DNA from: Parvibaculaceae bacterium Mf 1.05b.01
Lineage (GTDB): Bacteria > Pseudomonadota > Alphaproteobacteria > Parvibaculales > Parvibaculaceae
Assembly (NCBI GenBank): GCA_000509225.1
Contig: BAOK01000002.1
Coordinates: forward strand, 252,496-316,495
Direction: 5' to 3'
Length of the DNA: 64,000 nt
Part shown: positions 1 to 64,000 of the stretch, piece after piece
Position numbering within the stretch: the stretch's first letter is position 1
How the letters are laid out: each line of letters begins with the position of its first letter
Notes under the pieces: model-generated
Database searches by the model: none
The model's input: the letters and a program-made list of their open reading frames with translations, nothing else
What the model was told of the DNA's origin: nothing
Program-made: the position numbers and the translations under genes

Positions 1-29
1 CAGGCAGGCCAGTGGCTTTTGACGAAAGC

Positions 30-467
30 TCAGCTGTTGTCGATTGCCTTCGCTGTTTCAGACACATGTTTCAGAAAGCGGCTGATGGTCTCGCGCTCAC
101 TTTCTGAAAAAGGCTGCAAAAGGTCTTCATTGAGGTCTCTCACCTGTCCGGCTGTTCGGGCGACCAGTGCGGTGCCCTGATCCGTGATGAAGGCCCTGTG
201 GACCCGGCTGTCTGTGTCTGATCTTTCCCGCCGCACCAGTCCTTTTGAGACTAAACTGTCTACCAGTCCGGTGAGGCGCGATTGAGACATGCCCGCGCGT
301 TTGGCGATCTTGGAGCTTGGAAGGCCGTCTTCCTGCGCCAACACAAAGAGAATGACCTGATGTGCTGTGGCTATGCCCTCTCGGGCTTTCAGCCGACGGT
401 CCGCGGCTGCGAAGAGCCGACTGTTAGCCTGCTGAATGAGGTGGAAGATGCGCGGCGCTTTTGTCAT
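30..467 (-). CDS. MarR family transcriptional regulator
   Basis: A 145-residue winged-helix regulator. The helix-turn-helix lies around residues 47-80 (LPSSKIAKRAGMSQSRLTGL), followed by a wing with the DTDSRVHRAF pattern typical of MarR proteins. I start it at the ATG at 467 (MTKAPRIF); the longer open frame to 623 runs through the operator and the divergent promoter region. The gene is divergent from the small membrane protein at 578. A 33-bp repeated dyad (477-509) lies directly upstream, so autoregulation and control of the neighbour are likely. The ligand is unknown. Confidence 0.88.
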   Translation of the reverse strand: MTKAPRIFHLIQQANSRLFAAADRRLKAREGIATAHQVILFVLAQEDGLPSSKIAKRAGMSQSRLTGLVDSLVSKGLVRRERSDTDSRVHRAFITDQGTALVARTAGQVRDLNEDLLQPFSESERETISRFLKHVSETAKAIDNS

Positions 468-476
468 TGATTTTAC

Positions 477-509
477 TTCAAGGTTGAAATAAAAAGCTTC
501 AACCTTGAA
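477..509. promoter_or_regulatory. Inverted-repeat operator, probable MarR site
   Basis: TTCAAGGTTGAA (477-488) and its exact reverse complement TTCAACCTTGAA (498-509) are separated by nine bases. Each 12-mer is itself almost symmetric (TTCAA..TTGAA), so this looks like two adjacent dimer sites. It begins 10 bp upstream of the marR-like start codon at 467, on the side facing the divergent gene at 578. The symmetry is seen in the sequence; assignment to the MarR protein is inference from position. Confidence 0.7.
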
Positions 510-577
510 ATACCTGCTTCGGATCTCATGCGCAACAGGCTCTTTCATGAACACTGCATCTGTCACAGGAGAAATCC

Positions 578-1039
578 ATGATCGCTTCGTCTTTTTATGT
601 TCTGGCCCTGGCGGCAAGTGCACTCTGGTTTACCGCTGCGCTCCGCTATTTTGGATTTCAGCAGTTTGCGGCTGCGAAAGTGATGGTCGCCAAAAGCCAA
701 AGACACTCACCTGTGTTTCCCACCATGGCAGCAGGTATTCGTTTTCTCGGCGGCATGAATGGTTCTTTGGCTCTGCTCTGCTGGATGTTGCTCGGCATCG
801 TCCTGTTGGGTGTGGATCTATTCGCGGATCCGTTTGAGCGCGTGGTCATTCTTGTTGCACTCGCGGCAGCGCATTTCTCCCAGTTTGTCTTCAATGTTCC
901 TGTTCGCAGACAAGGTGGGCGGCAGGTGGATGACTCACTGTGGGATGTTGCGACCGGGCCGATGAATTTCATCTATGTCATGGATGCCGCGCAGATGAGT
1001 TTGGCCTTTGCGGCGGCGGTCGTGATCGTTCTTGTTTGA
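578..1039 (+). CDS. Small integral membrane protein of unknown function
   Basis: A 153-residue protein with about four hydrophobic segments (roughly residues 2-22, 50-74, 82-100 and 130-152) and no recognised catalytic motif. The start has a good ribosome binding site (AGGAG at about 568-572). It is divergent from the MarR regulator and separated from it by the 477-509 operator, so it is the probable regulated target. I cannot assign a family; the size and topology resemble small four-helix DoxX/DUF1304-like proteins, but that is only a resemblance. Confidence 0.75.
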   Translation: MIASSFYVLALAASALWFTAALRYFGFQQFAAAKVMVAKSQRHSPVFPTMAAGIRFLGGMNGSLALLCWMLLGIVLLGVDLFADPFERVVILVALAAAHFSQFVFNVPVRRQGGRQVDDSLWDVATGPMNFIYVMDAAQMSLAFAAAVVIVLV

Positions 1040-1060
1040 CCGTAGTCCCGTGTAGGCCGG

Positions 1061-1684
1061 TTAGGGGCGTATCAGTGCCGTAACCGCATCTGCTGTTGCT
1101 CGGGCAATTTCACTCAGCCTTTCGCGTGAGGTCCCGGCGCGGGCACGGGTTGCCAGATTGAGCAGGGTCCCGCTCGCGAGCTCTGCGGCTGCGGCGATGG
1201 CTGCGGGATTAGCACCTGGTGCACGATGGGCAATATGGGCTTTTACAGCCTGATCCATGCCGGCGAGTTGCGCCTGCACCATGGCTTTGATTTCGGGCTC
1301 ATTCGTCGCTTCCGTCACCGCCGTGGTGAAAACCAGACAGCCTTGGGCCATTTCCTCATCTTTGCCGAGATAAATGTCGAGGGCCGCGCCGTAGAAATTC
1401 TGAAGTCCTGTCGGCAGATCCGGTCCGGTTGCCAAGGCCGCAACCGCCTCTGTGGCCATGCGCTGTCCAAATATCTCCAGGGACGCGAGGTACATGGAGA
1501 GTTTGTTGCCATAGGCCGCGTAGAGGCTTGGACGGCTCAGCGACGTGGCGGTGGCAAGGTCATCGAGCGACGTTCCTGAGTAACCCTTTGCCCAGAATAC
1601 TTTCACAATGAGCGCGAGGACCGCGTCCTTGTCGAACTTGCGCGGACGTCCTCTCGCTGTGTTTCTAGCCGCATTTTCCATCAT
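1061..1684 (-). CDS. TetR/AcrR family transcriptional regulator
   Basis: A 207-residue TetR protein. The N-terminus has the RGRPRKFD lead-in and a helix-turn-helix at about residues 22-66 (SLDDLATATSLSRPSLYAAYGNK). The ligand-binding half carries QGCLVFTTAVTE, typical of the AcrR-like subgroup that regulates oxidoreductases or efflux. It is divergent from the 1782-2908 pair, which it may control. No clean operator dyad was seen in the 97-bp gap. Confidence 0.88.
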   Translation of the reverse strand: MMENAARNTARGRPRKFDKDAVLALIVKVFWAKGYSGTSLDDLATATSLSRPSLYAAYGNKLSMYLASLEIFGQRMATEAVAALATGPDLPTGLQNFYGAALDIYLGKDEEMAQGCLVFTTAVTEATNEPEIKAMVQAQLAGMDQAVKAHIAHRAPGANPAAIAAAAELASGTLLNLATRARAGTSRERLSEIARATADAVTALIRP

Positions 1685-1708
1685 TCTATACCGCTTCGCA
1701 TATATTTC

Positions 1709-1737
1709 TTGACCCTGGCTCTCGTTTGCGCATTATT
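1709..1737 (+). promoter_or_regulatory. Candidate sigma-70-like promoter for the 1782-2908 pair
   Basis: TTGACC (1709-1714) and ATTATT (1732-1737) are spaced 17 bp apart in the divergent gap. Both hexamers match the housekeeping consensus only partly, so this is a weak prediction. Confidence 0.35.
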
Positions 1738-1781
1738 AAGCGGATCAGTACAAAAATAAACCTCTATCTGGGGAGATGCCT

Positions 1782-2195
1782 ATGGGGTGGATAAGAGACG
1801 TCAAGATCATGATCGAGGATCTGCAGCGCGTGTCCCCTTTCATGCGGGTCTGGGGGCCTTTGCTCAACGGGCCAATGGTACTCGGTGGGTTGGTTTTTAT
1901 GTACCGTTTCGAAGCCGTTCTTATTCTCATCACCTGTATGGGATCGGTCCTGGTTGCCGCTCAGATGCATAAGCGGGCACCGTTTACCCGGCTCTCAAGT
2001 CTTGTGCATGTGGTCTGGCTGCCGCTCTTTCCTTACCTCGTTCAGGTGCTGACAGAGCGGGGCGTGGTTGATCTTTACAGCGCCTGGCTCGCCTTTGTGA
2101 CGCTCACGATGGGCATTTGTCTTGCCCTCGATGCCCTCAACATTGCGCTCTATTTCTCAAGCTCAAACAATAAATATGAAGGAGCGGACCGATGA
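1782..2195 (+). CDS. Hypothetical membrane protein co-transcribed with HD-domain protein
   Basis: A 137-residue protein with about three or four hydrophobic helices and no recognised motif. Two in-frame ATGs exist (1776 and 1782). GGGAG at 1771-1775 abuts the first and sits six bases from the second, so 1782 (MGWIRDVK) is preferred. The stop codon overlaps the start of the HD-domain gene (ATGA), so the two are translationally coupled. A length near 140 residues and four helices are common among uncharacterised membrane proteins; no function is claimed. Confidence 0.72.
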   Translation: MGWIRDVKIMIEDLQRVSPFMRVWGPLLNGPMVLGGLVFMYRFEAVLILITCMGSVLVAAQMHKRAPFTRLSSLVHVVWLPLFPYLVQVLTERGVVDLYSAWLAFVTLTMGICLALDALNIALYFSSSNNKYEGADR

Positions 2196-2908
2196 CCCTT
2201 GCGCAAGATCCCGGCCGGCTGCCGAAGCCTAAGGTTATTGGGCGCATTATTGGCTCTGAACTGAGAGGTGCGCGCCACCGGCTCGCTCTTCGTCTCGGAC
2301 TCAAGCGCCTCCACGATGTCCTGCCTGAAGACTGGCAGGCGCCGGACAGTGCGCTTGCGACCGAGGCACGCGGATATGCCGAGGAGCTCTGTTCGCCGAT
2401 GCTGGTTGCCCATTCAGAGCGAACCTATTGTTTTGGGGCTCTTCTGGCCGTCCGGGATGGTCTGAAACTCGACAAAGAGCTCCTTTATCTCGGTTGCATT
2501 CTCCATGATCTGGGTTTGAGCGAGACGCACAAAGATGATCCTGGGTCTTTTGAATGGGTCGGGGCAGGATTGGCTAGAACGTTCTGTCTCAATAAAGGAT
2601 TGGCTGAGAGCAAGGCAGATCTTGTGCATGATGCGATTGCGCTGCATTCCTCGGTTGGTGTGGTCCATAAATGCGCCCCCGAACTCGCATTTGTTCATTT
2701 CGGCGCTGGGCTTGATCTTCTTGGGTCGCGTCTTGAAGACGTGCCGAAGACTGACCTTTCCGCAATCCTTGAGCGCTATTCCCGGGACAATTTCTGCTCC
2801 GAGTTTGGCAGTTGCCTGCACCATCAAGCGGCGAGCAAACCTGGCTCCCACATTGCCGGGCCGGTCGGTATTGGCTTTGTTGACCGATTAAGAGACCGAT
2901 TAGACTAG
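2192..2908 (+). CDS. HD-domain metal-dependent hydrolase-like protein
   Basis: A 238-residue protein with the HD signature: H74 (VAHSERTYCF), H105-D106 (ILHDLGLSE) and a further H146-D147 (LVHDAIALHSS). These are the metal ligands of HD hydrolases, the group that includes cyanamide hydratase-like and small phosphohydrolase-like enzymes. It has no nucleotide-binding or PDEase GYP features, so the substrate is open. It overlaps the preceding membrane protein gene by 4 bp (ATGA), which implies one transcript and possibly membrane tethering. Confidence 0.8.
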   Translation: MTLAQDPGRLPKPKVIGRIIGSELRGARHRLALRLGLKRLHDVLPEDWQAPDSALATEARGYAEELCSPMLVAHSERTYCFGALLAVRDGLKLDKELLYLGCILHDLGLSETHKDDPGSFEWVGAGLARTFCLNKGLAESKADLVHDAIALHSSVGVVHKCAPELAFVHFGAGLDLLGSRLEDVPKTDLSAILERYSRDNFCSEFGSCLHHQAASKPGSHIAGPVGIGFVDRLRDRLD

Positions 2909-3048
2909 GCACGGCCCCCCTTTCGCGAATTAACCATAATATGGACTTTTGGTCGCCAGCATGTCTTGCAAGGCGTAGGATTTCCCCTGAAAAACGGCGG
3001 ATTTCTTCATGTTTATGAGAAGTTCGCGCGCCAGTGGGGTTCTGAAGA

Positions 3049-4917
3049 GTGTTAACGGGGTTGGCCCGCCATTTGGCGTCATGGGCCGTTTTCGCAGTGT
3101 GTTTTGGTGTGCTCACCGGGCCGGCAATTGCCGACGCGGGTTTGGGTGCTGGCGCCACGCCAAACTGGGAACCCTGGGTTGAGGCTGGCGGGACTTTGTC
3201 CAACCGCAATGACCGTGCAGAAGCGGTTGGCTTCGCGCCGATTGCGCAGAACAATGATCAGCTTCTCTTTGTCGAAGCCCGCGGCAAACTCTTTGAGGGC
3301 GGATCGGAAGAAGGCAATTTTGCGCTGGGCTATCGGGAGATGCGCAGCGACGGCTGGAACCTCGGTGTTTGGGGTGGTTACGACATTCGGACGTCGGAAA
3401 ATGGCAACACGTTTCATCAGATCGCCGGCGGTGTGGAAGCGCTCTCCAAGGACTGGGATGTGCGGCTGAACGGGTATTACCCGCTTGAGGATCAGAAAAG
3501 CGTCGGCACCTCATCTTCGACCTCTATGTCTGCAACGGTAACGACCGGCCCAGCATTGAGTCTCGTTGGGTCGCAACTATTCTTTGCCCGCGGTGGGGCC
3601 ACGACCACAACAACAACGACCACCAGTGCAGGGTTTGATCTTGCTGCCTGGGGTGTCGATGGCGAAGTTGGCCGCCGCGCGCCATTGGAAGAATGGTTCG
3701 ACTGGGTTCAGCCTGTTGAAGAGGGTGTTGATCTTTTCGATCACGAAGCCCGGATCTTTCTTGGCGGCTTCTATTTCGACAATTCGCTCTTTCCGGACGC
3801 CATCTGGGGCCCGCGGCTGCGCGCCGAGTGGCGGCTCAATGATGTGTTTGGCGGACTGCCAGGTTCGCGCCTTACGTTTGAAATGGAAGCGCAACATGAT
3901 GATGTGCGCAAAGAGCAGTTCGAAGTTGGTGTGAGGCTCCGCATTCCGCTGGGATCTCACAATCGCTCGAACCGGGTGCGTGTGTCGCAGTCTGCAAGAA
4001 TGATGGAAGCGCTGGAGCGGGACACAGATATTGTGACGCGCAGTCGTTCCGGTTCGACGGTTACGAGCATGACGTCGGTCGATTTGCCAACAACGCTTGA
4101 GCCCGTAAAAGACGCAAATACCAATGTTGATCTGGACCAGGTTGTCTTTGTGGATACGCCGGGCACCAGCCAGGCGCAGGTAACAGCAGCGGGTGGCAAC
4201 AGTCTCATTGTGCTGCAGGGTGAGAATGGGACGTTCGGTCAAACCATTCTAGAAGCTGATCAATCCATTGTTGGAGGAACGCAGGGCATTCTCGTCGAGG
4301 GCCGCACGACGGGTGTGCAGGATACTTATCTTGCACCCGGCGCTGCGGCTACTATCCACGTCCTCGCAGAAGCCGATGCGGTTCGGGTGGCGAATAACAG
4401 TCACGTGACGGGTCTCACAATCAGCAGTGATGGGTCCGCAGCGACGGATGGTATCCACATTCCAAATGCTGTGACAAACGTCTATATCGATAACAATGTT
4501 CTGCAGAACCTGGGTGGTCGCGGATTGGAAGTTGATGCGAACGCCCAATTTACGTTCACGAATAACAGGCTCACAGACCAGGGGGTCTTCAGCGCCTTTG
4601 ATATGGGGACCAATGTCACCGCGGTGATCACCGACAACATATTCAGCAATATTACGCGGACGACACTTGAGGTGCGGGCGAATTCAACACTGACTTACAC
4701 AGACAATGATCATCAAGGAACTGCTGCCACCGGCGGCGGGTCGGTTTTCCGCTTTGGCGGCGGTGCAGGCGCAACAAATGTTTTGGATGGCTCAGGCAAC
4801 CTGAACAATCTGACCAATGCGCCAACGGTCTGTCAGACAAATGGCGCTGCGTCGTTCACAGGCACGATTGACTTTGGCGGCGTTGCGCTGACAGACAATG
4901 TGCTGCCGTGTAACTGA
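3049..4917 (+). CDS. Inverse-autotransporter-like outer-membrane protein with right-handed beta-helix
   Basis: A 622-residue exported protein. The GTG start is forced by an in-frame TGA at 3043-3045. It is followed by a signal peptide (RHLASWAVFAVCFGV, cleavage near AIADA). Residues about 30-310 resemble the inverse-autotransporter/intimin-type beta-barrel (repeated aromatic strands such as ALGYREMRSDGWNLGVWGGY, ending in VGVRLRIPLG). Residues about 360-590 show NosD-like right-handed beta-helix coils (NNVLQNLGGRGLEVDANA, NNRLTDQGV, DNIFSNITRTTLEV). A run of eight threonines occupies residues 185-192. The predicted role is a surface-exposed beta-helical passenger anchored by an N-terminal barrel. 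No neighbour suggests a ligand. Confidence 0.75.
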   Translation: MLTGLARHLASWAVFAVCFGVLTGPAIADAGLGAGATPNWEPWVEAGGTLSNRNDRAEAVGFAPIAQNNDQLLFVEARGKLFEGGSEEGNFALGYREMRSDGWNLGVWGGYDIRTSENGNTFHQIAGGVEALSKDWDVRLNGYYPLEDQKSVGTSSSTSMSATVTTGPALSLVGSQLFFARGGATTTTTTTTSAGFDLAAWGVDGEVGRRAPLEEWFDWVQPVEEGVDLFDHEARIFLGGFYFDNSLFPDAIWGPRLRAEWRLNDVFGGLPGSRLTFEMEAQHDDVRKEQFEVGVRLRIPLGSHNRSNRVRVSQSARMMEALERDTDIVTRSRSGSTVTSMTSVDLPTTLEPVKDANTNVDLDQVVFVDTPGTSQAQVTAAGGNSLIVLQGENGTFGQTILEADQSIVGGTQGILVEGRTTGVQDTYLAPGAAATIHVLAEADAVRVANNSHVTGLTISSDGSAATDGIHIPNAVTNVYIDNNVLQNLGGRGLEVDANAQFTFTNNRLTDQGVFSAFDMGTNVTAVITDNIFSNITRTTLEVRANSTLTYTDNDHQGTAATGGGSVFRFGGGAGATNVLDGSGNLNNLTNAPTVCQTNGAASFTGTIDFGGVALTDNVLPCN

Positions 4918-4947
4918 TCCCAGCGCGGCTGGACCCCGTCGGCGGAG

Positions 4948-5661
4948 TCAGACTTTTTCGGGCAAGACAAACGCAAGCGACACTTGGTCAGCGGCTTGTT
5001 CAATAGCATCTAGATCAGCCGGGTTGACCAACAGGCCCCGAAGGCAAAAGCGAGCGGTCGCCCGCGCCGCTGTTTCCGGTGGCGTTACCGCCGCAACCTC
5101 CTGGGCGATGATGCTTGTTTCGGTCAGCTGAAACACCTGTTCAGCAGAGAGTGCCGGCAGGTCGCACCGCAACGCCCCAGCCTCTTGTCCAGCCTCTATC
5201 AATGAGCGGTAGTGCGCGACCATGTTTGCCCTGGTTTCCCGAGCAGGCTCAAAACCCGGCTTGGCCAGTTCGGGCAGATAAAAGATCGCGGGAAAATCCC
5301 TGTCTGCTGAGGCAACGGCGATCACCTCTTCCATGATGGATTTAAACAGGGCGACTTCTGGCGACAGGTTGCGCTTGCCGAGCTCGGCGTAAAAGGTCAT
5401 GGACGGGGCTGCGGCGAAGCCCAACAGTTCATTGAGCAGTACATCTTTTGTTGGAAAGAGATTGAACACGGAGGCCGGTGCGGCCTTCAGCTCTGCGGCG
5501 ATTTTTCGAATGCTGGCACCGGCATAGCCATCCTGCGCGATGTGTTTTGCGGCGACCAAAAAGACAGCTTCTTTGGTCAGCTGCGGTTTGCCGTCGGCCC
5601 GTGGGCGGCCCACTGGGCGTCTAACTTTTTTTGCAGCTGGTTTTTCGTTTGTTTCGGCCAT
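4948..5661 (-). CDS. TetR family transcriptional regulator
   Basis: A 237-residue TetR protein with a basic N-terminal tail (KKVRRPVGRPRADGK) and a helix-turn-helix around residues 45-75 (SIRKIAAELKAAPASVFNLFPTKDVL). It is divergent from the SDR/Rieske/cupin/SDR cassette starting at 5800 and is its likely repressor. A dyad candidate lies just upstream at 5672-5689. The C-terminal half is typical of the TetR_C fold, with no hint of the ligand beyond the context of oxygenase substrates. Confidence 0.88.
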   Translation of the reverse strand: MAETNEKPAAKKVRRPVGRPRADGKPQLTKEAVFLVAAKHIAQDGYAGASIRKIAAELKAAPASVFNLFPTKDVLLNELLGFAAAPSMTFYAELGKRNLSPEVALFKSIMEEVIAVASADRDFPAIFYLPELAKPGFEPARETRANMVAHYRSLIEAGQEAGALRCDLPALSAEQVFQLTETSIIAQEVAAVTPPETAARATARFCLRGLLVNPADLDAIEQAADQVSLAFVLPEKV

Positions 5662-5671
5662 ACCCCAATTT

Positions 5672-5689
5672 ATTGCAGAAAACTGCCAA
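5672..5689. promoter_or_regulatory. Candidate TetR operator dyad
   Basis: ATTGCAG (5672-5678) and CTGCCAAT (5682-5689 region) form a near-palindrome around AAAA, with one extra base in the right arm; the core GCAG-AAAA-CTGC is perfect. It sits 10 bp from the TetR start codon and upstream of the catabolic cassette. Assignment is by position. Confidence 0.45.
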
Positions 5690-5720
5690 TGTCTAATTTA
5701 TTTCATCTGGTAAAAATTAA

Positions 5721-5750
5721 TTGACTCTTTGCCCGATGCGGATTTATGGT
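5721..5750 (+). promoter_or_regulatory. Candidate promoter of the Rieske/cupin cassette
   Basis: TTGACT (5721-5726) and TATGGT (5745-5750) are 18 bp apart, upstream of the SDR start at 5800. The -10 is weak. The placement downstream of the 5672-5689 dyad fits a TetR-repressed promoter. Confidence 0.35.
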
Positions 5751-5799
5751 GTTTCCGATTTCATTGGCGGATCAGCCGCTATCGAAGGGGAGGTCTCTC

Positions 5800-6660
5800 A
5801 TGTCGACTATTTTGATTACCGGATGTTCCAGGCCCACCGGCTTTGGACAACTCACCGCGAAGGCATTTGCCTCTGCTGGTCACACCGTCTTTGCGACGAT
5901 GCGTGGCGCCGAGCGCGGACAAAGTCTGCTGGATTGGGCGGAGAAGGAAGGGGTCGATTTGCACGTGCTGGAGCAGGACGTCAATGACCCCGCTTCAAAC
6001 CGTGATGTGGTCGCTGAGACCATCAAACGGTCAGGACGGCTTGATGTGCTGGTCAATAATGTTGGGATGAGCAGTTTCGGCGCGCTGGAAACGCTGCATG
6101 ATGCGCATATCCGTCAAACGATGGAAACGAACTTTTTCAGTGCTGTCGATCTCACCCGAGCTGTTTTGCCGGAGATGCGAAAGCAGCGGAAAGGTCGCGT
6201 CCTCTTTGTCACCTCCATGGCCGGTGTCACCGGCATTCCTGGTGAGTCTGTCTATTGCGCCAGCAAATTCGCATTGGAGGGGCTCGCGGAGTCGCTTGCC
6301 TTCGAGGTGGAGCGATTTGGCATTCAGGTCAGCACGATCCGGCCCGCTTTCTTCAATACGGGCATGAGCATGCACAATACGGATGCGTCGAGCTTCTATT
6401 CCACGGAAACCGAGTATGACGCGTTTAATGAGCGTGTCGTTGCCTCAACATCGGAGGGGGAGGTTGCCGGTGAGGACCCGCGGCTCGTCGCGGAAACGAT
6501 CCTTGAAGCGGCCACAACGTCTTCGCCGAAGTTGCGCTGGGAGCCGGGTGTTGCCGCCCCGGAACTGAAAGCCGCGCGGGCTGCTGCCACAGATGAAGAG
6601 TGGCGCGGCTATGTCATGGAAGAGTTGGGCCTTGCCGACTGGCTTAAACCTGCTGCCTAA
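5800..6660 (+). CDS. Short-chain dehydrogenase/reductase, classical type
   Basis: A 286-residue SDR. The start at 5800 (MSTILITG) is supported by AAGGGGAGG at 5785-5793; an upstream ATG at 5746 has no such site. Catalytic residues are visible: N111, S139, Y152 and K156 (YCASK), plus the NNVG motif at 86-89. The cofactor loop is unusual: TGCSRPTGFG at residues 7-16 instead of TGxxxGIG. It is the first gene of a plus-strand run with the Rieske oxygenase (11 bp downstream), so it probably oxidises or reduces an alcohol/ketone intermediate of the same pathway. The substrate is not inferable. Confidence 0.88.
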   Translation: MSTILITGCSRPTGFGQLTAKAFASAGHTVFATMRGAERGQSLLDWAEKEGVDLHVLEQDVNDPASNRDVVAETIKRSGRLDVLVNNVGMSSFGALETLHDAHIRQTMETNFFSAVDLTRAVLPEMRKQRKGRVLFVTSMAGVTGIPGESVYCASKFALEGLAESLAFEVERFGIQVSTIRPAFFNTGMSMHNTDASSFYSTETEYDAFNERVVASTSEGEVAGEDPRLVAETILEAATTSSPKLRWEPGVAAPELKAARAAATDEEWRGYVMEELGLADWLKPAA

Positions 6661-6671
6661 GGAGACAGATT

Positions 6672-7835
6672 ATGAACACACATTCCTTCACCCTTTCTGG
6701 CACCCTTCCCGGTCTCTCAGCGGACGAGCTCGCGCGTGTCTCTGCCCCCCTCGAAGACGCCTGGACACTCCCAACCGGCGCCTATACGGACCCTGATCTC
6801 TATGAGCTTGAGATTGAGCGCATTATGCGCAAAAGCTGGTTGCCTGTTGGGCGGGTGGATCAGGTGCCAAACCCTGGCGATTATATCTGCTTCACCCTCT
6901 ACGATCAGCCCTTGATGTTGGTGCGCGGAACGGATGGAAATGTGCGTGTGATGTCACGGGTCTGCCTGCACCGCGCTGCCCCCATTGCGGAAGGGGAGGG
7001 AAACCGCAAACTCTTTTCCTGTCCTTATCATGCGTGGAGCTATGCGACGGACGGGCAGCTCGTCCGGGCGCCCCTCATGGAGGGGGCGGAAGGGTTTGAT
7101 GAAAAATCCTGCAAGCTTCCGGAACTGCGAACAGAGATTTGGGAAGGCTTTGTCCTGGTCAATTTCAATGATGATGCGGAGCCCTTCACGCCTCAGGTGG
7201 CAACCTTTCAGAAGACGTTTTCCAACTACAAATTCGAAGACATGGTCATCATCAAGACGCTTGAGTTTGACAGCCCGTGGAACTGGAAAGTGCTCGTCGA
7301 AAACTTTATGGAGGCGTATCACCACATTGCAATCCATAAGACAACGTTCGAGCCTGTCTATCCGGCGAAGGACTCCAAGATTCCAGATGCAGATGGGCCC
7401 TACTCCATCCTTCATATGCCGTCAATTGAGCCGCATGCGGATGATCCGGACGGACTTCCGCTGATTGAGGGATTAGAGGAGTGGCAAAAGAAGGACCTGC
7501 TGGCGACGGTTTTGTTTCCCAATTTCCTGCTCGCCTTTCAGGGGACCTCTGCGACCTGGTACCAGATCACGCCGGCGAGCGTTGACCGCTTTCATCTCAA
7601 GATTCATTTCATGGTGCCAAAGTCATCCGCTGAGCTGCCCAACATTGATGAAATCGCGGAGGGAGCAGGTGCGCTTCTTTCCGTGATCCACCATGAAGAC
7701 ATTGAGGCGAATGATATGGTCTGGGAGGGTCTCAAGGCGCCGCTCACATCGCAAGGTCGTTTGTCACCGCTGGAGCGTTCCATCTGGCAGCTCAACCAAT
7801 GGTGGCTCGAGAAAATGAATGCCGCCGTCGGATGA
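6672..7835 (+). CDS. Aromatic-ring-hydroxylating-type Rieske oxygenase, alpha subunit
   Basis: A 387-residue Rieske non-haem iron oxygenase. The [2Fe-2S] ligands are C98-L-H100 and C117-P-Y-H120, with the usual spacing. The mononuclear iron site is seen in NFMEAYHHIAIH (H217 and H222 with N211/E214), and a later acidic ligand is likely in HHEDIEAND (about residue 345). Such enzymes need an electron-transfer reductase or ferredoxin, and none is encoded in this cassette. There is no beta subunit, which fits the homo-oligomeric oxygenases. With two SDRs and a cupin dioxygenase-like gene it probably opens a catabolic route for an aromatic, terpenoid or steroid-like compound. Confidence 0.9.
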   Translation: MNTHSFTLSGTLPGLSADELARVSAPLEDAWTLPTGAYTDPDLYELEIERIMRKSWLPVGRVDQVPNPGDYICFTLYDQPLMLVRGTDGNVRVMSRVCLHRAAPIAEGEGNRKLFSCPYHAWSYATDGQLVRAPLMEGAEGFDEKSCKLPELRTEIWEGFVLVNFNDDAEPFTPQVATFQKTFSNYKFEDMVIIKTLEFDSPWNWKVLVENFMEAYHHIAIHKTTFEPVYPAKDSKIPDADGPYSILHMPSIEPHADDPDGLPLIEGLEEWQKKDLLATVLFPNFLLAFQGTSATWYQITPASVDRFHLKIHFMVPKSSAELPNIDEIAEGAGALLSVIHHEDIEANDMVWEGLKAPLTSQGRLSPLERSIWQLNQWWLEKMNAAVG

Positions 7836-7878
7836 TTTGGACGCTGTTTTAGAAAACCCAATTGTCAAGGACAAGCAC

Positions 7879-8421
7879 ATGCCCGATACGCAAGATACCT
7901 ATGCCTCGAATGTACCCTCGCACGCCTCTGCACTCAGTGACGTCAATCATCAGCCCTATCTATTGACGACCAATCGTCACAAGGGACCAGAAATAAGAAA
8001 CGCCCTTCCGGGCGTGCACGTCACGCCCTGCTTCATTGATACTGAAAACGGATTGTGGGTTTTGTATTCACGGTTCGAGGCCGGAACGCTGTTGCCGAAA
8101 CATTACCATACCGGCACCGTTCATTTTTATACAACGGCGGGTTCGTGGGCCTATGTCGAATATCCAGATGATGTGCAAACAGAAGGAAGTTATCTGTACG
8201 AGCCGGGCGGCTCGATCCATACATTTGAAAGTAAAGAGGGCGCCGAGGGCTTCATGGTCGTAAACGGCGCCAACGTGAATTTTGATGTCGACGGGCAGTT
8301 TATGAACATCATGGACGCGGCTTGGATCGAAAATGTCCTCATAAGGGTTGCAAAAGAGACCGGTCAAAAGCTGCCGCGGTACATCAGACCGCAGGCCATG
8401 GCGGATTTTTCAGACTGCTAA
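7879..8421 (+). CDS. Cupin dioxygenase-like protein (2,4'-dihydroxyacetophenone dioxygenase/ChrR-cupin type)
   Basis: A 180-residue single-domain cupin. The metal-binding motif 1 is seen as PKHYHTGTVHFYT (H75, H77, H82) and motif 2 includes EPGGSIHTF (H114). The sequence resembles the 2,4'-dihydroxyacetophenone dioxygenase / acetylacetone-cleaving cupin group, which breaks C-C bonds using Fe(II) and O2. The ATG at 7879 (MPDTQDTY) is preferred over a 20-residue longer frame that overlaps the oxygenase gene. It lies between the Rieske oxygenase and a second SDR, so ring or side-chain cleavage is a fair inference. Confidence 0.78.
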   Translation: MPDTQDTYASNVPSHASALSDVNHQPYLLTTNRHKGPEIRNALPGVHVTPCFIDTENGLWVLYSRFEAGTLLPKHYHTGTVHFYTTAGSWAYVEYPDDVQTEGSYLYEPGGSIHTFESKEGAEGFMVVNGANVNFDVDGQFMNIMDAAWIENVLIRVAKETGQKLPRYIRPQAMADFSDC

Positions 8422-8523
8422 TTGGATCTCGCTTGGAGGCGCGCGCAGCGGGTTTTACCGATATGGCGCGAGAAGCTCATAAGTCAGGCGCGGCGGATCG
8501 GTTTGTCCTTTTTGGAGACAAAG

Positions 8524-9246
8524 ATGATACTTGAAGACAAAACAGTTCTTGTGACCGGTGGAACCGCCGGCATCGGCCGAGAGACCGCGCGCCTGATGAA
8601 AGCAAAGGGTGCGCAGGTTACATTGACCGGGCGAGATCATGACCGTCTCGCTGCAATGCAGGATGAAGGCTTTGCCGTCATCGTAGCCGACTTGTCCAGC
8701 GCCGACGGCGTTGACCGCCTGCTTGCAGAGTGGGGACAGAAAAGGCTTGATATTCTGGTCAACAATGCCGGTCAGTTGGTCGACTATGATTTTCGCGAAA
8801 GCGCACCGAAGTCAGACGATGTAGATGCATGCATTTATGCGAACTTGAACGCGCCAATTCGGCTGATCACTGGCCTGATGGCACAATTGCAAGCCAGTCA
8901 GCAGGCTGAAATCGTGAATGTGACATCTGCGCTTGCGATAGCGCCGACAGCCCGCATGCCTGTTTATTGTGCATCCAAAGCGGCGTTACGGTCCTTTTCA
9001 CTCGGCCTACGTGAACAACTCAGGTCGACAAATGTCCGGGTTGTGGAGGTACTGCCGCCACTGGTCGCAACACAGATGAATGACCATCTGTCAAACAAGA
9101 TGATGCTGCCGGGGGAATGCGCCCGGAAAATTGTTGCCGGGATAGAGCGTGATTGTGACGAGATAAATGTCGGGGCGACAAATTTGCTCCGCCTGGCGGA
9201 GCATGTATCCCCAGTACTCGCCCGGAAGTTGACCATAGACTTCTGA
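8524..9246 (+). CDS. Short-chain dehydrogenase/reductase, DltE-like subgroup
   Basis: A 240-residue SDR with canonical TGGTAGIG (11-18), NNAG (80-83), S135, Y148 and K152 (YCASK). The segment NAPIRLITGLM and VLPPLVATQM resemble the DltE/short-subgroup oxidoreductases. The start at 8524 (MILEDKTVLVTGG) follows a GGAG at about 8513-8517; the open frame upstream to 8422 lacks SDR similarity. It is the last enzyme of the cassette and presumably carries out a second redox step. Confidence 0.86.
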   Translation: MILEDKTVLVTGGTAGIGRETARLMKAKGAQVTLTGRDHDRLAAMQDEGFAVIVADLSSADGVDRLLAEWGQKRLDILVNNAGQLVDYDFRESAPKSDDVDACIYANLNAPIRLITGLMAQLQASQQAEIVNVTSALAIAPTARMPVYCASKAALRSFSLGLREQLRSTNVRVVEVLPPLVATQMNDHLSNKMMLPGECARKIVAGIERDCDEINVGATNLLRLAEHVSPVLARKLTIDF

Positions 9247-9336
9247 TGTTTCGACGAATGTGCCCCCTTGTGAGCATCCTTCGTGATCAGGAGAACTGGG
9301 AATGGGACCGCTTTTGGATGGACGGGATGAACAGTG

Positions 9337-9606
9337 ATGATTGAACCATTTCAATATGCCGATTGGGTTGGTGCAGCGGGAGTGTTTTTGCTTTTGCTCG
9401 CATTTACCCTGAACCTGTTTGACATGCTTGACCTAAGTTCATTGGGCTACAGTTTGGCAAACTTTGTCGGCGCATCACTTGCGACCTATGCCTCGTGGCT
9501 CATCGCCTACATGCCTTTTGTCGTTCTCGAGGGTGTCTGGGCCTGCGTCTCTCTGATCGCTGTCTTTCGCGTGATGCGCCAACCAAAGACTGCACCGTCG
9601 CCCTAG
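9337..9606 (+). CDS. Small membrane protein, CBU_0592/YgjV-like
   Basis: An 89-residue protein with about three transmembrane helices (WVGAAGVFLLLLAFTLNL, LGYSLANFVGASLATYASW and FVVLEGVWACVSLIAVF). The arrangement resembles the small CBU_0592-type membrane domain of unknown function. A GTG at 9334 precedes the ATG at 9337; neither has a strong ribosome binding site. It ends close to the convergent hydrolase gene. A link to the preceding cassette is uncertain, because 90 bp separate it from the SDR. Confidence 0.7.
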   Translation: MIEPFQYADWVGAAGVFLLLLAFTLNLFDMLDLSSLGYSLANFVGASLATYASWLIAYMPFVVLEGVWACVSLIAVFRVMRQPKTAPSP

Positions 9607-9617
9607 CCGCACCTAAA

Positions 9618-10739
9618 TCAGTTGCGTTTTGGAATATGGTTGGCTTCGATGCGAATGCCGTCCGGATCTTCGAAGAGACAGGAATACATGCCTGGAAACC
9701 AGTCATCCTGTGGGGCAGGTTCGCGCACGATGCGCGCGCCGATTTCTGACGCGAAGCTGGCGAGGGCGTCAACGTCTTCGCGGCTTTCCATGGACAGGCA
9801 ATAGTGATGCAGCCCGGCGCGCCCCTGGTCAAAGGGCAGGTCGGCATTTTCTTCACTACATGCCTGGCTTGCGCTTGTGAGCTTCCAGGGCGGCGTTGCC
9901 GTAAATGCCAAAATGGTCGAGGCGAGCGCTTTTGGCGCGTCGTGGGGAACGAATGTCTTTGCGTCAGGGATTTCAGCCAGAAAGGCATTGTCGCCAATGG
10001 CAGCGGTGAGCCTGCGTGCCAGATCCATTGAAAACAGTTCATCTTCTGACCCCCAGGCCAGCAGAACGGATGTTCCGGCACTCTTCAGTTCGCCGGGTAG
10101 CGCCAGTGTCAGCCTGGCATCTATGGAGCGCAGCAGCTTTTTGACATCCCTGCGCACGCCGGACGAGACTGCCATGGGACGAACCCAATCCTTGAGTTGG
10201 GCATCGGGCAGCGGCGCTTTTGCGAATGCTGCGAAAGATGTCTCATGGCGTCGCAGTGGTCCTACATGGTGCATAAGTTTCGCAAGCGTCCAGGTTGCGA
10301 GAGGTACCCGCGGCAGCCAGGTGAGATATTCGAAGCCCTTTGCAGGACAGACTTCCAGTGCGTCGCAGTTTGTCAGCACCAGGCGAGAGACCCGTTCAGT
10401 GTGCCGGGCTGCCACAATCTGCGCGATGACACCGCCGAAATCGAGACCCACAAGGGTCACGTCATTGAGATCCAGTTCTTCGAGAAAGTCTGCGATCAGC
10501 TGGGCGACGCCGGTCAATGACAGGTCAGCCTCTTTGTTGAGCGGTGTTTTGTGTGCGCCGAGCGGGAGTTCAGGCACGATACATCGCCGATGAGAGGTCA
10601 GGCGTTCGATCGTCTTGTCCCAAATCGTTCCGTTCAAGAAAAGGCCGTGCACAAAGATGATGGGTGGGCCAGCCCCAACACCGCGATAGGTCACGCGCCC
10701 CTGGGGCAGGGTGACCGTCTTGTTGTCACTGCTGTTCAT
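9618..10739 (-). CDS. Alpha/beta hydrolase with Asp nucleophile fused to a C-terminal half VOC domain
   Basis: A 373-residue protein. Residues 1-285 form an alpha/beta hydrolase: oxyanion HGLFLNG (31-37), nucleophile elbow GLDFGG with D100 instead of serine, acid D233 (GSEDELF) and H266 (VPHDAP). An aspartate nucleophile is the mark of epoxide hydrolases and haloalkane/haloacetate dehalogenases. Residues about 303-373 (FDQGRAGLHHYCL to EDPDGIRIEA) match only the second half of a glyoxalase/VOC domain, with possible metal ligands H311/H312 and E365; the first half is missing. The start at 10739 has a strong AGGAGG; the open frame extends 12 codons further without one. Divergent from a TetR gene. 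Confidence 0.82.
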   Translation of the reverse strand: MNSSDNKTVTLPQGRVTYRGVGAGPPIIFVHGLFLNGTIWDKTIERLTSHRRCIVPELPLGAHKTPLNKEADLSLTGVAQLIADFLEELDLNDVTLVGLDFGGVIAQIVAARHTERVSRLVLTNCDALEVCPAKGFEYLTWLPRVPLATWTLAKLMHHVGPLRRHETSFAAFAKAPLPDAQLKDWVRPMAVSSGVRRDVKKLLRSIDARLTLALPGELKSAGTSVLLAWGSEDELFSMDLARRLTAAIGDNAFLAEIPDAKTFVPHDAPKALASTILAFTATPPWKLTSASQACSEENADLPFDQGRAGLHHYCLSMESREDVDALASFASEIGARIVREPAPQDDWFPGMYSCLFEDPDGIRIEANHIPKRN

Positions 10740-10776
10740 GACACCTCCTTCCGCTGAAATTCTCAAATCTTTCAAA

Positions 10777-10791
10777 GTAACCAGTGGTTAC
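10777..10791. promoter_or_regulatory. TetR operator, perfect dyad
   Basis: GTAACC-AGT-GGTTAC is a perfect 6-bp inverted repeat with a 3-bp spacer, placed between the divergent hydrolase fusion (start 10739) and the TetR gene (start 10852). Size and symmetry fit a TetR-family half-turn operator. The symmetry is seen; the regulator assignment is inferred. Confidence 0.7.
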
Positions 10792-10851
10792 ATAAAGGCG
10801 ATGTTGTATAAGATCAAGGGCTGTGATTGAAAACTTGCGCTGGAGACAGGA

Positions 10852-11457
10852 TTGCCAGGAAAAGCCAAAGCCACCTACCATCATGGAGATCTGCGCGAGG
10901 CGCTTCTCCGTGAGGCGCCCGGGTGCATTGCCGAACATGGGCTTGAGAAATTTACGCTGCGCGGCCTCGCGCGCGATCTGGGTGTGACCCACGGTGCTGT
11001 CTACCGGCATTTCTCAGACAAGCGCGAATTGCTGGTAGCCCTTGCGCTTGCGGGTCATGAAGATTTTGCGCAGACGCTCTGTGCCGCTGCATCAGACGAA
11101 GGTGATGTTGAGAGGGTCATAAAACTGACTTCGCGTGCCTATGTGCGATGGGCGCTGGCCAATGACAGTATCTATGCGATCATGTTCGGTCCGCGGCTCA
11201 ATGAAGATGGACGTCATCCGGAGCTCGAAAGCGCCATTGAGAAAACCTTCCGCGCTGTTGATGCGCTGTTCGAACAACACTCACTTTCCAAGGCGCGCGC
11301 GCGGCACTTGTCTGTTTCCCTGATGACGCAATTGCATGGATTTTGTGATCTTGTGCGGCTACGGCGCATCCGCGTGCGGGGTGCCAAAGCGGCTGAGGCC
11401 TATTTGATGCAATCGATTGAGCCGCTTGTCCGCGGGCTATGCGCTGAACTGGACTAA
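10852..11457 (+). CDS. TetR/AcrR family transcriptional regulator
   Basis: A 201-residue TetR protein with the helix-turn-helix at about residues 25-65 (FTLRGLARDLGVTHGAVYRHFSDKRELL). The lead-in YHHGDLREALL is characteristic of the subgroup with a TetR_C/WHG-type ligand domain. The start is TTG at 10852, supported by GGAGACAGGA directly upstream; no in-frame ATG lies nearby. It probably represses the divergent hydrolase fusion and itself through the dyad at 10777-10791. Confidence 0.88.
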   Translation: MPGKAKATYHHGDLREALLREAPGCIAEHGLEKFTLRGLARDLGVTHGAVYRHFSDKRELLVALALAGHEDFAQTLCAAASDEGDVERVIKLTSRAYVRWALANDSIYAIMFGPRLNEDGRHPELESAIEKTFRAVDALFEQHSLSKARARHLSVSLMTQLHGFCDLVRLRRIRVRGAKAAEAYLMQSIEPLVRGLCAELD

Positions 11458-11685
11458 TATTCGGCGATTGTTTGCCTTTCGACAATTTGTCACAAAGTTT
11501 TTATCTTGGCCCATAACTGCCAGTTTTTGTCAGGAGTCTGGCAATTGGCTCTGGCGTTTCACTCTGAGTGCGGTACGGTCTGTTTCTGAACCGGCCGGGT
11601 GCGATCTTTTGATCTCGTTCGGTGCCGTCCAAATCCCATATTTACCTGACCCTCTGAAAGGGAGAATGGTGGGGAGGAGAGAAGA

Positions 11686-12099
11686 GTGGCAGACCAAGAG
11701 ACTGTATCGGAAGACGGGGCTGCAGGCATAATGCCACCCGGGTCGCGCACGGAAACCAGTTTTCAAAAGCCGTTGGCCTTCGTTTCCGCAGGTCAAAAAA
11801 TCTCTGTTCTTCTCAATGGCATGGTCATCGCTGACAGTTCAGATGTGATCATCGTTCATGAGAAGGGTCATAAGCCGACGCTCTATTTTCCCCGTGGCGA
11901 TGTGGCGATGGACCTCGCACGCCCCATGGAACAAAGCACTCATTGCCCGCGCAAAGGGGATGCGTCCTATTTCGAGTTTGAAGGCGCTAAAGGCCCAGCG
12001 GTTGCTTGGTCCTATGAAGACCCCATCCCAGAAGCGGCCGTCTTAAAAGACTATCTCGCTTTCTACCCCGACAATCTCGAGTTCAACAGAGAATCCTGA
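11686..12099 (+). CDS. DUF427 domain protein
   Basis: A 137-residue protein whose centre and C-terminus match the DUF427 fold (VHEKGHKPTLYFPRGDV, STHCPRKGDASYFEF, AWSYEDPIPEA). Members are small cytosolic beta-rich proteins of unproven function. It starts at a GTG after GGGGAGGAGAG. It ends one base before egtB, so the three genes DUF427-egtB-egtD form a tight operon. This position suggests a link to ergothioneine metabolism, which is inference only. Confidence 0.85.
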   Translation: MADQETVSEDGAAGIMPPGSRTETSFQKPLAFVSAGQKISVLLNGMVIADSSDVIIVHEKGHKPTLYFPRGDVAMDLARPMEQSTHCPRKGDASYFEFEGAKGPAVAWSYEDPIPEAAVLKDYLAFYPDNLEFNRES

Positions 12100-12100
12100 C

Positions 12101-13381
12101 ATGACATCTTCTTCATCGACCCCGCTCAAGGGGAGCGTGTCGATTGCGCTTGGCGATTACGCGCTCGTACGATCTCAGTCCCTGGCGCTTACCGATCACT
12201 TAAGTGATGCAGAAGCGACGGTTCAGTCCATGGAAGATGCAAGTCCTGCGAAGTGGCATCTTGCACATACAACATGGTTCTTTGAGACTTTTGTCCTTGA
12301 ACCGAACGTGTCCGACTACACGCTCTTTGATGACAAGTACTGTTACCTGTTCAACTCTTATTATGACGCGGTCGGTGAGCGGCACCCGCGTCCGCGCCGT
12401 GGCATGCTGGCGCGTCCGACCCTTGATGAGGTCCGTGACTATCGTGCACATGTGGATGAGGCGATGGAGACCCTTTTGGCCAGCACACTTTCGCCCGAGC
12501 TTGCCACGCTGATTGAACTTGGGCTTCATCATGAGCAGCAACATCAGGAGCTTTTGCTTACAGATATTCTGCATCTGTTTGCGCAGAACCCATTGCGTCC
12601 GGCCTTTGCGCCGGCTGTTCCATTGGAGATGACAAACAAGGGTACTGGTGATGCAGGTTGGGTCTCGTTTGATGGCGGGCGTTTGCCACTGGGCGCCAGC
12701 GGCGATGGCTTTAGGTTTGACTGCGAAGGGCCGTGCCATGAAGTGCTGGTGCAACCTTTTGAATTGGCGACCCGTGCAGTCACCAATCGCGAGTGGATCA
12801 CGTTCATGGAGGCTGGCGGCTATCGCGATCCACAATATTGGCTGTCGGATGGGCTTGCGATCGCCACGGAGCGTGAATGGCATGCGCCACTTTACTGGTA
12901 CCAACAGGATGACATCTGGTGGTCTCTCACATTGCGGGGGCCGCAGCCTGTCCATCTGGATGCGCCCGTTGCCCATGTGAGCTTCTATGAGGCAGATGCC
13001 TTTGCAACTTGGGCGGGAATGCGACTGCCGAGCGAAGCTGAATGGGAACACGCCGCAGGTGATGTTGAGATTGAGGGCAATTTCGCGTCCTCCAATATGT
13101 TACGGCCCCGTCCACAGGACGCATCCGCAGGCGATCTTGCGGGTCTGTACGGTGATGTTTGGGAGTGGACGGGTAGTCCTTTCACGTCTTACCCCGGTTT
13201 CAAACCCGCGTCAGGTGCGGTCGGTGAATATAACGGGAAGTTCATGAGCGGACAGATGGTGCTTCGTGGCGGGTCTTGCGCCACGCCAGGCGGTCATATG
13301 CGCGCGACCTATCGTAACTTTTTTCATCCGGATAAGCGTTGGCAGTTTTCCGGCCTCAGACTTGCGAGGGATGCGGCATAA
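12101..13381 (+). CDS. egtB: Ergothioneine biosynthesis sulfoxide synthase EgtB
   Basis: A 426-residue enzyme with an N-terminal DinB-like helical domain (WHLAHTTWFFETFVL, residues 52-66, and LHHEQQHQELLLTDI with H144/H148) and a C-terminal formylglycine-generating-enzyme-like domain (RLPSEAEWEHAA, GDVWEWTGSPF, LRGGSCATP). The HxxxH plus an upstream histidine bind the iron that couples trimethylhistidine (hercynine) to a thiol with O2. Length and domain order match EgtB. Its stop overlaps the egtD start by one base. No egtA, egtC or egtE is present in the window. Confidence 0.93.
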   Translation: MTSSSSTPLKGSVSIALGDYALVRSQSLALTDHLSDAEATVQSMEDASPAKWHLAHTTWFFETFVLEPNVSDYTLFDDKYCYLFNSYYDAVGERHPRPRRGMLARPTLDEVRDYRAHVDEAMETLLASTLSPELATLIELGLHHEQQHQELLLTDILHLFAQNPLRPAFAPAVPLEMTNKGTGDAGWVSFDGGRLPLGASGDGFRFDCEGPCHEVLVQPFELATRAVTNREWITFMEAGGYRDPQYWLSDGLAIATEREWHAPLYWYQQDDIWWSLTLRGPQPVHLDAPVAHVSFYEADAFATWAGMRLPSEAEWEHAAGDVEIEGNFASSNMLRPRPQDASAGDLAGLYGDVWEWTGSPFTSYPGFKPASGAVGEYNGKFMSGQMVLRGGSCATPGGHMRATYRNFFHPDKRWQFSGLRLARDAA

Positions 13382-14328
13382 TGTTGGATACAGTAAAAGT
13401 CACGAATGCTGAATTTGCCGCTGATGTTCTTGAGGGGCTTGGGCTTCCGCAAAAGACGCTGCCCTGCCGCTGGCTCTATGACGAACGCGGCTCTCAATTG
13501 TTTGAAGAAATTACGGATCTGCCGGAATATTATCCGACCCGAACAGAGACCAAGATTTTGGAAGGCTGCAGGAGAGAGGTTGCAGCGGCAGCTGGAAGCG
13601 GCGCCACTCTCGTAGAGTATGGGTCCGGCGCTTCCGTTAAAACACGTTTGTTGCTTGACACGTTTGACGCGCTGCATTGCTATGTGCCGATCGACGTGTC
13701 CGCGTCCTTCTTGGAGGAGACGGCTGACCAGTTGCGTCGCGACTATCCTTCTCTCTCGATCAAATCTATTGTCGGTGATTTTCTCTCTCCGATTTCCGTT
13801 CCGTCGAATGCGCGAGGTGCTGGGCGCACGGTTGGCTTTTTTCCGGGCTCGACCATTGGTAATTTGTCGAATGCAGAAATTTCTGACTTCTTCCAACGCG
13901 CCCGACAGGATTTGGGAGACGGCGCATCCTTCGTGCTTGGCGCAGACCTGAAGAAGGATGTGGCTCGCCTTATCCCCGCTTATGATGATGCAGCCGGTGT
14001 GACGGCGGCATTCAACCTCAATATTCTCAAACGCATCAACCGAGAGCTTGAGGGCTCCTTTACCCTTGATCAGTTTGCGCATGAAGCCCGCTGGAATGAA
14101 GACGCTTCCCGGGTTGAAATGCATCTGGTTAGCCAGATGGATCAGACGGTGACGGTGGCCGATACCAAAATTGGGTTTGCTGAAGGCGAGACCATTCACA
14201 CGGAAAATTCCCGCAAGTTCGCGATCGATGAATTGGTGCAATTGGCTGAAGCACAAGGCTGGACCCTGTCTCAGTCATGGATGGATGATGAGAAGCTCTT
14301 CAGTGTTGTGATGTTGGATGCTGCCTAG
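13381..14328 (+). CDS. egtD: L-histidine N-alpha-methyltransferase EgtD
   Basis: A 315-residue SAM-dependent methyltransferase that converts histidine to hercynine, the EgtB substrate. The SAM-binding loop EYGSGASVKT lies at residues 79-88, and the family patterns ITDLPEYYPTRTE (44-56) and FPGSTIGNL are clear. The start ATG shares its first base with the egtB stop (TAATG), which gives tight coupling. Its own TAG (14326-14328) lies inside a palindromic intergenic element. Confidence 0.94.
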   Translation: MLDTVKVTNAEFAADVLEGLGLPQKTLPCRWLYDERGSQLFEEITDLPEYYPTRTETKILEGCRREVAAAAGSGATLVEYGSGASVKTRLLLDTFDALHCYVPIDVSASFLEETADQLRRDYPSLSIKSIVGDFLSPISVPSNARGAGRTVGFFPGSTIGNLSNAEISDFFQRARQDLGDGASFVLGADLKKDVARLIPAYDDAAGVTAAFNLNILKRINRELEGSFTLDQFAHEARWNEDASRVEMHLVSQMDQTVTVADTKIGFAEGETIHTENSRKFAIDELVQLAEAQGWTLSQSWMDDEKLFSVVMLDAA

Positions 14329-14425
14329 AGCCCAGTTTGTTAGAATTAAAACCGGACTCTAGCTACTTTGTTTCGACGCGTTTCCGCTCGGTGAAGTGTT
14401 TGCACTTAACCTGGCAACGCTCTAA
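14325..14425. repeat. Palindromic intergenic element, copy 1
   Basis: Two hairpins in tandem. Arms CTAGAGCCCAGTTT (14325-14338) and AAACCGGACTCTAG (14349-14362) pair at 12 of 14 positions. They are followed by CGCGTTTCCG and a second hairpin (AAGTG-TTTG-CACTT, 14394-14407) ending CTGGCAACGCTCTA. The same order of parts recurs at 57694-57780. The element contains the egtD stop at one end and the convergent DUF1330 stop at the other. Its layout recalls palindromic elements common between Rhizobiales genes, a recollection I could not check by search. Confidence 0.7.
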
Positions 14426-14718
14426 GGCATTTCAAATCCTTTGACGCTGATCACATGGCCGTTCGACGCGGCTTTGCGGAACGGCAGAATTGCCTGGTAG
14501 GCGTCTGAATTGTACCAGGCGTCGAGTTTTTCAGCTGAGGGAAAGCGAATAAGCACGATCCGTCCTTTGGGTGCTTTGCCCTCTAGTATATTGGGCGCCT
14601 CGTCGACGGCAAGGATCTCCGCACCAAATGGGGCCAGGGCTTCCATGAACCCCGCTTCATATTTCGCGTAATGCTCCCGGTCCTTAATCTCAACAAATGC
14701 CATTGCGTAGACGGTCAT
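14422..14718 (-). CDS. DUF1330 domain protein
   Basis: A 98-residue protein matching the DUF1330 family throughout (AMAFVEIKDREHYAKYEAG, ILEGKAPKGRIVLIRFPSAE, WYNSDAYQAILPFRK). The family has a ferredoxin-like fold related to dimeric alpha/beta barrel proteins, with no firm function. It is transcribed alone, convergent with egtD across the palindromic element. Confidence 0.9.
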   Translation of the reverse strand: MTVYAMAFVEIKDREHYAKYEAGFMEALAPFGAEILAVDEAPNILEGKAPKGRIVLIRFPSAEKLDAWYNSDAYQAILPFRKAASNGHVISVKGFEMP

Positions 14719-14822
14719 GGTCTCAACCCTTCCTGTGATTTCTGCTGTATTTAGAGTGCCTTAGGTCATGTCCTTGAGGAAAGAGCCAATCCCCAATCTA
14801 ATAAAGAAAGAAAAATCTTGAA

Positions 14823-14843
14823 TTATTCGAAGGGTTCGAATAA
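14823..14843. promoter_or_regulatory. Perfect 9-bp inverted repeat upstream of questin-oxidase-like gene
   Basis: TTATTCGAA (14823-14831) and TTCGAATAA (14835-14843) are separated by GGG. The site is in an A/T-rich stretch 31 bp from the start at 14875. It is a likely operator for an unlinked regulator, because no regulator gene adjoins it. The protein is unknown. Confidence 0.55.
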
Positions 14844-14874
14844 ATAAAGAAAAAACTTTCAAAAGGAACGCTCC

Positions 14875-15948
14875 ATGTCTGAGGCTCAGTACAACCTGCT
14901 TGATCCCGCTCTTGACCCGCTGCGCACCTTAGGGCCCCATCTCAAAAATGGGTTCATTAATCATGCGCCGATGGCGGCAGAAGCACTTGTGGCCATGGGG
15001 CAGGGCGCCTTGGCAAAAAGCTGGGTGAAGGCGAACCGGGGTAATATCCTCCCAGCGAATGATAGCGCGCCGCTTGACGTTTCGGAGTTGGAGGGTGCGG
15101 TTGGTGATCCCCGTCGGCAGGATGCCTGGCGCTCCTTTTTCCACCACCGTCTCGTCCGCGGACCCTGGGAGCCTGTGTTGGATCAGTGGGCGGATCGATT
15201 GGCGCCGGGCCTCTTCGCGGCGGCGGCGCACGGGATCATTCGGGTTGGCCATGGGGTGCGTGCGCTCCGCGTTGAAGACACGCCCCTTCGACGACGGGAA
15301 CTTGCCGAGGGTCTTGCCCTCTGGGCGGGCTCCTATCAGCCATTGGTTACGCATCGGGTCGACGACAGCCCGACATTTTCTCCAAAAGAAGCACTGGCGA
15401 AGGTTCCGCTGGTGCCGCTTACGCACCGGCGCAATGAGGGCGCGATCACGACGGCTCTTGAGCAGCTCCCTCACGCGCAGGGATTTGCTGAGGTCATTTC
15501 TCTGGTCGATGTGTCAGGTGATCTGCCCGCCCTTGCAAACGAGATTGCGTCGGAGTTTGCGCAGGTGTTTCTCGATCGGGTTCACACGCCCCTTACTGCG
15601 ATTGTTTTTACTCATGCGATCACGGGTGTTGCGGCTATTCTCAACATTGCGCCAAATGTGAAAGAAGAAACGGCCCGCAAACTTTTGTCCTATGGCTGGC
15701 AGACGGCGGCGGGATTGCATTCGGCCTATTCGGAGTTTCCAGCGCCCGGTCCCGGCGTTTTGCCGCCTGACTCTCCTAACGAGATTCCCGTTCATGCGGC
15801 CCAGCATGGGGATGATCACGTGATTAAACTTTCTGAAGCCTGCCTTCGGTTCTATGAGGCGACGGGGGATGAGCGCTTCCTGATGGTGCCTGGTCACGCC
15901 CGCGCCATGCTTCCTGAAAACCCTGTTTGCGCCTTGCGGGAGAAGTAG
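14875..15948 (+). CDS. Questin oxidase-like (DUF4243) protein
   Basis: A 357-residue protein resembling the questin oxidase family (PF14027): an early NHAPMAAEAL segment, a central FVHxx/AAHGIIRVGHGVRAL region with conserved histidines, and the C-terminal EIPVHAAQHGDDHVIKLSEAC motif. In fungi the family performs Baeyer-Villiger-type anthraquinone oxidation; bacterial members are uncharacterised. The start follows AAGGAA. It abuts the next membrane protein gene with no gap. Confidence 0.82.
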   Translation: MSEAQYNLLDPALDPLRTLGPHLKNGFINHAPMAAEALVAMGQGALAKSWVKANRGNILPANDSAPLDVSELEGAVGDPRRQDAWRSFFHHRLVRGPWEPVLDQWADRLAPGLFAAAAHGIIRVGHGVRALRVEDTPLRRRELAEGLALWAGSYQPLVTHRVDDSPTFSPKEALAKVPLVPLTHRRNEGAITTALEQLPHAQGFAEVISLVDVSGDLPALANEIASEFAQVFLDRVHTPLTAIVFTHAITGVAAILNIAPNVKEETARKLLSYGWQTAAGLHSAYSEFPAPGPGVLPPDSPNEIPVHAAQHGDDHVIKLSEACLRFYEATGDERFLMVPGHARAMLPENPVCALREK

Positions 15949-16479
15949 ATGGCTATCACCTTTCCCATTCTCATCCGACTGGGAGCGATCGCCGCCCTTG
16001 TTGGGGGGACACTGCGATTTGGCTCGAGCTTCATCCCCTGGGTAGAAGGTTCCGGCCCTCTCGAAAGTCTCTACTTCGTCACCGATATTGCCCTGCTTTT
16101 TGGACTGTTCACCATCTATCTGGCACGCGCCGATCGGCTGGGATTGCTCGGCCTGGTCGGCTTTGCTATCGCGGCGGTTGGCCAGGCAGCGATCATCGGG
16201 CCTGACCATGTTCCCTTTGGTATTGATGTTTACGGGCTTGGCGTTCAGCTGATCGTCGGAGGTCTGTTCCTGTTGGGTATAGAGCTGTTGCGCAAGGGCG
16301 CCTATCCGGTCTGGGTAACAGGCTTCTGGATCGCGGTTCCCGTTGTCAGTCTCGGTCTCGGCGTGCTTGACCCAACCCCTTATGGTTGGGGTTACTTTCT
16401 CGGCGGCATTCTCTTCAGTTTGGGTTTTGTTGCCGCGGGCTTGATGCTTCTGCGCAGCTCGATGCCGACTAGAAGGTAA
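15949..16479 (+). CDS. Hypothetical polytopic membrane protein
   Basis: A 176-residue protein with about five or six hydrophobic helices spread over its whole length and no recognised motif. The ATG immediately follows the TAG of the questin-oxidase-like gene, so the two are co-expressed and possibly coupled. The last 11 bp overlap the convergent autotransporter gene. Function unknown. Confidence 0.75.
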   Translation: MAITFPILIRLGAIAALVGGTLRFGSSFIPWVEGSGPLESLYFVTDIALLFGLFTIYLARADRLGLLGLVGFAIAAVGQAAIIGPDHVPFGIDVYGLGVQLIVGGLFLLGIELLRKGAYPVWVTGFWIAVPVVSLGLGVLDPTPYGWGYFLGGILFSLGFVAAGLMLLRSSMPTRR

Positions 16480-19400
16480 TGCGCAGGCCTGCTGTCGCTT
16501 GCTTGGAGTGTCCTTCCCCTGAGAGGGAGGCACTTCCGTCTGCCCGAGCAAAGATGGAGAAACCATCCCCAAGGTGCGCTGTTGCACCGGCGCCAAAGGT
16601 TGCCCGTGTATCATCTCTGTCTGTTGCAAAGCTCACGGTATTGGCTGTGAGGCTGTTGCCGCCTAGCAGATCATGCTCGATACCTACCTCTGCTGACAGG
16701 TTGAGCATGCGGTTGCCCCTCAGGTCGAGGTCCAGACCGCTGATCATGCCAGCCTCCAGAAGCATGCTGTCGCTTTCTACAAAGTCGACCGCAATGCCGG
16801 ACGCATCGGTGAAGCCATCAATGTCGCTGTCGATATAGGTGAGCGATGCGCGAGGAGTGACCGTCCACTGGTCGGTTTCACCTGCGACATGAAACTGATG
16901 GCCGACCTGAAGACCTGCCGTATAGGTGTAAGCGTCAGTGTCTGCCACACCGGCAATGCCAGGGCGGTCGATATCAACTTCATAGCGAGTGAGTGTGGCC
17001 AGTGCTTCTGCGAACAGGCCACCGCCTGCTGTCCAATAGGCACTGACGCCCGCGCCATAGCCGCTTGCTGCAAAGGTCGACCCATTGCCATTGGTCACAG
17101 ACGTATCGGTGGAGGTGTGCTGCACGAGGCCACCGATGCTGAAGCTGCCCGGCAGATCCGTATCTAGAACAAAATCATATCCAGCCTGAACGAACCGGTC
17201 CCGGCTCTCGTATTGGTTGGCGCCGGTGAACTCTTCCGACCCACTGACATACCCGCCACGCAGCCAGGCGCCCGTCTTTACCTGTTGAAGGCCTTCAACA
17301 TGCCCCCAACGCTTTTGCGCCCAGGGCATCTGATCGCGCGCGAACCCAGAAAGGGCCAGTGGCAATGCCTGGTAAGCTGGTATCTGCGTTGCGACAGCTG
17401 ACGATTGCAAGTACCAGTTCTGGCCGTCTGCCTGGTTCAGCTCATATTCGAAGATGCCCCCAACAACCGGGCTCGCGAGCGCGAACGCATCACCTGCAGA
17501 CCCGGCGCCACGCACTTCAACAACGCGAATGCCATCGGTCGCCCCTGTGCCTGTTAGAGCCCCTGTGCCGCCCGCATTGGTGATGGTGATGGCCGTTGCC
17601 CCGCCAGCACCTGTGGTGACGGTATCAAGAATGAGGACGTCTGTTGTATCGACGGCGCCATTGTCCAGAACAGTGTCGAGATGAAGCTGCCCGCCATTGG
17701 AGATGAAGTTGGATGTTCCGCCGAGGCCCGGCACGTTGAGGCTAGTGATGGCGAGCACATCGCCAGCAACAGGACCTGTGCCGCCCGTCTCCGCATCAGC
17801 CAGGGTGAGTATGCCGGAGTTGATAAAGGTCTCCAGGTCAACAATGTGGCCCTGTTCAATACCTTCATTTGTCAAAGAAAGTGCCGCTGACCCGGTGGCG
17901 AAAGTTTCGTTGGCGGTGTTGAAAGCAGTGGCTCCCGTCACCGTGGAAACGCGCACCGTACCCGTTGCGGCATTGTTGAAGGTGTCATTGCCTGCGCCAA
18001 AGATGACCACGCCGACGGCTTCTGTATCTCGTGTGCCGTCACCATTCGAATCTGTGAACCTTCGCAGATTGATGCTGTTAGACGAGAGGTTGTTGATCGT
18101 ATCATCGTTCCCGCTGAGCGTAATTCGCCCGGTGATCGTGCCACTATTGTAGATCGTTGTTGCGCCAGCGCCAGCGGTTTCGATGGCATAGTCAGACATG
18201 GAGCCGACAGACCCGGTCCCACTGATGGTGATCGTCGTCGCCGTGCTGGCATTTACGTCAATCCCAGCTCCAGCGCCGGAAGTTGATCCGCCGAGCACCG
18301 CACCGTTCACATTGATTTCGGCAGTGCCTCCAGCGGTCACGCGGATCGCGTCATTGTTTACACCCGTCGCATTCACATTGTTGACGGTCACGACGGCACT
18401 GGCGCCGGCTCCTGTGAAGGCTTCAATGCCTTCGTCACCTGTGGTCACGGTGCCCGTTGTTGTGACGGTCACGCCGGTTTGGCCATAGGTGTTGATGCCA
18501 TCATCGATTGCGGTAATGTTGGTCGCTGTGATTGTTGAGCTACCGGTATACGAATAGGCTTGAATACCGTCAGCGTCGCCAGCCCCTGTTGTCGTCACTG
18601 TGCCGTTGGCGGTTATGTTGACGTTCGCAGGCCCTGCCGCAAAAATGGCATCGGACGCAGCGCCGGTCGATGTGACCGCACCGTTTGTTGTGACGGTGAT
18701 AGTGCCACCGCCTGCATAGGCGCCAATGGCTGTGTTCACCGCTGCCACATCACCGTTGGTGGTGACTGTGTTTCCGGTCGCGCCATAGGAGTAGATGCCA
18801 TATGTCCCGGCACTTACATTGTTAACCGTGACGTTTGCGCTGCTTCCGGTTGAATATGCATAGACACCGAGTCCACCTGTCGTAATGGTGCCTGTGTCCG
18901 TCACGCTAACTCCGCCCGAAGTAAGGCCAGCGAGAATGCCGTTTGATCCAGCGCCTGTGGCAGCCACCCCATTTGAGGAAACCGTAATGCTGCCTGTTGC
19001 CGAGAACGCATAAATTCCGAAGACACCAGCTCCAGTGGCGGTTATTTGTTCACCAGCACTGATGTTTGTGTTTCCAAACTGGGAACCCGCAGCGATGCCA
19101 AAATTCGACGTTGAAATTGCACCGGTGGTTGTAACGTTCACATCGCCCGAACCAGCGCCAATAGAGAACGCGCGCACACCATACCCATTGACCGCGGACA
19201 CACCTGATGTGGTGATATCAATTGTGCCACCGTTGTTTTGAACATAGATCCCGGAGGTTGCACCTCCGGCGGTCACGGTCACCTGGCCGGCATTGATGGT
19301 AGTTGCACCGCCATTGTTGACAGCCACGATACCTGTGCCACCGATGCCAGATGTAGAAATTGACCCGGCCGAGGTAATGGTCAGCGCATTGCCACCAGCT

Positions 19401-19858
19401 GTATAGGTCCCGATGCCAAAAGACCCGTTGCCTGTCGTGTTGATCGTTGTGCCGGTGCTGGTATTGACTGTCACGGAGCCGCTTGAGCTCGCGACGCCAA
19501 TACCATAGGAGTTTGTGCCCGTTGTATTGATCGAAACGGTGCCTTGCGTGGTCGCCGTCAGGTTTCCACGCGCCACGCCAATCGCACCGTTCGCAACACC
19601 AGTTGTATTGTTGGCGGTTGTGGCGATCGTAACGCCGTCTTGCACAATGATCGTGGCGTCATTTACATCGTAATCGATGCCGTTGGTGAAGTTGTTGCCG
19701 GCAGGGGTACAGGTTGCGGTGCCACCGGCGGCGATGGCGCCGCATTCATTGGCAGCGTTCGCGGACCTTAGATGTCCATATGCTCCCATCGACAGAAAAG
19801 ATGTCGATAGCATTAAGGCCAGACGATGACCCGACACTTTGCGGCTTGCATTACTCAC
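16469..19858 (-). CDS. Type Va autotransporter with repetitive passenger
   Basis: An 1129-residue autotransporter. An N-terminal signal (residues about 1-36, ending SANA) precedes a passenger of roughly 790 residues built from many Gly/Thr/Val/Ser repeats of the form xITTxGxVTTTGxGxxGIxAYxxxG, typical of a beta-helix. The C-terminal 280 residues are the beta-barrel (WLRGGYVSGSEEFTGANQYE, RASLTYIDSDIDGF), ending in the aromatic RITF signature. The start is a GTG at 19858. It has no protease or cysteine-rich features. The likely role is adhesion or biofilm. Confidence 0.88.
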   Translation of the reverse strand: MSNASRKVSGHRLALMLSTSFLSMGAYGHLRSANAANECGAIAAGGTATCTPAGNNFTNGIDYDVNDATIIVQDGVTIATTANNTTGVANGAIGVARGNLTATTQGTVSINTTGTNSYGIGVASSSGSVTVNTSTGTTINTTGNGSFGIGTYTAGGNALTITSAGSISTSGIGGTGIVAVNNGGATTINAGQVTVTAGGATSGIYVQNNGGTIDITTSGVSAVNGYGVRAFSIGAGSGDVNVTTTGAISTSNFGIAAGSQFGNTNISAGEQITATGAGVFGIYAFSATGSITVSSNGVAATGAGSNGILAGLTSGGVSVTDTGTITTGGLGVYAYSTGSSANVTVNNVSAGTYGIYSYGATGNTVTTNGDVAAVNTAIGAYAGGGTITVTTNGAVTSTGAASDAIFAAGPANVNITANGTVTTTGAGDADGIQAYSYTGSSTITATNITAIDDGINTYGQTGVTVTTTGTVTTGDEGIEAFTGAGASAVVTVNNVNATGVNNDAIRVTAGGTAEINVNGAVLGGSTSGAGAGIDVNASTATTITISGTGSVGSMSDYAIETAGAGATTIYNSGTITGRITLSGNDDTINNLSSNSINLRRFTDSNGDGTRDTEAVGVVIFGAGNDTFNNAATGTVRVSTVTGATAFNTANETFATGSAALSLTNEGIEQGHIVDLETFINSGILTLADAETGGTGPVAGDVLAITSLNVPGLGGTSNFISNGGQLHLDTVLDNGAVDTTDVLILDTVTTGAGGATAITITNAGGTGALTGTGATDGIRVVEVRGAGSAGDAFALASPVVGGIFEYELNQADGQNWYLQSSAVATQIPAYQALPLALSGFARDQMPWAQKRWGHVEGLQQVKTGAWLRGGYVSGSEEFTGANQYESRDRFVQAGYDFVLDTDLPGSFSIGGLVQHTSTDTSVTNGNGSTFAASGYGAGVSAYWTAGGGLFAEALATLTRYEVDIDRPGIAGVADTDAYTYTAGLQVGHQFHVAGETDQWTVTPRASLTYIDSDIDGFTDASGIAVDFVESDSMLLEAGMISGLDLDLRGNRMLNLSAEVGIEHDLLGGNSLTANTVSFATDRDDTRATFGAGATAHLGDGFSIFARADGSASLSGEGHSKQATAGLRITF

Positions 19859-20032
19859 AGATACGCCCCCACACCCTACCTAAACTGACGCCCCGACAGC
19901 GTATTTCTGCCGGTACCTTATGGTTAGTCACCAGTTAATAGATGAGCCTCATGGGGAGTCAAATTAACACCGCAGAGTGTTGCTCTCTTGGAGGTGCAAT
20001 TTCCGTTCATGGTTTACGGGTAGACCGAAAGG

Positions 20033-21124
20033 TCAGTCGGGATCGGCCATGGTAACGGTACCTGCAAATTCCGGCGCCAGCGGACTGACCGCTAACGGAC
20101 AGCGCACGTCTGGCAGGACAGCAACGTCAAAAAGCTCCCGAATTTCGCCATCCAGGCGCAGCCATTCCACAACATTGCCCGTGGCGAGGTCGATGATCTG
20201 GACGCCGCACCAAGGGTCTGCGTCACGCTTTTGCAACTCATCCTCAAGTTCAAGTCCCGCGAAGGATTGGTCGCGGGGAAGAGACAGGGTCGCGATGGCA
20301 TGATTATTGTGGAAGGCAAGCCCACGAACAAAGCCAGGCAGGAAAGCGACTTCCTCTGCCGCTCCTGTCTGACGGTCAATGCGAACAAGATGACCGCGTC
20401 CAGAGTTGAGTGCGTAGAGCTGATTGTTATGAAGCCGCGGTGAGTGCGGCATGGAAAGTTTATCCGTCAGTACACGGTCTTGTTGGACGTCGATGAGGAC
20501 GCCCCCTTCCCCCCGACGATCGCGCCAGCCACTTACGCTGTCGCTGCGGGAGACAGCGGTGACATATCGCGCCTCACCATTCTCCATGGCGAGGCCATTG
20601 AGGTGACAGCGATCTTCTGGTGCGAGTTTGGTGATGAAGGGCGGTTGCCATAGGGGCTTGAATCCGTGAATGGGATCGACGGTGGCTAGGCATGAGTAGG
20701 ACGTGTTCACGAAGATGATCCGGCCCGAGGGTTCCACGGCAATTTCGTGGGCGTCGACATCGCCGGTTGTCTGTGCGTTTCGCGGCACATAGCAGACATC
20801 ATATTGGTTGTTTGCGAACTCGCCTTCGCGCAGCATGTTTTCCATGCGCCAGATCTGTGCGTGGGAGGCGAGATAGATGCGTTGTCTCTGGGCGCAGAGA
20901 CCCATAGCCCTTGGGAAGCCCGTCTGATGAATGGAGAGGCCGCCATTTGGCTGTACACCGACGAAATAGACAATGCCTGACTGATAGGAGGTGAAGACGA
21001 TCCCAGCGCCATTGTTCGCCAGCCAGCCAGGCAGGTTTCTGGAACAGGAAATCTGTGTTCCAGTGGGTGCGGCCTGTGGTTCATTCGGTGATTGCGGGTC
21101 TGGTGTCTCAGGGTCTACGGTCAT
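20033..21124 (-). CDS. TIGR03032 family conserved protein
   Basis: A 363-residue protein that looks like the TIGR03032 family: a beta-propeller-like protein with SYQSGIVYFVG near the N-terminus, DVHEIAV-type (DAHEIAVEPSGRIIFVNTSYSCL), PEDRCHLNGLAM and SMPHSPRLHNNQLYALNSG. Family function is unknown; members often lie near surface-polysaccharide or sulfotransferase genes. The ATG at 21124 has a GGAGG upstream (on the minus strand); the 11-residue upstream extension has none. The following plus-strand gene is divergent with a 41-bp gap. Confidence 0.85.
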   Translation of the reverse strand: MTVDPETPDPQSPNEPQAAPTGTQISCSRNLPGWLANNGAGIVFTSYQSGIVYFVGVQPNGGLSIHQTGFPRAMGLCAQRQRIYLASHAQIWRMENMLREGEFANNQYDVCYVPRNAQTTGDVDAHEIAVEPSGRIIFVNTSYSCLATVDPIHGFKPLWQPPFITKLAPEDRCHLNGLAMENGEARYVTAVSRSDSVSGWRDRRGEGGVLIDVQQDRVLTDKLSMPHSPRLHNNQLYALNSGRGHLVRIDRQTGAAEEVAFLPGFVRGLAFHNNHAIATLSLPRDQSFAGLELEDELQKRDADPWCGVQIIDLATGNVVEWLRLDGEIRELFDVAVLPDVRCPLAVSPLAPEFAGTVTMADPD

Positions 21125-21165
21125 GTTTCCTCCATAGCAGATTTGCCTGGGAGGCAATAGCGGAG

Positions 21166-21909
21166 ATGGGCGATATGGTAACCACGAGACAGCAGAACAT
21201 CCCGCAGCCTATGGACGAGGTGAGTGGACCGCCTGTCAGTAATGTTTTGCGTGAGTTGCTGACGCCTCTGGAGTTTGCCAACCTTCTTTTGTTTTGGTGG
21301 CGGTTGCCTTTTCATCTTCGCGGCAACGGACAGACGGTGTTGTTGTTGCCGGGGCTCGGCGGCGGTGAGCGGTCCATGGCGATCATTCGGGAATATCTGC
21401 GCGTGCTCGGCTATCGCCCCCAGGATTGGGGCTTGGGACGCAATGATGGTCGGGTGATGGACAAACTCCCGCGGGTGAATGAGATGGTTCGCACTCTCGC
21501 CAGAGAGGCAGGCGGACCCATTATTCTCATCGGCTGGAGTCTTGGCGGCTATTTCGCGCGGGAGGCGGCGCGGGACAATCCGGCAGATGTCTCCCAGGTC
21601 ATTACCCTTGGCAGCCCCCTTGTCGGTGGTCCCAAATATACGGCGACCGCCCGCTTCTTTGGGCGGCGTGGACTTGACCATGACGCCATTGAAGCACGCA
21701 TTGCAGAGCGCTATCGCACGCCTCTCAATGTGCCCGTGACATCTATCTATTCAAAAGGCGATGGGGTGGTGTCCTGGCAGGCGTCTGTCGACGAATGGAG
21801 CCCGGCTGCGGAAAATATTGAGGTTTCCACCACCCATTTTGGATTTGGTATTTCACGGGAAGTGTTGACTCATATTGCCGAACGTTTGGCGGTCATCCAG
21901 CGCAGATAG
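21166..21909 (+). CDS. Alpha/beta hydrolase (lipase-like), tandem copy 1
   Basis: A 247-residue alpha/beta hydrolase. Visible motifs are VLLLPGLGGGERSM (oxyanion region), the nucleophile elbow GWSLGG, and the terminal THFGFG with the likely catalytic His. A D in SIYSKGDGVVSW may be the acid. The N-terminal LRELLTPLEFANLLLFWWRLP segment is shared with the next gene. Start candidates are 21166 (GGGAGG 12 bp upstream) and 21175 (CGGAG 9 bp upstream). It lacks an obvious signal peptide. Confidence 0.85.
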   Translation: MGDMVTTRQQNIPQPMDEVSGPPVSNVLRELLTPLEFANLLLFWWRLPFHLRGNGQTVLLLPGLGGGERSMAIIREYLRVLGYRPQDWGLGRNDGRVMDKLPRVNEMVRTLAREAGGPIILIGWSLGGYFAREAARDNPADVSQVITLGSPLVGGPKYTATARFFGRRGLDHDAIEARIAERYRTPLNVPVTSIYSKGDGVVSWQASVDEWSPAAENIEVSTTHFGFGISREVLTHIAERLAVIQRR

Positions 21910-22052
21910 CCTGGAAACCTCTGTTTTCTGACGATTTACCTGGCGCTCTGTTCATTTTTGACTGGACCTTAGGCCGTGGGTGAACATCCAAAAGCCTCGC
22001 CGGTGCGTAGAAAGTTCCTATATTCGATGCTGCACTGCACAAAGGATAGTTC

Positions 22053-22787
22053 ATGCTGCACCAACCGGTTAAAGACCTGCCTCAGAAGCTTGACGGCATT
22101 AAGGGGCCGCGCATCTCCCACTCGTTGCGGGAAATCCTGACACCGCTTGAGCTTGCGAAACTTTCGATCTTCTGGTGGCGTCTGCCGACCCGTCATAGGG
22201 GCTTTGGCAAGCCAGTGATCCTGCTGCCGGGCTTTGGTGCAGGCGAACAGTCGATGATCGTCATACGGGAATATCTCCGGTTCCTCGGTTACAAGCCGTT
22301 CGACTGGGGCCTTGGGCGAAATGGCGGCGAGGTCGAAGACATGCTCGAGAATTTCTCCGAGATCCTTGCAGCTCGTCATGACGAGGTGGGCGAACCGGTT
22401 GCGCTTGTTGGCTGGAGTCTTGGTGGGGTCGTGGCGCGTGAGGCGGCACGGGATAATCCAGATGCGGTTTCACAGGTAGTGACACTTGGCACACCTCTGA
22501 TTGGTGGGCCGCAATATACAGCCCCTGGTCCGTTCCTCTATTCGCGGGCTGAGAGAGAAGAGATTGAGGCGAAAGTATCTGATCGGTATGCGGTGCCCCT
22601 GGATCTGCCGGTCACCTCAATCTACTCCAAGAAAGACGGTATTGTTGCCTGGCAAGCCTCTGTCGATCACTGGAGTCCGGATGTTGAGAATATTGAGGTC
22701 GACACGACCCATTTTGGATTTGGGTTTTCTGAGCAGGTATTGACGCTCATCGCAGAAATATTGGGCGGCCATCGACGCCGTTCATGA
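22053..22787 (+). CDS. Alpha/beta hydrolase (lipase-like), tandem copy 2
   Basis: A 244-residue paralogue of the gene just upstream: shared LTPLELAKLSIFWWRLP, VILLPGFGAGEQSM, GWSLGG and DTTHFGFGFS, and SIYSKKDGIVAW for the acid region. The two copies sit 143 bp apart on the same strand, so they arose by local duplication. The stop overlaps the convergent TauE/SafE gene by 6 bp. The sequence suggests an esterase/lipase with a soluble fold; substrate unknown. Confidence 0.85.
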   Translation: MLHQPVKDLPQKLDGIKGPRISHSLREILTPLELAKLSIFWWRLPTRHRGFGKPVILLPGFGAGEQSMIVIREYLRFLGYKPFDWGLGRNGGEVEDMLENFSEILAARHDEVGEPVALVGWSLGGVVAREAARDNPDAVSQVVTLGTPLIGGPQYTAPGPFLYSRAEREEIEAKVSDRYAVPLDLPVTSIYSKKDGIVAWQASVDHWSPDVENIEVDTTHFGFGFSEQVLTLIAEILGGHRRRS

Positions 22788-23549
22788 CACCCACAAGGTT
22801 ATGCCGCGCGTGATGCAGATGGCCCCAAGGGTCAATATGATCCATTGGCTCCATTTGCGGAAGTTCGTGTCAGAGATCTTGTCCAGGACTTTTGTGCCGA
22901 CTGTGGTTCCGATCATGGCGCAGGGGATGACCATCAGATAAAGCCACCAGGGAAGGGTGGTCAGGTCTCCATTCGCTTCGATCACGACCTGCCTCACCAG
23001 AACGCCGAAATATACCAATTTCAACAAGTGACTGAGTGTTTGTGTGACGGCTTTGGTGGCAACGACCTGATGACGGGTGAGGTCTGACTTCACAAAAAAG
23101 GCATCGAGCAGGGGCCCGGCTACACCTGCGATAAGATTAATCAGTGTAATGATAAATCCACAGATCATCGGCATGCCCGGTTTGGTGATGTCGAGCGCGA
23201 AACGTGCAGGAAGGGCTGCTGCGGCGAAGGGCACGCTGCCTACGCAGATAAAGACCAAGGCTTTGTCGGGAACAAAGGAAATTGCGCTCAAGGCGGCCAG
23301 CGACAGAACCGCCCCGACAACATAGAGACCCAAAACCGGCCAGACGATGTGATCGCGGGTGAGAAAAGCGCGGTAGCCATTGGAGACCGCCTGTGTGGTC
23401 CCATGGAGCATCATCGCGGAACTGACGGGCAGGACGACCAGGAACATGCCCATCAAAACAATGCCGCCGGCCATCCCAAAAATGCCGGATAAAGTGGCTG
23501 TTGCGATAACAGTGAGGGCGATAAGGGCTGTTAGTCCGGCGCTGACCAT
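22782..23549 (-). CDS. TauE/SafE family membrane exporter
   Basis: A 255-residue protein with about eight transmembrane helices and the family pattern: GIFGMAGGIVLMG near the N-terminus, TTQAVSNGYRAFLTRDHI, and the second-half copy (FIITLINLIAGVAGPLLDAFFV, GTTVGTKVLDKISD). TauE/SafE proteins export sulfite or sulfoacetate-type anions. AAGGACAG precedes the start. It is divergent from the LysR gene at 23665, a common regulator pairing. Confidence 0.88.
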   Translation of the reverse strand: MVSAGLTALIALTVIATATLSGIFGMAGGIVLMGMFLVVLPVSSAMMLHGTTQAVSNGYRAFLTRDHIVWPVLGLYVVGAVLSLAALSAISFVPDKALVFICVGSVPFAAAALPARFALDITKPGMPMICGFIITLINLIAGVAGPLLDAFFVKSDLTRHQVVATKAVTQTLSHLLKLVYFGVLVRQVVIEANGDLTTLPWWLYLMVIPCAMIGTTVGTKVLDKISDTNFRKWSQWIILTLGAICITRGITLWVS

Positions 23550-23646
23550 GGGCTGTCCTTGTGAGCTACTTGGATTACTCTGTTTCTCGTGATTTCCTTA
23601 TGGGCCTTTTTTTCAGCCATTCAAAACCACTTCTCCTCTTCCTTCT

Positions 23647-23663
23647 TGTGAGTTAAACTCACA
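23647..23663. promoter_or_regulatory. LysR-type operator dyad
   Basis: TGTGAGTT-A-AACTCACA is a perfect 8-bp inverted repeat ending one base before the LysR start codon at 23665 and lying in the divergent gap with the exporter gene. The size and position fit an autoregulatory LysR site; a T-N11-A core can be placed within it. Confidence 0.6.
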
Positions 23664-23664
23664 T

Positions 23665-24588
23665 ATGTCTGAGATGCCGCTCCAAGTCCTCCCACCCCTC
23701 ACAGCTCTTCGCAGTTTCGAAGCAGCTGCCCGTCATGGCTCGTTTTCTCGCGCCGCAGACGAGTTATGCGTCACCCATGGTGCGGTTAGTCGACAGGTGA
23801 GGGTATTGGAAGATTGGGCGGGTGTGGCTCTCTTTGACAGAGTGGGGAAGAGGGTGGTGCTCACAAATGTAGGGCGTCGCTTCTCAGATAAGGTGAGCAG
23901 TGCGTTCGGTGACATTGCAGCGGCTGCGCGGACCTTGCGGGCGGACACAAATTCAACTCGGGTTCTGACACTCAACATTCTGCCAACTTTTGCGATGCGG
24001 TGGTTGTTACCCCGCCTTTCAAAGTTCCAGTTTGCCCATCCGCAGATTGAATTGCGGCTCGTGACCTCCGATCAACCATTGGAACGTATCGCGCCAGGTC
24101 TGTTCGATGTGGCGGTGCGCCGGCAAAGCGCTCTGGAGCCCGGAGAGTTTCGCACCGGGATTATCTTCACTGAGGATGAGTTGCCGGTGTGCAGTCCAGC
24201 CTTTGCCGAAGCACACCCGGTCCGGCAGGCTGCTGAAATAAAATCTCTCCCGCTCCTGGTTGCAGACACGCGGGCGGGGTCCTGGGACCGTTGGTTTGCG
24301 GCGGCGGGCGAAAGCAGCGTCAGCAATGATGCGGCGTTTCGACGGTTCGATCACTTCTACCTGGCTCTGCAAGCGGCCATTGATGGACTCGGCTTTGCTC
24401 TGGGCCCTCTGCCTTTAATCGAAGAAGATCTCGCCCAAGGCCGTCTGGTGGCGCCACTCTCCGGGCCGAAGCTGTCAGCGGTGCCCTATTGTTGGGCGGT
24501 GCGGTCTTCAGAGACGGAAGATCCAGCAGTAACACAATTTATTACCTGGCTAGAGGAAGAGGCACTGAACTTTCGGCGCTCGAGGTAG
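23665..24588 (+). CDS. LysR family transcriptional regulator, GcvA-like
   Basis: A 307-residue LysR protein beginning with the GcvA-like LPPLTALRSFEAAARHGSFSRAA, a helix-turn-helix at about residues 22-60 and a periplasmic-binding-protein-like effector domain. It is divergent from the TauE/SafE exporter with a dyad just upstream. The first ATG lies within 2 bp of the dyad, so autorepression is plausible. It is convergent with the acyltransferase gene (8 bp apart). Confidence 0.9.
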   Translation: MSEMPLQVLPPLTALRSFEAAARHGSFSRAADELCVTHGAVSRQVRVLEDWAGVALFDRVGKRVVLTNVGRRFSDKVSSAFGDIAAAARTLRADTNSTRVLTLNILPTFAMRWLLPRLSKFQFAHPQIELRLVTSDQPLERIAPGLFDVAVRRQSALEPGEFRTGIIFTEDELPVCSPAFAEAHPVRQAAEIKSLPLLVADTRAGSWDRWFAAAGESSVSNDAAFRRFDHFYLALQAAIDGLGFALGPLPLIEEDLAQGRLVAPLSGPKLSAVPYCWAVRSSETEDPAVTQFITWLEEEALNFRRSR

Positions 24589-24596
24589 AGGCCAGG

Positions 24597-25778
24597 CTAG
24601 CCACGCAACCGGTTGACCAGGTCTTTTGCTGTCGCCCTCAATGCCCGGCGGATCGTCTCCATCCATGACAGGATTTTGAAGCGTGTTGGCGCTGCGTCTG
24701 TTCTCGCATCGATCAGAATGTCCCCAATCTTGATGGTGTCGTTCCAGAATGAGGTGATCAGGTGGCCGGACACTGCGGAAGAATCCAGACGCTCGATCCA
24801 ATCGTCCTCCAGCACACTGCGGATCATTTCTTCTTCCAGCAACAAGCCAACGCTCTGCCCTTTATAGGCATCGTCATAGGCACATTTGATTGTAAAGCCG
24901 GTGTTGCCAGTGATCAGGGTCAAATTGATTGCGACCGGATTTCCATCAAGGCGCAACACATCTGCACGCGTGATGCTTGTGCCGTTCGTGAGCCCGAAAG
25001 CCTCTTTCGCGAAAGCGCGTGTGGCGTCGGTGCAATCGAGGGCCGTGCCTCTGTCTCCCTTCCATCCGGACGCTTCGATTTTCAAAAAGGCATCGATGGC
25101 GGTGTCGAGTTCCGGTCCGTTCTCATGAGCTGTCCAGGTTACCTCGCCTAAATCGTCCAACCGTTTGCGGTTTCGTCTCAGGTCTTTTCGACGCTTCTTC
25201 GACACATGCTCTTTCATGTGATCGTCGAAGGTGCCTCGTTTGGTCAGGATCGCACGTTCGAAAGGATCGAAGGTTTTTGAGGGAACGCCGCGTTTAGACA
25301 TCTCGGCTTTTAGCGACGAGTTGACTGCTCCCTCCAGGCTTATGTTTGGAAGAAGCCAGACATCGCCGCCGGTGACCGTTGCCGCCATGGTGTCGAGCAC
25401 GGCGCATACAGCTTCATGCACCCATCGCTTGTCAATGAGCGGGATGGATGTGGTGGTATAGTCGGTCGTCCAGGCTTTGTTGAGAGAGACGAGCCCGCCC
25501 CAATGCAGTCGGTCACTTACGAACGGCCAGAGTGCGACCAGGTTGCTGCCCCTCCGGACTGCGATTGCCTTGAGCGGCCGTTTCTCAATGTGGTTGAGAA
25601 GAGCGGTGCAATATTGCCTGCTGTAGTAGGCATTTTCTTCAAGCGCGTTTTCGACCAGCTCCTCCCACTCTGGTCCGAGGGCGAGTAGGCCGGCCCTGTC
25701 CAGGATGTGCGTCTGCGTGACGTCAGCTGTCGACACTGCATCTTGCGTGAACGCTTTTGGGGTCAGCGCCATATTCAT
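24597..25778 (-). CDS. GNAT/FemAB-type acyltransferase (CelD/BioF2-like)
   Basis: A 393-residue protein with the Acetyltransf_6 (CelD-like) pattern: an N-terminal GNAT half, the basic stretch HVSKKRRKDLRRNRKRL at about 195-211, and a second half with KIEASGWKGDRGTAL, VLRLDGNPVAINLTL and KCAYDDAYKGQSVGLLLEEEMI. Such enzymes acylate sugars or polysaccharide precursors at the cytoplasmic face of the membrane. The start overlaps the flippase stop by 4 bp, so it belongs to the 28128-24597 operon. Confidence 0.85.
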   Translation of the reverse strand: MNMALTPKAFTQDAVSTADVTQTHILDRAGLLALGPEWEELVENALEENAYYSRQYCTALLNHIEKRPLKAIAVRRGSNLVALWPFVSDRLHWGGLVSLNKAWTTDYTTTSIPLIDKRWVHEAVCAVLDTMAATVTGGDVWLLPNISLEGAVNSSLKAEMSKRGVPSKTFDPFERAILTKRGTFDDHMKEHVSKKRRKDLRRNRKRLDDLGEVTWTAHENGPELDTAIDAFLKIEASGWKGDRGTALDCTDATRAFAKEAFGLTNGTSITRADVLRLDGNPVAINLTLITGNTGFTIKCAYDDAYKGQSVGLLLEEEMIRSVLEDDWIERLDSSAVSGHLITSFWNDTIKIGDILIDARTDAAPTRFKILSWMETIRRALRATAKDLVNRLRG

Positions 25779-27181
25779 GAGGTGGCCTCGAAAACGGGTT
25801 TGCGGGTTGGAAGCCAGAAGGCGATGTTAAGGCCAAGTCTTCGCTTCACCAGATAGGTCAGAATGAGGCTGCGGGCTGCGACGGATGCCGCTGTTGCGAT
25901 TGCGGCACCTGCAATACCAAGTGTTGGAATGAGTGTGAAGTTCAGGACAATGTTGAGGATCAGCGCAGCGACACAAGTCGTGGCACAGGCGCGCTCTTCG
26001 CCCAACATGTTGAGCAGGTCCTCTCCTGGACCAGCAAAGGCCTGCGCAATGAGGCCGGCCATTAAGATTGCCAGAACCGGCATCGCGCCGTCAAACCCTT
26101 CGCCAAACAGATCCAGCAGGAAAGGGGCCGCAAGGTAGATCACCAAGGCCGCACCGACGGATGCGATTAAGGTGAGGCGCGTTGTGGTCCGCGCCAGCAA
26201 GTTTAGGGCGTTCGCATCGCCTAGCGCGTTGAGCGCCGTGAACCGCTGTGCTGTTGCTGCCGTGGCGGCATATTGAACAAAGGCCACGAGCTGCAAAATG
26301 CGGGACGCAGCAAAATAGATGGCGATGGTCGCGGGCTCTACAAAGAGGCTGAGGATCAGGATATCCGCATTTGAAAAGAGGATGAGTGTGCCGTCCACAA
26401 AAACCAGAGGCATGGACGTTTTAAACCACTCGCCCAGGCGCTGTTTGCGCGGACCCGAAGAAACGATTTTCCGCAAGCGCATCCAGACGAAACTGGTTTG
26501 AACCAACAGGCTGACGAGTGTCGCGACGAGGACGACCGCGATTGCGAAACTGGCGGAGACAGGCCATCCCAATAGGTAGGCACCCAGTACGCCGGCCCCG
26601 ATCAGGCCATGGCGAATGATGAATGGTGGCGTGATGGCGATGATCGTCCAGTTAAAGGCGCGCGCGATGTTCTCAACATAATCCTGTAGCGCAAATAACG
26701 GGAACACGATGAGAGCGATTGCGAATGACAAGACGTAGACAGCCTCGATCAGCGGGCCAGCGAACCATAAGACGGCGCCGCCTATAGCAGCGATCGCCAA
26801 AGACGCGCCAGCGACAAACAGAGCGCCGGTCTGGAGGAATCCTCTCAGGAGGTCCTGTTCCTTGCGGGCTTCATAGTGGGGCGCAAACCGACACACGGCC
26901 TGTGCGAAGCCAAGCGGTGACAAATGGCCAAGGACGAGGATCCACACCCAAACGAGTGCAAAGATGCCGTAGTCGGTTTGTCCTAGAACACGGGCCAGCA
27001 GAACCTGACTTGCATAGGCCAGCGCTGCCCCGACGCAGCGAATGATCAGAACTTTTAGGGCGGCAAAAGCGGATTGTTGCGACTCCTCGTCTGAGCCAAT
27101 GCGCGCGCGCAGAGTGCTGCAGAGCCAAGCGATGCTCAGCAGCCTTTCAGGCACTTCGTTGGTCTCAACCGCTTCGCTCAT
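25775..27181 (-). CDS. Polysaccharide/oligosaccharide flippase (Wzx-like, MATE/MVF superfamily)
   Basis: A 468-residue protein with about 12-14 predicted membrane helices and the flippase pattern (ALAYASQVLLARVLGQTDYG, LVLGHLSPLGFAQAVCRFAP, and the C-terminal ALILNIVLNFTLIPTLGIAGAA typical of Wzx C-terminal domains). It exports lipid-linked oligosaccharides or related carriers across the inner membrane. Its stop overlaps the acyltransferase start (ATGA), and it lies 8 bp downstream of the cupin gene. No glycosyltransferase accompanies it here. Confidence 0.88.
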   Translation of the reverse strand: MSEAVETNEVPERLLSIAWLCSTLRARIGSDEESQQSAFAALKVLIIRCVGAALAYASQVLLARVLGQTDYGIFALVWVWILVLGHLSPLGFAQAVCRFAPHYEARKEQDLLRGFLQTGALFVAGASLAIAAIGGAVLWFAGPLIEAVYVLSFAIALIVFPLFALQDYVENIARAFNWTIIAITPPFIIRHGLIGAGVLGAYLLGWPVSASFAIAVVLVATLVSLLVQTSFVWMRLRKIVSSGPRKQRLGEWFKTSMPLVFVDGTLILFSNADILILSLFVEPATIAIYFAASRILQLVAFVQYAATAATAQRFTALNALGDANALNLLARTTTRLTLIASVGAALVIYLAAPFLLDLFGEGFDGAMPVLAILMAGLIAQAFAGPGEDLLNMLGEERACATTCVAALILNIVLNFTLIPTLGIAGAAIATAASVAARSLILTYLVKRRLGLNIAFWLPTRKPVFEATS

Positions 27182-27189
27182 TTTGAGCT

Positions 27190-28128
27190 TTACTCCGCTG
27201 CGCCCATGGATAACGGACTAATGCCTTCAGGAGCATTCGGGTTTACCCGGTATTGCATGATCCGCTTGAAGGACTGCTTCTTCTGCATGCCCGACTTGCG
27301 CCAGAATGCTGTGAGGCCGACTTTTGCCCAAAAGGCGGGCCCGCTGATGGCGCGCGACCTAGGTGTCCAGCCAAGTTCACTGCGCAAAACGCCATTGCCA
27401 TAGTTCATGGCGTAGGAGCGGCGGATGGGCGCAGTCCAGTGCTCGGTTGTGACGGACACGTTCAGGCAGTTTCCGTTGGTGACGCGATGAGGACCGTTGA
27501 GCGGCCAGTGCAACATGTCACCGGCTTTCAGGTCGTAGATTTCCGCATGGGCGTCATAGGTCGGGTCGTAGCGGATTTCTTCCTCGGTGACACCGCGAAT
27601 GACATTTTCAAGATCTGCGGGGCGGAGGAACGGTTCATTAGGCGGGTAGATGTGAATCTGTTTTTCGCCGCGCACCTGCCAGAGTGACTGACCGGGGACG
27701 TCGGCGTGATAGAAAACCTGCGCGCCAGGGGACGAGATCAAAATCCCGAGTGACTTTCGGTGCGGTTTGAAGCCTGGAACGGCTGCCTGCAGCTCCGCAT
27801 ACATCTCATCAAGCAATGACTCGAAGCGACTGTCATGGTCTTCAAGTTTTTGCATGTTGATCCAAAGGCGGCCGCGTTTGATGGCTTCAAGTACCTCGTG
27901 GCCGGACAGACCGCTGCGGTCGCAATAGGCCCAGCTGGATACGTCATGGCCGGACCCTGCCATGGTGTTGATCGGACTGATTGCCTGAGGCATGCGCTCA
28001 ATGAGACTTGCAAGGACATCATCTGAGAACAAGCTGTTCTGTGGCAGCGTATGGCGCAAATGCGCTGTTTCCTGCCCCCACCTATCTGCGATTTCCTGGC
28101 TCAGGTTTTCGATAATCTTTTGTTTCAT
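27190..28128 (-). CDS. JmjC-like cupin protein
   Basis: A 312-residue protein with a JmjC/cupin-like core. HxD is seen in FYHADVPGQSLWQVRGEKQIHIYPP (about residues 140-164), and the distal ligand in LHWPLNGPHRVTNG. These are the Fe(II)/2-oxoglutarate ligand positions of cupin_8-type hydroxylases. It lacks a recognised DNA-binding domain. First gene of a minus-strand operon with a flippase and a FemAB-like acyltransferase, so its substrate may be a surface-glycan carrier or a protein rather than a histone-like target. Confidence 0.8.
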   Translation of the reverse strand: MKQKIIENLSQEIADRWGQETAHLRHTLPQNSLFSDDVLASLIERMPQAISPINTMAGSGHDVSSWAYCDRSGLSGHEVLEAIKRGRLWINMQKLEDHDSRFESLLDEMYAELQAAVPGFKPHRKSLGILISSPGAQVFYHADVPGQSLWQVRGEKQIHIYPPNEPFLRPADLENVIRGVTEEEIRYDPTYDAHAEIYDLKAGDMLHWPLNGPHRVTNGNCLNVSVTTEHWTAPIRRSYAMNYGNGVLRSELGWTPRSRAISGPAFWAKVGLTAFWRKSGMQKKQSFKRIMQYRVNPNAPEGISPLSMGAAE

Positions 28129-28268
28129 GACCGCGCATCCTTGATCAGCACATTCTCTATCGGCGAAAGTTTCCTTGGTTTTCGCAAGTTTTGTGCCGCT
28201 CGTTCTTCTTAGAGACCGGAGGTCAAGGTCGCGTTAATCCCGAGATGGATCAGAAGAATTCAGACGCC

Positions 28269-28285
28269 TGTCCCATTTTGAGACA
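28269..28285. promoter_or_regulatory. TGTC-N9-GACA dyad, candidate enhancer-binding-protein site
   Basis: TGTCCCATTTTGAGACA is a 17-bp imperfect palindrome (TGTCnCAnnnTGnGACA). It lies 50 bp upstream of the candidate -24 element at 28335, the usual range for a sigma-54 activator site. The binding protein is not encoded nearby. Confidence 0.45.
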
Positions 28286-28334
28286 TTGGCGTTCCAAACT
28301 TCCTTAGGTGGTGGTTTTTGGACCGCCGTGATGC

Positions 28335-28350
28335 TGGCACGGCGGATGCA
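28335..28350 (+). promoter_or_regulatory. Candidate sigma-54 (-24/-12) promoter
   Basis: TGGCACG-GCGG-ATGCA matches the sigma-54 consensus TGGCACG-N4-TTGCA at every conserved base but one. The GG (28336-28337) and GC (28348-28349) dinucleotides are exactly ten bases apart. It precedes the membrane protein gene at 28422, whose GGGGAG site is at 28409-28414. The upstream gene is divergent, so the 293-bp gap is free for regulation. Confidence 0.55.
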
Positions 28351-28421
28351 GGGAACCGACTAAGGGGTGATTTATTTCGATGAGACCGGCATAGGGTGGC
28401 TGGTCCACGGGGAGTTTGGGT

Positions 28422-29141
28422 ATGAGTTTTGTACAGGCCTATTCGCGGTGGCGCGGGGTTTCCGTTGTGATCCCCAGCGATATTGTTCGCTATGTCTATT
28501 TTGCAACCGCCGCAGTGGTCGTGTTGGGTCTTTTGCGGGAAGCATTTGTCTTTCAGATGGGCACGGAAACGGTTCTTCAGGATCTTCGACATTTCGCGCT
28601 TGATGCTGAACGCAATTTGGGGGCCTGGTATTCCAGTGCTTTGATGGTTCTTATTGCAGCGTGCGCAATGGTGAACTGGCATAAAGATCGTGTTCGTGAT
28701 GGGCTTGTGTCCTACAGCTGGGTTTTCATTTCAGTTGTGTTCTTTCTCCTTTCAATTGATGAGACGGTAGGTTTTCACGAGACCGTTGATGTGCCACTGC
28801 GCAATCACTTTGAATTGACCGGCATTTTCTATAATCCGTGGGTGTTTTTTGGGGCAGCTTTTGTCGCCGGTTTTGCCGCACTACTCGTGCCGTTCCTGTT
28901 CGAGCTGCCAAGACATATTGCAACGCTCTTTGTGATCTCGGGCGCAATCTATGTTGGTGGCGCGTTGGGAATGGAACCGCTCGACGCCTTTTTCGAGCAT
29001 AGCTATGGAGAGGGACATCTTTTTCAAGTGATTGCGACAAGCATTGAGGAAGCGTTGGAGATGTTAGGTCTCACCCTCTTCCTGCATGCCAATTTTATCT
29101 TTATGGCTGAAGCCCGCACGAATGTGCTCGTCAGGCGATAG
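28422..29141 (+). CDS. Polytopic membrane protein with conserved acidic/histidine motifs
   Basis: A 239-residue protein with about six hydrophobic helices. Charged residues lie within or next to helices: SIDETVGFHETVD near the third, MEPLDAFFEHSYGEGH, and SIEEALEMLGL in the last. Such buried acidic and histidine residues can form a metal or ion site, but I do not recognise a family. The ATG at 28422 has GGGGAG seven bases upstream; the frame also reads back to 28416 (TTG). It is probably driven by the sigma-54-like promoter and is convergent with the ECF41 gene with an 11-bp overlap. Confidence 0.72.
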   Translation: MSFVQAYSRWRGVSVVIPSDIVRYVYFATAAVVVLGLLREAFVFQMGTETVLQDLRHFALDAERNLGAWYSSALMVLIAACAMVNWHKDRVRDGLVSYSWVFISVVFFLLSIDETVGFHETVDVPLRNHFELTGIFYNPWVFFGAAFVAGFAALLVPFLFELPRHIATLFVISGAIYVGGALGMEPLDAFFEHSYGEGHLFQVIATSIEEALEMLGLTLFLHANFIFMAEARTNVLVRR

Positions 29142-30033
29142 GCTGTAAGTCCTGGGCAGGCCGAGTGAGCTTGTCCGGATTGCGCATCACATAAATCCAG
29201 CGCACCAACCCCTCGTGGTCGGGCACGAGGCTGATGACAATGTCTGTTTTCTCATCCTGCTGAAGCGACACGATGGCGGGGCGGCCGTTTGCATAAACCA
29301 GCCGTGGTTTGACATTGTCCGCATTTTTCTGGAGCAAGCTTGTGAAGACCAGCGCAATGTCGTCAGGACCGACAAGGGGACGGTAGGCCGCGCGTACTTT
29401 GCCACCGCCGTCTGAGAGGGCCAGGGCGTCAGGCGATAAGAGCGAGAGAATTTGCTCCTTATTGTGCGTTTGGGCGGCCTCCATGAAACGGGAAAGCAGG
29501 TCGCCGACTTCTGCAACCGAAGCGTCAAAGCGCGGACTTTCTTCGCTCACCCGTTTTTTTGCCCTGGCGACCAACTGCCTACAGGCGGCTTCGGTCTTAC
29601 CAAGTGTGGCGGCGATGTCGGCATAATCGCTATCAAAAGCTTCCCTCAGAATGAAGGCTGCCCTTTCTTCCGGCGCTAACCGTTCCATGGCCCATAGAAG
29701 TGCTAGTTGTACGTCTTGCGCTTGTCCAAGCGCATCTTCCGGCGTGGCTTGTGGGTTTTCGGCTTCTGACAGGATGGGTTCGGGCAACCAGATACCCGCA
29801 TAGATTTCCCGCTTATGGCGGGCGCTTTTGAGCGCATCAATCGCGAGCCGGGTTGTAACGGTGGTAAGCCAGGCGGCAGGGATTTTGATTTCTGTTTCGT
29901 CGGTGCCTGCCCAGCGTAACCAGGCGTTTTGCACAACATCTTCGGCGGCCGCCCGCTCCCCCAGCATCCGGTATGCCAGGGATGTCAGTCGACCGCGTTC
30001 CTGTTCAAACGTGGCGGTTGCTGTATCGTTCAT
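29131..30033 (-). CDS. ECF41-type sigma factor with SnoaL-like C-terminal domain
   Basis: A 300-residue extracytoplasmic-function sigma factor. Sigma region 2 (about 8-75) and region 4 (about 110-165, LAPEERAAFILREAFDSDYADIA) are followed by a roughly 120-residue SnoaL-like extension. All three ECF41 marks are visible: WLPEP (82-86), DGGGK (208-212; usually DGGGR) and NPDKL (285-289). The family has no anti-sigma factor; the C-terminal domain controls activity. The start at 30033 overlaps the AhpD-like gene stop (ATGA), the standard ECF41 pairing. It is convergent with the previous membrane protein. Confidence 0.92.
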   Translation of the reverse strand: MNDTATATFEQERGRLTSLAYRMLGERAAAEDVVQNAWLRWAGTDETEIKIPAAWLTTVTTRLAIDALKSARHKREIYAGIWLPEPILSEAENPQATPEDALGQAQDVQLALLWAMERLAPEERAAFILREAFDSDYADIAATLGKTEAACRQLVARAKKRVSEESPRFDASVAEVGDLLSRFMEAAQTHNKEQILSLLSPDALALSDGGGKVRAAYRPLVGPDDIALVFTSLLQKNADNVKPRLVYANGRPAIVSLQQDEKTDIVISLVPDHEGLVRWIYVMRNPDKLTRPAQDLQPIA

Positions 30034-30575
30034 GCAGCCTTTTTTATCACGGTCTCCAGTTGATCGCCGACTTTGATTTTCTGGCAGGCCAATCCATGCC
30101 CCAGACCGCGTTTTAGAACAGGGTAGGTGCGGCAAAAGGCTGTGGCGTATGCAAGCGCTATCATGGCGCGTTTGCCGAAGCGGTGTTCAATTTCAATGCG
30201 ATAGGTTTCGCTGTCCATGTCGCCGGCGATCACTGCTTCTGCAAAACGGAATCCCAGAGCGGCTTCTTCGCCCATTGCATCGAAGTCGCGGGCAAGTATC
30301 GCGCGCAGCAGGTCCGGGTCGACACCTTCGGACACGCCCTGGTCCACCATCAGTTGGACGCAAGGCCCGCAATCGCCTTCCAGAACGGAGGCGAGACCTG
30401 CACCAAACCAAAGAGGCTTGGGTGCATCTTCACGGTGTTGAGAGAGCATCGGAAGGAGTGCAAGTTTCAGCCCTGCAGATGTGGATGTGTCGATCACATC
30501 ATGCATATAGCCTGCGTCATAGTTGGTCTTACGTTCCATAGAGCGGGTGCCGAGATGCAGAAGCCAGCGGATCAT
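30030..30575 (-). CDS. AhpD/carboxymuconolactone decarboxylase-like protein, ECF41 partner
   Basis: A 181-residue helical protein with a redox-type CxxC: EGDCGPC (C69, C72). The typical AhpD motif CxxCxxxH has methionine here (CVQLM, M76) in place of the histidine, so peroxidase activity of the AhpD kind may be lost. ECF41 genes are known to sit with carboxymuconolactone decarboxylase, oxidoreductase or epimerase partners, which this gene fits. The start is supported by AAGGAG. It overlaps the sigma gene by 4 bp and follows the small membrane gene by 3 bp. Confidence 0.78.
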   Translation of the reverse strand: MIRWLLHLGTRSMERKTNYDAGYMHDVIDTSTSAGLKLALLPMLSQHREDAPKPLWFGAGLASVLEGDCGPCVQLMVDQGVSEGVDPDLLRAILARDFDAMGEEAALGFRFAEAVIAGDMDSETYRIEIEHRFGKRAMIALAYATAFCRTYPVLKRGLGHGLACQKIKVGDQLETVIKKAA

Positions 30576-30578
30576 GGG

Positions 30579-30959
30579 TTACTCCTTTGTGGATGAAAGC
30601 TGCGTGGCGAAATAGAGGCCAGCCCAAGCAGGGACCTGAATGCCGACAAGATTGACGAAGGCGATTTCATCCAACGGCACGCCGCGGGCCATCCAGATCT
30701 GAAGGTGAAAGAGGCCGTGGAGGCAGGGCCATATCGCGCCTGTGATGGCGACCTGAGGCGTATTGTTTTTAACAGACCAGGCGAAGGTGCCAGCCGCAAT
30801 GAGATAGATAAGGGCGATGTCGCGGACAAAGTGCAGGTTGAATGGACCCATCATGGCCACACCCGGCGTGGTCTCGTACCAGTACATGGGTGCGAACCAC
30901 ATGAGGAGGGCATTCACTCCATAGATTACGGCGATAACGCCCAGCACGATTTTGGCCAT
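30579..30959 (-). CDS. Small four-helix membrane protein in the ECF41 operon
   Basis: A 126-residue protein with about four transmembrane helices (IVLGVIAVIYGVNALLMWF, FVRDIALIYLIAAGTFAW, AITGAIWPCLHGLFHL, and a C-terminal helix). A conserved-looking HGLFHLQIW lies near the third. AAGGAG precedes the start. It is the first gene of the 30959-29131 operon (membrane protein, AhpD-like protein, ECF41 sigma). It may be part of the sensory or target set; family unknown. Confidence 0.76.
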   Translation of the reverse strand: MAKIVLGVIAVIYGVNALLMWFAPMYWYETTPGVAMMGPFNLHFVRDIALIYLIAAGTFAWSVKNNTPQVAITGAIWPCLHGLFHLQIWMARGVPLDEIAFVNLVGIQVPAWAGLYFATQLSSTKE

Positions 30960-31223
30960 TTTTAAGCTCCTTATTGCAGCGGGTTAAGCCGCCTTGCTTT
31001 TATGACGAGGCGGGCAGGGCTCTTGTGACAGAGCGGCTGATATTGTTTGAGCTTGAGTGCGTACTTATTCTACGCAAAGGGCCACTTGAGAAGCTGTCAC
31101 CCAACCAATTTCCGGTCGCTTTTTGTTTGCAAGCCTCTTGCATGGTCTGTCGTGGTGCCTATGTCCAAAAGCGTGTGTTCGAACGCGGACCTCGTGTCCA
31201 GCCAGGGAAGAGAAGCGGGCCAT

Positions 31224-32111
31224 ATGAACTGGGACGATTTACGACTATTCCTGGCGGCTGCTGACGCTGGGTCCATGCGCGCTGCAGCAAAAGTCCTTCG
31301 GGTGAGCCACACGACCATTTCACGGCGCATTGAATCTCTGGAATCTGATTTCGATACCCGTTTGTTTGAGCGTCGCAGCGACGGCTTTGACCTAACGCCA
31401 GCTGGCGTTGCGCTTCTACCCGTGGCGCAGTCGATGGAAAACAATCTTCTCGGTGTCGAGCGCCAGGTGCGCGGCGCCGACAAGGAGTTGGCAGGACCTC
31501 TTATGGTCACGCTGCCGGACATGTTCGCCATGTACCTGATGGGACCGATCCTGTTTGAGTTCATGGAAGCCTATCCATCCATTGATCTGGAAGTGAATGA
31601 AAGCTGGAGCATCTTTGATCTTTCCAAACGGGAAGCTGATGTTGCTATTCGGTTTACCAACAATCCGCCGGAACATCTCATTGGGCGTCAACTGGGCACC
31701 TTTCACGAAGCAGCCTATGGCACCGAAGCCTATCTGGAAGAACACGGGCCCTTGGAGGCGAGCCAAACAGCTCGCTGGGTCGGGTTTGGGGAAGCTGCCC
31801 ACCGGACACGTTGGGTCGCGTCCAGTGCCTTCCCACATCTCTCCACGGTCGGGCGGTTCGATCATGTGCCCATGCAGGTTGAAGCAGTGAAGGCCGGTTT
31901 CGGCATCGGCCTCATTCCCTGCTTTGTAGGTGACGCGGTTCCTGAGTTTGTTCGTCTGACAGACCCGTCGCCACGCATGGATGTCTGGTTGCTGTCACAC
32001 AGAGACCTGCGTGCGACCGCCCGGGTAAGCGCCTTTCGGCAATTTGTCATTGAGCGTCGCGGCTACCTCAAAGCGAGGCTCGAGGGGATGCTTAAGCCGC
32101 CGATCCAATAA
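31224..32111 (+). CDS. LysR family transcriptional regulator
   Basis: A 295-residue LysR protein. The start at 31224 (MNWDDLRLFLAAADAGSMRAAA) is the standard N-terminus; the frame extends 59 codons upstream without LysR similarity. The helix-turn-helix is at about residues 14-55 (KVLRVSHTTISRRIESLE). The stop overlaps the convergent dehydrogenase stop by 20 bp. The 264-bp gap to the ECF41 operon shows no clear target-linked motif. Confidence 0.9.
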   Translation: MNWDDLRLFLAAADAGSMRAAAKVLRVSHTTISRRIESLESDFDTRLFERRSDGFDLTPAGVALLPVAQSMENNLLGVERQVRGADKELAGPLMVTLPDMFAMYLMGPILFEFMEAYPSIDLEVNESWSIFDLSKREADVAIRFTNNPPEHLIGRQLGTFHEAAYGTEAYLEEHGPLEASQTARWVGFGEAAHRTRWVASSAFPHLSTVGRFDHVPMQVEAVKAGFGIGLIPCFVGDAVPEFVRLTDPSPRMDVWLLSHRDLRATARVSAFRQFVIERRGYLKARLEGMLKPPIQ

Positions 32112-33081
32112 TCGTTGCAGCAGGCACTTCATTGCGAAGCGGTTCTTCTTTCAGGAAAGCACGAAGGTTTTCCAGGAAGAGCTCCTGTGCTCTCACCGGT
32201 GTGCCATTTGACTTTGGTGAAGAGTGGGGCGTCACGCGCACATTGGCGTGGTCCCAAAGGGGACTTGTCTCCGGCAGGGGTTCAGTTTCAAAGACATCCA
32301 GGATCGCCACTCCCGGTGTTCCTTTGTCGAGTGCGGCGAGCAGGTCAGTCTCGTTCACCAGTCCGCCGCGCCCAATATTGACGAAGGTTGCGCCTTCTTT
32401 CATGGAGGCAAAGAAGGCGGCATTCCCCATATGGTGTGTTTCGTTGTTCAGTGGGCTTGTGAAAACCACGACGTCGCATTCGGGCAGCCGCGCTTTCATA
32501 TCAGCCGGTCGGATGGTCTCGTGAGCCTCAAGGCTTTCGCCGGTTCGTTTGACACCTATGATATGGGCATCAAAAGCACGCGCCCGCTTTGCTGTTTCAT
32601 TCCCGATATTGCCTATGCCGACAATCATCCAGGTGGTACCGGCAATTTCGCGAAAATCAACGCCTTTCCATTTTTTCTCTGATTGATTTTGATGGCGGGC
32701 CGTGGGGTTTTGGAACTCGACCAAGACTGAGCCCAGAACGAATTCTGCGATGGCAACAGACTGCGCATCTGAGTTGGTGAGACGAATGCCCTTCTTCGCC
32801 ATTTCGACAAAAAGCGGATTGTCGAAACCGGCTGCTGTGGATTGGACCCATTCAAGGGAGGGCATGTTCAAGAGATGATCAACATAGTCGAAGACGCGTT
32901 TGGTGATGAGAACATCGAGGCTCAGCCAAGCTGCTTTTGGGCTGACCTCGTCCCGCGTTACAGGTCTGCCGTTGCGGGTAAGAGACCCATCGCGCTGGAA
33001 CAGCACAGGAGTTATGCCCTCAATCGATGAAAACCGTGTCCCCAGTGCCTCAGCACCATCTGCAGATAGTAGAATTTCCAT
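32092..33081 (-). CDS. D-2-hydroxyacid dehydrogenase, NAD(P)-binding
   Basis: A 329-residue protein of the D-isomer-specific 2-hydroxyacid dehydrogenase family. The Rossmann motif VGIGNIGNETAKRA lies at about 157-170, followed by IGVKRTGE, whose arginine after the second strand suggests NADP preference. The catalytic region is seen as NIGRGGLVNETDL, LDVFETEPLPETSPLW and VTPHSS (catalytic His). The ATG at 33081 is preferred (GGGG five bases upstream); a GTG at 33087 is also in frame. Its stop region overlaps the convergent LysR gene by 20 bp. Confidence 0.88.
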   Translation of the reverse strand: MEILLSADGAEALGTRFSSIEGITPVLFQRDGSLTRNGRPVTRDEVSPKAAWLSLDVLITKRVFDYVDHLLNMPSLEWVQSTAAGFDNPLFVEMAKKGIRLTNSDAQSVAIAEFVLGSVLVEFQNPTARHQNQSEKKWKGVDFREIAGTTWMIVGIGNIGNETAKRARAFDAHIIGVKRTGESLEAHETIRPADMKARLPECDVVVFTSPLNNETHHMGNAAFFASMKEGATFVNIGRGGLVNETDLLAALDKGTPGVAILDVFETEPLPETSPLWDHANVRVTPHSSPKSNGTPVRAQELFLENLRAFLKEEPLRNEVPAATIIGSAA

Positions 33082-33178
33082 TCCCACCCCGATGTTTGTT
33101 CGAATTTGTTTGCATAAGCATATCGTTTGTCACGTGTCTTAAGTAGAGTCCCCGCAACAAATATGTGTGTGAGGGGCG

Positions 33179-34603
33179 GTGATCGTTTTGGGGACAGATT
33201 TGGTCGGGGAGCGGAGCAGCGAGCGTAATGCCGTTGGGGGCCCAGTGGCATCGAGGGCGGGACAGTTCAGTTGGGCCTTTTTTGACTGGGCTAATCAGCC
33301 CTACTTCACGCTAATCACCACCTTTATTTTTGCCCCCTATTTTGCAGCGGGGTTTGTCGGTGATCCTGTGCAGGGGCAGGTGCTATGGGGCTACACACAG
33401 TCAATTGCAGGTTTGGCGATCGCCATCGGGTCCCCCCTCCTTGGCGCAGTGGCTGACCAGACTGGATCGCGTAAACCCTGGCTCGGTTTCTTTTCGGTCA
33501 TATTTGTTGTTGGCTCCGTGCTTTTGTGGACGGCGCTTCCCGGTGCCCCGGACGGCCCCGCCTTTGTGATGGCGGCAGTTGTGTGCGCGGCGCTTGGCAT
33601 GGAATTCGCGCTCGTCTTTTACAATGCAATGTTGCCGACGCTCGTCCCGGAAAAGCGCATGGGCGCACTTTCTGGCTTTGGCTGGGGCATCGGGTATGTC
33701 GGCGGCCTCGCCGCCCTGTTCTTTGTGCTCATGTTCTTGGTGGCGGACGTTGAAAGTGGCGTCACCATGATTGGTATTGAACCGCTTTTCGGGCTTGATC
33801 CCGTGATGCGGGAGGCTGAACGCTTTACGGGGCCGCTTGCTGCACTCTGGTATACGGTCTTTTCTCTGCCAATCTTTTTGCTGACACCGGATAGTCCGCG
33901 GACGCCGGTTAAGGCGCGCGCAGCCATCAGAGCAGGCCTCATACAACTTAAAGCAACCTTCCTGAAGCTTCGGTCTTACAGGAATATCGGCCTCTTTCTC
34001 GTCGCGCGGATGACCTATTATGACGGCCTATCCGCGATTTTTGCTTTTGGCGGGATTTATGCTGCCGGTACTTTCGGCTGGGGGATACAGGCGCTGGGCG
34101 TTTTCGGTATCGTCCTCTCCATTTTTGCGGCACTTGGGGCGTTTCTTGGGGGGTGGATGGATGACCGTTTTGGGTCAAAGCGAACCATCCTTGTTGCTGT
34201 CGCTGGGCTCGTATTGGGAACGCTTGCGTCAGTGTCAATTACTGCTGACACGATCTTTTTCTTTTTCTCGGTCTCGCCCCCTGTGCCAGGTGCTGGGCCC
34301 TTCATGAGCGTCGGAGAGCAGGTCTATATGGCCGCCGGGGTTCTGATCGGGATCAGTGGCGGTCCGGCACAGGCTGCCAGCCGGACCTTTATGGCGCGCC
34401 TGGCTCCCAAAGAGATGATGACTGAGTTTTTTGGTCTTTATGCACTCTCAGGCAAGGCGACGAGTTTTGTTGCGCCTTTCGTGATTGCACTGGCAACCGC
34501 GGCTGCAAATAGTCAGCGCGCAGGTCTCTTTGTTGTTGTGGCTTTTCTGCTGGTCGGCTTCCTCCTGCTCCTGCCGGTGCGTGAAGAACGCACGCCTGCC
34601 TAA
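33179..34603 (+). CDS. MFS transporter, UMF1/Atg22-like, tandem copy 1
   Basis: A 474-residue MFS protein of the UMF1 (Atg22-like) group. It has about 12 helices and motifs shared by the group: FFDWANQPYFTLI at the first helix, GAVADQTGSRKPWL in loop 2-3, YYDGLSAIF, GGWMDDRFGSKR and FGLYALSGKATSF. Substrate unknown; the family includes vacuolar amino-acid exporters in fungi. It starts with GTG at 33179 after GAGGGGCG. It is followed by a paralogue. Confidence 0.86.
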   Translation: MIVLGTDLVGERSSERNAVGGPVASRAGQFSWAFFDWANQPYFTLITTFIFAPYFAAGFVGDPVQGQVLWGYTQSIAGLAIAIGSPLLGAVADQTGSRKPWLGFFSVIFVVGSVLLWTALPGAPDGPAFVMAAVVCAALGMEFALVFYNAMLPTLVPEKRMGALSGFGWGIGYVGGLAALFFVLMFLVADVESGVTMIGIEPLFGLDPVMREAERFTGPLAALWYTVFSLPIFLLTPDSPRTPVKARAAIRAGLIQLKATFLKLRSYRNIGLFLVARMTYYDGLSAIFAFGGIYAAGTFGWGIQALGVFGIVLSIFAALGAFLGGWMDDRFGSKRTILVAVAGLVLGTLASVSITADTIFFFFSVSPPVPGAGPFMSVGEQVYMAAGVLIGISGGPAQAASRTFMARLAPKEMMTEFFGLYALSGKATSFVAPFVIALATAAANSQRAGLFVVVAFLLVGFLLLLPVREERTPA

Positions 34604-34664
34604 GACGGGGTTTGCATCTCACGCTCTCCTCGCCCATGCTCCATCTCAAATGGGGGAGCGGCTA

Positions 34665-36140
34665 TTGAGCGACAGACAGGATGAACCGGTGCGTGTTCAG
34701 GTGCCGGGCGAAGCGAGTGCACAACTTCTCTCTGCTGTCGGTGGAGAACCGGCTGACACGAGAGGCCAGATTTCCTGGGCAACGTTTGAGTGGGCGCGCA
34801 ACCCTTATGTGATCCTCATTACGATCTATATTTTTGCCCCCTATTTCTCGTCCCACGTGGTTGGCGATCCTGTGCGCGGTCAGGCGATCTGGGGAAACAT
34901 CAATGCCATTGGTGGATTTGTCATTGCATTGCTCGGGCCTTTGCTCGGTGCCATCGCCGATAGTGGTGGGCGCCGGAAACCGTGGATCGTCTCTTTTGTT
35001 GCGATCATGGCCTTCGCCACATTTTCCATGTGGTTCGCGCTGCCGATGGATGGCGGCATCGGTATTCTGGGCGCGGCGCTGCTTGTCATCATCGCGAATG
35101 TGGCGTTTGAGTTTTCAGCTGTCTTCCATAACTCGATGCTTCCCTATGTGGCGCCACACAACAGGGTCGCTGGTCTGTCGGGCCTTGGCTTGGCGCTCGG
35201 AAATTTGAGCTCCCTCCTCATCCTCATATTCATGTTGATTGCCTTCATGCTGCCGGGTGTTGTGGATTGGAGTTTTGTGCCTGAGATTGCGATGTTTGGC
35301 CTGGATGTTTCGGCCTTTGAGAACAGTCGCATCTCGGGGCCGATTGCTGCGCTTTGGATGGTTTTGTTTTCTCTGCCGCTGATCCTCTTCACACCGGATT
35401 CTGCGCCGAGTGGGGCGAACGCGAAAGATGCGGTGCGCAATGGGCTGAAGTCGGTTGTACGTACGGTCAAAGGATTGAAGCACTACCGAAACGTCGCGCT
35501 CTATCTTTTTGCCCGCATGTTTTACAATGATGGCAAGACAGCGGTCCTTGTGTTTGGTGGTGTCTATGCCGCCGGTGTTTTTCAGTGGGGTCCACTGACA
35601 CTCACCATTTATGGTGTGGTTCTCTCGATCTTTGCGGTCGCGGGCGGTTTCCTGGGCGGTTGGCTCGACAATACATTTGGCTCACGCAATGCAATCCTGA
35701 TCTCCATTGGCGGCACGTCGCTCGGCCTCCTCTTGGCTGTTTCGATGACGCCCAATGAAATTTTCTTTGTGCCGTATGACACCGTTGGGGCTGAACCGAT
35801 CTGGTCGCTGCCTTTCTTCGCTACCGTGCCTGAGATGGCCTATGTGAGTGTGGTGATCCTGATCGCGGTTTTTATCACCGCTGCTTATGCCAATTCTCGC
35901 ACGATGCTGGCGCGGATTGCCCCGCCGGAAAAGATGTCTGAATTTTTCGGGCTTTATGCTTTGTCCGGAACCGCGACGGCATTTTTAGGCCCGCTTCTTG
36001 TTGGGGTTGCGACGGCGCTCTCAGAAAGTCAGCGGGTTGGCTTTGGGTCGGTTCTTATTTTGCTGGTGGGCGGGATGGCGCTGATGCTCTTCGTCAAAGA
36101 AGAGCGGGCAGAACTTGCTGCCGAAGACAGACGGGACTAG
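34665..36140 (+). CDS. MFS transporter, UMF1/Atg22-like, tandem copy 2
   Basis: A roughly 490-residue paralogue of the preceding gene with matching landmarks: ISWATFEWARNPYVILI, GAIADSGGRRKPWI, FYNDGKTAVLVFGG, GGWLDNTFGSRN, FGLYALSGTATAF. It has about 12 helices. I start it at TTG 34665, six bases after GGGGGAG (34652-34658); ATG 34650 lies upstream of that site and lacks its own. A longer frame to 34485 would overlap the first copy. The two genes lie 61 bp apart on one strand. Confidence 0.85.
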   Translation: MSDRQDEPVRVQVPGEASAQLLSAVGGEPADTRGQISWATFEWARNPYVILITIYIFAPYFSSHVVGDPVRGQAIWGNINAIGGFVIALLGPLLGAIADSGGRRKPWIVSFVAIMAFATFSMWFALPMDGGIGILGAALLVIIANVAFEFSAVFHNSMLPYVAPHNRVAGLSGLGLALGNLSSLLILIFMLIAFMLPGVVDWSFVPEIAMFGLDVSAFENSRISGPIAALWMVLFSLPLILFTPDSAPSGANAKDAVRNGLKSVVRTVKGLKHYRNVALYLFARMFYNDGKTAVLVFGGVYAAGVFQWGPLTLTIYGVVLSIFAVAGGFLGGWLDNTFGSRNAILISIGGTSLGLLLAVSMTPNEIFFVPYDTVGAEPIWSLPFFATVPEMAYVSVVILIAVFITAAYANSRTMLARIAPPEKMSEFFGLYALSGTATAFLGPLLVGVATALSESQRVGFGSVLILLVGGMALMLFVKEERAELAAEDRRD

Positions 36141-36144
36141 GCCG

Positions 36145-36576
36145 TCAGAAAAGATGCCAGCCTTTTGCGATGACCCAATTGATCTCTTTGGCGAGATTGG
36201 CGGGGAAGTCATAGGCGGTAACGCTCGCAGGCTCGATCCAGGCAAAGTCAGTGTGTTCTTCTGAAAGCGTGACTGCGTCTGTTTCGGATGTGGCCAGAAA
36301 AGAGAGCCCAAGCTCGAAGCCATCTCCCTCGCCATGCGACCAAGTGGTCAGGGGCCGAATGCGCGAGACTTCAAGGCCGGTTTCTTCCCGGGTTTCGCGT
36401 CTCAGTCCGTCATCAATGGTTTCACCGTTATGCAGGCTCCCGCCGGGCACATCCCAATAGCCCGCGTAATAGGCGTCGTCGGCTGCACGCCTGATGATGA
36501 GAATTTTTCCATCCCGCCAGATCTGCACTTTGACGGCAATGGCATGGGTGAGCTCCGGCGTCTCCATGTCGCTCAC
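36145..36576 (-). CDS. Nudix hydrolase
   Basis: A 143-residue Nudix protein. The Nudix box is complete: G-S-L-H-N-G-E followed by LRRETREETGLE (GX5EX7REUXEEXGU), around residues 45-67. The fold acts on nucleoside-diphosphate-linked substrates; which one cannot be told from sequence. The start is GTG 36576 preceded by a run of seven G residues, with ATG 36567 an alternative. It lies 13 bp downstream of purH on the same strand and so could share its transcript. Confidence 0.88.
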   Translation of the reverse strand: MSDMETPELTHAIAVKVQIWRDGKILIIRRAADDAYYAGYWDVPGGSLHNGETIDDGLRRETREETGLEVSRIRPLTTWSHGEGDGFELGLSFLATSETDAVTLSEEHTDFAWIEPASVTAYDFPANLAKEINWVIAKGWHLF

Positions 36577-36589
36577 CCCCCCCTGAGTT

Positions 36590-38179
36590 CTAGTGACGGA
36601 AGTGGCGCATGCCGGTCATGACCATGGCGAGGCCTTTTTCGTCAGCAGCGGCGATCACTTCATCATCGCGCATGGAACCTCCCGGCTGGATGACACAGGT
36701 CGCGCCTGCTTCTGCCGCTGACAAGAGCCCGTCTGCGAAGGGGAAGAAGGCGTCTGACGCCACCGCAGAGCCTTTGGTGAGTGGTTCTGCAAGACCGGCA
36801 GCTTCGGCGGCATCTTCAGCTTTGCGGGCTGCGATGCGGGCACTGTCTACGCGGCTCATCTGGCCTGCGCCGATGCCGACTGTTGCGCCGTCTTTCACAT
36901 AGATGATGGCGTTTGACTTCACATGTTTACAGACACGGAAGGCGAATTTGAGATCAGCAAGCTCTTGATCGCTTGGCGCGCGCTTTGTAACGACTTTGAG
37001 TTCCAGATCGTCAATGACACCATTGTCGCGGGTTTGAGCGAGGAAGCCGCCCGCGACGGTTTTCACAAACAGACCAGGTGTGCGGGCGTCTGGCAAACCT
37101 CCAGTGGTGAGGAGGCGCAGGTTCTTTTTGCCGCCGATGATTTTCCGAGCATCTTCATCGGCGTCCGGCGCGATGATGACCTCGGTGAAGATCTTCGCAA
37201 TCTCTTCAGCTGTTTCGCCATCAAGCGTCTGGTTCAGCGCAATGATGCCACCAAAGGCAGAGACCGGATCACAGGCGAGTGCCTTGCGATAGGCTTCCGC
37301 GAGACTGCCTGACGTTGCAACACCACACGGATTTGCGTGTTTGATGATGGCAACGGCTGGCGCGAGTTCTGGATCAAATTCACCGACCAGCTCAAAGGCG
37401 GCGTCTGTGTCATTGATATTGTTGTAGGAAAGCTCTTTCCCCTGCAGCTGGGTGGCGGTTGCGACTCCCGGACGGTTTTCGCCCGTCACATAGAAGCTTG
37501 CGGCCTGATGTGGGTTCTCGCCATAGCGCAGTGTCTGCTTCAGCGTGCCGCCGATTGCGCGATAGGCGGGTGCACCTTCCTCAATCTCTGTCGCAAACCA
37601 GTTCGAGATGGCTGCGTCATAGGCAGCGGTGCGGGCATAGGCCTTTTGTGCGAGTGCTTTCCGCGTCTTGAGGCTTGTGCCTTTCTTCTCCTGGATCTCC
37701 GAGATCACCTGGTCATAGTCGGCAACGTCGACAATGACGTTCACATAGGCGTGGTTTTTGGACGCCGCCCGGATCATGGCAGGGCCGCCAATATCAATAT
37801 TTTCCACGCAGGTGTCATAGTCGGCACCCTTGGCGACGGTTTCTTCAAACGGGTAGAGATTGACTGCCAGCAGATCGATGGGCCCGATGCCATGGTCTTC
37901 CATGGAGGCTACATGGCCTTTGTCGTCGCGGACCGCGAGCAGGCCGCCGTGAACCATGGGGTGGAGTGTTTTGACCCGACCATCCATCATTTCGGGGAAG
38001 TTGGTGATGTCGGACACGTCTTTCACCGGAATGCCTGCCTCAGCAATGGCCTTTGATGTTCCCCCGGTAGAAACCAGGTCGACGCCGGCCTCGTGCAGCG
38101 CACGGGCGAAATCAACAAGACCTGTTTTGTCGGAAACGGAAAGAAGGGCGCGGCGGACGGGTTGGATATCGGCGGGCAT
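36590..38179 (-). CDS. purH: Bifunctional purine biosynthesis protein PurH
   Basis: A 529-residue bifunctional enzyme catalysing the last two steps of IMP synthesis. The N-terminal IMP cyclohydrolase domain ([24 protein letters not shown]) is followed by the AICAR transformylase ([29 protein letters not shown]). The C-terminus reads GMRHFRH. Length and order fit the family. It sits in the rsmB-rpe-heparinase-purH run typical of alphaproteobacteria, and AGGA precedes the start. Confidence 0.97.
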
Positions 38180-38278
38180 CGGTGGATCCTGAGATGGTTA
38201 TCTACGCACAATGGGAATGTCCGCGCCGGATAGCACGAAACTCCAGCCTCTGAAAGGGATCTGAGGGGCATATGTCCC

Positions 38279-40240
38279 TTATTCCGGGTCCTGTTGCCCA
38301 GATTGCTCAGGTGTGTCCTTTTCGCTGTCAGCGGGGGCACCTGGGGTCTCGTCTGGAATGCCGGGCAGCTCTGTTGGCAGGGTCGGCAGCTCCGGTTCTT
38401 CAACCTCGGTTTTGCCGGCACTTCCGGTGGTCGACAGGCGGCGCCAGGCCCAATGTACGGTTGCTTCGTCGCGGAAGGCTTCCCCGGTGACGACGATCTG
38501 TTCGCTGCGCCTCGTTCGGTCGGCGGCGCCCAAATAGACGCTTTCTTCGAGGGCAATACTGCTTTTTCCATTTTCAACCCGGGCGCGGAATTGCCATCCG
38601 TCTCCGTTCGGGAGCAGAACGAGCACGTTTGACTTGTCATGGGCGAGCGAGGCGCGGGCGTCCGGGTGCAGGTGGAAGCGGATGGCAATGGCGGCGGGAT
38701 CGCCATCGTCTGCCGCCTGTTTGAAAGGCACCATGAGCTTGGACGGTTCGTCTGGTGCGCGGGTCAAGCTGTCTTCGCCGCGAAGATCTTCTCCGCTTGC
38801 GCTTAGAAAAAGCCGGCGACGATGAACAAAGCCGAAGAGTTTCCTGTAGCCATCATGGGCGGCATCGAGCCAGATCCCATCTTCGCTCTCATTCCGTCTG
38901 CTTTCAACCCGGGCCGGTCCTTCCATGAGGCGCGATCCTAGAAGGATGCGCGACAGGGCGCCTTGTGTGAAGCGGGCAGATGAGGTGTCGTTAAGGACGA
39001 GAGTTGAATGCGCCGCTGTTGCGCGGCTTGCCGCGTGCCAGTCAGCGCCCAGAATACGTGTGGCGCCGCAATTGGTGACGAGTCTGCAGCGGCCGACGCT
39101 CATCTCAAAAGAAAGGCAGCCTGCATGGGCGGAATGGGAATAGGCCCCAGGGGGTGGCGGGCCTGTATCCACGGTTACATAGGTGGGACCGGCTGACATG
39201 CGCTGATAGCCGGAGTGTGGCGCAAAGCCAAAGGGTTTGCCTTTTGCGTCATCCTCCGCGAGTGCCGCTTCCACTGCACCGTCCGGTCCTTCGTCGGCGC
39301 CGTTAAAGAGTGCGAGTTTGCCATCGCCATGTTTGAAAAAGCGCAGCATGGGCATCATGCGATCAACAGCATTGCGAATGGGCTGAGGTACACCATGGCC
39401 CTGGGCGATAAGGGCGTCGCGGAGCGAGACCAGATCGAGCAGGATGGAGAGCTGAGCTGCAGGGTTCCGGCTGATATGGCCCCCATCGGGCAAGATCTGT
39501 TGGGTGAGTTCCTGGCCCACCAGGTCGAGGCCTTTGCGCAGACGCTTGCCACCTTCTGACAGGCAGAGCCCTGAGAAAGCCAGACCAATCGCGGCGGTCA
39601 GGCGTTGCTCACCGGCGGGGGCCCACATGACCGTCCGTGCCAGATGGCGCGCCTGCTTTGCCATATTGCGGAGCAGGGTTGAGCGATAGATGAGGTCGGA
39701 CTCTTCCATCAGCAGAGCACCGTTTGATGCCCAGGATGTCAGGCGTCTGCCAATGACATGGGGACGCCAGCCAATATCGTGCCATTGCCCGGATGTTGCG
39801 ATCCAGCTTTGTACCAGCCCGCGAGCGTGGGCACGGGCGGCATTGCCGCCGGCTGCAGAAAAGTGCCGCACCCAGGAAAATCCATGGAGTTCTTCTGTCC
39901 ATGTTTCGCTAGGTGCTTCAACGTCAAACGGTGACAGGCCGTTTGTTCTTACCTGCCCGCCTGGCAGATCATAGCGACCTTGAAAAAGGGCGTCTGCTTT
40001 GTCGACGCGCCCTGGCCGCAGGTCCTTGGGATAATATGTAATGGTGTCGGGCATTGGCCCGTGCAGTGTCTGGCGATAGGGCCAGGTGCTGTAAATTGCT
40101 GTCAGGCTCAAGTCTGCTGAGCGGCGGAGGGCTGCGAGGGTGAGGTCGCTTATTCGGTTGCCCGGATTGAGGATGTGGCGTTCCTGCCTGCGGGGAACCG
40201 GGTGTGACCCTTGAGGTTTTTCGCCCACAGCCTCTGTCAT
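38279..40240 (-). CDS. Heparinase II/III family protein
   Basis: A 653-residue protein. The N-terminal half (to about 330) is a predicted alpha-toroid like the polysaccharide lyase class (GFSWVRHFSAAGGNAARAHARGL). The C-terminal half has the heparinase II/III beta-sandwich patterns (GYQRMSAGPTYVTVDTG, HAGCLSFEMSVG, AAHSTLVLNDTSSARF). A C-terminal tail of about 60 residues is low-complexity, rich in Pro, Glu and Asp. The alphaproteobacterial members are conserved next to purH and rsmB but their substrate is not established. Confidence 0.85.
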   Translation of the reverse strand: MTEAVGEKPQGSHPVPRRQERHILNPGNRISDLTLAALRRSADLSLTAIYSTWPYRQTLHGPMPDTITYYPKDLRPGRVDKADALFQGRYDLPGGQVRTNGLSPFDVEAPSETWTEELHGFSWVRHFSAAGGNAARAHARGLVQSWIATSGQWHDIGWRPHVIGRRLTSWASNGALLMEESDLIYRSTLLRNMAKQARHLARTVMWAPAGEQRLTAAIGLAFSGLCLSEGGKRLRKGLDLVGQELTQQILPDGGHISRNPAAQLSILLDLVSLRDALIAQGHGVPQPIRNAVDRMMPMLRFFKHGDGKLALFNGADEGPDGAVEAALAEDDAKGKPFGFAPHSGYQRMSAGPTYVTVDTGPPPPGAYSHSAHAGCLSFEMSVGRCRLVTNCGATRILGADWHAASRATAAHSTLVLNDTSSARFTQGALSRILLGSRLMEGPARVESRRNESEDGIWLDAAHDGYRKLFGFVHRRRLFLSASGEDLRGEDSLTRAPDEPSKLMVPFKQAADDGDPAAIAIRFHLHPDARASLAHDKSNVLVLLPNGDGWQFRARVENGKSSIALEESVYLGAADRTRRSEQIVVTGEAFRDEATVHWAWRRLSTTGSAGKTEVEEPELPTLPTELPGIPDETPGAPADSEKDTPEQSGQQDPE

Positions 40241-40294
40241 GAGCGCGTGCCTTGTGTCGGGACGCTGTCCCGTTGGTCAGGGGAGGCGTGCCGC

Positions 40295-40960
40295 TTACGG
40301 CCGCTTGCGCAGTGTCGCAATGTTTTCAGCATAGGCGGAAGGACCACCCTTGAATGTTGCAGTGCCAGCGACAAGAACGTCGGCGCCGGCAGAGATGACT
40401 TTGGGGGCCGTGTCAAAATTCACACCGCCGTCCACTTCCAGCTCAATCTGTTTGCCGGTCTCTTCAATCCGCTTGCGGATCGTTTCGATCTTGCGGAGCT
40501 GGCTCTCAATGAAGGATTGACCACCAAAGCCCGGATTCACACTCATCACCAGAACCAGATCGAGATCTTCGAGAATTTCGTCCAGGGCGGAGATCGGGGT
40601 TGCAGGATTAAGCGACAGTCCGGCTTTTAGTCCCCGAGCTTTGATCATCTGCACGGTCCGGTGAACGTGCGCACCGGCTTCCGGGTGGAACGTAATAATA
40701 TCTGCGCCCGCGTCCGCGAAAGCATCGACATAAGGATCAACCGGCGCGATCATCAGATGCACATCAAACGGTTTGTCGGAGTGCGGCTTCAGCGCCTTCA
40801 CCACATCGGGTCCGATGGTGATGTTGGGCACGAAGTGACCGTCCATCACGTCGATATGGATGTAGTCAGCGCCCGCTGTTGAGATGGCGCTCACCTCTTC
40901 GCCGAGACGCGCGAAATCTGCTGCCAGGATTGACGGGGAAATTTTTACAGGATTTGCCAT
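40295..40960 (-). CDS. rpe: Ribulose-phosphate 3-epimerase
   Basis: A 221-residue TIM-barrel epimerase interconverting ribulose-5-phosphate and xylulose-5-phosphate. Catalytic and metal residues lie in [43 protein letters not shown] and [12 protein letters not shown]. An in-frame stop just upstream fixes the start region. The start at 40960 has no Shine-Dalgarno site; the bases before it read CCTCCT, the complement of one, so initiation may be weak or structured. Confidence 0.96.
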
Positions 40961-41028
40961 AGGAGGATGCTTATCAGGTCAGTTTGGGTGGTGCAACGAT
41001 GGGAGCGCGCTCAACGAGCGTAGATTGC

Positions 41029-42387
41029 CTACCCGGCTAAAGTAAGGCGGACCGCGTAGAAACCGTCCATGCCCCCCTGATCGCCGAGGTGGCAGGGAAG
41101 GGTGCGCAAATCGCCTGCAGGGGTGATGCATTCTGACAGGCCACCAATCTCGTCTGGTGTAATGGGCAGCCGCTTGAAAGCCGGATTGTTCTTGAGGAAG
41201 AGAGCAGCCTGCGCCGGGCCCTCCAGCAGCTCAAGGGAGCAGGTGCAGTAGATCAGCGTGCCGCCTGGCTCCAGCCACGCCGCTGATTTTGCAAGTAGGG
41301 CCGCCTGGACAGGGGCAAGGCTTGCTATGTCCTCGCCTTTCTTCGAGCGCAGAACATCTGGATGACGTCTTGCCGTGCCGGTGGCTGAGCAGGGCGCATC
41401 AAGCAGGATTTTTTTCCACTTTCGGCCGGGGACCCAGCCTGTCAGATCTGCTTTCACGATATCGGCGCTGAGTTTTGTGCGGCTGAGATTTTCTTTCAGA
41501 CGCTCCAACCGTCCTCCGGCGCGATCAACTGCAGTGACCTTTGCACCAGCAGCAGCCAGCGCCAGCGTTTTGCCGCCAGGTGCCGCGCAGAGATCAAGCA
41601 CCTCTTGGCCCGTCACATCGCCAAGAAGCTTGTGGGGAAGGGCTGCAGCGGCGTCCTGCACCCACCAGTCGCCGCCTGAATAGCCCGGCAGCTCCTCAAT
41701 TCGGCCTGGGTGGGAAAGGCGGACGCTTCCTGTTGGCAGAAGTTCCCCGCCCAAAGTCTTCGCCCAGCCTTCAGGGTCGGATTTCACCGATAGATCGAGC
41801 GGGGGTTCGGCGAGGTGTGCATCGGCGATGACTCCGGCGGTCTCGGCCCCATAGGCCGTCTCCCAGGACGCCCAGGCCCAGTAGGGTGTATTGGCCATAC
41901 CGGCTTCGCCAGCGTCTTCTTGGGCTTTGATGATATCCGCGCCCTCTCGGGTGATCCGGCGCAGGATGGCATTCACCAACCCGCGATAGGGCCGGGTGTG
42001 TCGATTGGAATTGGTGAGCTCAACAGCACAGTTCACAGCCGCATGGGCGGCAGAGCCCAGGAAGAGGAGCTCCGCAGCGCCGCCACGAAGGAGCGCCATG
42101 GCAAAGGCGGCACGCTCTGGCAGTGATTTATCGAGCATGGCGTCAAGGACAGCATCGATTTGGCCTAGGCGTCTGAGGGCCGTGGTGGCAATCGCACGGG
42201 CAAATGCGCGGTCACTTGGATGGTTGGCCAGATCTTTGGCGCCAAGTTCCCTATTAAGGGCCGTTTCCAGCGTTTCACCCTTATCCAATACAGATTGAAG
42301 TACCGCCGCAGCCGCACGCCGTGCGCCCGTTCCATCTTGTTTTGATGGGCTGTTCTGTTTGGATCTCGTTGGTGTCTTGGATGCCAT
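41029..42387 (-). CDS. rsmB: 16S rRNA (cytosine-967-C5)-methyltransferase RsmB
   Basis: A 452-residue enzyme with an N-terminal NusB-like RNA-binding domain (residues about 20-150, RRAAAAVLQSVLDKGETLE) and a C-terminal SAM-dependent Nol1/Nop2/Sun domain: LDLCAAPGGKTLALAAAG, DAPCSATGTARRHPDVL with catalytic Cys, and YCTCSLE with the second Cys. The start at 42387 (MASKTPTRS) fits the NusB domain better than the frame to 42498. It begins the housekeeping run with rpe downstream. Confidence 0.94.
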   Translation of the reverse strand: MASKTPTRSKQNSPSKQDGTGARRAAAAVLQSVLDKGETLETALNRELGAKDLANHPSDRAFARAIATTALRRLGQIDAVLDAMLDKSLPERAAFAMALLRGGAAELLFLGSAAHAAVNCAVELTNSNRHTRPYRGLVNAILRRITREGADIIKAQEDAGEAGMANTPYWAWASWETAYGAETAGVIADAHLAEPPLDLSVKSDPEGWAKTLGGELLPTGSVRLSHPGRIEELPGYSGGDWWVQDAAAALPHKLLGDVTGQEVLDLCAAPGGKTLALAAAGAKVTAVDRAGGRLERLKENLSRTKLSADIVKADLTGWVPGRKWKKILLDAPCSATGTARRHPDVLRSKKGEDIASLAPVQAALLAKSAAWLEPGGTLIYCTCSLELLEGPAQAALFLKNNPAFKRLPITPDEIGGLSECITPAGDLRTLPCHLGDQGGMDGFYAVRLTLAG

Positions 42388-42613
42388 GCTGGGTCCCGTT
42401 TTCTGCTCGTGCTTAGAGCATAGACGCGCATGGGAAACCAGCGTCTTCTGTGATGTGGTCGGCGGCCAAACAGGGGCGCGGGTCGACTGATTTGGCACGA
42501 AACATTGCCAGAACCCAAATTTTTAGTATGGATTTACGATCTATCGACTCAAGGTGTAATTAAAACAAATGCCTTAGGCTGACCTGAACAAGTAAGAGCA
42601 TCAGGTGCCAGCT

Positions 42614-43561
42614 ATGTCTGATCACGACACAACCGTCTTTCGCGATATGTTCAACCACTCGTTTGACGCGCAGTGGATACTCAGTGCTGATATGCATATT
42701 GAACATGCAAACGCAGCTGCGGTTTCGCTCACAGGCTATGGGATAGAGGAGCTCGTGGGCCAGCCATTGTCTCTCTTATTACCGCCAAAGATTGCCAAGG
42801 CGCATGACACCTATGTCGCGCATTACAATAAGCATGGAGAGACGCAAGGGGTGTTGGGCCAACCCCGTCGGTTTGAAGTTCTGGCGCGCGATGGATCACT
42901 CATCCCAATTCAACTGAAGGCGTTTCGCCTTGGCAGGGGGGATGATGAGCGCAGGTTTGGCGCGACCATGGTCGATTTGCGTGCGCAGGTGCTTCTCGAA
43001 AAAGAACAGCTTCATACGATGGCACAGCTCAAGCGACTTGCTCTCATTGATCCGTTAACGGAGCTATGGAACCGCCGGGCATTTGATGATGCGCTTGATC
43101 GACAATGTGCGTTGGTTTCTCGCCATCACAGTGCTGCAGCGCTGGCAATGATCGACATCGACCATTTTAAGCAGGTCAATGACACCTATGGACATGCAGC
43201 TGGCGACAGAGTGTTGCAACAGCTGGCGTCGCATCTAAAGGAGATTGTGCGAAAAGAAGATATGTGCGCACGCCTTGGCGGTGAGGAGTTTGGTATTTTG
43301 ATGCCTGCTTGTGATCCGGAGTCAGCTGTTATCGTCATTGAGCGGGCGCTGCAGCGGGTGGCAACGGATCGTTTTGACCTGGATGATGGCCGTGCCATCT
43401 CCATAAGCTTTAGCGCAGGGATTGCGGCGATCGAGACTGATGCCGCTGCGGACATACTCCTCGAGCATGCAGATGCGGCTATGTATCAAGCGAAGAAGAC
43501 GGGGCGCGCGCGCGTTGAAATGTGGGTGCCCGAGATCGCCGCCACTCCTGTGAGGGCTTAA
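42614..43561 (+). CDS. PAS-GGDEF diguanylate cyclase
   Basis: A 315-residue cytosolic protein. A PAS domain (about residues 10-125, with [11 protein letters not shown]) is followed by a GGDEF domain: GGEEF signature at 222-226, and [13 protein letters not shown]. An intact inhibitory RxxD site (RKED, 213-216) is seen in the correct position. It should make c-di-GMP with feedback control. AGGTG lies seven bases before the ATG at 42614; a GTG at 42605 is also in frame. Its stop shares TTAA with the convergent htpX stop. Confidence 0.92.
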
Positions 43562-44418
43562 CCCCAGGGCCCTTCTTTAGAGGACATGCCCGCCATTGCT
43601 TTCAGCTTTGCAACACGGTTGATTGTCGCCGGGTGTGTTGAGAACAGGCTGTCGCGCTTGTGGGCATGGAGTGGGTTGATGATGAACATGTGCGCCGTTG
43701 CCGGGTTCCGTTCAGCTGCATCATTGTCGATGCGACTGGCGCCGTTCTCAATGCGCTGAAGAGCGGAGGCGAGCCACATGGGACGTCCGCATATTTCGGC
43801 GCCTAATTGATCGGCGCTGTATTCCCGTGTACGGCTGATGGCCATTTGCACAAGCGCTGCGGCCATGGGTGCCAAAATCATAATGGCGAGCGTGCCGATG
43901 AGCCCGCCTGCATTGTTCCGATTATTGCCAAAGAAGAACGCAAAGTTCGCCAACATGGAAATGGCGCCGGCGAGGGTGGCGGTGACCGTCATGGTGAGCG
44001 TGTCACGGTTTTTAATATGTGCCAGTTCGTGGGCCATAACACCGGCAAGCTCCTCCGGCGTCAGCATGTTGAGCAAGCCGGTTGTTGCCGCGACGGCGGC
44101 GTTTTCCGGATTGCGGCCGGTTGCAAAAGCGTTTGGTTGCGCTGTTTCAATAATATAGGTGCGCGGCATAGGAAGGTTCGCATTTTCGGCGAGCCGTTGG
44201 ACGAGGCGCACAAAGTTTGGTGCGTCTCTTTCGGTTACTTCGCGCGCGCCATGCATGCGCAATACCATTTTGTCCGAGTTCCAGTAAGCGAACACATTCA
44301 TGCCAGCTGCGATCAGAAATGCGATGGCAGCGCCTGCTTCCCCGCCGATCATGAACCCAATCCCCATAAAAAGCGCCGTCATTGCGGCGAGAAGGATCGC
44401 GGTCTTGGTCATGTTCAT
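43558..44418 (-). CDS. htpX: Membrane metalloprotease HtpX
   Basis: A 286-residue inner-membrane protease of the M48 family. Two N-terminal helices ([34 protein letters not shown]) precede the zinc motif HELAHIKN at about 130-137, and the third ligand is likely in the SADQLGAEI stretch. [18 protein letters not shown] is a family mark. It degrades misfolded membrane proteins. It is convergent with the diguanylate cyclase (4-bp overlap) and divergent from the SdhAF4 gene. Confidence 0.95.
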
Positions 44419-44539
44419 TCGTCAGGGTCCCTTTTGCGGCTTATTGGCATTGAGCGCTTCGGTCATATATGTAGTGTGCAGAAGGACCCTTCAATGCCGG
44501 TTGACGCCCGTTGTCGTGGGCATTTTGAGGTGTGAGCCA

Positions 44540-44725
44540 ATGTCAGACGAAAAACATCAAAAAACCTTAAGCGACGCCGCCGAACGCGCTCTTGCCGAAG
44601 CCGCTGCCCGCCGAGCGAAAGCAAAACCGGCAGCAGAGCAGCCGCGCGAATTGCTCGGCCGCGAAGGCCCAGAGCCCACCCGATATGGGGATTGGGAACA
44701 TAAGGGTCTAATCAGCGACTTTTAG
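44540..44725 (+). CDS. Succinate dehydrogenase assembly factor 4 (DUF1674)
   Basis: A 61-residue protein. The C-terminal RYGDWEHKGLISDF is the SdhAF4/DUF1674 signature; the middle is Ala/Glu/Lys/Arg-rich. The family helps mature the flavinylated SdhA subunit. The ATG at 44540 is far into a longer open frame that starts at 44300, inside the htpX region. No sdh genes lie in the window. Confidence 0.9.
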   Translation: MSDEKHQKTLSDAAERALAEAAARRAKAKPAAEQPRELLGREGPEPTRYGDWEHKGLISDF

Positions 44726-44778
44726 CTCCGAAAAGGTCTTGCCCGGTATGCGTGTATCGAAGTATTAATACACACGCT

Positions 44779-45246
44779 ATGAGGGATTTTCTGAAAATAT
44801 TCTCCCTATGCGTGTGGGGGGCTACAGGGACATTTGCAGCCGCCCCAACGGCGATGGGAGCGGAGGTTCTTGCCGGGCCGATTGCTGCCCAGCTCATCCG
44901 TGTGATTGATGGAGACACGGTCGTTGTTCGGGCCCGGATTTGGCTTGGTCAGGATATTGAGGTTGCAGTCCGGCTGACGGGGATCGATGCGCCAGAGCTT
45001 AGAAGCAGGTGTGTGCAAGAACGTATTCAAGCTGAAGCCGCGGCTGCTCATCTTGTGCCCCTTGAAGGGACGGAGATCTCGCTCAGGAATGTTCGGAGCG
45101 ACAAGTTTGGCGGACGTGTTCAGGCTGAGGTGTATCACGGCGAGATGGGCGCTCTGGGCGCATCACTTATGGAGGCGGGGTTGGCACGACCCTATCTGGG
45201 CGGGCGTCGGGGCAGCTGGTGTGCCGAGCTCGCTGTTAGAGGCTGA
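44779..45246 (+). CDS. Secreted thermonuclease-like (SNase) protein
   Basis: A 155-residue protein with an N-terminal hydrophobic signal (FLKIFSLCVWGATGTF, cleavage probably near AMG-AE) and the SNase fold: VIDGDTVVVRARIW and VRLTGIDAPELRSRCVQERIQAEAA (catalytic Arg/Asp region). The RNase/DNase-like activity is an inference from family. The start at 44779 lacks a good ribosome binding site; GTG 44752 is an in-frame alternative. The stop overlaps the convergent PAS gene by 11 bp. Confidence 0.82.
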   Translation: MRDFLKIFSLCVWGATGTFAAAPTAMGAEVLAGPIAAQLIRVIDGDTVVVRARIWLGQDIEVAVRLTGIDAPELRSRCVQERIQAEAAAAHLVPLEGTEISLRNVRSDKFGGRVQAEVYHGEMGALGASLMEAGLARPYLGGRRGSWCAELAVRG

Positions 45247-45760
45247 CTGTCTGCAGATTAACGAGGCCGATGAAGCTTTCCTCCAGCTTCAGGGTGAGGG
45301 TTGCATCTTCACCGGAGGTGCGGATGACATGTGACAGCACACATTGAGGCTCCCCCTGCTCGTTGGCCCAGGGCAACATGATATGTTCGATTTCCAACGC
45401 CGGCCCTTCGTTTGTTTGGGAATGATATTCCAATGACCGCATTGTTGGACCGTCGATGACCTGGGTTAGATGGTCGATGATCAGTTTGCCAAACGGCTGA
45501 TCTATGAAGGCGGATGTCTTTGTACCTGTTAGATCGACGCCCAACCTCCGGACCATCTCGGTTCCGAAGAAACGCACCGTGAAGTCGTTTTCTCCGAGCT
45601 CATAGATGACCATGTTCGACAGGATGGGCGCGAGATCGACCAGATCAAGATCAGTGGTTGACGGCAAACGACTGTTACCCTTTTGGCTCTCCCAGTATGC
45701 CAGGAGTGTTCGCGCGCCCTCTGTTTTCAAATCCATACCTGGTCCCCGCAGGAATGCCAT
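45236..45760 (-). CDS. PAS-type sensor-like protein (PAS_5 family)
   Basis: A roughly 174-residue cytosolic protein. It resembles the PAS_5 family: LAYWESQKGNSRLPSTTDLDLVDLAPILSNM, a FFGTEMVRRLGVDLTGTKTS core and the EHIMLPWANEQGEPQCVLSHVI segment. No output domain follows, so it may work through partners. Starts at 45760 (MAFLRG) or 45736 (MDLKTE) are both possible; the frame continuing to 45949 crosses a hairpin and is unlikely to be translated. It is convergent with the nuclease gene. Confidence 0.78.
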   Translation of the reverse strand: MAFLRGPGMDLKTEGARTLLAYWESQKGNSRLPSTTDLDLVDLAPILSNMVIYELGENDFTVRFFGTEMVRRLGVDLTGTKTSAFIDQPFGKLIIDHLTQVIDGPTMRSLEYHSQTNEGPALEIEHIMLPWANEQGEPQCVLSHVIRTSGEDATLTLKLEESFIGLVNLQTVSL

Positions 45761-46064
45761 CTCGCTCGGAAGCGAAGATGACAGAAACCTAGAATCAAAA
45801 CAGTAAAAACTCTGTGTTAGTCTGTGAATAAAGTAAAATTGGCCCTCTATACAGGAATGTAAGCTGTTGCAGCCCGATCGTTTCGGATCATGGGTTTGAA
45901 TTAGAGTATTGATAAAACAGAACGTCTGAATGCCCCATTTTTGGGGCAAACTATAGCTTTTTCACCAGTATTGGGAATTGTTGTGCACGCGTCGGCGACC
46001 GCCACCTGTAGCGCTGTTTGCTGCAAGGGTGTTCAACAGATAAGTGATTGGCGCGATGTGAATT
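45761..46064. other. 304-bp gap between PAS gene and acs
   Basis: This gap holds the divergent upstream side of the PAS gene and the downstream region of acs. The only clear structure is the hairpin TGCCCCA-TTTT-TGGGGCA at 45931-45948 (perfect 7-bp stem). No small coding frame with a ribosome binding site was seen. The rest is A/T-rich sequence that may include the PAS promoter. Confidence 0.5.
45931..45948 (-). terminator. Hairpin downstream of acs, possible terminator
   Basis: A perfect 7-bp stem (TGCCCCA/TGGGGCA) with a TTTT loop lies 117 bp beyond the acs stop. On the minus strand the following bases are only moderately T-rich (TTCAGACGTTCTGTTTT), so the termination role is weakly supported. 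Confidence 0.35.
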
Positions 46065-48005
46065 TTACCGGTTTTGTCTGTTCTCAATCAGATCATCGAC
46101 CACGCCTGGGTCTGCCAGGGTGGATGTGTCTCCGAGATTTGAGAATTCGTTCTCGGCAATTTTGCGAAGAATACGCCGCATGATTTTACCCGACCGTGTT
46201 TTTGGGAGACCCGGTGCCCACTGAATGAGATCTGGACTGGCGATTGGTCCGATTTCTTTGCGCACCCATTTTACCAGTTCCTTGCGCAGCTCGTCGGACG
46301 GGTCTTCGCCGGCGTTCAAGGTGACATAGGCATAGATGCCCTGACCTTTAATGTCGTGTGGGTAGCCGACGACCGCGGCCTCAGCCACCAGTGCGTGGGC
46401 GACCAGGGCGCTTTCGACTTCCGCTGTTCCCATCCGGTGACCAGAGACGTTCAGTACATCGTCGACTCGGCCGGTGATCCAATAATAGCCATCCTCGTCG
46501 CGCCGACAGCCGTCGCCAGTAAAGTACATGCCTGGGAACTGAACGAAATAGGTGCTGGCGAAACGTTCATGGTCTCCATAAACCGTGCGCATCTGGCCTG
46601 GCCAGCTGTCAGCGATGCAGAGATTGCCCTCTGTGGCGCCCTCGAGTTCATTGCCGTCATTATCAACAATGACTGGACGTATGCCGAAGAAAGGTTTGGT
46701 TGCTGACCCTGGCTTCTGGTCGATGGCTCCTGGCAATGGGGTGATGAGAATGCCGCCTGTCTCTGTCTGCCACCATGTATCCACAATGGGTGAACGCCCG
46801 TCACCGACGATATCATGATACCAAAGCCAGGCTTCAGGGTTGATGGGTTCGCCGACAGAACCCAGGAGCCTGAGCGAGGACCGGCTGGTTGCTTTTACCG
46901 GTCCTTCGCCTTCGGCCATCAGGGCGCGAATGGCGGTGGGGGCTGTGTAAAAAATGTTCACCTGGTGTTTGTCGCAGACCTGCCAGAAGCGTGAGGCATC
47001 TGGATAGTTGGGTACGCCTTCAAACATGAGCGTGGTCGCGCCATTCGCAAGTGGGCCATAGAGGATGTAGCTGTGTCCGGTCACCCATCCAACGTCGGCT
47101 GTGCACCAGTAGATGTCCCCGTCATGATAGTCGAATACATATTGGTGGGTGATGGAGGCGTAGACCATATAGCCGCCGGTTGTGTGCATCACGCCTTTGG
47201 GTTTCCCCGTTGAGCCCGATGTATAGAGAATGAAGAGCGGGTCTTCTGCATTCATCTCTTCTGGCGGGCAGTCGGTGCTGACGGAGGCGGCGGCCTCGTG
47301 ATACCAGATATCTCTGCCGTCCTTCATCGGGACGCCTGACGCTGTGCGCTCCACAACAATGACAGATTTAACTCCAGGGCATTGGGCGACAGCTTCGTCA
47401 GTGTTTGCCTTTAGCGGAATCTTTCGACCGCCACGTACGCCTTCATCGGCGGTGATGACGCAGTTGGAGTCGCAGTCAATAATACGGCCTGCAAGGGCGT
47501 CGGGTGAAAAGCCACCAAAGACAACTGAGTGGACGGCACCAATGCGGGTGCAGGCAAGCATGGCATAGGCGGCCTCGACGATCATTGGCATGTAAATGGT
47601 GACGCGGTCACCCTTTTTAATGCCTTGAGCTTTCAAGACATTCGCAAACTTACAGACTTCTTCGTGCAGTTCCTGGTAGGTGACCTTCTTGTCGTCCGTC
47701 GGCTCGTCGCCTTCCCAGATGATGGCGGTCTGATCAGCCTTGGTCGCCAGATGACGGTCGATACAATTCACACTGGCATTCAGGGTTCCATCTTCAAACC
47801 ATCTCACGTGGAGATTGTCTTTGTCGTAGGACGTATCTTTGATTTTCGTGTAGGGCTTGATCCAGTCGATGCGCTGGCCTTGTTCGCGCCAAAACCCGTC
47901 CGGGTCGGCAATGCTGGCATCGTACATCTTCTGGTAACCGTCGGCGTCAACATGGGCTCTGCTTGCCCATTCTTTGCTCACAGGGAAAATTGAGGTGTCT
48001 GTCAT
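46065..48005 (-). CDS. acs: Acetyl-CoA synthetase
   Basis: A 646-residue AMP-forming synthetase for acetate activation. Motifs include [15 protein letters not shown] (P-loop), [10 protein letters not shown], and the C-terminal [13 protein letters not shown] with the regulatory/catalytic lysine. Length is standard for Acs. The start at 48005 (MTDTSIFP) has GGGAGG six bases upstream; the frame extends 18 codons further without one. It is divergent from the GGDEF-EAL gene. Confidence 0.96.
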
Positions 48006-48242
48006 GGTGGCCTCCCGTGCGGCGGCTTCTGGTTTCTGCCGCGCTCTCGTTTTGGGCACTATAGGCGGAAATTGGCTTGTTTGTGCCTTTTTCTACGTTG
48101 TTTTTTGAAGGGGCTGTTTTCTTGGGTGGGACGGCGTAACCTCAAATTAACCCTAAATTTCGATCTGGTTAGCGGCCTTCTCCCGATTCAAGCTTTTTTA
48201 CGGGTTCAGCGCGCATTCTCTCAGCAATTGTGAGGGAATGTT

Positions 48243-50420
48243 ATGGGACGCCGCTTGCCGCGCCGAAAAAAGCTGATCAAGACCGCCGCGCTGCGCGCCC
48301 GTGCGAGGACGGTCACGCATGACCAGACGGTAGATGAGAGCATCTTTGATGACGTTGCGTTTGCCAAAGCAGGTCTTGAACTCGCTGAGCGTCAAGCAGG
48401 ATATGGTGCCTGGTTCTGGAGCCTGCCGACCAATTCCTTCTATATGACGCCGAATGCCTGCGCCGTGCTGGGCGTAGAAGAGGGCATCAGCGAATTTGAT
48501 AGCATCATGGCGGCCATTCACGAAGATGATCGTGAAGAAGTAACCAACAAGGTCCGTCTGCATCTGGACTCGCGAGAAAACTACGATCTTGCCTGCCGTA
48601 TCCGGCGCCCCGATGGTGAGGTGCGGTGGATACGTGCGCGCGGCCATGTTTCGACTGATGCTGCGGGTGAGCCCGTCATGTTTGCCGGATCGATTGAAGA
48701 TACGACCTATCAGGTTGAGACATTGAATGAGCTGCAACGTTCTGAGATGCGGTTTCGGTCACTGATCGATAGTGCTCCCTTTCCGGTAGTGATCACACGG
48801 CCGAGTGACAAGACGCTCCGCTATGTCAATCAACGGGCTGTAGAGCTTCTGGACGAACTTGGAAAGCCTGCTGACACGCTGAGCGTGCCGGACCTTATGG
48901 CTGACAAGGCGACCTATGAAAAACTCCGTGAGCAACTCCTTACAAAAGGTACCAGTGACAATTTTGAACTTGCGCTCCGGCGCTCAGATGGCACGCCCCT
49001 ATGGCTTCTGATCAAGGGCCTGATTATCGACTATGAAGGCGAACCCTGCGCATACCTGATCCTGTTGGATGTGACTGAGCGTCGTGAGTTAGAGCAACAG
49101 CTGCGTACCCAGGCTACGTCCGACCCGTTGACGGGTGTTGCTAATCGCACGGAGCTTTTGTCTCAGCTGGAGTTTGCGATCTCAGTTTCAAACCGAACAG
49201 ATGAAGGGTTTGCGCTTCTGCTTCTCGACCTCGACAATTTCAAGATGGTCAACGACACGCGCGGTCACAGTGTTGGGGACAAACTTCTGGTTGAGACGTC
49301 GAACCGACTGAACTCACTTCTCCGCACGACAGACACAGTGGCACGCATTGGTGGCGATGAGTTTGCCATTATTGCCCGTCACCTCGACAAGACACGGGGT
49401 GTGACAGTCCTGGCTCAAAAAATCATCGACTCGTTGGCTGCCCCTTTCGAGATTGACGGTTTGACTGCGAATGTCGGCTGTTCCATCGGGATTGCTCACT
49501 ATCCCTGGGACAAGGGTGATCCGGAGCTCTTGATGCAGCATGCTGACCTTGCGCTCTACCGGGCAAAGGACGAGGGGCGCGGTTGTTTTCATATGTTTGA
49601 TGAAGAGCTCTCGCATGCGGTGCATGAACGTATGGATTTGGAACGCGACCTGCGCGTCGCTGTTGAGACGGACCAGCTCTTCGTGATGTATCAGCCGCGG
49701 TTTGACGCAGAGACACGCGAACCCGTTGCTGGAGAGGCGCTTGCCCGCTGGAAACATCCTGAAAAGGGTCTCGTTTCCCCAGGCATCTTCATTCCCATTG
49801 CTGAGGAAACCGGTCTGGTCATCGATCTTGGGCGTGTTGTGCTTGATCAGGTCGTTTCAGATATTGCGCGCTGGCGGGAGCTTGGGCTCGATGTTGGCCC
49901 GATGTCGGTCAATATCTCACCGGTCCATCTGGCAGCTGGTTGTGTGCTTGAGGATGTTTTCGGGGCGCTCAAAAAGTACAATGTGCCTGCGAAATGTCTG
50001 CAGGTGGAGGTGACAGAATCCACCATGATCACAGATGAAGAGTCCGCAAGTTCGCAGATCAAGGCGCTTGCCGATGCGGGTATTCATATTCTGATTGATG
50101 ATTTTGGTACGGGATATTCATCGCTGTCTTACCTTCATCGCTTCCACGCGCATGAGCTGAAGATTGACCGAAGCTTTGTATCCAATGTGGCTGAGGCTAC
50201 CAGCGCTATTCTGGCGCGACAGATTGTGTCGATCGGGAAATCACTTGATCTGAAAATTGTGGCTGAAGGTGTGGAGACAGACGCTCAAGCTGACTTCATG
50301 ACAGCTATCGGCTGTGATGAGCTGCAGGGTTTCCTTCTTTCCAAGCCAATTGAACGGCCTGCATTTGAAGAATTGATGCGCAGCAAAGCAGAACGCGTCG
50401 CAGCGGTTGCAAAAGCTTAA
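48243..50420 (+). CDS. PAS/GGDEF/EAL bifunctional c-di-GMP protein
   Basis: A 725-residue protein. Two PAS-like domains (about 45-160 and 165-280) precede a GGDEF domain (GGDEF at 370-374, with an intact RxxD site at 361-364) and an EAL domain (EAL at 498-500, DDFGTGYSS, KIDRSFV, EGVET). Both catalytic signatures are complete, so synthesis and breakdown of c-di-GMP are both possible. No membrane segment is present. GAGGGA precedes the ATG. Its stop shares TTAA with the convergent CoA-transferase gene. Confidence 0.93.
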   Translation: MGRRLPRRKKLIKTAALRARARTVTHDQTVDESIFDDVAFAKAGLELAERQAGYGAWFWSLPTNSFYMTPNACAVLGVEEGISEFDSIMAAIHEDDREEVTNKVRLHLDSRENYDLACRIRRPDGEVRWIRARGHVSTDAAGEPVMFAGSIEDTTYQVETLNELQRSEMRFRSLIDSAPFPVVITRPSDKTLRYVNQRAVELLDELGKPADTLSVPDLMADKATYEKLREQLLTKGTSDNFELALRRSDGTPLWLLIKGLIIDYEGEPCAYLILLDVTERRELEQQLRTQATSDPLTGVANRTELLSQLEFAISVSNRTDEGFALLLLDLDNFKMVNDTRGHSVGDKLLVETSNRLNSLLRTTDTVARIGGDEFAIIARHLDKTRGVTVLAQKIIDSLAAPFEIDGLTANVGCSIGIAHYPWDKGDPELLMQHADLALYRAKDEGRGCFHMFDEELSHAVHERMDLERDLRVAVETDQLFVMYQPRFDAETREPVAGEALARWKHPEKGLVSPGIFIPIAEETGLVIDLGRVVLDQVVSDIARWRELGLDVGPMSVNISPVHLAAGCVLEDVFGALKKYNVPAKCLQVEVTESTMITDEESASSQIKALADAGIHILIDDFGTGYSSLSYLHRFHAHELKIDRSFVSNVAEATSAILARQIVSIGKSLDLKIVAEGVETDAQADFMTAIGCDELQGFLLSKPIERPAFEELMRSKAERVAAVAKA

Positions 50421-51664
50421 TCAGTCAAGCTTCCGATCTCTTCGTCGGAAAGGCCCGCTTCCCTTAATATCTCTTCCGTGTGCTCTCCGAGGAGTGGTGC
50501 GTCACGACGCACGCTTGCGGGACTTCCCTCATATTTAACTGGATGTCTGAGGCTCCAATAAGCGCCTTCATGCGGATGCTTTCTCTGTTCGAAAAGCCCC
50601 ACTGCCTCAAGATGAGGGTCGGTGCGCAGGTCGCCCAGTCTGTTCACCCGGGCATGGGGAATGTCGTTGGCGAAAAGAAGTTTCTCCCATTCCTCTGTCG
50701 TCTTTTGAACGGAGACGTCCTCCACCATGGCATAGAGCGCGCGAATGTTACGGGTGCGGTTCTCGTAGGTGGCAAAGCGCTCATCTGTTTCAAAGAGGTC
50801 CGGTTTGCCACCAAGGGTAAAGAAGTCGCGCCATTGCTGATCTGAGTAGGGGAGGATGGCGATATAGCCGTCGGCGGTTTTGTAGGGTTTGCGGTCTGGT
50901 GCCGTTACGCGGACATAGCCGATGGGCCCGGTCGGCGGATCGTAGACTTCGCCATAGAGATGTTCTGCGAGCAGGAATGACACCATGCTTTCCATCATGG
51001 GAACTTCCACATACTGGCCTTTGCCGGTGCGTTCGCGATGGAAGAGGGCAGAGAGGATGGCGTTGGTCATAAAGAGGCCAGTGGTTTTGTCTGCGATGAG
51101 GGTTGGGAAAAAGCGGGGGCGGGGGTCGCCATCCACTTCCGACATCATGGAGGCAATGCCAGATGCGGCCTGGATCATGTCGTCATAGGCAGGGCGCCCG
51201 CCATAGGGGCCCTCTTCGCCATAGCCTGTGCCGATGACATAGACGATGTCGGGCTTCACGGCTTTCACGTCTTCATAGGAGAGGCCGAGACGTTTCAGTC
51301 CGTCATAGCGAACATTGGCGGCGAATATATCTGCGGTCGCAATGAGCTTCAGGAGCGCTTCACGGGCTTCTTCCTTTTTGAGATCAAGCAGGACTGACCG
51401 CTTGTTTCGGTTGATGGAGAGAAACATGGGGCCGAGGCCGGAAGCGTCGCCGGACGGTGTGTCACCCGCCCAACGCATAATGTCTCCGCCCTGCCCGTTC
51501 TTGGGGCTTGGGCTTTCCACCTTGATCACGTCTGCGCCCATGTCTCCCAACATGGCTGTGGCATAGGCGCCGAGCACAACACTGGTGAGATCAATGACGC
51601 GTATGCCGTCAAGAGCGCCTTTAGGGGAGGCGCCTTTGGGTGTACCGTTACTTTTAGTGCTCAC
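50417..51664 (-). CDS. Class III CoA-transferase (CaiB/BaiF family)
   Basis: A 415-residue CoA-transferase. LDGIRVIDLTSVVLGAYATAMLGDMGADVIKVE opens the fold (in two parts, residues about 14-46), and the catalytic Asp is likely in YDDMIQAASG. KNGQGGD and NRNKRSVLLDLK are family marks. The start is GTG 51664 with AAGGA six bases upstream; a longer frame would run into the GNAT gene. It sits 10 bp after the GNAT stop. Substrates unknown. Confidence 0.9.
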   Translation of the reverse strand: MSTKSNGTPKGASPKGALDGIRVIDLTSVVLGAYATAMLGDMGADVIKVESPSPKNGQGGDIMRWAGDTPSGDASGLGPMFLSINRNKRSVLLDLKKEEAREALLKLIATADIFAANVRYDGLKRLGLSYEDVKAVKPDIVYVIGTGYGEEGPYGGRPAYDDMIQAASGIASMMSEVDGDPRPRFFPTLIADKTTGLFMTNAILSALFHRERTGKGQYVEVPMMESMVSFLLAEHLYGEVYDPPTGPIGYVRVTAPDRKPYKTADGYIAILPYSDQQWRDFFTLGGKPDLFETDERFATYENRTRNIRALYAMVEDVSVQKTTEEWEKLLFANDIPHARVNRLGDLRTDPHLEAVGLFEQRKHPHEGAYWSLRHPVKYEGSPASVRRDAPLLGEHTEEILREAGLSDEEIGSLTD

Positions 51665-51674
51665 ATTGTTTCCT

Positions 51675-52130
51675 TCAAAGGCCCTCGGTTGGCCGCCATA
51701 CATATCTCAAATCTGGCAGATGTTCTTCATTGCGCCGTCCTTCTGTCCGCTCCGCAATCGTCAATCCATTGCGCTCATAAAATCTTTGAGCGCCTCTGTT
51801 TTGACGAAACGTCCAGAGTTGAAGCCCTTTGGGTGCCGCGCGTTTTGCTAGGGTAAGAAGAGCGGCGCCTAGGCCCCTGTTTTGTGCCAAGGGGTGAACA
51901 TAGAGATGGTCAATCCAGCCGGGCGACATGGCCAGGAAAGCGGCGATGCGCCCGTTGTGTTTTGCGACCCAGGTTTCCTGTTTGGTCGGCATGGTGGAAA
52001 AATGATGCCACATGTCGGCGGCATCATGGCGCCTTGGCAGGAAGCCGAGCTTTGCTGTGGCGGTAAGGTAGACCGTCGCGATGCCTGCACCCTGGGCGCT
52101 ATGTGCGCGAACTATGTCGGCCTTGCTCAT
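51675..52130 (-). CDS. GNAT family N-acetyltransferase
   Basis: A 151-residue GNAT enzyme. The acetyl-CoA-binding segment reads LYVHPLAQNRGLGAALLTLAK (in two parts, about 88-108), followed by FYERNGLTIAERTEG. Substrate unknown. It is upstream of the CoA-transferase and divergent from a second GNAT gene. Confidence 0.88.
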   Translation of the reverse strand: MSKADIVRAHSAQGAGIATVYLTATAKLGFLPRRHDAADMWHHFSTMPTKQETWVAKHNGRIAAFLAMSPGWIDHLYVHPLAQNRGLGAALLTLAKRAAPKGLQLWTFRQNRGAQRFYERNGLTIAERTEGRRNEEHLPDLRYVWRPTEGL

Positions 52131-52180
52131 CTGGACTCCTCTTAATGCTCCGTTCGATACTAGAACAGAGGAGAAAAGTC

Positions 52181-52660
52181 ATGAGCTTTCGCGTTCGGGC
52201 GATAGAGACAGAAGACAGAGCGCTGGTCGAAGCCGCCCTCAAATCAGCTTGGGGCGCGGTGCGTGTTGTCTCCCGTGGCAAGCTGTGGGACCCACTTGAG
52301 CTTCCAGGCTTTGTCGCCGAACGTGGGGGAGATCTTGTGGGTCTGGTTACCTATCGACATGAAGCTGACACCACGGAAGTTGTGACGCTTGATAGTTTTG
52401 CAGAAGGTGAGGGGATCGGTTCTGCGCTTCTGGAAGCTGTCGCGGACCGCGCCCGAGAGCTGGGCAAAACACATCTTTGGCTCATCACCACCAACGATAA
52501 TATCCCGGCGATCCGGTTTTATCAGCGCCGCGGTTGGGACATGGTCGCGCTCCATCATGGGGCGCTTGCGAGGTCTCGGCAGCTGAAGCCGGAAATCCCA
52601 ACTCACGGCCTTGATGGGGTGCGGATTGATCACGAAATAGAATTCCGACTGGCTTTGTGA
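52181..52660 (+). CDS. GNAT family N-acetyltransferase
   Basis: A 159-residue GNAT protein. DSFAEGEGIGSALLEAVADRA carries the CoA-binding pattern and AIRFYQRRGWDMV the C-terminal one. The start at 52181 (MSFRVRAI) has GAGGAG upstream; a longer frame to 52103 lacks one. It precedes the creatininase-like gene by 39 bp and is divergent from the other GNAT. Confidence 0.88.
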   Translation: MSFRVRAIETEDRALVEAALKSAWGAVRVVSRGKLWDPLELPGFVAERGGDLVGLVTYRHEADTTEVVTLDSFAEGEGIGSALLEAVADRARELGKTHLWLITTNDNIPAIRFYQRRGWDMVALHHGALARSRQLKPEIPTHGLDGVRIDHEIEFRLAL

Positions 52661-52699
52661 CGCGCTGTCCGCGACACTGGTCTCTCGAAAGGAAGTTCC

Positions 52700-53446
52700 A
52701 TGCAATTGCACACGTCCAGCTGGCCGGAAGTTGAGGCCTATCTCACGCGCTCAAAGGGCATCGTTATTCCCATCGGGTCGACGGAACAGCACGGTCCCAA
52801 TGGGCTTATCGGGACGGACGCTATTTGTCCGGAAGTAATTGCCGCCCATGCCGGTGCGCAATCTGACATGCTGGTGGCGCCAACCTTCAATGTGGGCTGC
52901 GCGCAGCATCATATGGCCTTTCCGGGATCTATGACGCTCAGGCCGTCCACCATGATCGCTGTGATCTATGATTGGGTTCTGTCGCTTGGGCGTCACGGCT
53001 TTGATCGGATCTATTTTTTCAACGGGCATGGCGGGAATATTTCAACCATCCAGGCAGCTTTCGCAGAAATATATGCGGACCGTTCCCTGGCGCGGGACGG
53101 CAGCAATCGCGGACCGGTGAAGTGCAAGCTTGCCAATTGGTGGGACTATAAGCCGGTTTATAAATACTGCATGGATACCTATGGCAAATCACATGGTGCT
53201 CATGCGACGCCGTCTGAAGTGGCGGTCACCCAATATGCCTATCCCGATGCGATCAAGACCGCAGAGATGACACCGAAGATCGCCCCATCGGCGCGCTATA
53301 CGGATGCCGAAGATTATCGGGAGAAATTCCCTGACGGTCGGATCGGGTCCGACCCGTCGCTTGCCAATCCCACTGATGGCAAGAAGCTTGTGGAGCTTTC
53401 GTCCAAAGGGTTGATCGAAGACTTCGCTGCCTTTGTCGCGAGTTAG
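52700..53446 (+). CDS. Creatininase-family amidohydrolase
   Basis: A 248-residue protein with the metal-binding motifs of the creatininase family: STEQHGPNG near residue 28, IGTDA, FNGHGGNIST at about 108-117, and GAHATPSE. Family members hydrolyse cyclic amides such as creatinine or mycofactocin-type peptides; substrate unknown. A good AAGGAAG precedes the ATG. Convergent with plsY. Confidence 0.88.
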   Translation: MQLHTSSWPEVEAYLTRSKGIVIPIGSTEQHGPNGLIGTDAICPEVIAAHAGAQSDMLVAPTFNVGCAQHHMAFPGSMTLRPSTMIAVIYDWVLSLGRHGFDRIYFFNGHGGNISTIQAAFAEIYADRSLARDGSNRGPVKCKLANWWDYKPVYKYCMDTYGKSHGAHATPSEVAVTQYAYPDAIKTAEMTPKIAPSARYTDAEDYREKFPDGRIGSDPSLANPTDGKKLVELSSKGLIEDFAAFVAS

Positions 53447-53482
53447 TTAGGTTGCCGGTCCGGCCTGTCAGCGGGTCGATGT

Positions 53483-54145
53483 TTATTGGGCGCTCTGGCC
53501 AATGCGTGGTTCGGTTCCAGACGCTAACCTTTGAATGTTCGAACGGTGACGCACGATCACATAGAGGCACCCTGCACCAACAAGCAGCTGATAGGGCAGT
53601 GAATGCTCTAAGCCAAAGACGAGGGTGCCTGCAGTCAGTGCTGCGAGGATTGAACTGAGGGAAACAATTCGAGAAACGGCGAGCACCAGGCCAAAGACCG
53701 CTGCGGCGCTTAGTCCCACGGGCCAGGATATCGCAAGTAGGATACCTAGACCGGTTGCAGCAGATTTGCCGCCTGCAAACTTCAGCCAAATTGACCGACT
53801 ATGCCCCAGCAAAGCGGCCAAGCCTGCCAGACAAACTATCCAAGGCAGCCAAACTTCTGACGCCATCTCTGTGGAGGTTTCAGTTGAAGGTAAAGCGCCG
53901 CTCCACGCAAATAGCCAGCGAACAAAGATGATTGCCACCGCGCCTTTCAATAGATCTATCAGAAGTACAGCCAGCCCAGGCCACTTTCCCAGTACTCGCA
54001 AAGCGTTTGTCGCGCCCACGGATTTCGATCCATGCTCTCGGATATCAATGTTCTTGAGCAGCTTCCCGGCTAGAAAAGCTGTGGGAATGGATCCCAAAAG
54101 ATAGGCCACTAAAAGTCCAACGGTACTTACAATCCATAAACTCAT
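53483..54145 (-). CDS. plsY: Glycerol-3-phosphate acyltransferase PlsY
   Basis: A 220-residue inner-membrane enzyme with about five helices. Motif 1 is GSIPTAFLAGKLLKNIDIRE, motif 2 is HGSKSVGATNALRVLGK, and motif 3 is GHSRSIWLKFAGGKSAATGLG (the family consensus GHxFPVWLKFKGGKGVATG is less conserved here). It transfers the acyl chain from acyl-phosphate to glycerol-3-phosphate. The ATG at 54145 has AAGG nine bases upstream; an ATG at 54151 is in frame but crowds it. No plsX adjoins. Confidence 0.88.
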   Translation of the reverse strand: MSLWIVSTVGLLVAYLLGSIPTAFLAGKLLKNIDIREHGSKSVGATNALRVLGKWPGLAVLLIDLLKGAVAIIFVRWLFAWSGALPSTETSTEMASEVWLPWIVCLAGLAALLGHSRSIWLKFAGGKSAATGLGILLAISWPVGLSAAAVFGLVLAVSRIVSLSSILAALTAGTLVFGLEHSLPYQLLVGAGCLYVIVRHRSNIQRLASGTEPRIGQSAQ

Positions 54146-54208
54146 AAGCATCGCCTTGGTGTAGAGATTTCAGAATAGCGATCTGGTTTAAGGCAGACAC
54201 ACTACGTG

Positions 54209-54613
54209 TTAGGTGCTGGAAATAACAACAGAGCCGTCTGTGATTTCAATTGGGATCGCCACCAGGCTCTTTCCTGCACAGGGACCGCTCGTGCAAAATC
54301 CATCATCGAGATTGAATAAGGCGCCGTGTGTTGTGCAGAGGATCTGATCCTTGTTGCGGGTCAGAAACCTGTCGGTGAAGGTTTCGAGGGGGGTAAAGGC
54401 GTGAGGGCAGGCGTTCACATAGGCCAGACATTCTTTATCTGTCCGCACGACAAACATGTCGAAGCGCTCGCGCCCTTCGCCGAATGTAAAGCCTTTTGCG
54501 CCCGGGACCTCGATATCGTTCAACGCACAAAGGTGCGTGCCAGCGGGCGGTACTTTCGCCAGCCACTTTTCGCGGCGTTGTTCATCGCCAAAGCTCTTGG
54601 AAGGACTGTTCAC
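54209..54613 (-). CDS. Rieske [2Fe-2S] domain protein
   Basis: A 134-residue stand-alone Rieske protein. Cluster ligands are ACPHAFTPLE (C-P-H) and ILCTTHGALFNLDDGF (C-T-T-H), the ferredoxin-like arrangement. It could serve as an electron carrier for an oxygenase; the Rieske oxygenase at 6672 has no obvious partner of its own, but they are 47 kb apart. The following EVE gene ends 8 bp upstream. Confidence 0.85.
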   Translation of the reverse strand: MNSPSKSFGDEQRREKWLAKVPPAGTHLCALNDIEVPGAKGFTFGEGRERFDMFVVRTDKECLAYVNACPHAFTPLETFTDRFLTRNKDQILCTTHGALFNLDDGFCTSGPCAGKSLVAIPIEITDGSVVISST

Positions 54614-54621
54614 GGGGGTGG

Positions 54622-55059
54622 CTATTTTTTCGCCGTTGGAATTTTTTTAAGGCCGCCCATTTTGCAGACCCGCTTCCATTCCTCTGCCGTCACAGGTTGC
54701 ACGGACAGACGCGAATTATTGACGAGCACCATGTCTTTCAGGTCCGGTGTGTCTTTTACGTCCTGCAGGGTGACCGGGTTTGGCAATGCTTCCACGGCTT
54801 CAATGTCAACCATGCCAAAGCGTTCTTTGGGATCGGTATGATCGGGATAATGTTCCTTGATGACGCGTACGATACCAACGACAGATTTCTCGTCCACGGA
54901 GTGATAGAAGAAGCCCAGGTCGCCGATCTTCATGGCCTTCATATTATTATTGGCTTGATAGTTGCGCACACCATCCCAGTGCTCGCCTTTGGTGCCCCGG
55001 TTCACCTGGTCTTGCCAGCCCCAGGTGTTTGGTTCTGATTTGAAAAGCCAATAAGCCAT
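54622..55059 (-). CDS. EVE domain protein
   Basis: A 145-residue EVE/PUA-like protein. The opening AYWLFKSEPNTWGWQDQ, the internal GEHWDGVRNYQANNN and FFYHSVDEKSVVGIVRVIKEHYPDHTD are the family landmarks. The fold binds modified bases in nucleic acids. AGGAG precedes the start. It belongs to the EVE-YciI-gpsA run on the minus strand, common in alphaproteobacteria. Confidence 0.94.
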   Translation of the reverse strand: MAYWLFKSEPNTWGWQDQVNRGTKGEHWDGVRNYQANNNMKAMKIGDLGFFYHSVDEKSVVGIVRVIKEHYPDHTDPKERFGMVDIEAVEALPNPVTLQDVKDTPDLKDMVLVNNSRLSVQPVTAEEWKRVCKMGGLKKIPTAKK

Positions 55060-55074
55060 CCCACACTCCTGTCT

Positions 55075-55353
55075 CTATTCCTTAAGCAGCCATTTCCAGG
55101 CGCGCAGTTCGCGGGTGCCAAAGAGACCCGCTTTGACGTATGGGTCTTCGTCAGCAAGCTTTTGTGCTGTTGCTCGATCCGCAACGTCAATCACCAGCAT
55201 AGAACCTTCCAGCCGCTCCCCATCATCAGATGTGAAAGGTCCGCCGAGTTTCACCGCACCGGTGTCTGCCCAGTGTTTCAGGTGGTTGTCGCGGTTGGCC
55301 ATGCGCAGGTCGAGTGAATCTGGTTTATCAATGCCGACAATACAAAAGAGCAT
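55075..55353 (-). CDS. YciI family protein
   Basis: A 92-residue YciI-like protein with the ferredoxin-like fold. LFCIVGIDKPDSL and the C-terminal EDPYVKAGLFGTRELRAWKW are family landmarks; a His/Asp pair in the fold may act in catalysis. Function is not established. AGGGAAG precedes the start. It lies between EVE and gpsA, with gaps of 15 and 66 bp. Confidence 0.92.
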   Translation of the reverse strand: MLFCIVGIDKPDSLDLRMANRDNHLKHWADTGAVKLGGPFTSDDGERLEGSMLVIDVADRATAQKLADEDPYVKAGLFGTRELRAWKWLLKE

Positions 55354-55419
55354 GTGTTCTTCCCTGTGTTGGTTGTGCTTTTGCGCGAGCTTAAGAGGCG
55401 GCGCCGGTCTTGAACAGGC

Positions 55420-56418
55420 TCAAATCTCAGCCGTGAAGGGGCGGGCTAGAAGGGAGGCAATGGCCTCATCCACCGTTTTGGTTCCCGAGACGATATCTGC
55501 GACAGCGTCACAGATCGGCAGGTCCAGGTGGCGCTTCTCCCCCATCGCCTTTACTGCCGCTGCGGTATGCACGCCTTCAGCGACGGAGTTGCGGTCGCCC
55601 ATAATCTCTTTCAGTGTTTTGCCTTCGCCAAGAGCCATGCCGAGTGACATGTTGCGGCTCTGCCTGCTTGAACAGGTAAGAATGAGATCGCCCAGACCTG
55701 ACAGGCCTGACAGGGTTTCAGGTCGTGCGCCCAAACGTTTGCCCAGCCGGACCATTTCTGCAAACCCGCGGGCGGTCAGCGCAGCACGCGCACTTTCGCC
55801 GAGCTTTTTCCCGTCAACAATGCCGCAGGCAATGGCCAGCACATTTTTGATCGCCCCGCCAATCTGGGTGCCGATCACATCGGACGTCCAATAGGGCCGG
55901 AAGGTGGGCGAGCCAATGGCATCCACCAGTGCGATGGCGGCTTCTTCTTCTGCGCAGGCGAGGGTGACCGCAGTTGGCAGGCCTCGCGCAACATCTGCGG
56001 CAAAACTCGGCCCGGACAGAATTGCCGGCACGGCGTCTGGCAAGGTCTCTTTCAGAACCTCGCTCATGAGTTTCCCGGAGTTCTGCTCGATGCCTTTTGC
56101 GCAAACGGCAACGAGGGATCCCCTTTGCAGCACGTCGTGGAGCTTGCTTGTCACCGCGCGCAAATGTTGCGCCGGGGGTACAAGAAGAAAAGCGTCCGTG
56201 CCGATCAGGTCTGCCATATCGCTTGTGGCTTTGATGGTCGCATCGAGGGGAATGCCTGAGAGATAGGTCTTATTCTCGTGGGTCTCGTTGATCTCCTCAG
56301 CAACTTCCGCCTCATGCACCCAGAGCTGAACGTCGCGACCGGCGCGCGCCGCCGCGGTCGCCAGTGCTGTGCCCCAGGCGCCGCCGCCGACTATTGCGAG
56401 AGTTCTGATTGTCGTCAT
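55420..56418 (-). CDS. gpsA: NAD(P)-dependent glycerol-3-phosphate dehydrogenase
   Basis: A 332-residue enzyme that makes glycerol-3-phosphate for phospholipid synthesis. IVGGGAWGTALATAAARAG is the N-terminal Rossmann motif, and the catalytic lysine region is GGAIKNVLAIACGI at about 187-200. LSGLSGLGDLILTCSSRQSRN is the family C-terminal signature. It supplies the substrate of PlsY, encoded upstream at 53483. It is divergent from a TetR gene. Confidence 0.96.
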   Translation of the reverse strand: MTTIRTLAIVGGGAWGTALATAAARAGRDVQLWVHEAEVAEEINETHENKTYLSGIPLDATIKATSDMADLIGTDAFLLVPPAQHLRAVTSKLHDVLQRGSLVAVCAKGIEQNSGKLMSEVLKETLPDAVPAILSGPSFAADVARGLPTAVTLACAEEEAAIALVDAIGSPTFRPYWTSDVIGTQIGGAIKNVLAIACGIVDGKKLGESARAALTARGFAEMVRLGKRLGARPETLSGLSGLGDLILTCSSRQSRNMSLGMALGEGKTLKEIMGDRNSVAEGVHTAAAVKAMGEKRHLDLPICDAVADIVSGTKTVDEAIASLLARPFTAEI

Positions 56419-56479
56419 GGTGCCTCAGGTTCGGTCATTTTTGCTGCGTTTCGCTGTGTATCTCGCAAATGCGAAATAT

Positions 56480-56501
56480 TGAACGATCTGTTGATTGTTC
56501 A
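56480..56501. promoter_or_regulatory. Imperfect inverted repeat, candidate TetR operator
   Basis: TGAACGATC and GATTGTTCA pair at eight of nine positions across TGTT. The site lies 25 bp upstream of the TetR start (56527) and within the gpsA-tetR divergent region. Another symmetric sequence, TCGCA-AA-TGCGA (56463-56474), lies just upstream. Confidence 0.5.
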
Positions 56502-56526
56502 GGCCATCGCTCTACACTTACTTCCC

Positions 56527-57117
56527 ATGAGTGATGAGGTCTGCGAAAGAATCATAGAAGCTGCTGAAGAGCGTTTTACCCATTATGGCTATGGGAAGAC
56601 GACAATGGCAGAGCTTGCCCGGGACTGTGACATGTCATCGGGCAATCTCTACCGATTTTTTCCCAGCAAACTGGATATTGCTGAAGAAATCTGCCGCCGT
56701 GCCTCCATTCAAACGGCGGACGCGCTGACCGCTATTCTGGATAGTCCGGGCATGAGCGCCGCAGAACGGTTGAAGGAATTCCTGTTCCAGGACCTTCGTA
56801 CTACTTTTCACGCTTTGGAGAAGAACCACAGAATTGTGGAGATGGCGCAGCTGATTACCGCTGAAAGGCCTGAATTCCACAATGAAGGGCTGAAGCGGGA
56901 GCGGGACGTGTTGTCAGGCATACTCAGCATGGGCCGTGAGGCGGGCGAGTTTGAGGTTGCAGACCCTGATTTCACCGCTGAGATGATTCAGGCGGCAACC
57001 CTCAAATTCTCCTATCCGCAGCTTTTTTCCCGCCTCAGTCTCGAAAAACTTGAGCTGGAACTGGACGGGGTTTATCAGCTGATCGTGCGCGGATTGGCAC
57101 CGGCGAAGGTAGCCTGA
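56527..57117 (+). CDS. TetR family transcriptional regulator
   Basis: A 196-residue TetR protein. The helix-turn-helix spans about residues 20-60 (TTMAELARDCDMSSGNLYRFFPSKLDIAEEI). The start at 56527 (MSDEVCERII) has no clear Shine-Dalgarno site, and the frame extends 83 codons upstream over gpsA without TetR similarity. It is placed between gpsA and the small membrane-protein locus at 57381-57682, which it may regulate. It is not part of the usual gpsA-tsaD neighbourhood. Confidence 0.88.
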   Translation: MSDEVCERIIEAAEERFTHYGYGKTTMAELARDCDMSSGNLYRFFPSKLDIAEEICRRASIQTADALTAILDSPGMSAAERLKEFLFQDLRTTFHALEKNHRIVEMAQLITAERPEFHNEGLKRERDVLSGILSMGREAGEFEVADPDFTAEMIQAATLKFSYPQLFSRLSLEKLELELDGVYQLIVRGLAPAKVA

Positions 57118-57245
57118 GCACTCACGCTCTCGACTAAGTATCTGAATCACCTAAGTTTTTGCTGATTGCGAGTCGTCACCTGCTGCCGATTTCGCAGCGC
57201 GCATAGATTGTGGCGAAAGTGGCGAATTGTGACCATTCTGTGAAT

Positions 57246-57271
57246 AATGAATATTTTTGAAATCATTCATT
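57246..57271. promoter_or_regulatory. AATGAAT/ATTCATT inverted repeat upstream of the microprotein locus
   Basis: AATGAAT (57246-57252) and ATTCATT (57265-57271) are separated by 12 bases in an A/T-rich stretch. A weak promoter (TTGAAA at 57257-57262 and TTTAGG at 57280-57285) overlaps it, which fits repression of the microprotein genes. Upstream, at 57208-57226, GTGGCGAA is repeated in tandem. Confidence 0.4.
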
Positions 57272-57286
57272 GTTTTTCATTTAGGA

Positions 57287-57372
57287 CTCCTTACATGGTT
57301 GTCATCGACGCGCTCCTCCACTGCAGAAGGTGGGGGGCCGGAACCCTCAACCGGCCCAGAGCAAGGAGCGCG
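57287..57372 (+). ncRNA. Structured leader RNA with three-way junction hiding a ribosome binding site
   Basis: Seen pairings: P1 CGCGCTCC (57309-57316) with GGAGCGCG (57365-57372); P2 TCCAC (57317-57321) with GTGGG (57330-57334); P3 GGGCCGG (57335-57341) with CCGGCCC (57351-57357). There are no linker bases between P1, P2 and P3, and only AGAGCAA between P3 and P1. The P1 right arm contains the Shine-Dalgarno AAGGAG (57363-57368). An upstream CTCCTT (57287-57292) can pair with the same AAGGAG, which offers an alternative fold. The arrangement resembles a translational riboswitch or thermosensor. No known class is recognised. Confidence 0.55.
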
Positions 57373-57380
57373 AGACTTAA

Positions 57381-57527
57381 GTGAACTGGAACGAGCCCAT
57401 GAATGAAGCTGCACAAAGACAGACCCCCCTTCCTCCAGTATTGGGTCCTCTGGGCGTCAGCACCCTCGCACTGGCGCTCTATAGCGTTGGGCTCGTCATC
57501 CAGGTCGCTGGTCAATACTCCTTCTGA
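57381..57527 (+). CDS. Single-pass membrane microprotein 1
   Basis: A 48-residue frame from GTG 57381, or 42 residues from ATG 57399 (MNEAAQRQTP). One hydrophobic helix is clear: LGVSTLALALYSVGLVIQVA, ending QYSF. The Shine-Dalgarno AAGGAG is 12 bases from the GTG and lies in the P1 stem of the leader; GGA at 57388-57390 could serve the ATG. The frame lies outside the gpsA, TetR and tsaD genes and is followed by a second microprotein. I do not recognise a family. Codon use is not unlike that of the neighbours. Confidence 0.6.
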   Translation: MNWNEPMNEAAQRQTPLPPVLGPLGVSTLALALYSVGLVIQVAGQYSF

Positions 57528-57568
57528 TCCCTCACCTTAGTTCCCTCATTAAAGCAATAGGTGCTCCC

Positions 57569-57682
57569 ATGTTTGGCAACGGATTTTCAAACTTCCTCGA
57601 CCGTTTCAGCACAACAGCTGTGACAGTTGTTCTCACAGGTTACGGCGCTGTGCTGTTCGCGCAGGCAAGCAACCTTATCTAA
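57569..57682 (+). CDS. Single-pass membrane microprotein 2
   Basis: A 37-residue frame from ATG 57569 (MFGNGFSNFLDRF) with one hydrophobic segment, TTAVTVVLTGYGAVLFAQA. AGGTG lies six bases upstream. It follows microprotein 1 by 41 bp on the same strand and is followed by the palindromic repeat and a terminator, so the pair is probably one transcript. An amphipathic start before the helix is typical of small membrane-embedded regulators or subunits. Family unknown. Confidence 0.58.
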   Translation: MFGNGFSNFLDRFSTTAVTVVLTGYGAVLFAQASNLI

Positions 57683-57693
57683 CGATCCTTCGT

Positions 57694-57780
57694 CTAGAGC
57701 GCTTTCACAGCGCTCTAGCTTGTAGATTGGTCGCATTTCCGAACCGCGAAAGTAGTTACTTTCGCTGAAAATACTCCAGG
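57694..57780. repeat. Palindromic intergenic element, copy 2
   Basis: CTAGAGCGCT (57694-57703) and AGCGCTCTAG (57709-57718) form a perfect 10-bp stem over TTCAC. Then TCGCATTTCCG and a second hairpin GCGAAAGTA-GT-TACTTTCGC (57746-57765) lead to CTGAAAATACTCCAGG. Part order and anchor bases (CTCTAG, CGC-TTTCCG, CTG..A..CTC.A) match copy 1 at 14325-14425, while the hairpin sequences differ but keep pairing. Confidence 0.68.
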
Positions 57781-57844
57781 TTCCCTTTCCCCTCCCTAGG
57801 GGACCCGGACATTGCCCCAAGCGTCCCCCCGCTCAAGGCAACCT

Positions 57845-57879
57845 GAGACGCCGGACCCCCCTCCGGCGTCTCTTTTTTT
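57845..57879 (+). terminator. Strong intrinsic terminator
   Basis: GAGACGCCGG (57845-57854) and CCGGCGTCTC (57863-57872) form a perfect 10-bp stem over an 8-base loop, followed by seven T residues (57873-57879). It is oriented to end the plus-strand microprotein transcript, and lies 163 bp beyond the second stop. The minus-strand side lacks a T run. Confidence 0.85.
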
Positions 57880-57899
57880 GTGATGAGAGTGTGTTTGGC

Positions 57900-58958
57900 T
57901 TACCGCGTGGTCGACTTGTCGAGCGGCCAGCGGGCACGAGGTTCCAGATCCATGGGAGACGTATGGCCTGCCGCCAGATGTTCCAGGCCAGCCCAGGCGA
58001 TCATGGCGCCATTGTCGGTACAGAGGCTCACTGGTGGTACTTCCAGGGTGAAGCCATTTGTCTCGCAGGTTTCTGTCAGCCGAGCGCGGAGTGCCTGGTT
58101 GGCGGCGACGCCACCTGCGACCACGAGGCGTGGCTTTTCTCCCAGCTGATCTTTGGTCTTGGCCATGGCGCGGCTTACCCGATTGTCGAGCACGTCTGCG
58201 ACAGCGGCCTGGAATGATGCTGCTATGTCTGCACGGTCCTGATCACCCAACTCATCCCGTTCTGCCAGTGCCAGTACATGTTTGCGCACAGCGGTCTTCA
58301 GGCCGGAAAAGGAAAAGTCGCAGTCCTTTCGGTTGAGGAGCGGACGGGGCAGGTCAAAGCGGGTTGGATCACCGTCTCTGGCAATCATTTCAAGAGCGGG
58401 GCCACCGGGATAGGGGAGCCCCATCATCTTGGCGGTTTTGTCGTATGCCTCCCCCACTGCATCGTCGATGGTAGAGCCGAGACGGACATAGTCTCCAAGG
58501 TCCTTCACGTGCAGCAGCTGACAGTGCCCGCCGGAAACAAGCAACAGCAGATAGGGGAAGGGGGTCTCGTTGGTGAGCCTGGTTGTGAGCGCATGGCCTT
58601 CCAGGTGGTTCACGCCGATAAAGGGCAGTCTGTGCACCAGGGCAATGGCTTTGGCGGTCATCAGGCCGACAATCACCCCGCCAATGAGCCCCGGTCCCGC
58701 CGTTGCCGCCACGCCGTCCAGGTCGTTGAAAGTGAGATCTGCTGATTTGAGAGCCCGTTTCACCAGGCCATCCAGGTGGACCAGGTGAGAGCGTGCCGCG
58801 ATCTCCGGAACAACGCCCCCATAGGGCGCGTGGTCCTCAATCTGGCTTAGAACTTCGTTGGCAAGGAGCTCCGGGCCCGCTCCGTCAATCTGGCGCACGA
58901 TCGCCACGGCTGTCTCGTCGCAGCTGGTCTCAATACCCATAACAGTGAGCGAGGTCAC
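57900..58958 (-). CDS. tsaD: tRNA N6-adenosine threonylcarbamoyltransferase TsaD
   Basis: A 352-residue enzyme that, with TsaB and TsaE, forms t6A at position 37 of tRNAs. The ATP/metal site includes [13 protein letters not shown] near the N-terminus and the HLEGH motif at 118-122 (His ligands). The start is set at GTG 58958 ([10 protein letters not shown]), with ATG 58940 as an alternative; the frame extends upstream without similarity. It is divergent from hemC, as in many alphaproteobacteria. Confidence 0.95.
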
Positions 58959-59097
58959 GATTTCAGTTTTCCGTTCCGTTCCAATCGGGTGCACGCCGTG
59001 CGGCCATTCGCCCTGCTGATCCAGCAATCAGGGCTCGCGCGCTGCACGAAACCCGGTATAAGAAGACCACGCACGCTTACCATCTGGTTCCATTTCC

Positions 59098-60021
59098 ATG
59101 CAACGACCCATTCGTATCGGCACCCGGGGATCTGACCTTGCCCTCGCGCAGGCGAACACCGTCGCCTCTCTGATCACCAAGGCGCATCACCTTGAAGAGG
59201 GGGCGCTTGAAATCGTCCCGATCAAGACCTCAGGGGATCTGCTTCAGGAGCAACGCCTGTCGGAAGTGGGTGGCAAAGGGCTCTTTACCAAAGAGATAGA
59301 AGAAGCACTCTACGATAAGCGTATCGATATGGCTGTTCATTCCATGAAGGATATGCCCACCGAATTGCCCCCTGGCCTCATCATTGATTGTGTCTTGGAG
59401 CGTGAAGACCCACGGGATGCCTTCATAAGCCCGGCGGCACGCTCGATTGAGACCCTGCCTCAGGGCGCGAAATTTGGCACTTCCTCGCTTCGCCGTGCGG
59501 CTCAGATTCTGGCTCAACGTCCAGACCTTGAAATCGTCCAGTTTCGCGGGAATGTCGGCACGCGCCTTAAAAAGCTGGAAGATGGTGTTGCCTCGGCAAC
59601 CCTTCTTGCAATGGCGGGCCTCAACCGGCTCGGCATGCCGGAGGTGGCAACCGACCCAGTTCCTGTTGAGAAGATGATCCCCGCTGTGGCCCAAGGCATT
59701 GTCGGGATTGAACGGCGGGTGGAGGATGAAGAGATTGCCCATATCCTGTCGCCGATCCATCATGTGGAGACAGCCATTGTGATGGCAGCCGAACGCACGT
59801 TCCTGGCCGCGTTAGATGGATCTTGCCGGACGCCGCTTGCGGCGCACGCGGTTTATGAAAAAGGCCGGATCCGGTTTCGCGGGCAAATTCTGACGCCAGA
59901 TGGTAAGATTGTTCACACGGCTGAGCGCGATGGCTCGCCTGCTTTATCGGCCGCCCTTGGCGCTGATGCTGCGAGCGAACTTAAGGCCAAAGGCGGTCCG
60001 GAATTCTTCGCAACCTGGTAA
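59098..60021 (+). CDS. hemC: Porphobilinogen deaminase HemC
   Basis: A 307-residue enzyme that joins four porphobilinogens into hydroxymethylbilane. IGTRGSDLALAQA starts the protein, and the dipyrromethane cofactor cysteine is C243 in DGSCRTPLAAHA. RIDMAVHSMKDMPTELP and SSLRRAAQIL are active-site segments. It is divergent from tsaD across a 139-bp gap and is followed by hemD after 18 bp. Confidence 0.97.
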   Translation: MQRPIRIGTRGSDLALAQANTVASLITKAHHLEEGALEIVPIKTSGDLLQEQRLSEVGGKGLFTKEIEEALYDKRIDMAVHSMKDMPTELPPGLIIDCVLEREDPRDAFISPAARSIETLPQGAKFGTSSLRRAAQILAQRPDLEIVQFRGNVGTRLKKLEDGVASATLLAMAGLNRLGMPEVATDPVPVEKMIPAVAQGIVGIERRVEDEEIAHILSPIHHVETAIVMAAERTFLAALDGSCRTPLAAHAVYEKGRIRFRGQILTPDGKIVHTAERDGSPALSAALGADAASELKAKGGPEFFATW

Positions 60022-60039
60022 CTCCGAGAGGTTGTTTTC

Positions 60040-60771
60040 ATGCATCTGCTGGTGACCCGCCCCCGACAGGATGCTGAAGCTCTGGCGCAGGTGCTTCAAG
60101 CCCGTGGCCATGGCGTCACCGTAGATCCTCTTATGTCGATTGAATTCCACCCGGAGACACCGCTTACGCGAACCGGCGTTCAAGCGCTGCTGATCACAAG
60201 CGCGAATGGTCTTCGGGCGATGAGGACCCGCACTGACTTCTCTGAATGGCTCAAACTCCCCCTCGTGGCGGTGGGGCCGACGACGGCGGCCCTGGCCCGG
60301 GACGCTGGTTTTCCAAGTGTTTTTGAGGCCGAAGGCGATGTGGTGTCGCTCGTTCAGCTGGTTCGACAGAAGCTGGAACCAGACGGCGGGCCTCTCTTGC
60401 ACCTTGCGGGTACCATAGTTGCGGGAGATCTAAAGGGTGCGTTGGAGGCGGATGGTTTCTGGATCGAGCGCGCGGTTCTTTATGAAGCGAAAACTGCGGC
60501 GAGCCTTTCAGAGAAAACCATTGAGGGTCTGCATTCGGGCGCCATTGACGGGGTGCTTCTCTATTCAAAACGGTCTGCGGAGACATTTGTCGATCTATGC
60601 CGGTTGGCAGGCCTTGCAGATCATTTGTCCGGATTGAACGCCTATTGTCTCTCGGCGAATGCCGCGCTGCCATTGCAAGATATCGGGTTGCAGGGGATCC
60701 ATGTGGCGTCCGCGCCAAATGAAGCAGATCTGCTGTCCTTGCTTGGCCCGGCATCGGGGCCTGAGAAATAG
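60040..60771 (+). CDS. hemD: Uroporphyrinogen-III synthase HemD
   Basis: A 243-residue enzyme closing the tetrapyrrole ring. The family is poorly conserved; seen features are LLVTRPRQDAEALAQVLQARG at the N-terminus, ALLITSANGLRAM, LVAVGPTTAALARDAG and GVLLYSKRSAETF. Location after hemC is decisive. The next gene is 134 bp away, with a possible weak terminator in between. Confidence 0.92.
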   Translation: MHLLVTRPRQDAEALAQVLQARGHGVTVDPLMSIEFHPETPLTRTGVQALLITSANGLRAMRTRTDFSEWLKLPLVAVGPTTAALARDAGFPSVFEAEGDVVSLVQLVRQKLEPDGGPLLHLAGTIVAGDLKGALEADGFWIERAVLYEAKTAASLSEKTIEGLHSGAIDGVLLYSKRSAETFVDLCRLAGLADHLSGLNAYCLSANAALPLQDIGLQGIHVASAPNEADLLSLLGPASGPEK

Positions 60772-60780
60772 GCAAAAACT

Positions 60781-60802
60781 AGGGAGTGAGTTTCGCTCTC
60801 CC
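60781..60802 (+). terminator. Weak hairpin after hemD
   Basis: AGGGAG and CTCCCT can pair over a 10-base loop just after the hemD stop, with TTCTTGATTT following. The stem is short and the T tract broken, so read-through to mic60 remains likely. Confidence 0.35.
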
Positions 60803-60905
60803 TTCTTGATTTCGCGTATACTCGCCTGATCTATCGGGGGGTATAAAGAGGGATAGTTTGTTCTCTGGGGCTCTCGCGCCTGTGATGCAATAAGGTAGTT
60901 GGGTA

Positions 60906-62120
60906 ATGACAGATAAAGACGGTTCCTCTTCCAGCACAACCGGTGGCCGCACATCGACGCGGGCTGCACCACAGGAGGAGGGGAGCGCTGGAGATAAATC
61001 CTCAGATGCGCCCAAGACCATTGATGCCACTGCAGTAGATGTGACGGGGAAGAACCGATCTGTTGCGCTTGGGGCGGGGCTTGCCGGCGGGTTGATTGGT
61101 GCGGCGGTTGTCGGCTTCGGTATCCTCTATGTGATGCCTCAAACCGGCGGTGCTGATGACGGTCAAATTGCAGCCGTGGATACACGGGTGAGTGAACTGG
61201 GCGACTTGTTCCAGACGCGGACCGATGGGCTCTTTACCCGGCTTTCAAATCTTGAAGACATTACGGAAAAACATTCAAACCAGATTGGTGCGGCCCCAAT
61301 TGCCGAGCGGTTGCAGGCGCTTGAGGGTCTCGCTGCTCAGATGCAGGATGATGCGGCCAAGTTTGAAGATCAGCTGGCTGCAGTGGACGCGGAGCGGCTG
61401 ACATCAGAGCTCGCTCTTCTGGCAGATACATTGCGAACGGTCTCTGAAGATGTGCGTGCCCTGAAAGAAGCGCAGCTGCCTGCCGACATTCCAGAGCGGG
61501 TCGGTCAGATTGCCCAAGGGGTGAATGCCGCGGCTGAGCAGATCAATGTCCTCACGCTGCAGGTTGCCGCCTTAGAGGAAGAGGTGTCACGTCCTGACCC
61601 GACGGCGGAGGCAGCGTTGGGGATTGCGTTAGCGAACCTTACCCGTGCGATTGATGCAGGAACGGCCTTTGACGTTGAGCTTGGTGCGATTGCAGCACTT
61701 GCTCCTGATGACCCAGCGGTTGCAGCCCTTGCAGACGTGGCGCCAAACGGCGTTCGGTCATTTGCTTCTCTTACCCAAGAGTTTTCGGGTCTTGTTGATC
61801 CGCTTCTGACGGCGGAACGTCGCGCGGGCCGAGAAACATTCTATGAACGTATTGTTGGCAGTGCGCTTTCGATTATCACCGTGCGCCGTGTTGGCGATGT
61901 GGAGGGGGACACGGTTGAAGCGATTGTTGCCCGCATTGAAACGCGGTTGGCGCAGGAGGATTTGTCCGGTGCGCTGAGCGAAGCGAAACTTCTAACCGGG
62001 CCTGCAGCTGACGTGGCGGCGGCATGGGTTGCAGATGTTGACACCCGGCAGCGCACCGACCTCCTTGTCCGCGACTTGTCGGCTCGTGTCTTGGCGCATG
62101 TCGCCGCAGGCGAGGAGTAA
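60906..62120 (+). CDS. Mitofilin/Mic60-like inner-membrane protein
   Basis: A 404-residue protein: a Ser/Thr/Gly-rich N-terminus, a membrane helix at about 53-76 (ALGAGLAGGLIGAAVVGFGI), a coiled-coil middle rich in Glu/Leu/Ala, and a C-terminal part (ERIVGSALSIITVRRVGDVEGDTVEA) like the alphaproteobacterial homologues of mitochondrial Mic60. In this group it shapes intracytoplasmic membranes or contacts. Neighbours hemD and the hemY-like gene match the common arrangement. Confidence 0.88.
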   Translation: MTDKDGSSSSTTGGRTSTRAAPQEEGSAGDKSSDAPKTIDATAVDVTGKNRSVALGAGLAGGLIGAAVVGFGILYVMPQTGGADDGQIAAVDTRVSELGDLFQTRTDGLFTRLSNLEDITEKHSNQIGAAPIAERLQALEGLAAQMQDDAAKFEDQLAAVDAERLTSELALLADTLRTVSEDVRALKEAQLPADIPERVGQIAQGVNAAAEQINVLTLQVAALEEEVSRPDPTAEAALGIALANLTRAIDAGTAFDVELGAIAALAPDDPAVAALADVAPNGVRSFASLTQEFSGLVDPLLTAERRAGRETFYERIVGSALSIITVRRVGDVEGDTVEAIVARIETRLAQEDLSGALSEAKLLTGPAADVAAAWVADVDTRQRTDLLVRDLSARVLAHVAAGEE

Positions 62121-62126
62121 GCCCCC

Positions 62127-63671
62127 ATGTGGCGTGTCCTCGTTCCATTCTCGATCATTGCCGTTTTGTGTGCTGCCGCTGTCTGGCTGGCGGATCATCC
62201 TGGTGTCGTAACGGTCACGTGGCAAGGTTATGAAATCCGCACCAGTTTTGTGATGGGTCTGCTTGTCATTTCCTTGTCGACGATCATTGGCGTGCTTGGC
62301 TATCGTTTGTTTGCGACGTTTATGAAAAGCCCTGCGGGCTTCACCTCCTTCCTTGCGACGCGAAAACGCAAGAAGGGATATGACGCACTTTCCAAAGGCA
62401 TGGTTGCAATTGCGGCGGGTGACAGCCGCGAGGCGGACCATTATGCAGGGCAGGCGCACAAGCTGCTCGATGAACCCGCGATGACTCTCCTGCTTGCAGC
62501 CCAGGCGGCGCAGATGAAAGGCGACAGTGCAGGCGCCACCCGTTTTTTTGAAGAGATGCGGGGACATTCAGAAACAGAATTTCTGGGTCTGCGCGGTCTT
62601 TATGTTCAGGCTGGGCGCGTCGGCAACAAAGTGGCGGAACGAACCTATGCGGAAAAAGCCTTCGCGCTCCGTCCTCATACACCCTGGGCGGCAGAGGCGG
62701 CATTCACTGCACAGGTAGCTGCAGGCGAGTTTGACATTGCGGCGACAACGCTGGACAGAATATTGCAGGTGAAACTTCTCACGCGTGATGTGGCGAGGCG
62801 CCGGCGCGCCGTCCTCCTGACGGCTCAAGCGATGAGCCTTGCCGATGGTGCGGCGAGCGACAAAGCGCTTCAGCTTGCGAGCGACGCAGTGGAAATGGAG
62901 CCGACTTTTGCGCCGCCGGTTGCGCTTGCTGCGCGTCTTCTGGGTGAGGCCGGGCAGACACGCAAAGCCGGGCGTCTCGTTGAGCGGGCCTGGGCAACAC
63001 ATCCCCATCCGGATCTGGCAGACGTCTACCTGACACTGGTTGAGGACGAAAAACCTTTTGACCGGTTGCGCCGGGTCAAGGGGCTGGCGGCACGGAACCC
63101 GCAAGCGGGGGAAAGTCAGATGGTGTTGGCGCGTGCCGCTCTTGCTGCGCGAGATTTTGAAACGGCCCGAGAGGCGCTGGAACCTCTTCTGGTGGGCGAT
63201 CCCACTCAACGTGTGTGCGAGCTGATGGGCGCGCTGGAGGGAGCAGAAGATCATGCCGCGGCGGCTCAGGTCTGGCTCACCCGTGCCATTCATGCTCCTG
63301 CCGATGCCTGTTGGGTGGCTGAAGGCTATCAGTCTCATATCTGGGTTCCAGTGGTGCCTGAAACAGGCGCGTTCGATGTGCTCAACTGGCAGGTGCCTGC
63401 CAAACGGGACGGGGCGCGGGCGGCCCTGGTGCCCCCGGCCCCGACCATGTCGGAACCGCATGGGGATGAAGACCGGCAACAAATCCTGTCTGATCAGGCT
63501 AAGGGGGAAGAAGAAACCTCTGCCGAGGCGCCGAGAAATGCCCCTGAAGTGGACGAGACAGAACCCCGTGATAGGCTTCCAGAGCATGTGGTAATCGCGC
63601 CAGATGATCCGGGGCCGGAAGGTTCGGGGATTGAGGAAAATGGCGCAAAAGGGGAGTCGGCAAAATGGTAG
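62127..63671 (+). CDS. HemY-like protein with TPR repeats
   Basis: A 514-residue protein. The HemY N-terminal domain has two membrane helices (VLVPFSIIAVLCAAAVWLA and FVMGLLVISLSTIIGVLGY), then MVAIAAGDSREADHYAGQA and TPR-like repeats to about residue 420. The C-terminal 90 residues are Glu/Pro-rich and low in complexity. The family lies beside haem genes but is not the protoporphyrinogen oxidase of the same name. Gap of 6 bp from mic60; overlaps the next gene by 7 bp. Confidence 0.9.
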   Translation: MWRVLVPFSIIAVLCAAAVWLADHPGVVTVTWQGYEIRTSFVMGLLVISLSTIIGVLGYRLFATFMKSPAGFTSFLATRKRKKGYDALSKGMVAIAAGDSREADHYAGQAHKLLDEPAMTLLLAAQAAQMKGDSAGATRFFEEMRGHSETEFLGLRGLYVQAGRVGNKVAERTYAEKAFALRPHTPWAAEAAFTAQVAAGEFDIAATTLDRILQVKLLTRDVARRRRAVLLTAQAMSLADGAASDKALQLASDAVEMEPTFAPPVALAARLLGEAGQTRKAGRLVERAWATHPHPDLADVYLTLVEDEKPFDRLRRVKGLAARNPQAGESQMVLARAALAARDFETAREALEPLLVGDPTQRVCELMGALEGAEDHAAAAQVWLTRAIHAPADACWVAEGYQSHIWVPVVPETGAFDVLNWQVPAKRDGARAALVPPAPTMSEPHGDEDRQQILSDQAKGEEETSAEAPRNAPEVDETEPRDRLPEHVVIAPDDPGPEGSGIEENGAKGESAKW

Positions 63672-64000
63672 GCAAAATTCTGGGCGGACTTGTCGCGCTT
63701 GTGGTGGTGGCGTTTGTTGCGCTGTTCGCGATGTGGGGCGCGCTTGATAAATCCACCGAAGAGTTGCTGCCGAAATATGCGAACGAGGCGTCGACATTTT
63801 TGACGCTTCCCTCTGGCGCCACGGTCCACTATCGCGATGAAGGCAACAAAGACGGTCCTGTGCTTCTTCTGGTGCACGGGTCCAACGCCTCCCTTCATAC
63901 GTGGGAGCCCTGGGTCAAACTTCTTGGCGACGACTACCGGGTGATCACACTCGATCTGCCGGGCCATGGGCTGACGGGAACGCATGAGAGTGATGATTAT
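63665..64000 (+). CDS. Alpha/beta hydrolase, truncated by the window edge
   Basis: The first 112 residues of a hydrolase. An N-terminal hydrophobic segment (LGGLVALVVVAFVALFAMW) is a signal anchor or signal peptide, followed by LLLVHGSNASLHTWEPW (oxyanion region) and VITLDLPGHGLTG. The nucleophile elbow lies beyond the edge. It overlaps the hemY-like stop by 7 bp, so it is coupled to the haem operon, though its role is unknown. Confidence 0.88.
   Translation, partial: MVGKILGGLVALVVVAFVALFAMWGALDKSTEELLPKYANEASTFLTLPSGATVHYRDEGNKDGPVLLLVHGSNASLHTWEPWVKLLGDDYRVITLDLPGHGLTGTHESDDY

What the first reader, a model, noticed from the sequence alone, without database searches (positions are those of the whole stretch)
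57287..57372. Compact three-way-junction leader that can hide a ribosome binding site
Three perfect or near-perfect helices join with no linker between P1-P2-P3 and only seven bases closing the junction. The P1 right arm contains AAGGAG of the downstream frame, and an upstream CTCCTT can compete for it. This is the design of a translational switch, and it matches no class I recognise.
Basis: partly seen in the sequence, partly recalled or inferred. Interest (0 to 1): 0.7.

Follow-up and report, generated by a model that had tools for sequence, protein, structure and literature searches.

The report
Structured leader of TetR-controlled small-protein operon
A strongly folded stretch at the start of a short bacterial message is real, but it looks like the structured head of a repressor-controlled operon that makes two tiny membrane-type proteins and ends in a regulatory-RNA-like tail, rather than a new molecule-sensing switch.

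Summary
The fold is real: P1 57309-57317/57364-57372, P2 57318-57322/57329-57333, P3 57335-57341/57351-57357 (MFE -38.5; 1 of 200 shuffles as stable). The three-way junction is confined to one clade: a covariance model finds it in 5 of 40 family genomes, all of one genus. P1 is kept in 5 of 5, P2 is absent in 2 of 5, P3 is partly kept. The proposed competitor CTCCTT lies between a conserved -35 and -10, so it is probably not transcribed. Freeing the P1 3' arm costs 12 kcal/mol, and the ATG conserved in relatives lies 30 nt further on.

What recurs is the whole unit: TetR gene, palindrome over the -35, a leader folded above the shuffle mean (24 of 25 representatives), small hydrophobic ORFs, and a C-rich-loop hairpin RNA ending in a terminator (24 of 25 loci). 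I read the leader as a constitutive 5'-end cap, perhaps damping translation in this clade, not a ligand switch. The 3' RNA resembles ar14/'cuckoo' RNAs but is below Rfam's cut-off and lacks their exact loop motif. The locus is more interesting than the leader.

The parts
56527..57117 (+). TetR-family regulator gene (TetR_N + TetR_C_27), probable repressor of the operon
   Evidence: Pfam TetR_N 9.2e-13 and TetR_C_27 2.1e-12; homologue upstream on the same strand in 32 of 33 loci. Start codon by inspection; a longer GTG start at 56278 is possible.
57246..57271 (+). Operator-like palindrome AATGAAT-N12-ATTCATT overlapping the -35
   Evidence: Sequence; pattern for palindrome plus -35 matches once in each of 29 of 40 family genomes, 0 matches of the reversed control pattern, and in 8 of the remaining 11 with up to 3 mismatches. 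Binding not tested.
57270..57297 (+). Promoter: -35 TTGTTT 57270-57275, 16-nt spacer, -10 TACATG 57292-57297; predicted start about 57304 (57302-57306)
   Evidence: Conserved spacing in 37 distinct loci, TA in 34 against 7.6 expected. TSS is a prediction; the simple sigma-70 scan does not report this promoter.
57287..57292 (+).
   Evidence: Position relative to the conserved promoter
57309..57317 (+). P1 5' arm
57318..57333 (+). P2 hairpin (5 bp); absent in 2 of 5 genus relatives that keep P1
57335..57357 (+). P3 hairpin (7 bp) with C-rich loop AACCCUCAA, invariant in the five P1-bearing genomes
57364..57372 (+). P1 3' arm, overlapping the SD-like AAGGAG (57363-57368)
57381..57398 (+). GTG and five further codons in frame before the ATG, or the RBS of the ATG; identical in 5 of 5 genus genomes
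   Evidence: 18 of 18 positions invariant against 16 of 24 just after the ATG
57399..57527 (+). ORF1, 42 aa, one hydrophobic stretch; no Pfam or NCBIfam match
   Evidence: hydropathy
57569..57682 (+). ORF2, 37 aa, one hydrophobic stretch; no Pfam or NCBIfam match
   Evidence: invariant positions 31, 34, 18 of 37 at codon positions 1, 2, 3 over five genomes, i.e. protein-coding constraint
57775..57879 (+). Three-hairpin 3' RNA resembling ar14/cuckoo RNAs: hairpin I 57775-57809 (loop with CCCCUCCC), hairpin II 57812-57841, terminator hairpin 57845-57872 plus U tail
   Evidence: Sub-threshold Rfam ar14, 37.9 bits against 58.8, E 2.2e-5 in a 751-base search; similar fold in 24 of 25 loci; terminator; coordinates; two-sided changes in the alignment

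Best explanation
The feature is the 5' untranslated leader (about 57304-57380, reaching the RBS before 57399) of a short operon. Shown by comparison: a TetR-type gene, a palindrome over the -35, a promoter at fixed spacing, a leader more folded than chance, small hydrophobic ORFs and a hairpin RNA with a terminator recur together. Inferred: TetR blocks the promoter until its unknown ligand releases it. The transcript then starts a few bases before P1, so P1 with P3 (and in some species P2) forms at once as a compact cap at the 5' end. The cap mainly shields that end from pyrophosphate removal and RNase E entry, in the manner of the ompA-type 5' stem-loop. In this clade the same helix also covers an SD-like AAGGRG before a GTG and may lower initiation there constitutively. 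It is not a ligand- or temperature-driven switch. The 3' RNA is probably released from, or shared with, the same transcript.
For: Leader MFE z mean -1.51 over 25 representatives (23 of the family, 2 outside), 24 of 25 below the shuffle mean, against -0.47 (18 of 25) and -0.26 (12 of 25) for equally long stretches downstream in the same loci. First paired base 0-5 nt from the predicted TSS in 36 of 37 MFE folds (no chance control for this count). In 13 distinct Parvibaculum-like leaders a helix starts at the predicted first base, with two-sided changes at 3 of 9 pairs (C-G to G-C, A-U to G-C, G-C to A-U) while loop length varies, which argues for RNA pairing rather than a protein-bound DNA palindrome. 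P1 is kept 9 of 9 in 5 of 5 genus relatives. Promoter. TetR upstream in 32 of 33. Precedent for 5' stem-loops that stabilise mRNA: passages of PMC7509114.
Against: No transcript or decay data. Per-locus significance is modest: the longest 5' helix beats mononucleotide shuffles at p<0.05 in 10 of 26 loci, and the 5'-pairing measure is weak (mean z 0.53). In the Parvibaculum-like helix pair 1 is unpaired in 7 of 13 and pair 4 in 4 of 13. Shapes differ widely; L006, L025 and L075 have little excess structure. The sequences are related, so combined statistics overstate significance. The retained AGGRG and the weak ATG SD in this clade, and the high SD pairing in L001 and seven other representatives, fit a translational role at least as well as a stability role there.
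Confidence: 0.5

Rival explanations
1. RBS lock in this clade: translation starts at GTG 57381, whose SD AAGGAG is held in P1; a trans factor, a helicase, the transcript's own C-rich 3' RNA or ribosome loading controls access. (The odds given here are not exclusive of one another.)
For: GTG and an AGGRG SD (-5.6 to -7.5 kcal/mol) are kept in 5 of 5 P1-bearing genomes, while the ATG SD is -3.3; GTG-to-ATG 18 of 18 nt invariant. In L001 the ATG SD region is also more paired than with shuffled leaders (0.83 against 0.56, 0 of 60 as high). Leaders of L009 and L036 pair their SD with a CUCC stretch.
Against: SD-to-GTG spacing is long (12 nt, by sequence). P1 is very stable and opening it costs 12.1 kcal/mol. 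The ATG is the start conserved in relatives (GAGCCCATG/GAGCCATG). AAGGAG itself is AGGGG in 4 of 5. Over 25 representatives SD pairing equals that of shuffled leaders (0.56 against 0.57).
Confidence: 0.25
2. Chance: G+C-rich, non-functional folding in a short leader, conserved only because the genomes are close.
For: Two-sided changes are few: 0 pairs in P1-P3 of L001-L004. P2 is lost in 2 of 5 and the fold is missing in 2 of 7 genus members. Control (a) is uninformative.
Against: 24 of 25 representative leaders fold better than their shuffle mean while downstream controls do so less; two-sided changes in the Parvibaculum-like helix; P1 stays 9 of 9 paired despite changes.
Confidence: 0.17
3. 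A new ligand-sensing riboswitch or RNA thermometer.
For: Compact junction, invariant P3 loop in five genomes, no Rfam class.
Against: The competitor is outside the predicted transcript; the junction is not conserved (P2 absent in 2 of 5); the model is found only once per genome, at this operon, in one clade; a TetR is already present as the probable ligand sensor.
Confidence: 0.05
4. The leader is itself an anti-SD (cuckoo-like) RNA element: C-rich loops at both ends of the transcript act on Shine-Dalgarno sequences in trans.
For: An unpaired CCCUC/CUCCC-type 5-mer in 7 of 24 leaders against 1.6 expected (0 of 200 shuffles as high); the P3 loop AACCCUCAA is invariant in the five P1-bearing genomes.
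Against: 17 of 24 leaders lack it unpaired; having the motif anywhere is only 11 against 7.2 expected (8 of 200 shuffles as high); 3 of the 7 are one clade; the canonical CCUCCUCCC is absent from the window's leader.
Confidence: 0.08

Closest known systems
5'-terminal stabilising stem-loops (ompA type; also A. baumannii recA, H. pylori vacA)
   Same: Helix at or near the first transcribed base, upstream of the start; precedent for mRNA stabilisation (passages of PMC7509114; the ompA stem-loop detail is recalled)
   Different: Here more elaborate and variable in shape; no decay data; in the window's clade the helix also covers an SD-like sequence
ccaF1-CcsR1-4 operon of Rhodobacter sphaeroides / CIN1-type loci
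   Same: Small-protein gene followed by sRNAs before a Rho-independent terminator, in one transcript (passages of PMC10253847)
   Different: No DUF1127 match here but small hydrophobic proteins; TetR/palindrome in place of an RpoHI/RpoHII promoter; structured 5' leader
ar14 / NfeR1 / cuckoo RNAs
   Same: Three hairpins with C-rich loops, the last one the terminator
   Different: Below Rfam cut-off (37.9 against 58.8 bits); window loops CCCCUCCC, CCCCCC, CCCCCC, not CCUCCUCCC; close behind an ORF in most relatives, with no sigma-70-like promoter reported
Translational riboswitches / RNA thermometers that mask the SD
   Same: SD-like sequence paired in a leader helix
   Different: No comparable transcribed alternative helix found, junction not conserved, no ligand or temperature evidence

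Membership tests
Riboswitch (SD-masking) | Conserved ligand-binding core across homologues | tested here: not met
   P2 and hence the junction absent in 2 of 5 P1-bearing relatives; model found in 5 of 40 family genomes only (the search scores 132 candidates a genome after a first look)
Riboswitch (SD-masking) | Alternative helix in the transcript that frees the SD | tested here: not met
   Proposed competitor upstream of the predicted TSS; best structure with 57364-57371 unpaired is 12.1 kcal/mol worse
Riboswitch (SD-masking) | Ligand-dependent change | not testable with these tools
   needs in-line probing or a reporter
5' stabilising stem-loop | Helix at or within a few bases of the 5' end | tested here: inconclusive
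   First paired base 0-5 nt from the predicted TSS in 36 of 37 MFE folds, but the TSS is predicted only and short leaders pair easily
5' stabilising stem-loop | Longer half-life with the helix | not testable with these tools
   needs decay measurement
ar14 / cuckoo RNA (3' RNA) | Three hairpins | tested here: met
   MFE folds, hairpins counted by eye
ar14 / cuckoo RNA (3' RNA) | Each hairpin with the loop motif CCUCCUCCC (definition from a passage of PMC10746234) | tested here: not met
   Window loops carry CCCCUCCC, CCCCCC and CCCCCC; L025 has the exact motif in one hairpin
ar14 / cuckoo RNA (3' RNA) | Rfam RF02344 above gathering score | tested here: not met
   37.9 against 58.8 bits; L001-L006 not listed in the 63-kb search and the window copy not listed in the genome search; the same stretches also match RF02837 anti-hemB below cut-off, better than ar14 in L010 and L023; sub-cut-off ar14 hits occur in 3 of 14 control genomes
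CIN1 locus (DUF1127 + CcsR) | DUF1127 protein upstream | tested here: not met
   No Pfam or NCBIfam match for either ORF of the window; ORFs of other loci not scanned
TetR-family single-target regulator | TetR_N domain | tested here: met
TetR-family single-target regulator | A dedicated operator that the protein binds | tested here: inconclusive
   One palindrome-plus-minus-35 match in each of 29 matching family genomes; binding needs EMSA, and sites away from such a -35 were not sought

The most novel reading that the evidence does not exclude
A previously undescribed alphaproteobacterial operon type: a TetR-family sensor drives one transcript with a structured 5' leader, one or two single-helix micro-proteins and a three-hairpin anti-Shine-Dalgarno (cuckoo-like) RNA. 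The C-rich RNA, by binding SD sequences including those of its own message, and the leader helix, by hiding the SD, jointly set the dose of the micro-proteins and repress other mRNAs when the TetR ligand appears.
Probability: 0.25. Interest if true: 0.7.

Novelty: new variant of a known kind. Interest (0 to 1): 0.42.

Why it matters
If the reading holds, the leader by itself is an ordinary structured 5' UTR. The unit it belongs to joins a TetR-type regulator, hydrophobic micro-proteins without a family name and an anti-SD-type RNA in what looks like one transcript. That would extend the small-protein/cuckoo-RNA arrangement known from Rhodobacter (DUF1127, RpoH-driven) to different proteins and a ligand-type regulator, and it gives a compact locus in which signal input, small proteins and riboregulation can be tested together.

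Tried and rejected
Rfam at gathering threshold: nothing in the window. Pfam and NCBIfam for the two small ORFs: nothing. The first MAFFT alignment mixed strands because the loci were not oriented and was discarded. MAFFT alignments A2 and A4 misplace the L005 P1 arm, A4 also used L002 coordinates one base off, and A3 does not align the right arms; pair counts for L005 and for the Parvibaculum-like set therefore come from scripts that place the arms by pairing and lean towards the structure. The class-wide operator scan used a wrong spacer (N6 instead of N7; it misses the window itself) and supports nothing. One search translated ORF2 one base out of register; the right start is 57569. The 5'-pairing measure and the longest-helix test are weak per locus. 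An idea that the cap keeps the RBS free was dropped: SD pairing equals that of shuffled leaders. Considered and rejected: the stem arms as a second protein-binding DNA palindrome (arm spacing varies with two-sided changes); an attenuator terminator in the leader (the scan reports only the one at 57845-57872); a switch by extending P2 into the P1 arm (possible by eye, but P2 is absent in 2 of 5).

Rows dropped before counts: of the 31 distinct loci, L017 and L063 (cut by contig ends); 8 loci were added, giving 37. L011 and L012 had no match but their genomes came back as L078 and L076; L024 was not followed. One search used 33 of these 37, one search used 25, searches used 25, one search used 24. 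Paper searches: 10 of 6,967 listed; 10 of 18; 11 of 11; 12 of 368; 12 of 640; Parvibaculum with sRNA: 0. Background on CcsR, cuckoo and NfeR1 was seen only as passages; PMC12218461 was seen as passages and not used; the cuckoo-family paper is not held.

Full report
Observation. The stretch 57287-57372 folds as described: P1 (57309-57317 with 57364-57372), P2 (5 bp) and P3 (7 bp), MFE -38.5 kcal/mol, z -2.66, 1 of 200 dinucleotide shuffles at least as good. No Rfam family covers it at gathering threshold or, on the + strand, at E up to 5.

Where the RNA starts. A blastn-type search of 98 genomes (26 with a match) showed that outside the closest genus members the conserved part is upstream of the fold, around TGAATATTTTTGAAATCATTCATTGTTTTTC. 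Over 37 distinct loci (35 of the family, 2 outside; L017 and L063 dropped as cut) TTGTTT (36 of 37) is followed after 16-17 nt (35 of 37) by a hexamer starting TA (34 of 37). The hexamer was picked as the best of four spacers; the same picking on shuffled sequence gives TA in 7.6 of 37. Read as -35 and -10, this puts the start at 57302-57306. The proposed competing CTCCTT at 57287-57292 is then promoter spacer. The TSS is a prediction; a generic sigma-70 scan does not report the promoter.

Regulator and operator. The palindrome AATGAAT-N12-ATTCATT (57246-57271) overlaps the -35. A pattern for it plus the -35 matches exactly once in each of 29 of 40 family genomes, with 0 matches to the reversed pattern, and in 8 of the other 11 with up to 3 mismatches. 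A TetR-family protein (TetR_N, TetR_C_27) lies upstream on the same strand in 32 of 33 loci tested, 109 to 796 bases away (L028 has no hit in the DNA fetched). That TetR binds this site is inference.

Conservation of the fold. A covariance model built from four genus members finds the fold in 5 of 40 family genomes, all in the window's genus, one copy each; it misses 2 of 7 genus members and 33 of 33 others. P1 is paired 9 of 9 in all five; P3 7, 7, 7, 5 and 6 of 7; P2 is absent in two of the five (L005). Changes in P1 are one-sided, and no pair in L001-L004 changes on both sides. L005 has two compensatory P3 pairs and one G x G mismatch. So the three-way junction is a lineage elaboration and covariation there is thin.

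The more general feature. Leaders are folded more than expected: mean z -1.51 over 25 representatives (23 family, 2 outside), 24 of 25 below the shuffle mean; a re-run gives -1.56 against -0.47 (18 of 25 below) and -0.26 (12 of 25) for same-length stretches downstream. In 13 distinct Parvibaculum-like leaders a helix starts at the predicted first base, with two-sided changes at three of nine pairs and variable loop length; pair 1 is unpaired in 7 of 13 and pair 4 in 4 of 13 (arms placed by best pairing). Per-locus tests are weaker: a long 5' helix beats mononucleotide shuffles at p<0.05 in 10 of 26, and the 5'-pairing measure averages z 0.53. The sequences are related, so combined scores are not probabilities.

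Start codon and SD. In 20 other loci tested the ATG homologous to 57399 has a good SD (-5.6 to -9.3 kcal/mol, ending 5-7 nt upstream). In the five P1-bearing genomes this SD is weak (-3.3), and an in-frame GTG 18 nt upstream has a better SD (-5.6 to -7.5), buried in P1 with a long 12-nt spacing. The 18 nt between the two starts are identical in all five (18 of 18, against 16 of 24 after the ATG), which fits either an RBS or an N-terminal extension. A direct test of SD hiding is negative for the class: mean pairing of the ATG SD is 0.56 against 0.57 when the leader above it is shuffled, over 0.7 in 8 of 25. For L001 it is 0.83 against 0.56 (0 of 60 shuffles as high) and for L009 0.92 against 0.65. 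An RBS lock in some lineages, including this one, therefore stays open (0.25), but with the P1 3' arm open the best fold is 12.1 kcal/mol worse, and I found no transcribed competitor of comparable strength.

Downstream. ORF1 is 33-42 aa in 33 of 37 loci (52-73 aa in four), with a hydrophobic 17-residue stretch in 35 of 37 and Y-x6-[QH] in 33 of 37; ORF2 is 37-42 aa in 27 of 27 loci examined, hydrophobic in 27 and with Y-x6-[QH] in 25. Neither window ORF matches Pfam or NCBIfam. No membrane-helix predictor was run. ORF2 shows coding constraint. L021 and L025, outside the family, have one small ORF.

The 3' RNA. After the last ORF, 24 of 25 loci examined (not L021, which has no T-run) carry a hairpin RNA ending in a U tract, three hairpins as a rule and four in L025 by eye; z ranges from -2.3 to -9.5, and an unpaired anti-SD-type 5-mer occurs in 24 of 24 against 12.1 expected. 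In a 12-sequence alignment 12 of 17 consensus pairs show two-sided changes, 7 in the terminator stem and 5 in hairpin I, where up to 4 sequences also break a pair. Rfam ar14 matches the window copy below cut-off (37.9 against 58.8 bits, E 2.2e-5 in 751 bases). In a 63-kb search ar14 is listed at E up to 1 for 9 of 20 loci but not for L001-L006, and anti-hemB (RF02837) matches the same stretches, better in L010 and L023. The genome search misses the window copy, and sub-cut-off hits also occur in 3 of 14 control genomes. So this is a resemblance, not membership: ar14 RNAs are described as three hairpins each with CCUCCUCCC (passage of PMC10746234), while the window's loops are CCCCUCCC, CCCCCC and CCCCCC. 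No sigma-70-like promoter is reported between the leader and the hairpins in the window or L002, but that scan also misses the leader's own promoter, so a separate promoter is not excluded. The nearest described arrangement is ccaF1-CcsR1-4 in Rhodobacter, a DUF1127 gene co-transcribed with CcsR RNAs from an RpoHI/RpoHII promoter (passages of PMC10253847).

Mechanism. Best supported: TetR-controlled transcription, a constitutive structural cap at the 5' end of the message, translation of one or two micro-proteins, and a 3' RNA in the same transcript. Shown: the co-occurrence, the promoter spacing, the excess folding. Inferred: repression, stability role, co-transcription and release of the 3' RNA. 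5' stem-loops that stabilise bacterial mRNAs are established (passages of PMC7509114). A ligand switch is unlikely (0.05).

Novelty. Searches of the held open-access library (listings, mostly capped, and some passages) showed no description of this locus; no held paper contains both Parvibaculum and sRNA as whole words. Subscription papers and the cuckoo-family paper could not be read. I rate the locus a new variant of a known kind and the leader itself as near-ordinary.

Noticed in passing
window 57775-57879: Three-hairpin, C-rich-loop RNA at the 3' end of the same unit, resembling ar14/cuckoo RNAs but below Rfam cut-off; a similar RNA in 24 of 25 related loci examined.
   Followed up: partly
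window 57399-57527 and 57569-57682: Two small hydrophobic proteins (42 and 37 aa) with no Pfam or NCBIfam name, both with Y-x6-Q at the end of the hydrophobic stretch, kept in 33 of 37 and 25 of 27 loci as Y-x6-[QH].
   Followed up: partly
L088 (window genome contig C2:162520-162645, minus strand): Another RNA elsewhere in the window's genome with two hairpins whose loops carry CCUCCUCCC-type anti-SD motifs (36.2 bits to ar14, below cut-off), closer to the canonical cuckoo loops.
   Followed up: partly
window 57683-57774: The window copy has about 80 extra bases with two inverted repeats between ORF2 and the 3' RNA that L002-L005 lack.
   Followed up: no
L025, after its single small ORF: A relative outside the family has four successive hairpins with CUCCC-type loops after one small ORF, one with the exact CCUCCUCCC motif.
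   Followed up: partly
L009, L036 leaders: A CUCC stretch in the leader pairs with the message's own Shine-Dalgarno sequence (SD paired 0.92 and 0.81).
   Followed up: partly
L080 1712-2162: Sub-threshold Rfam match to the cspA thermoregulator (35.3 against 78 bits).
   Followed up: no
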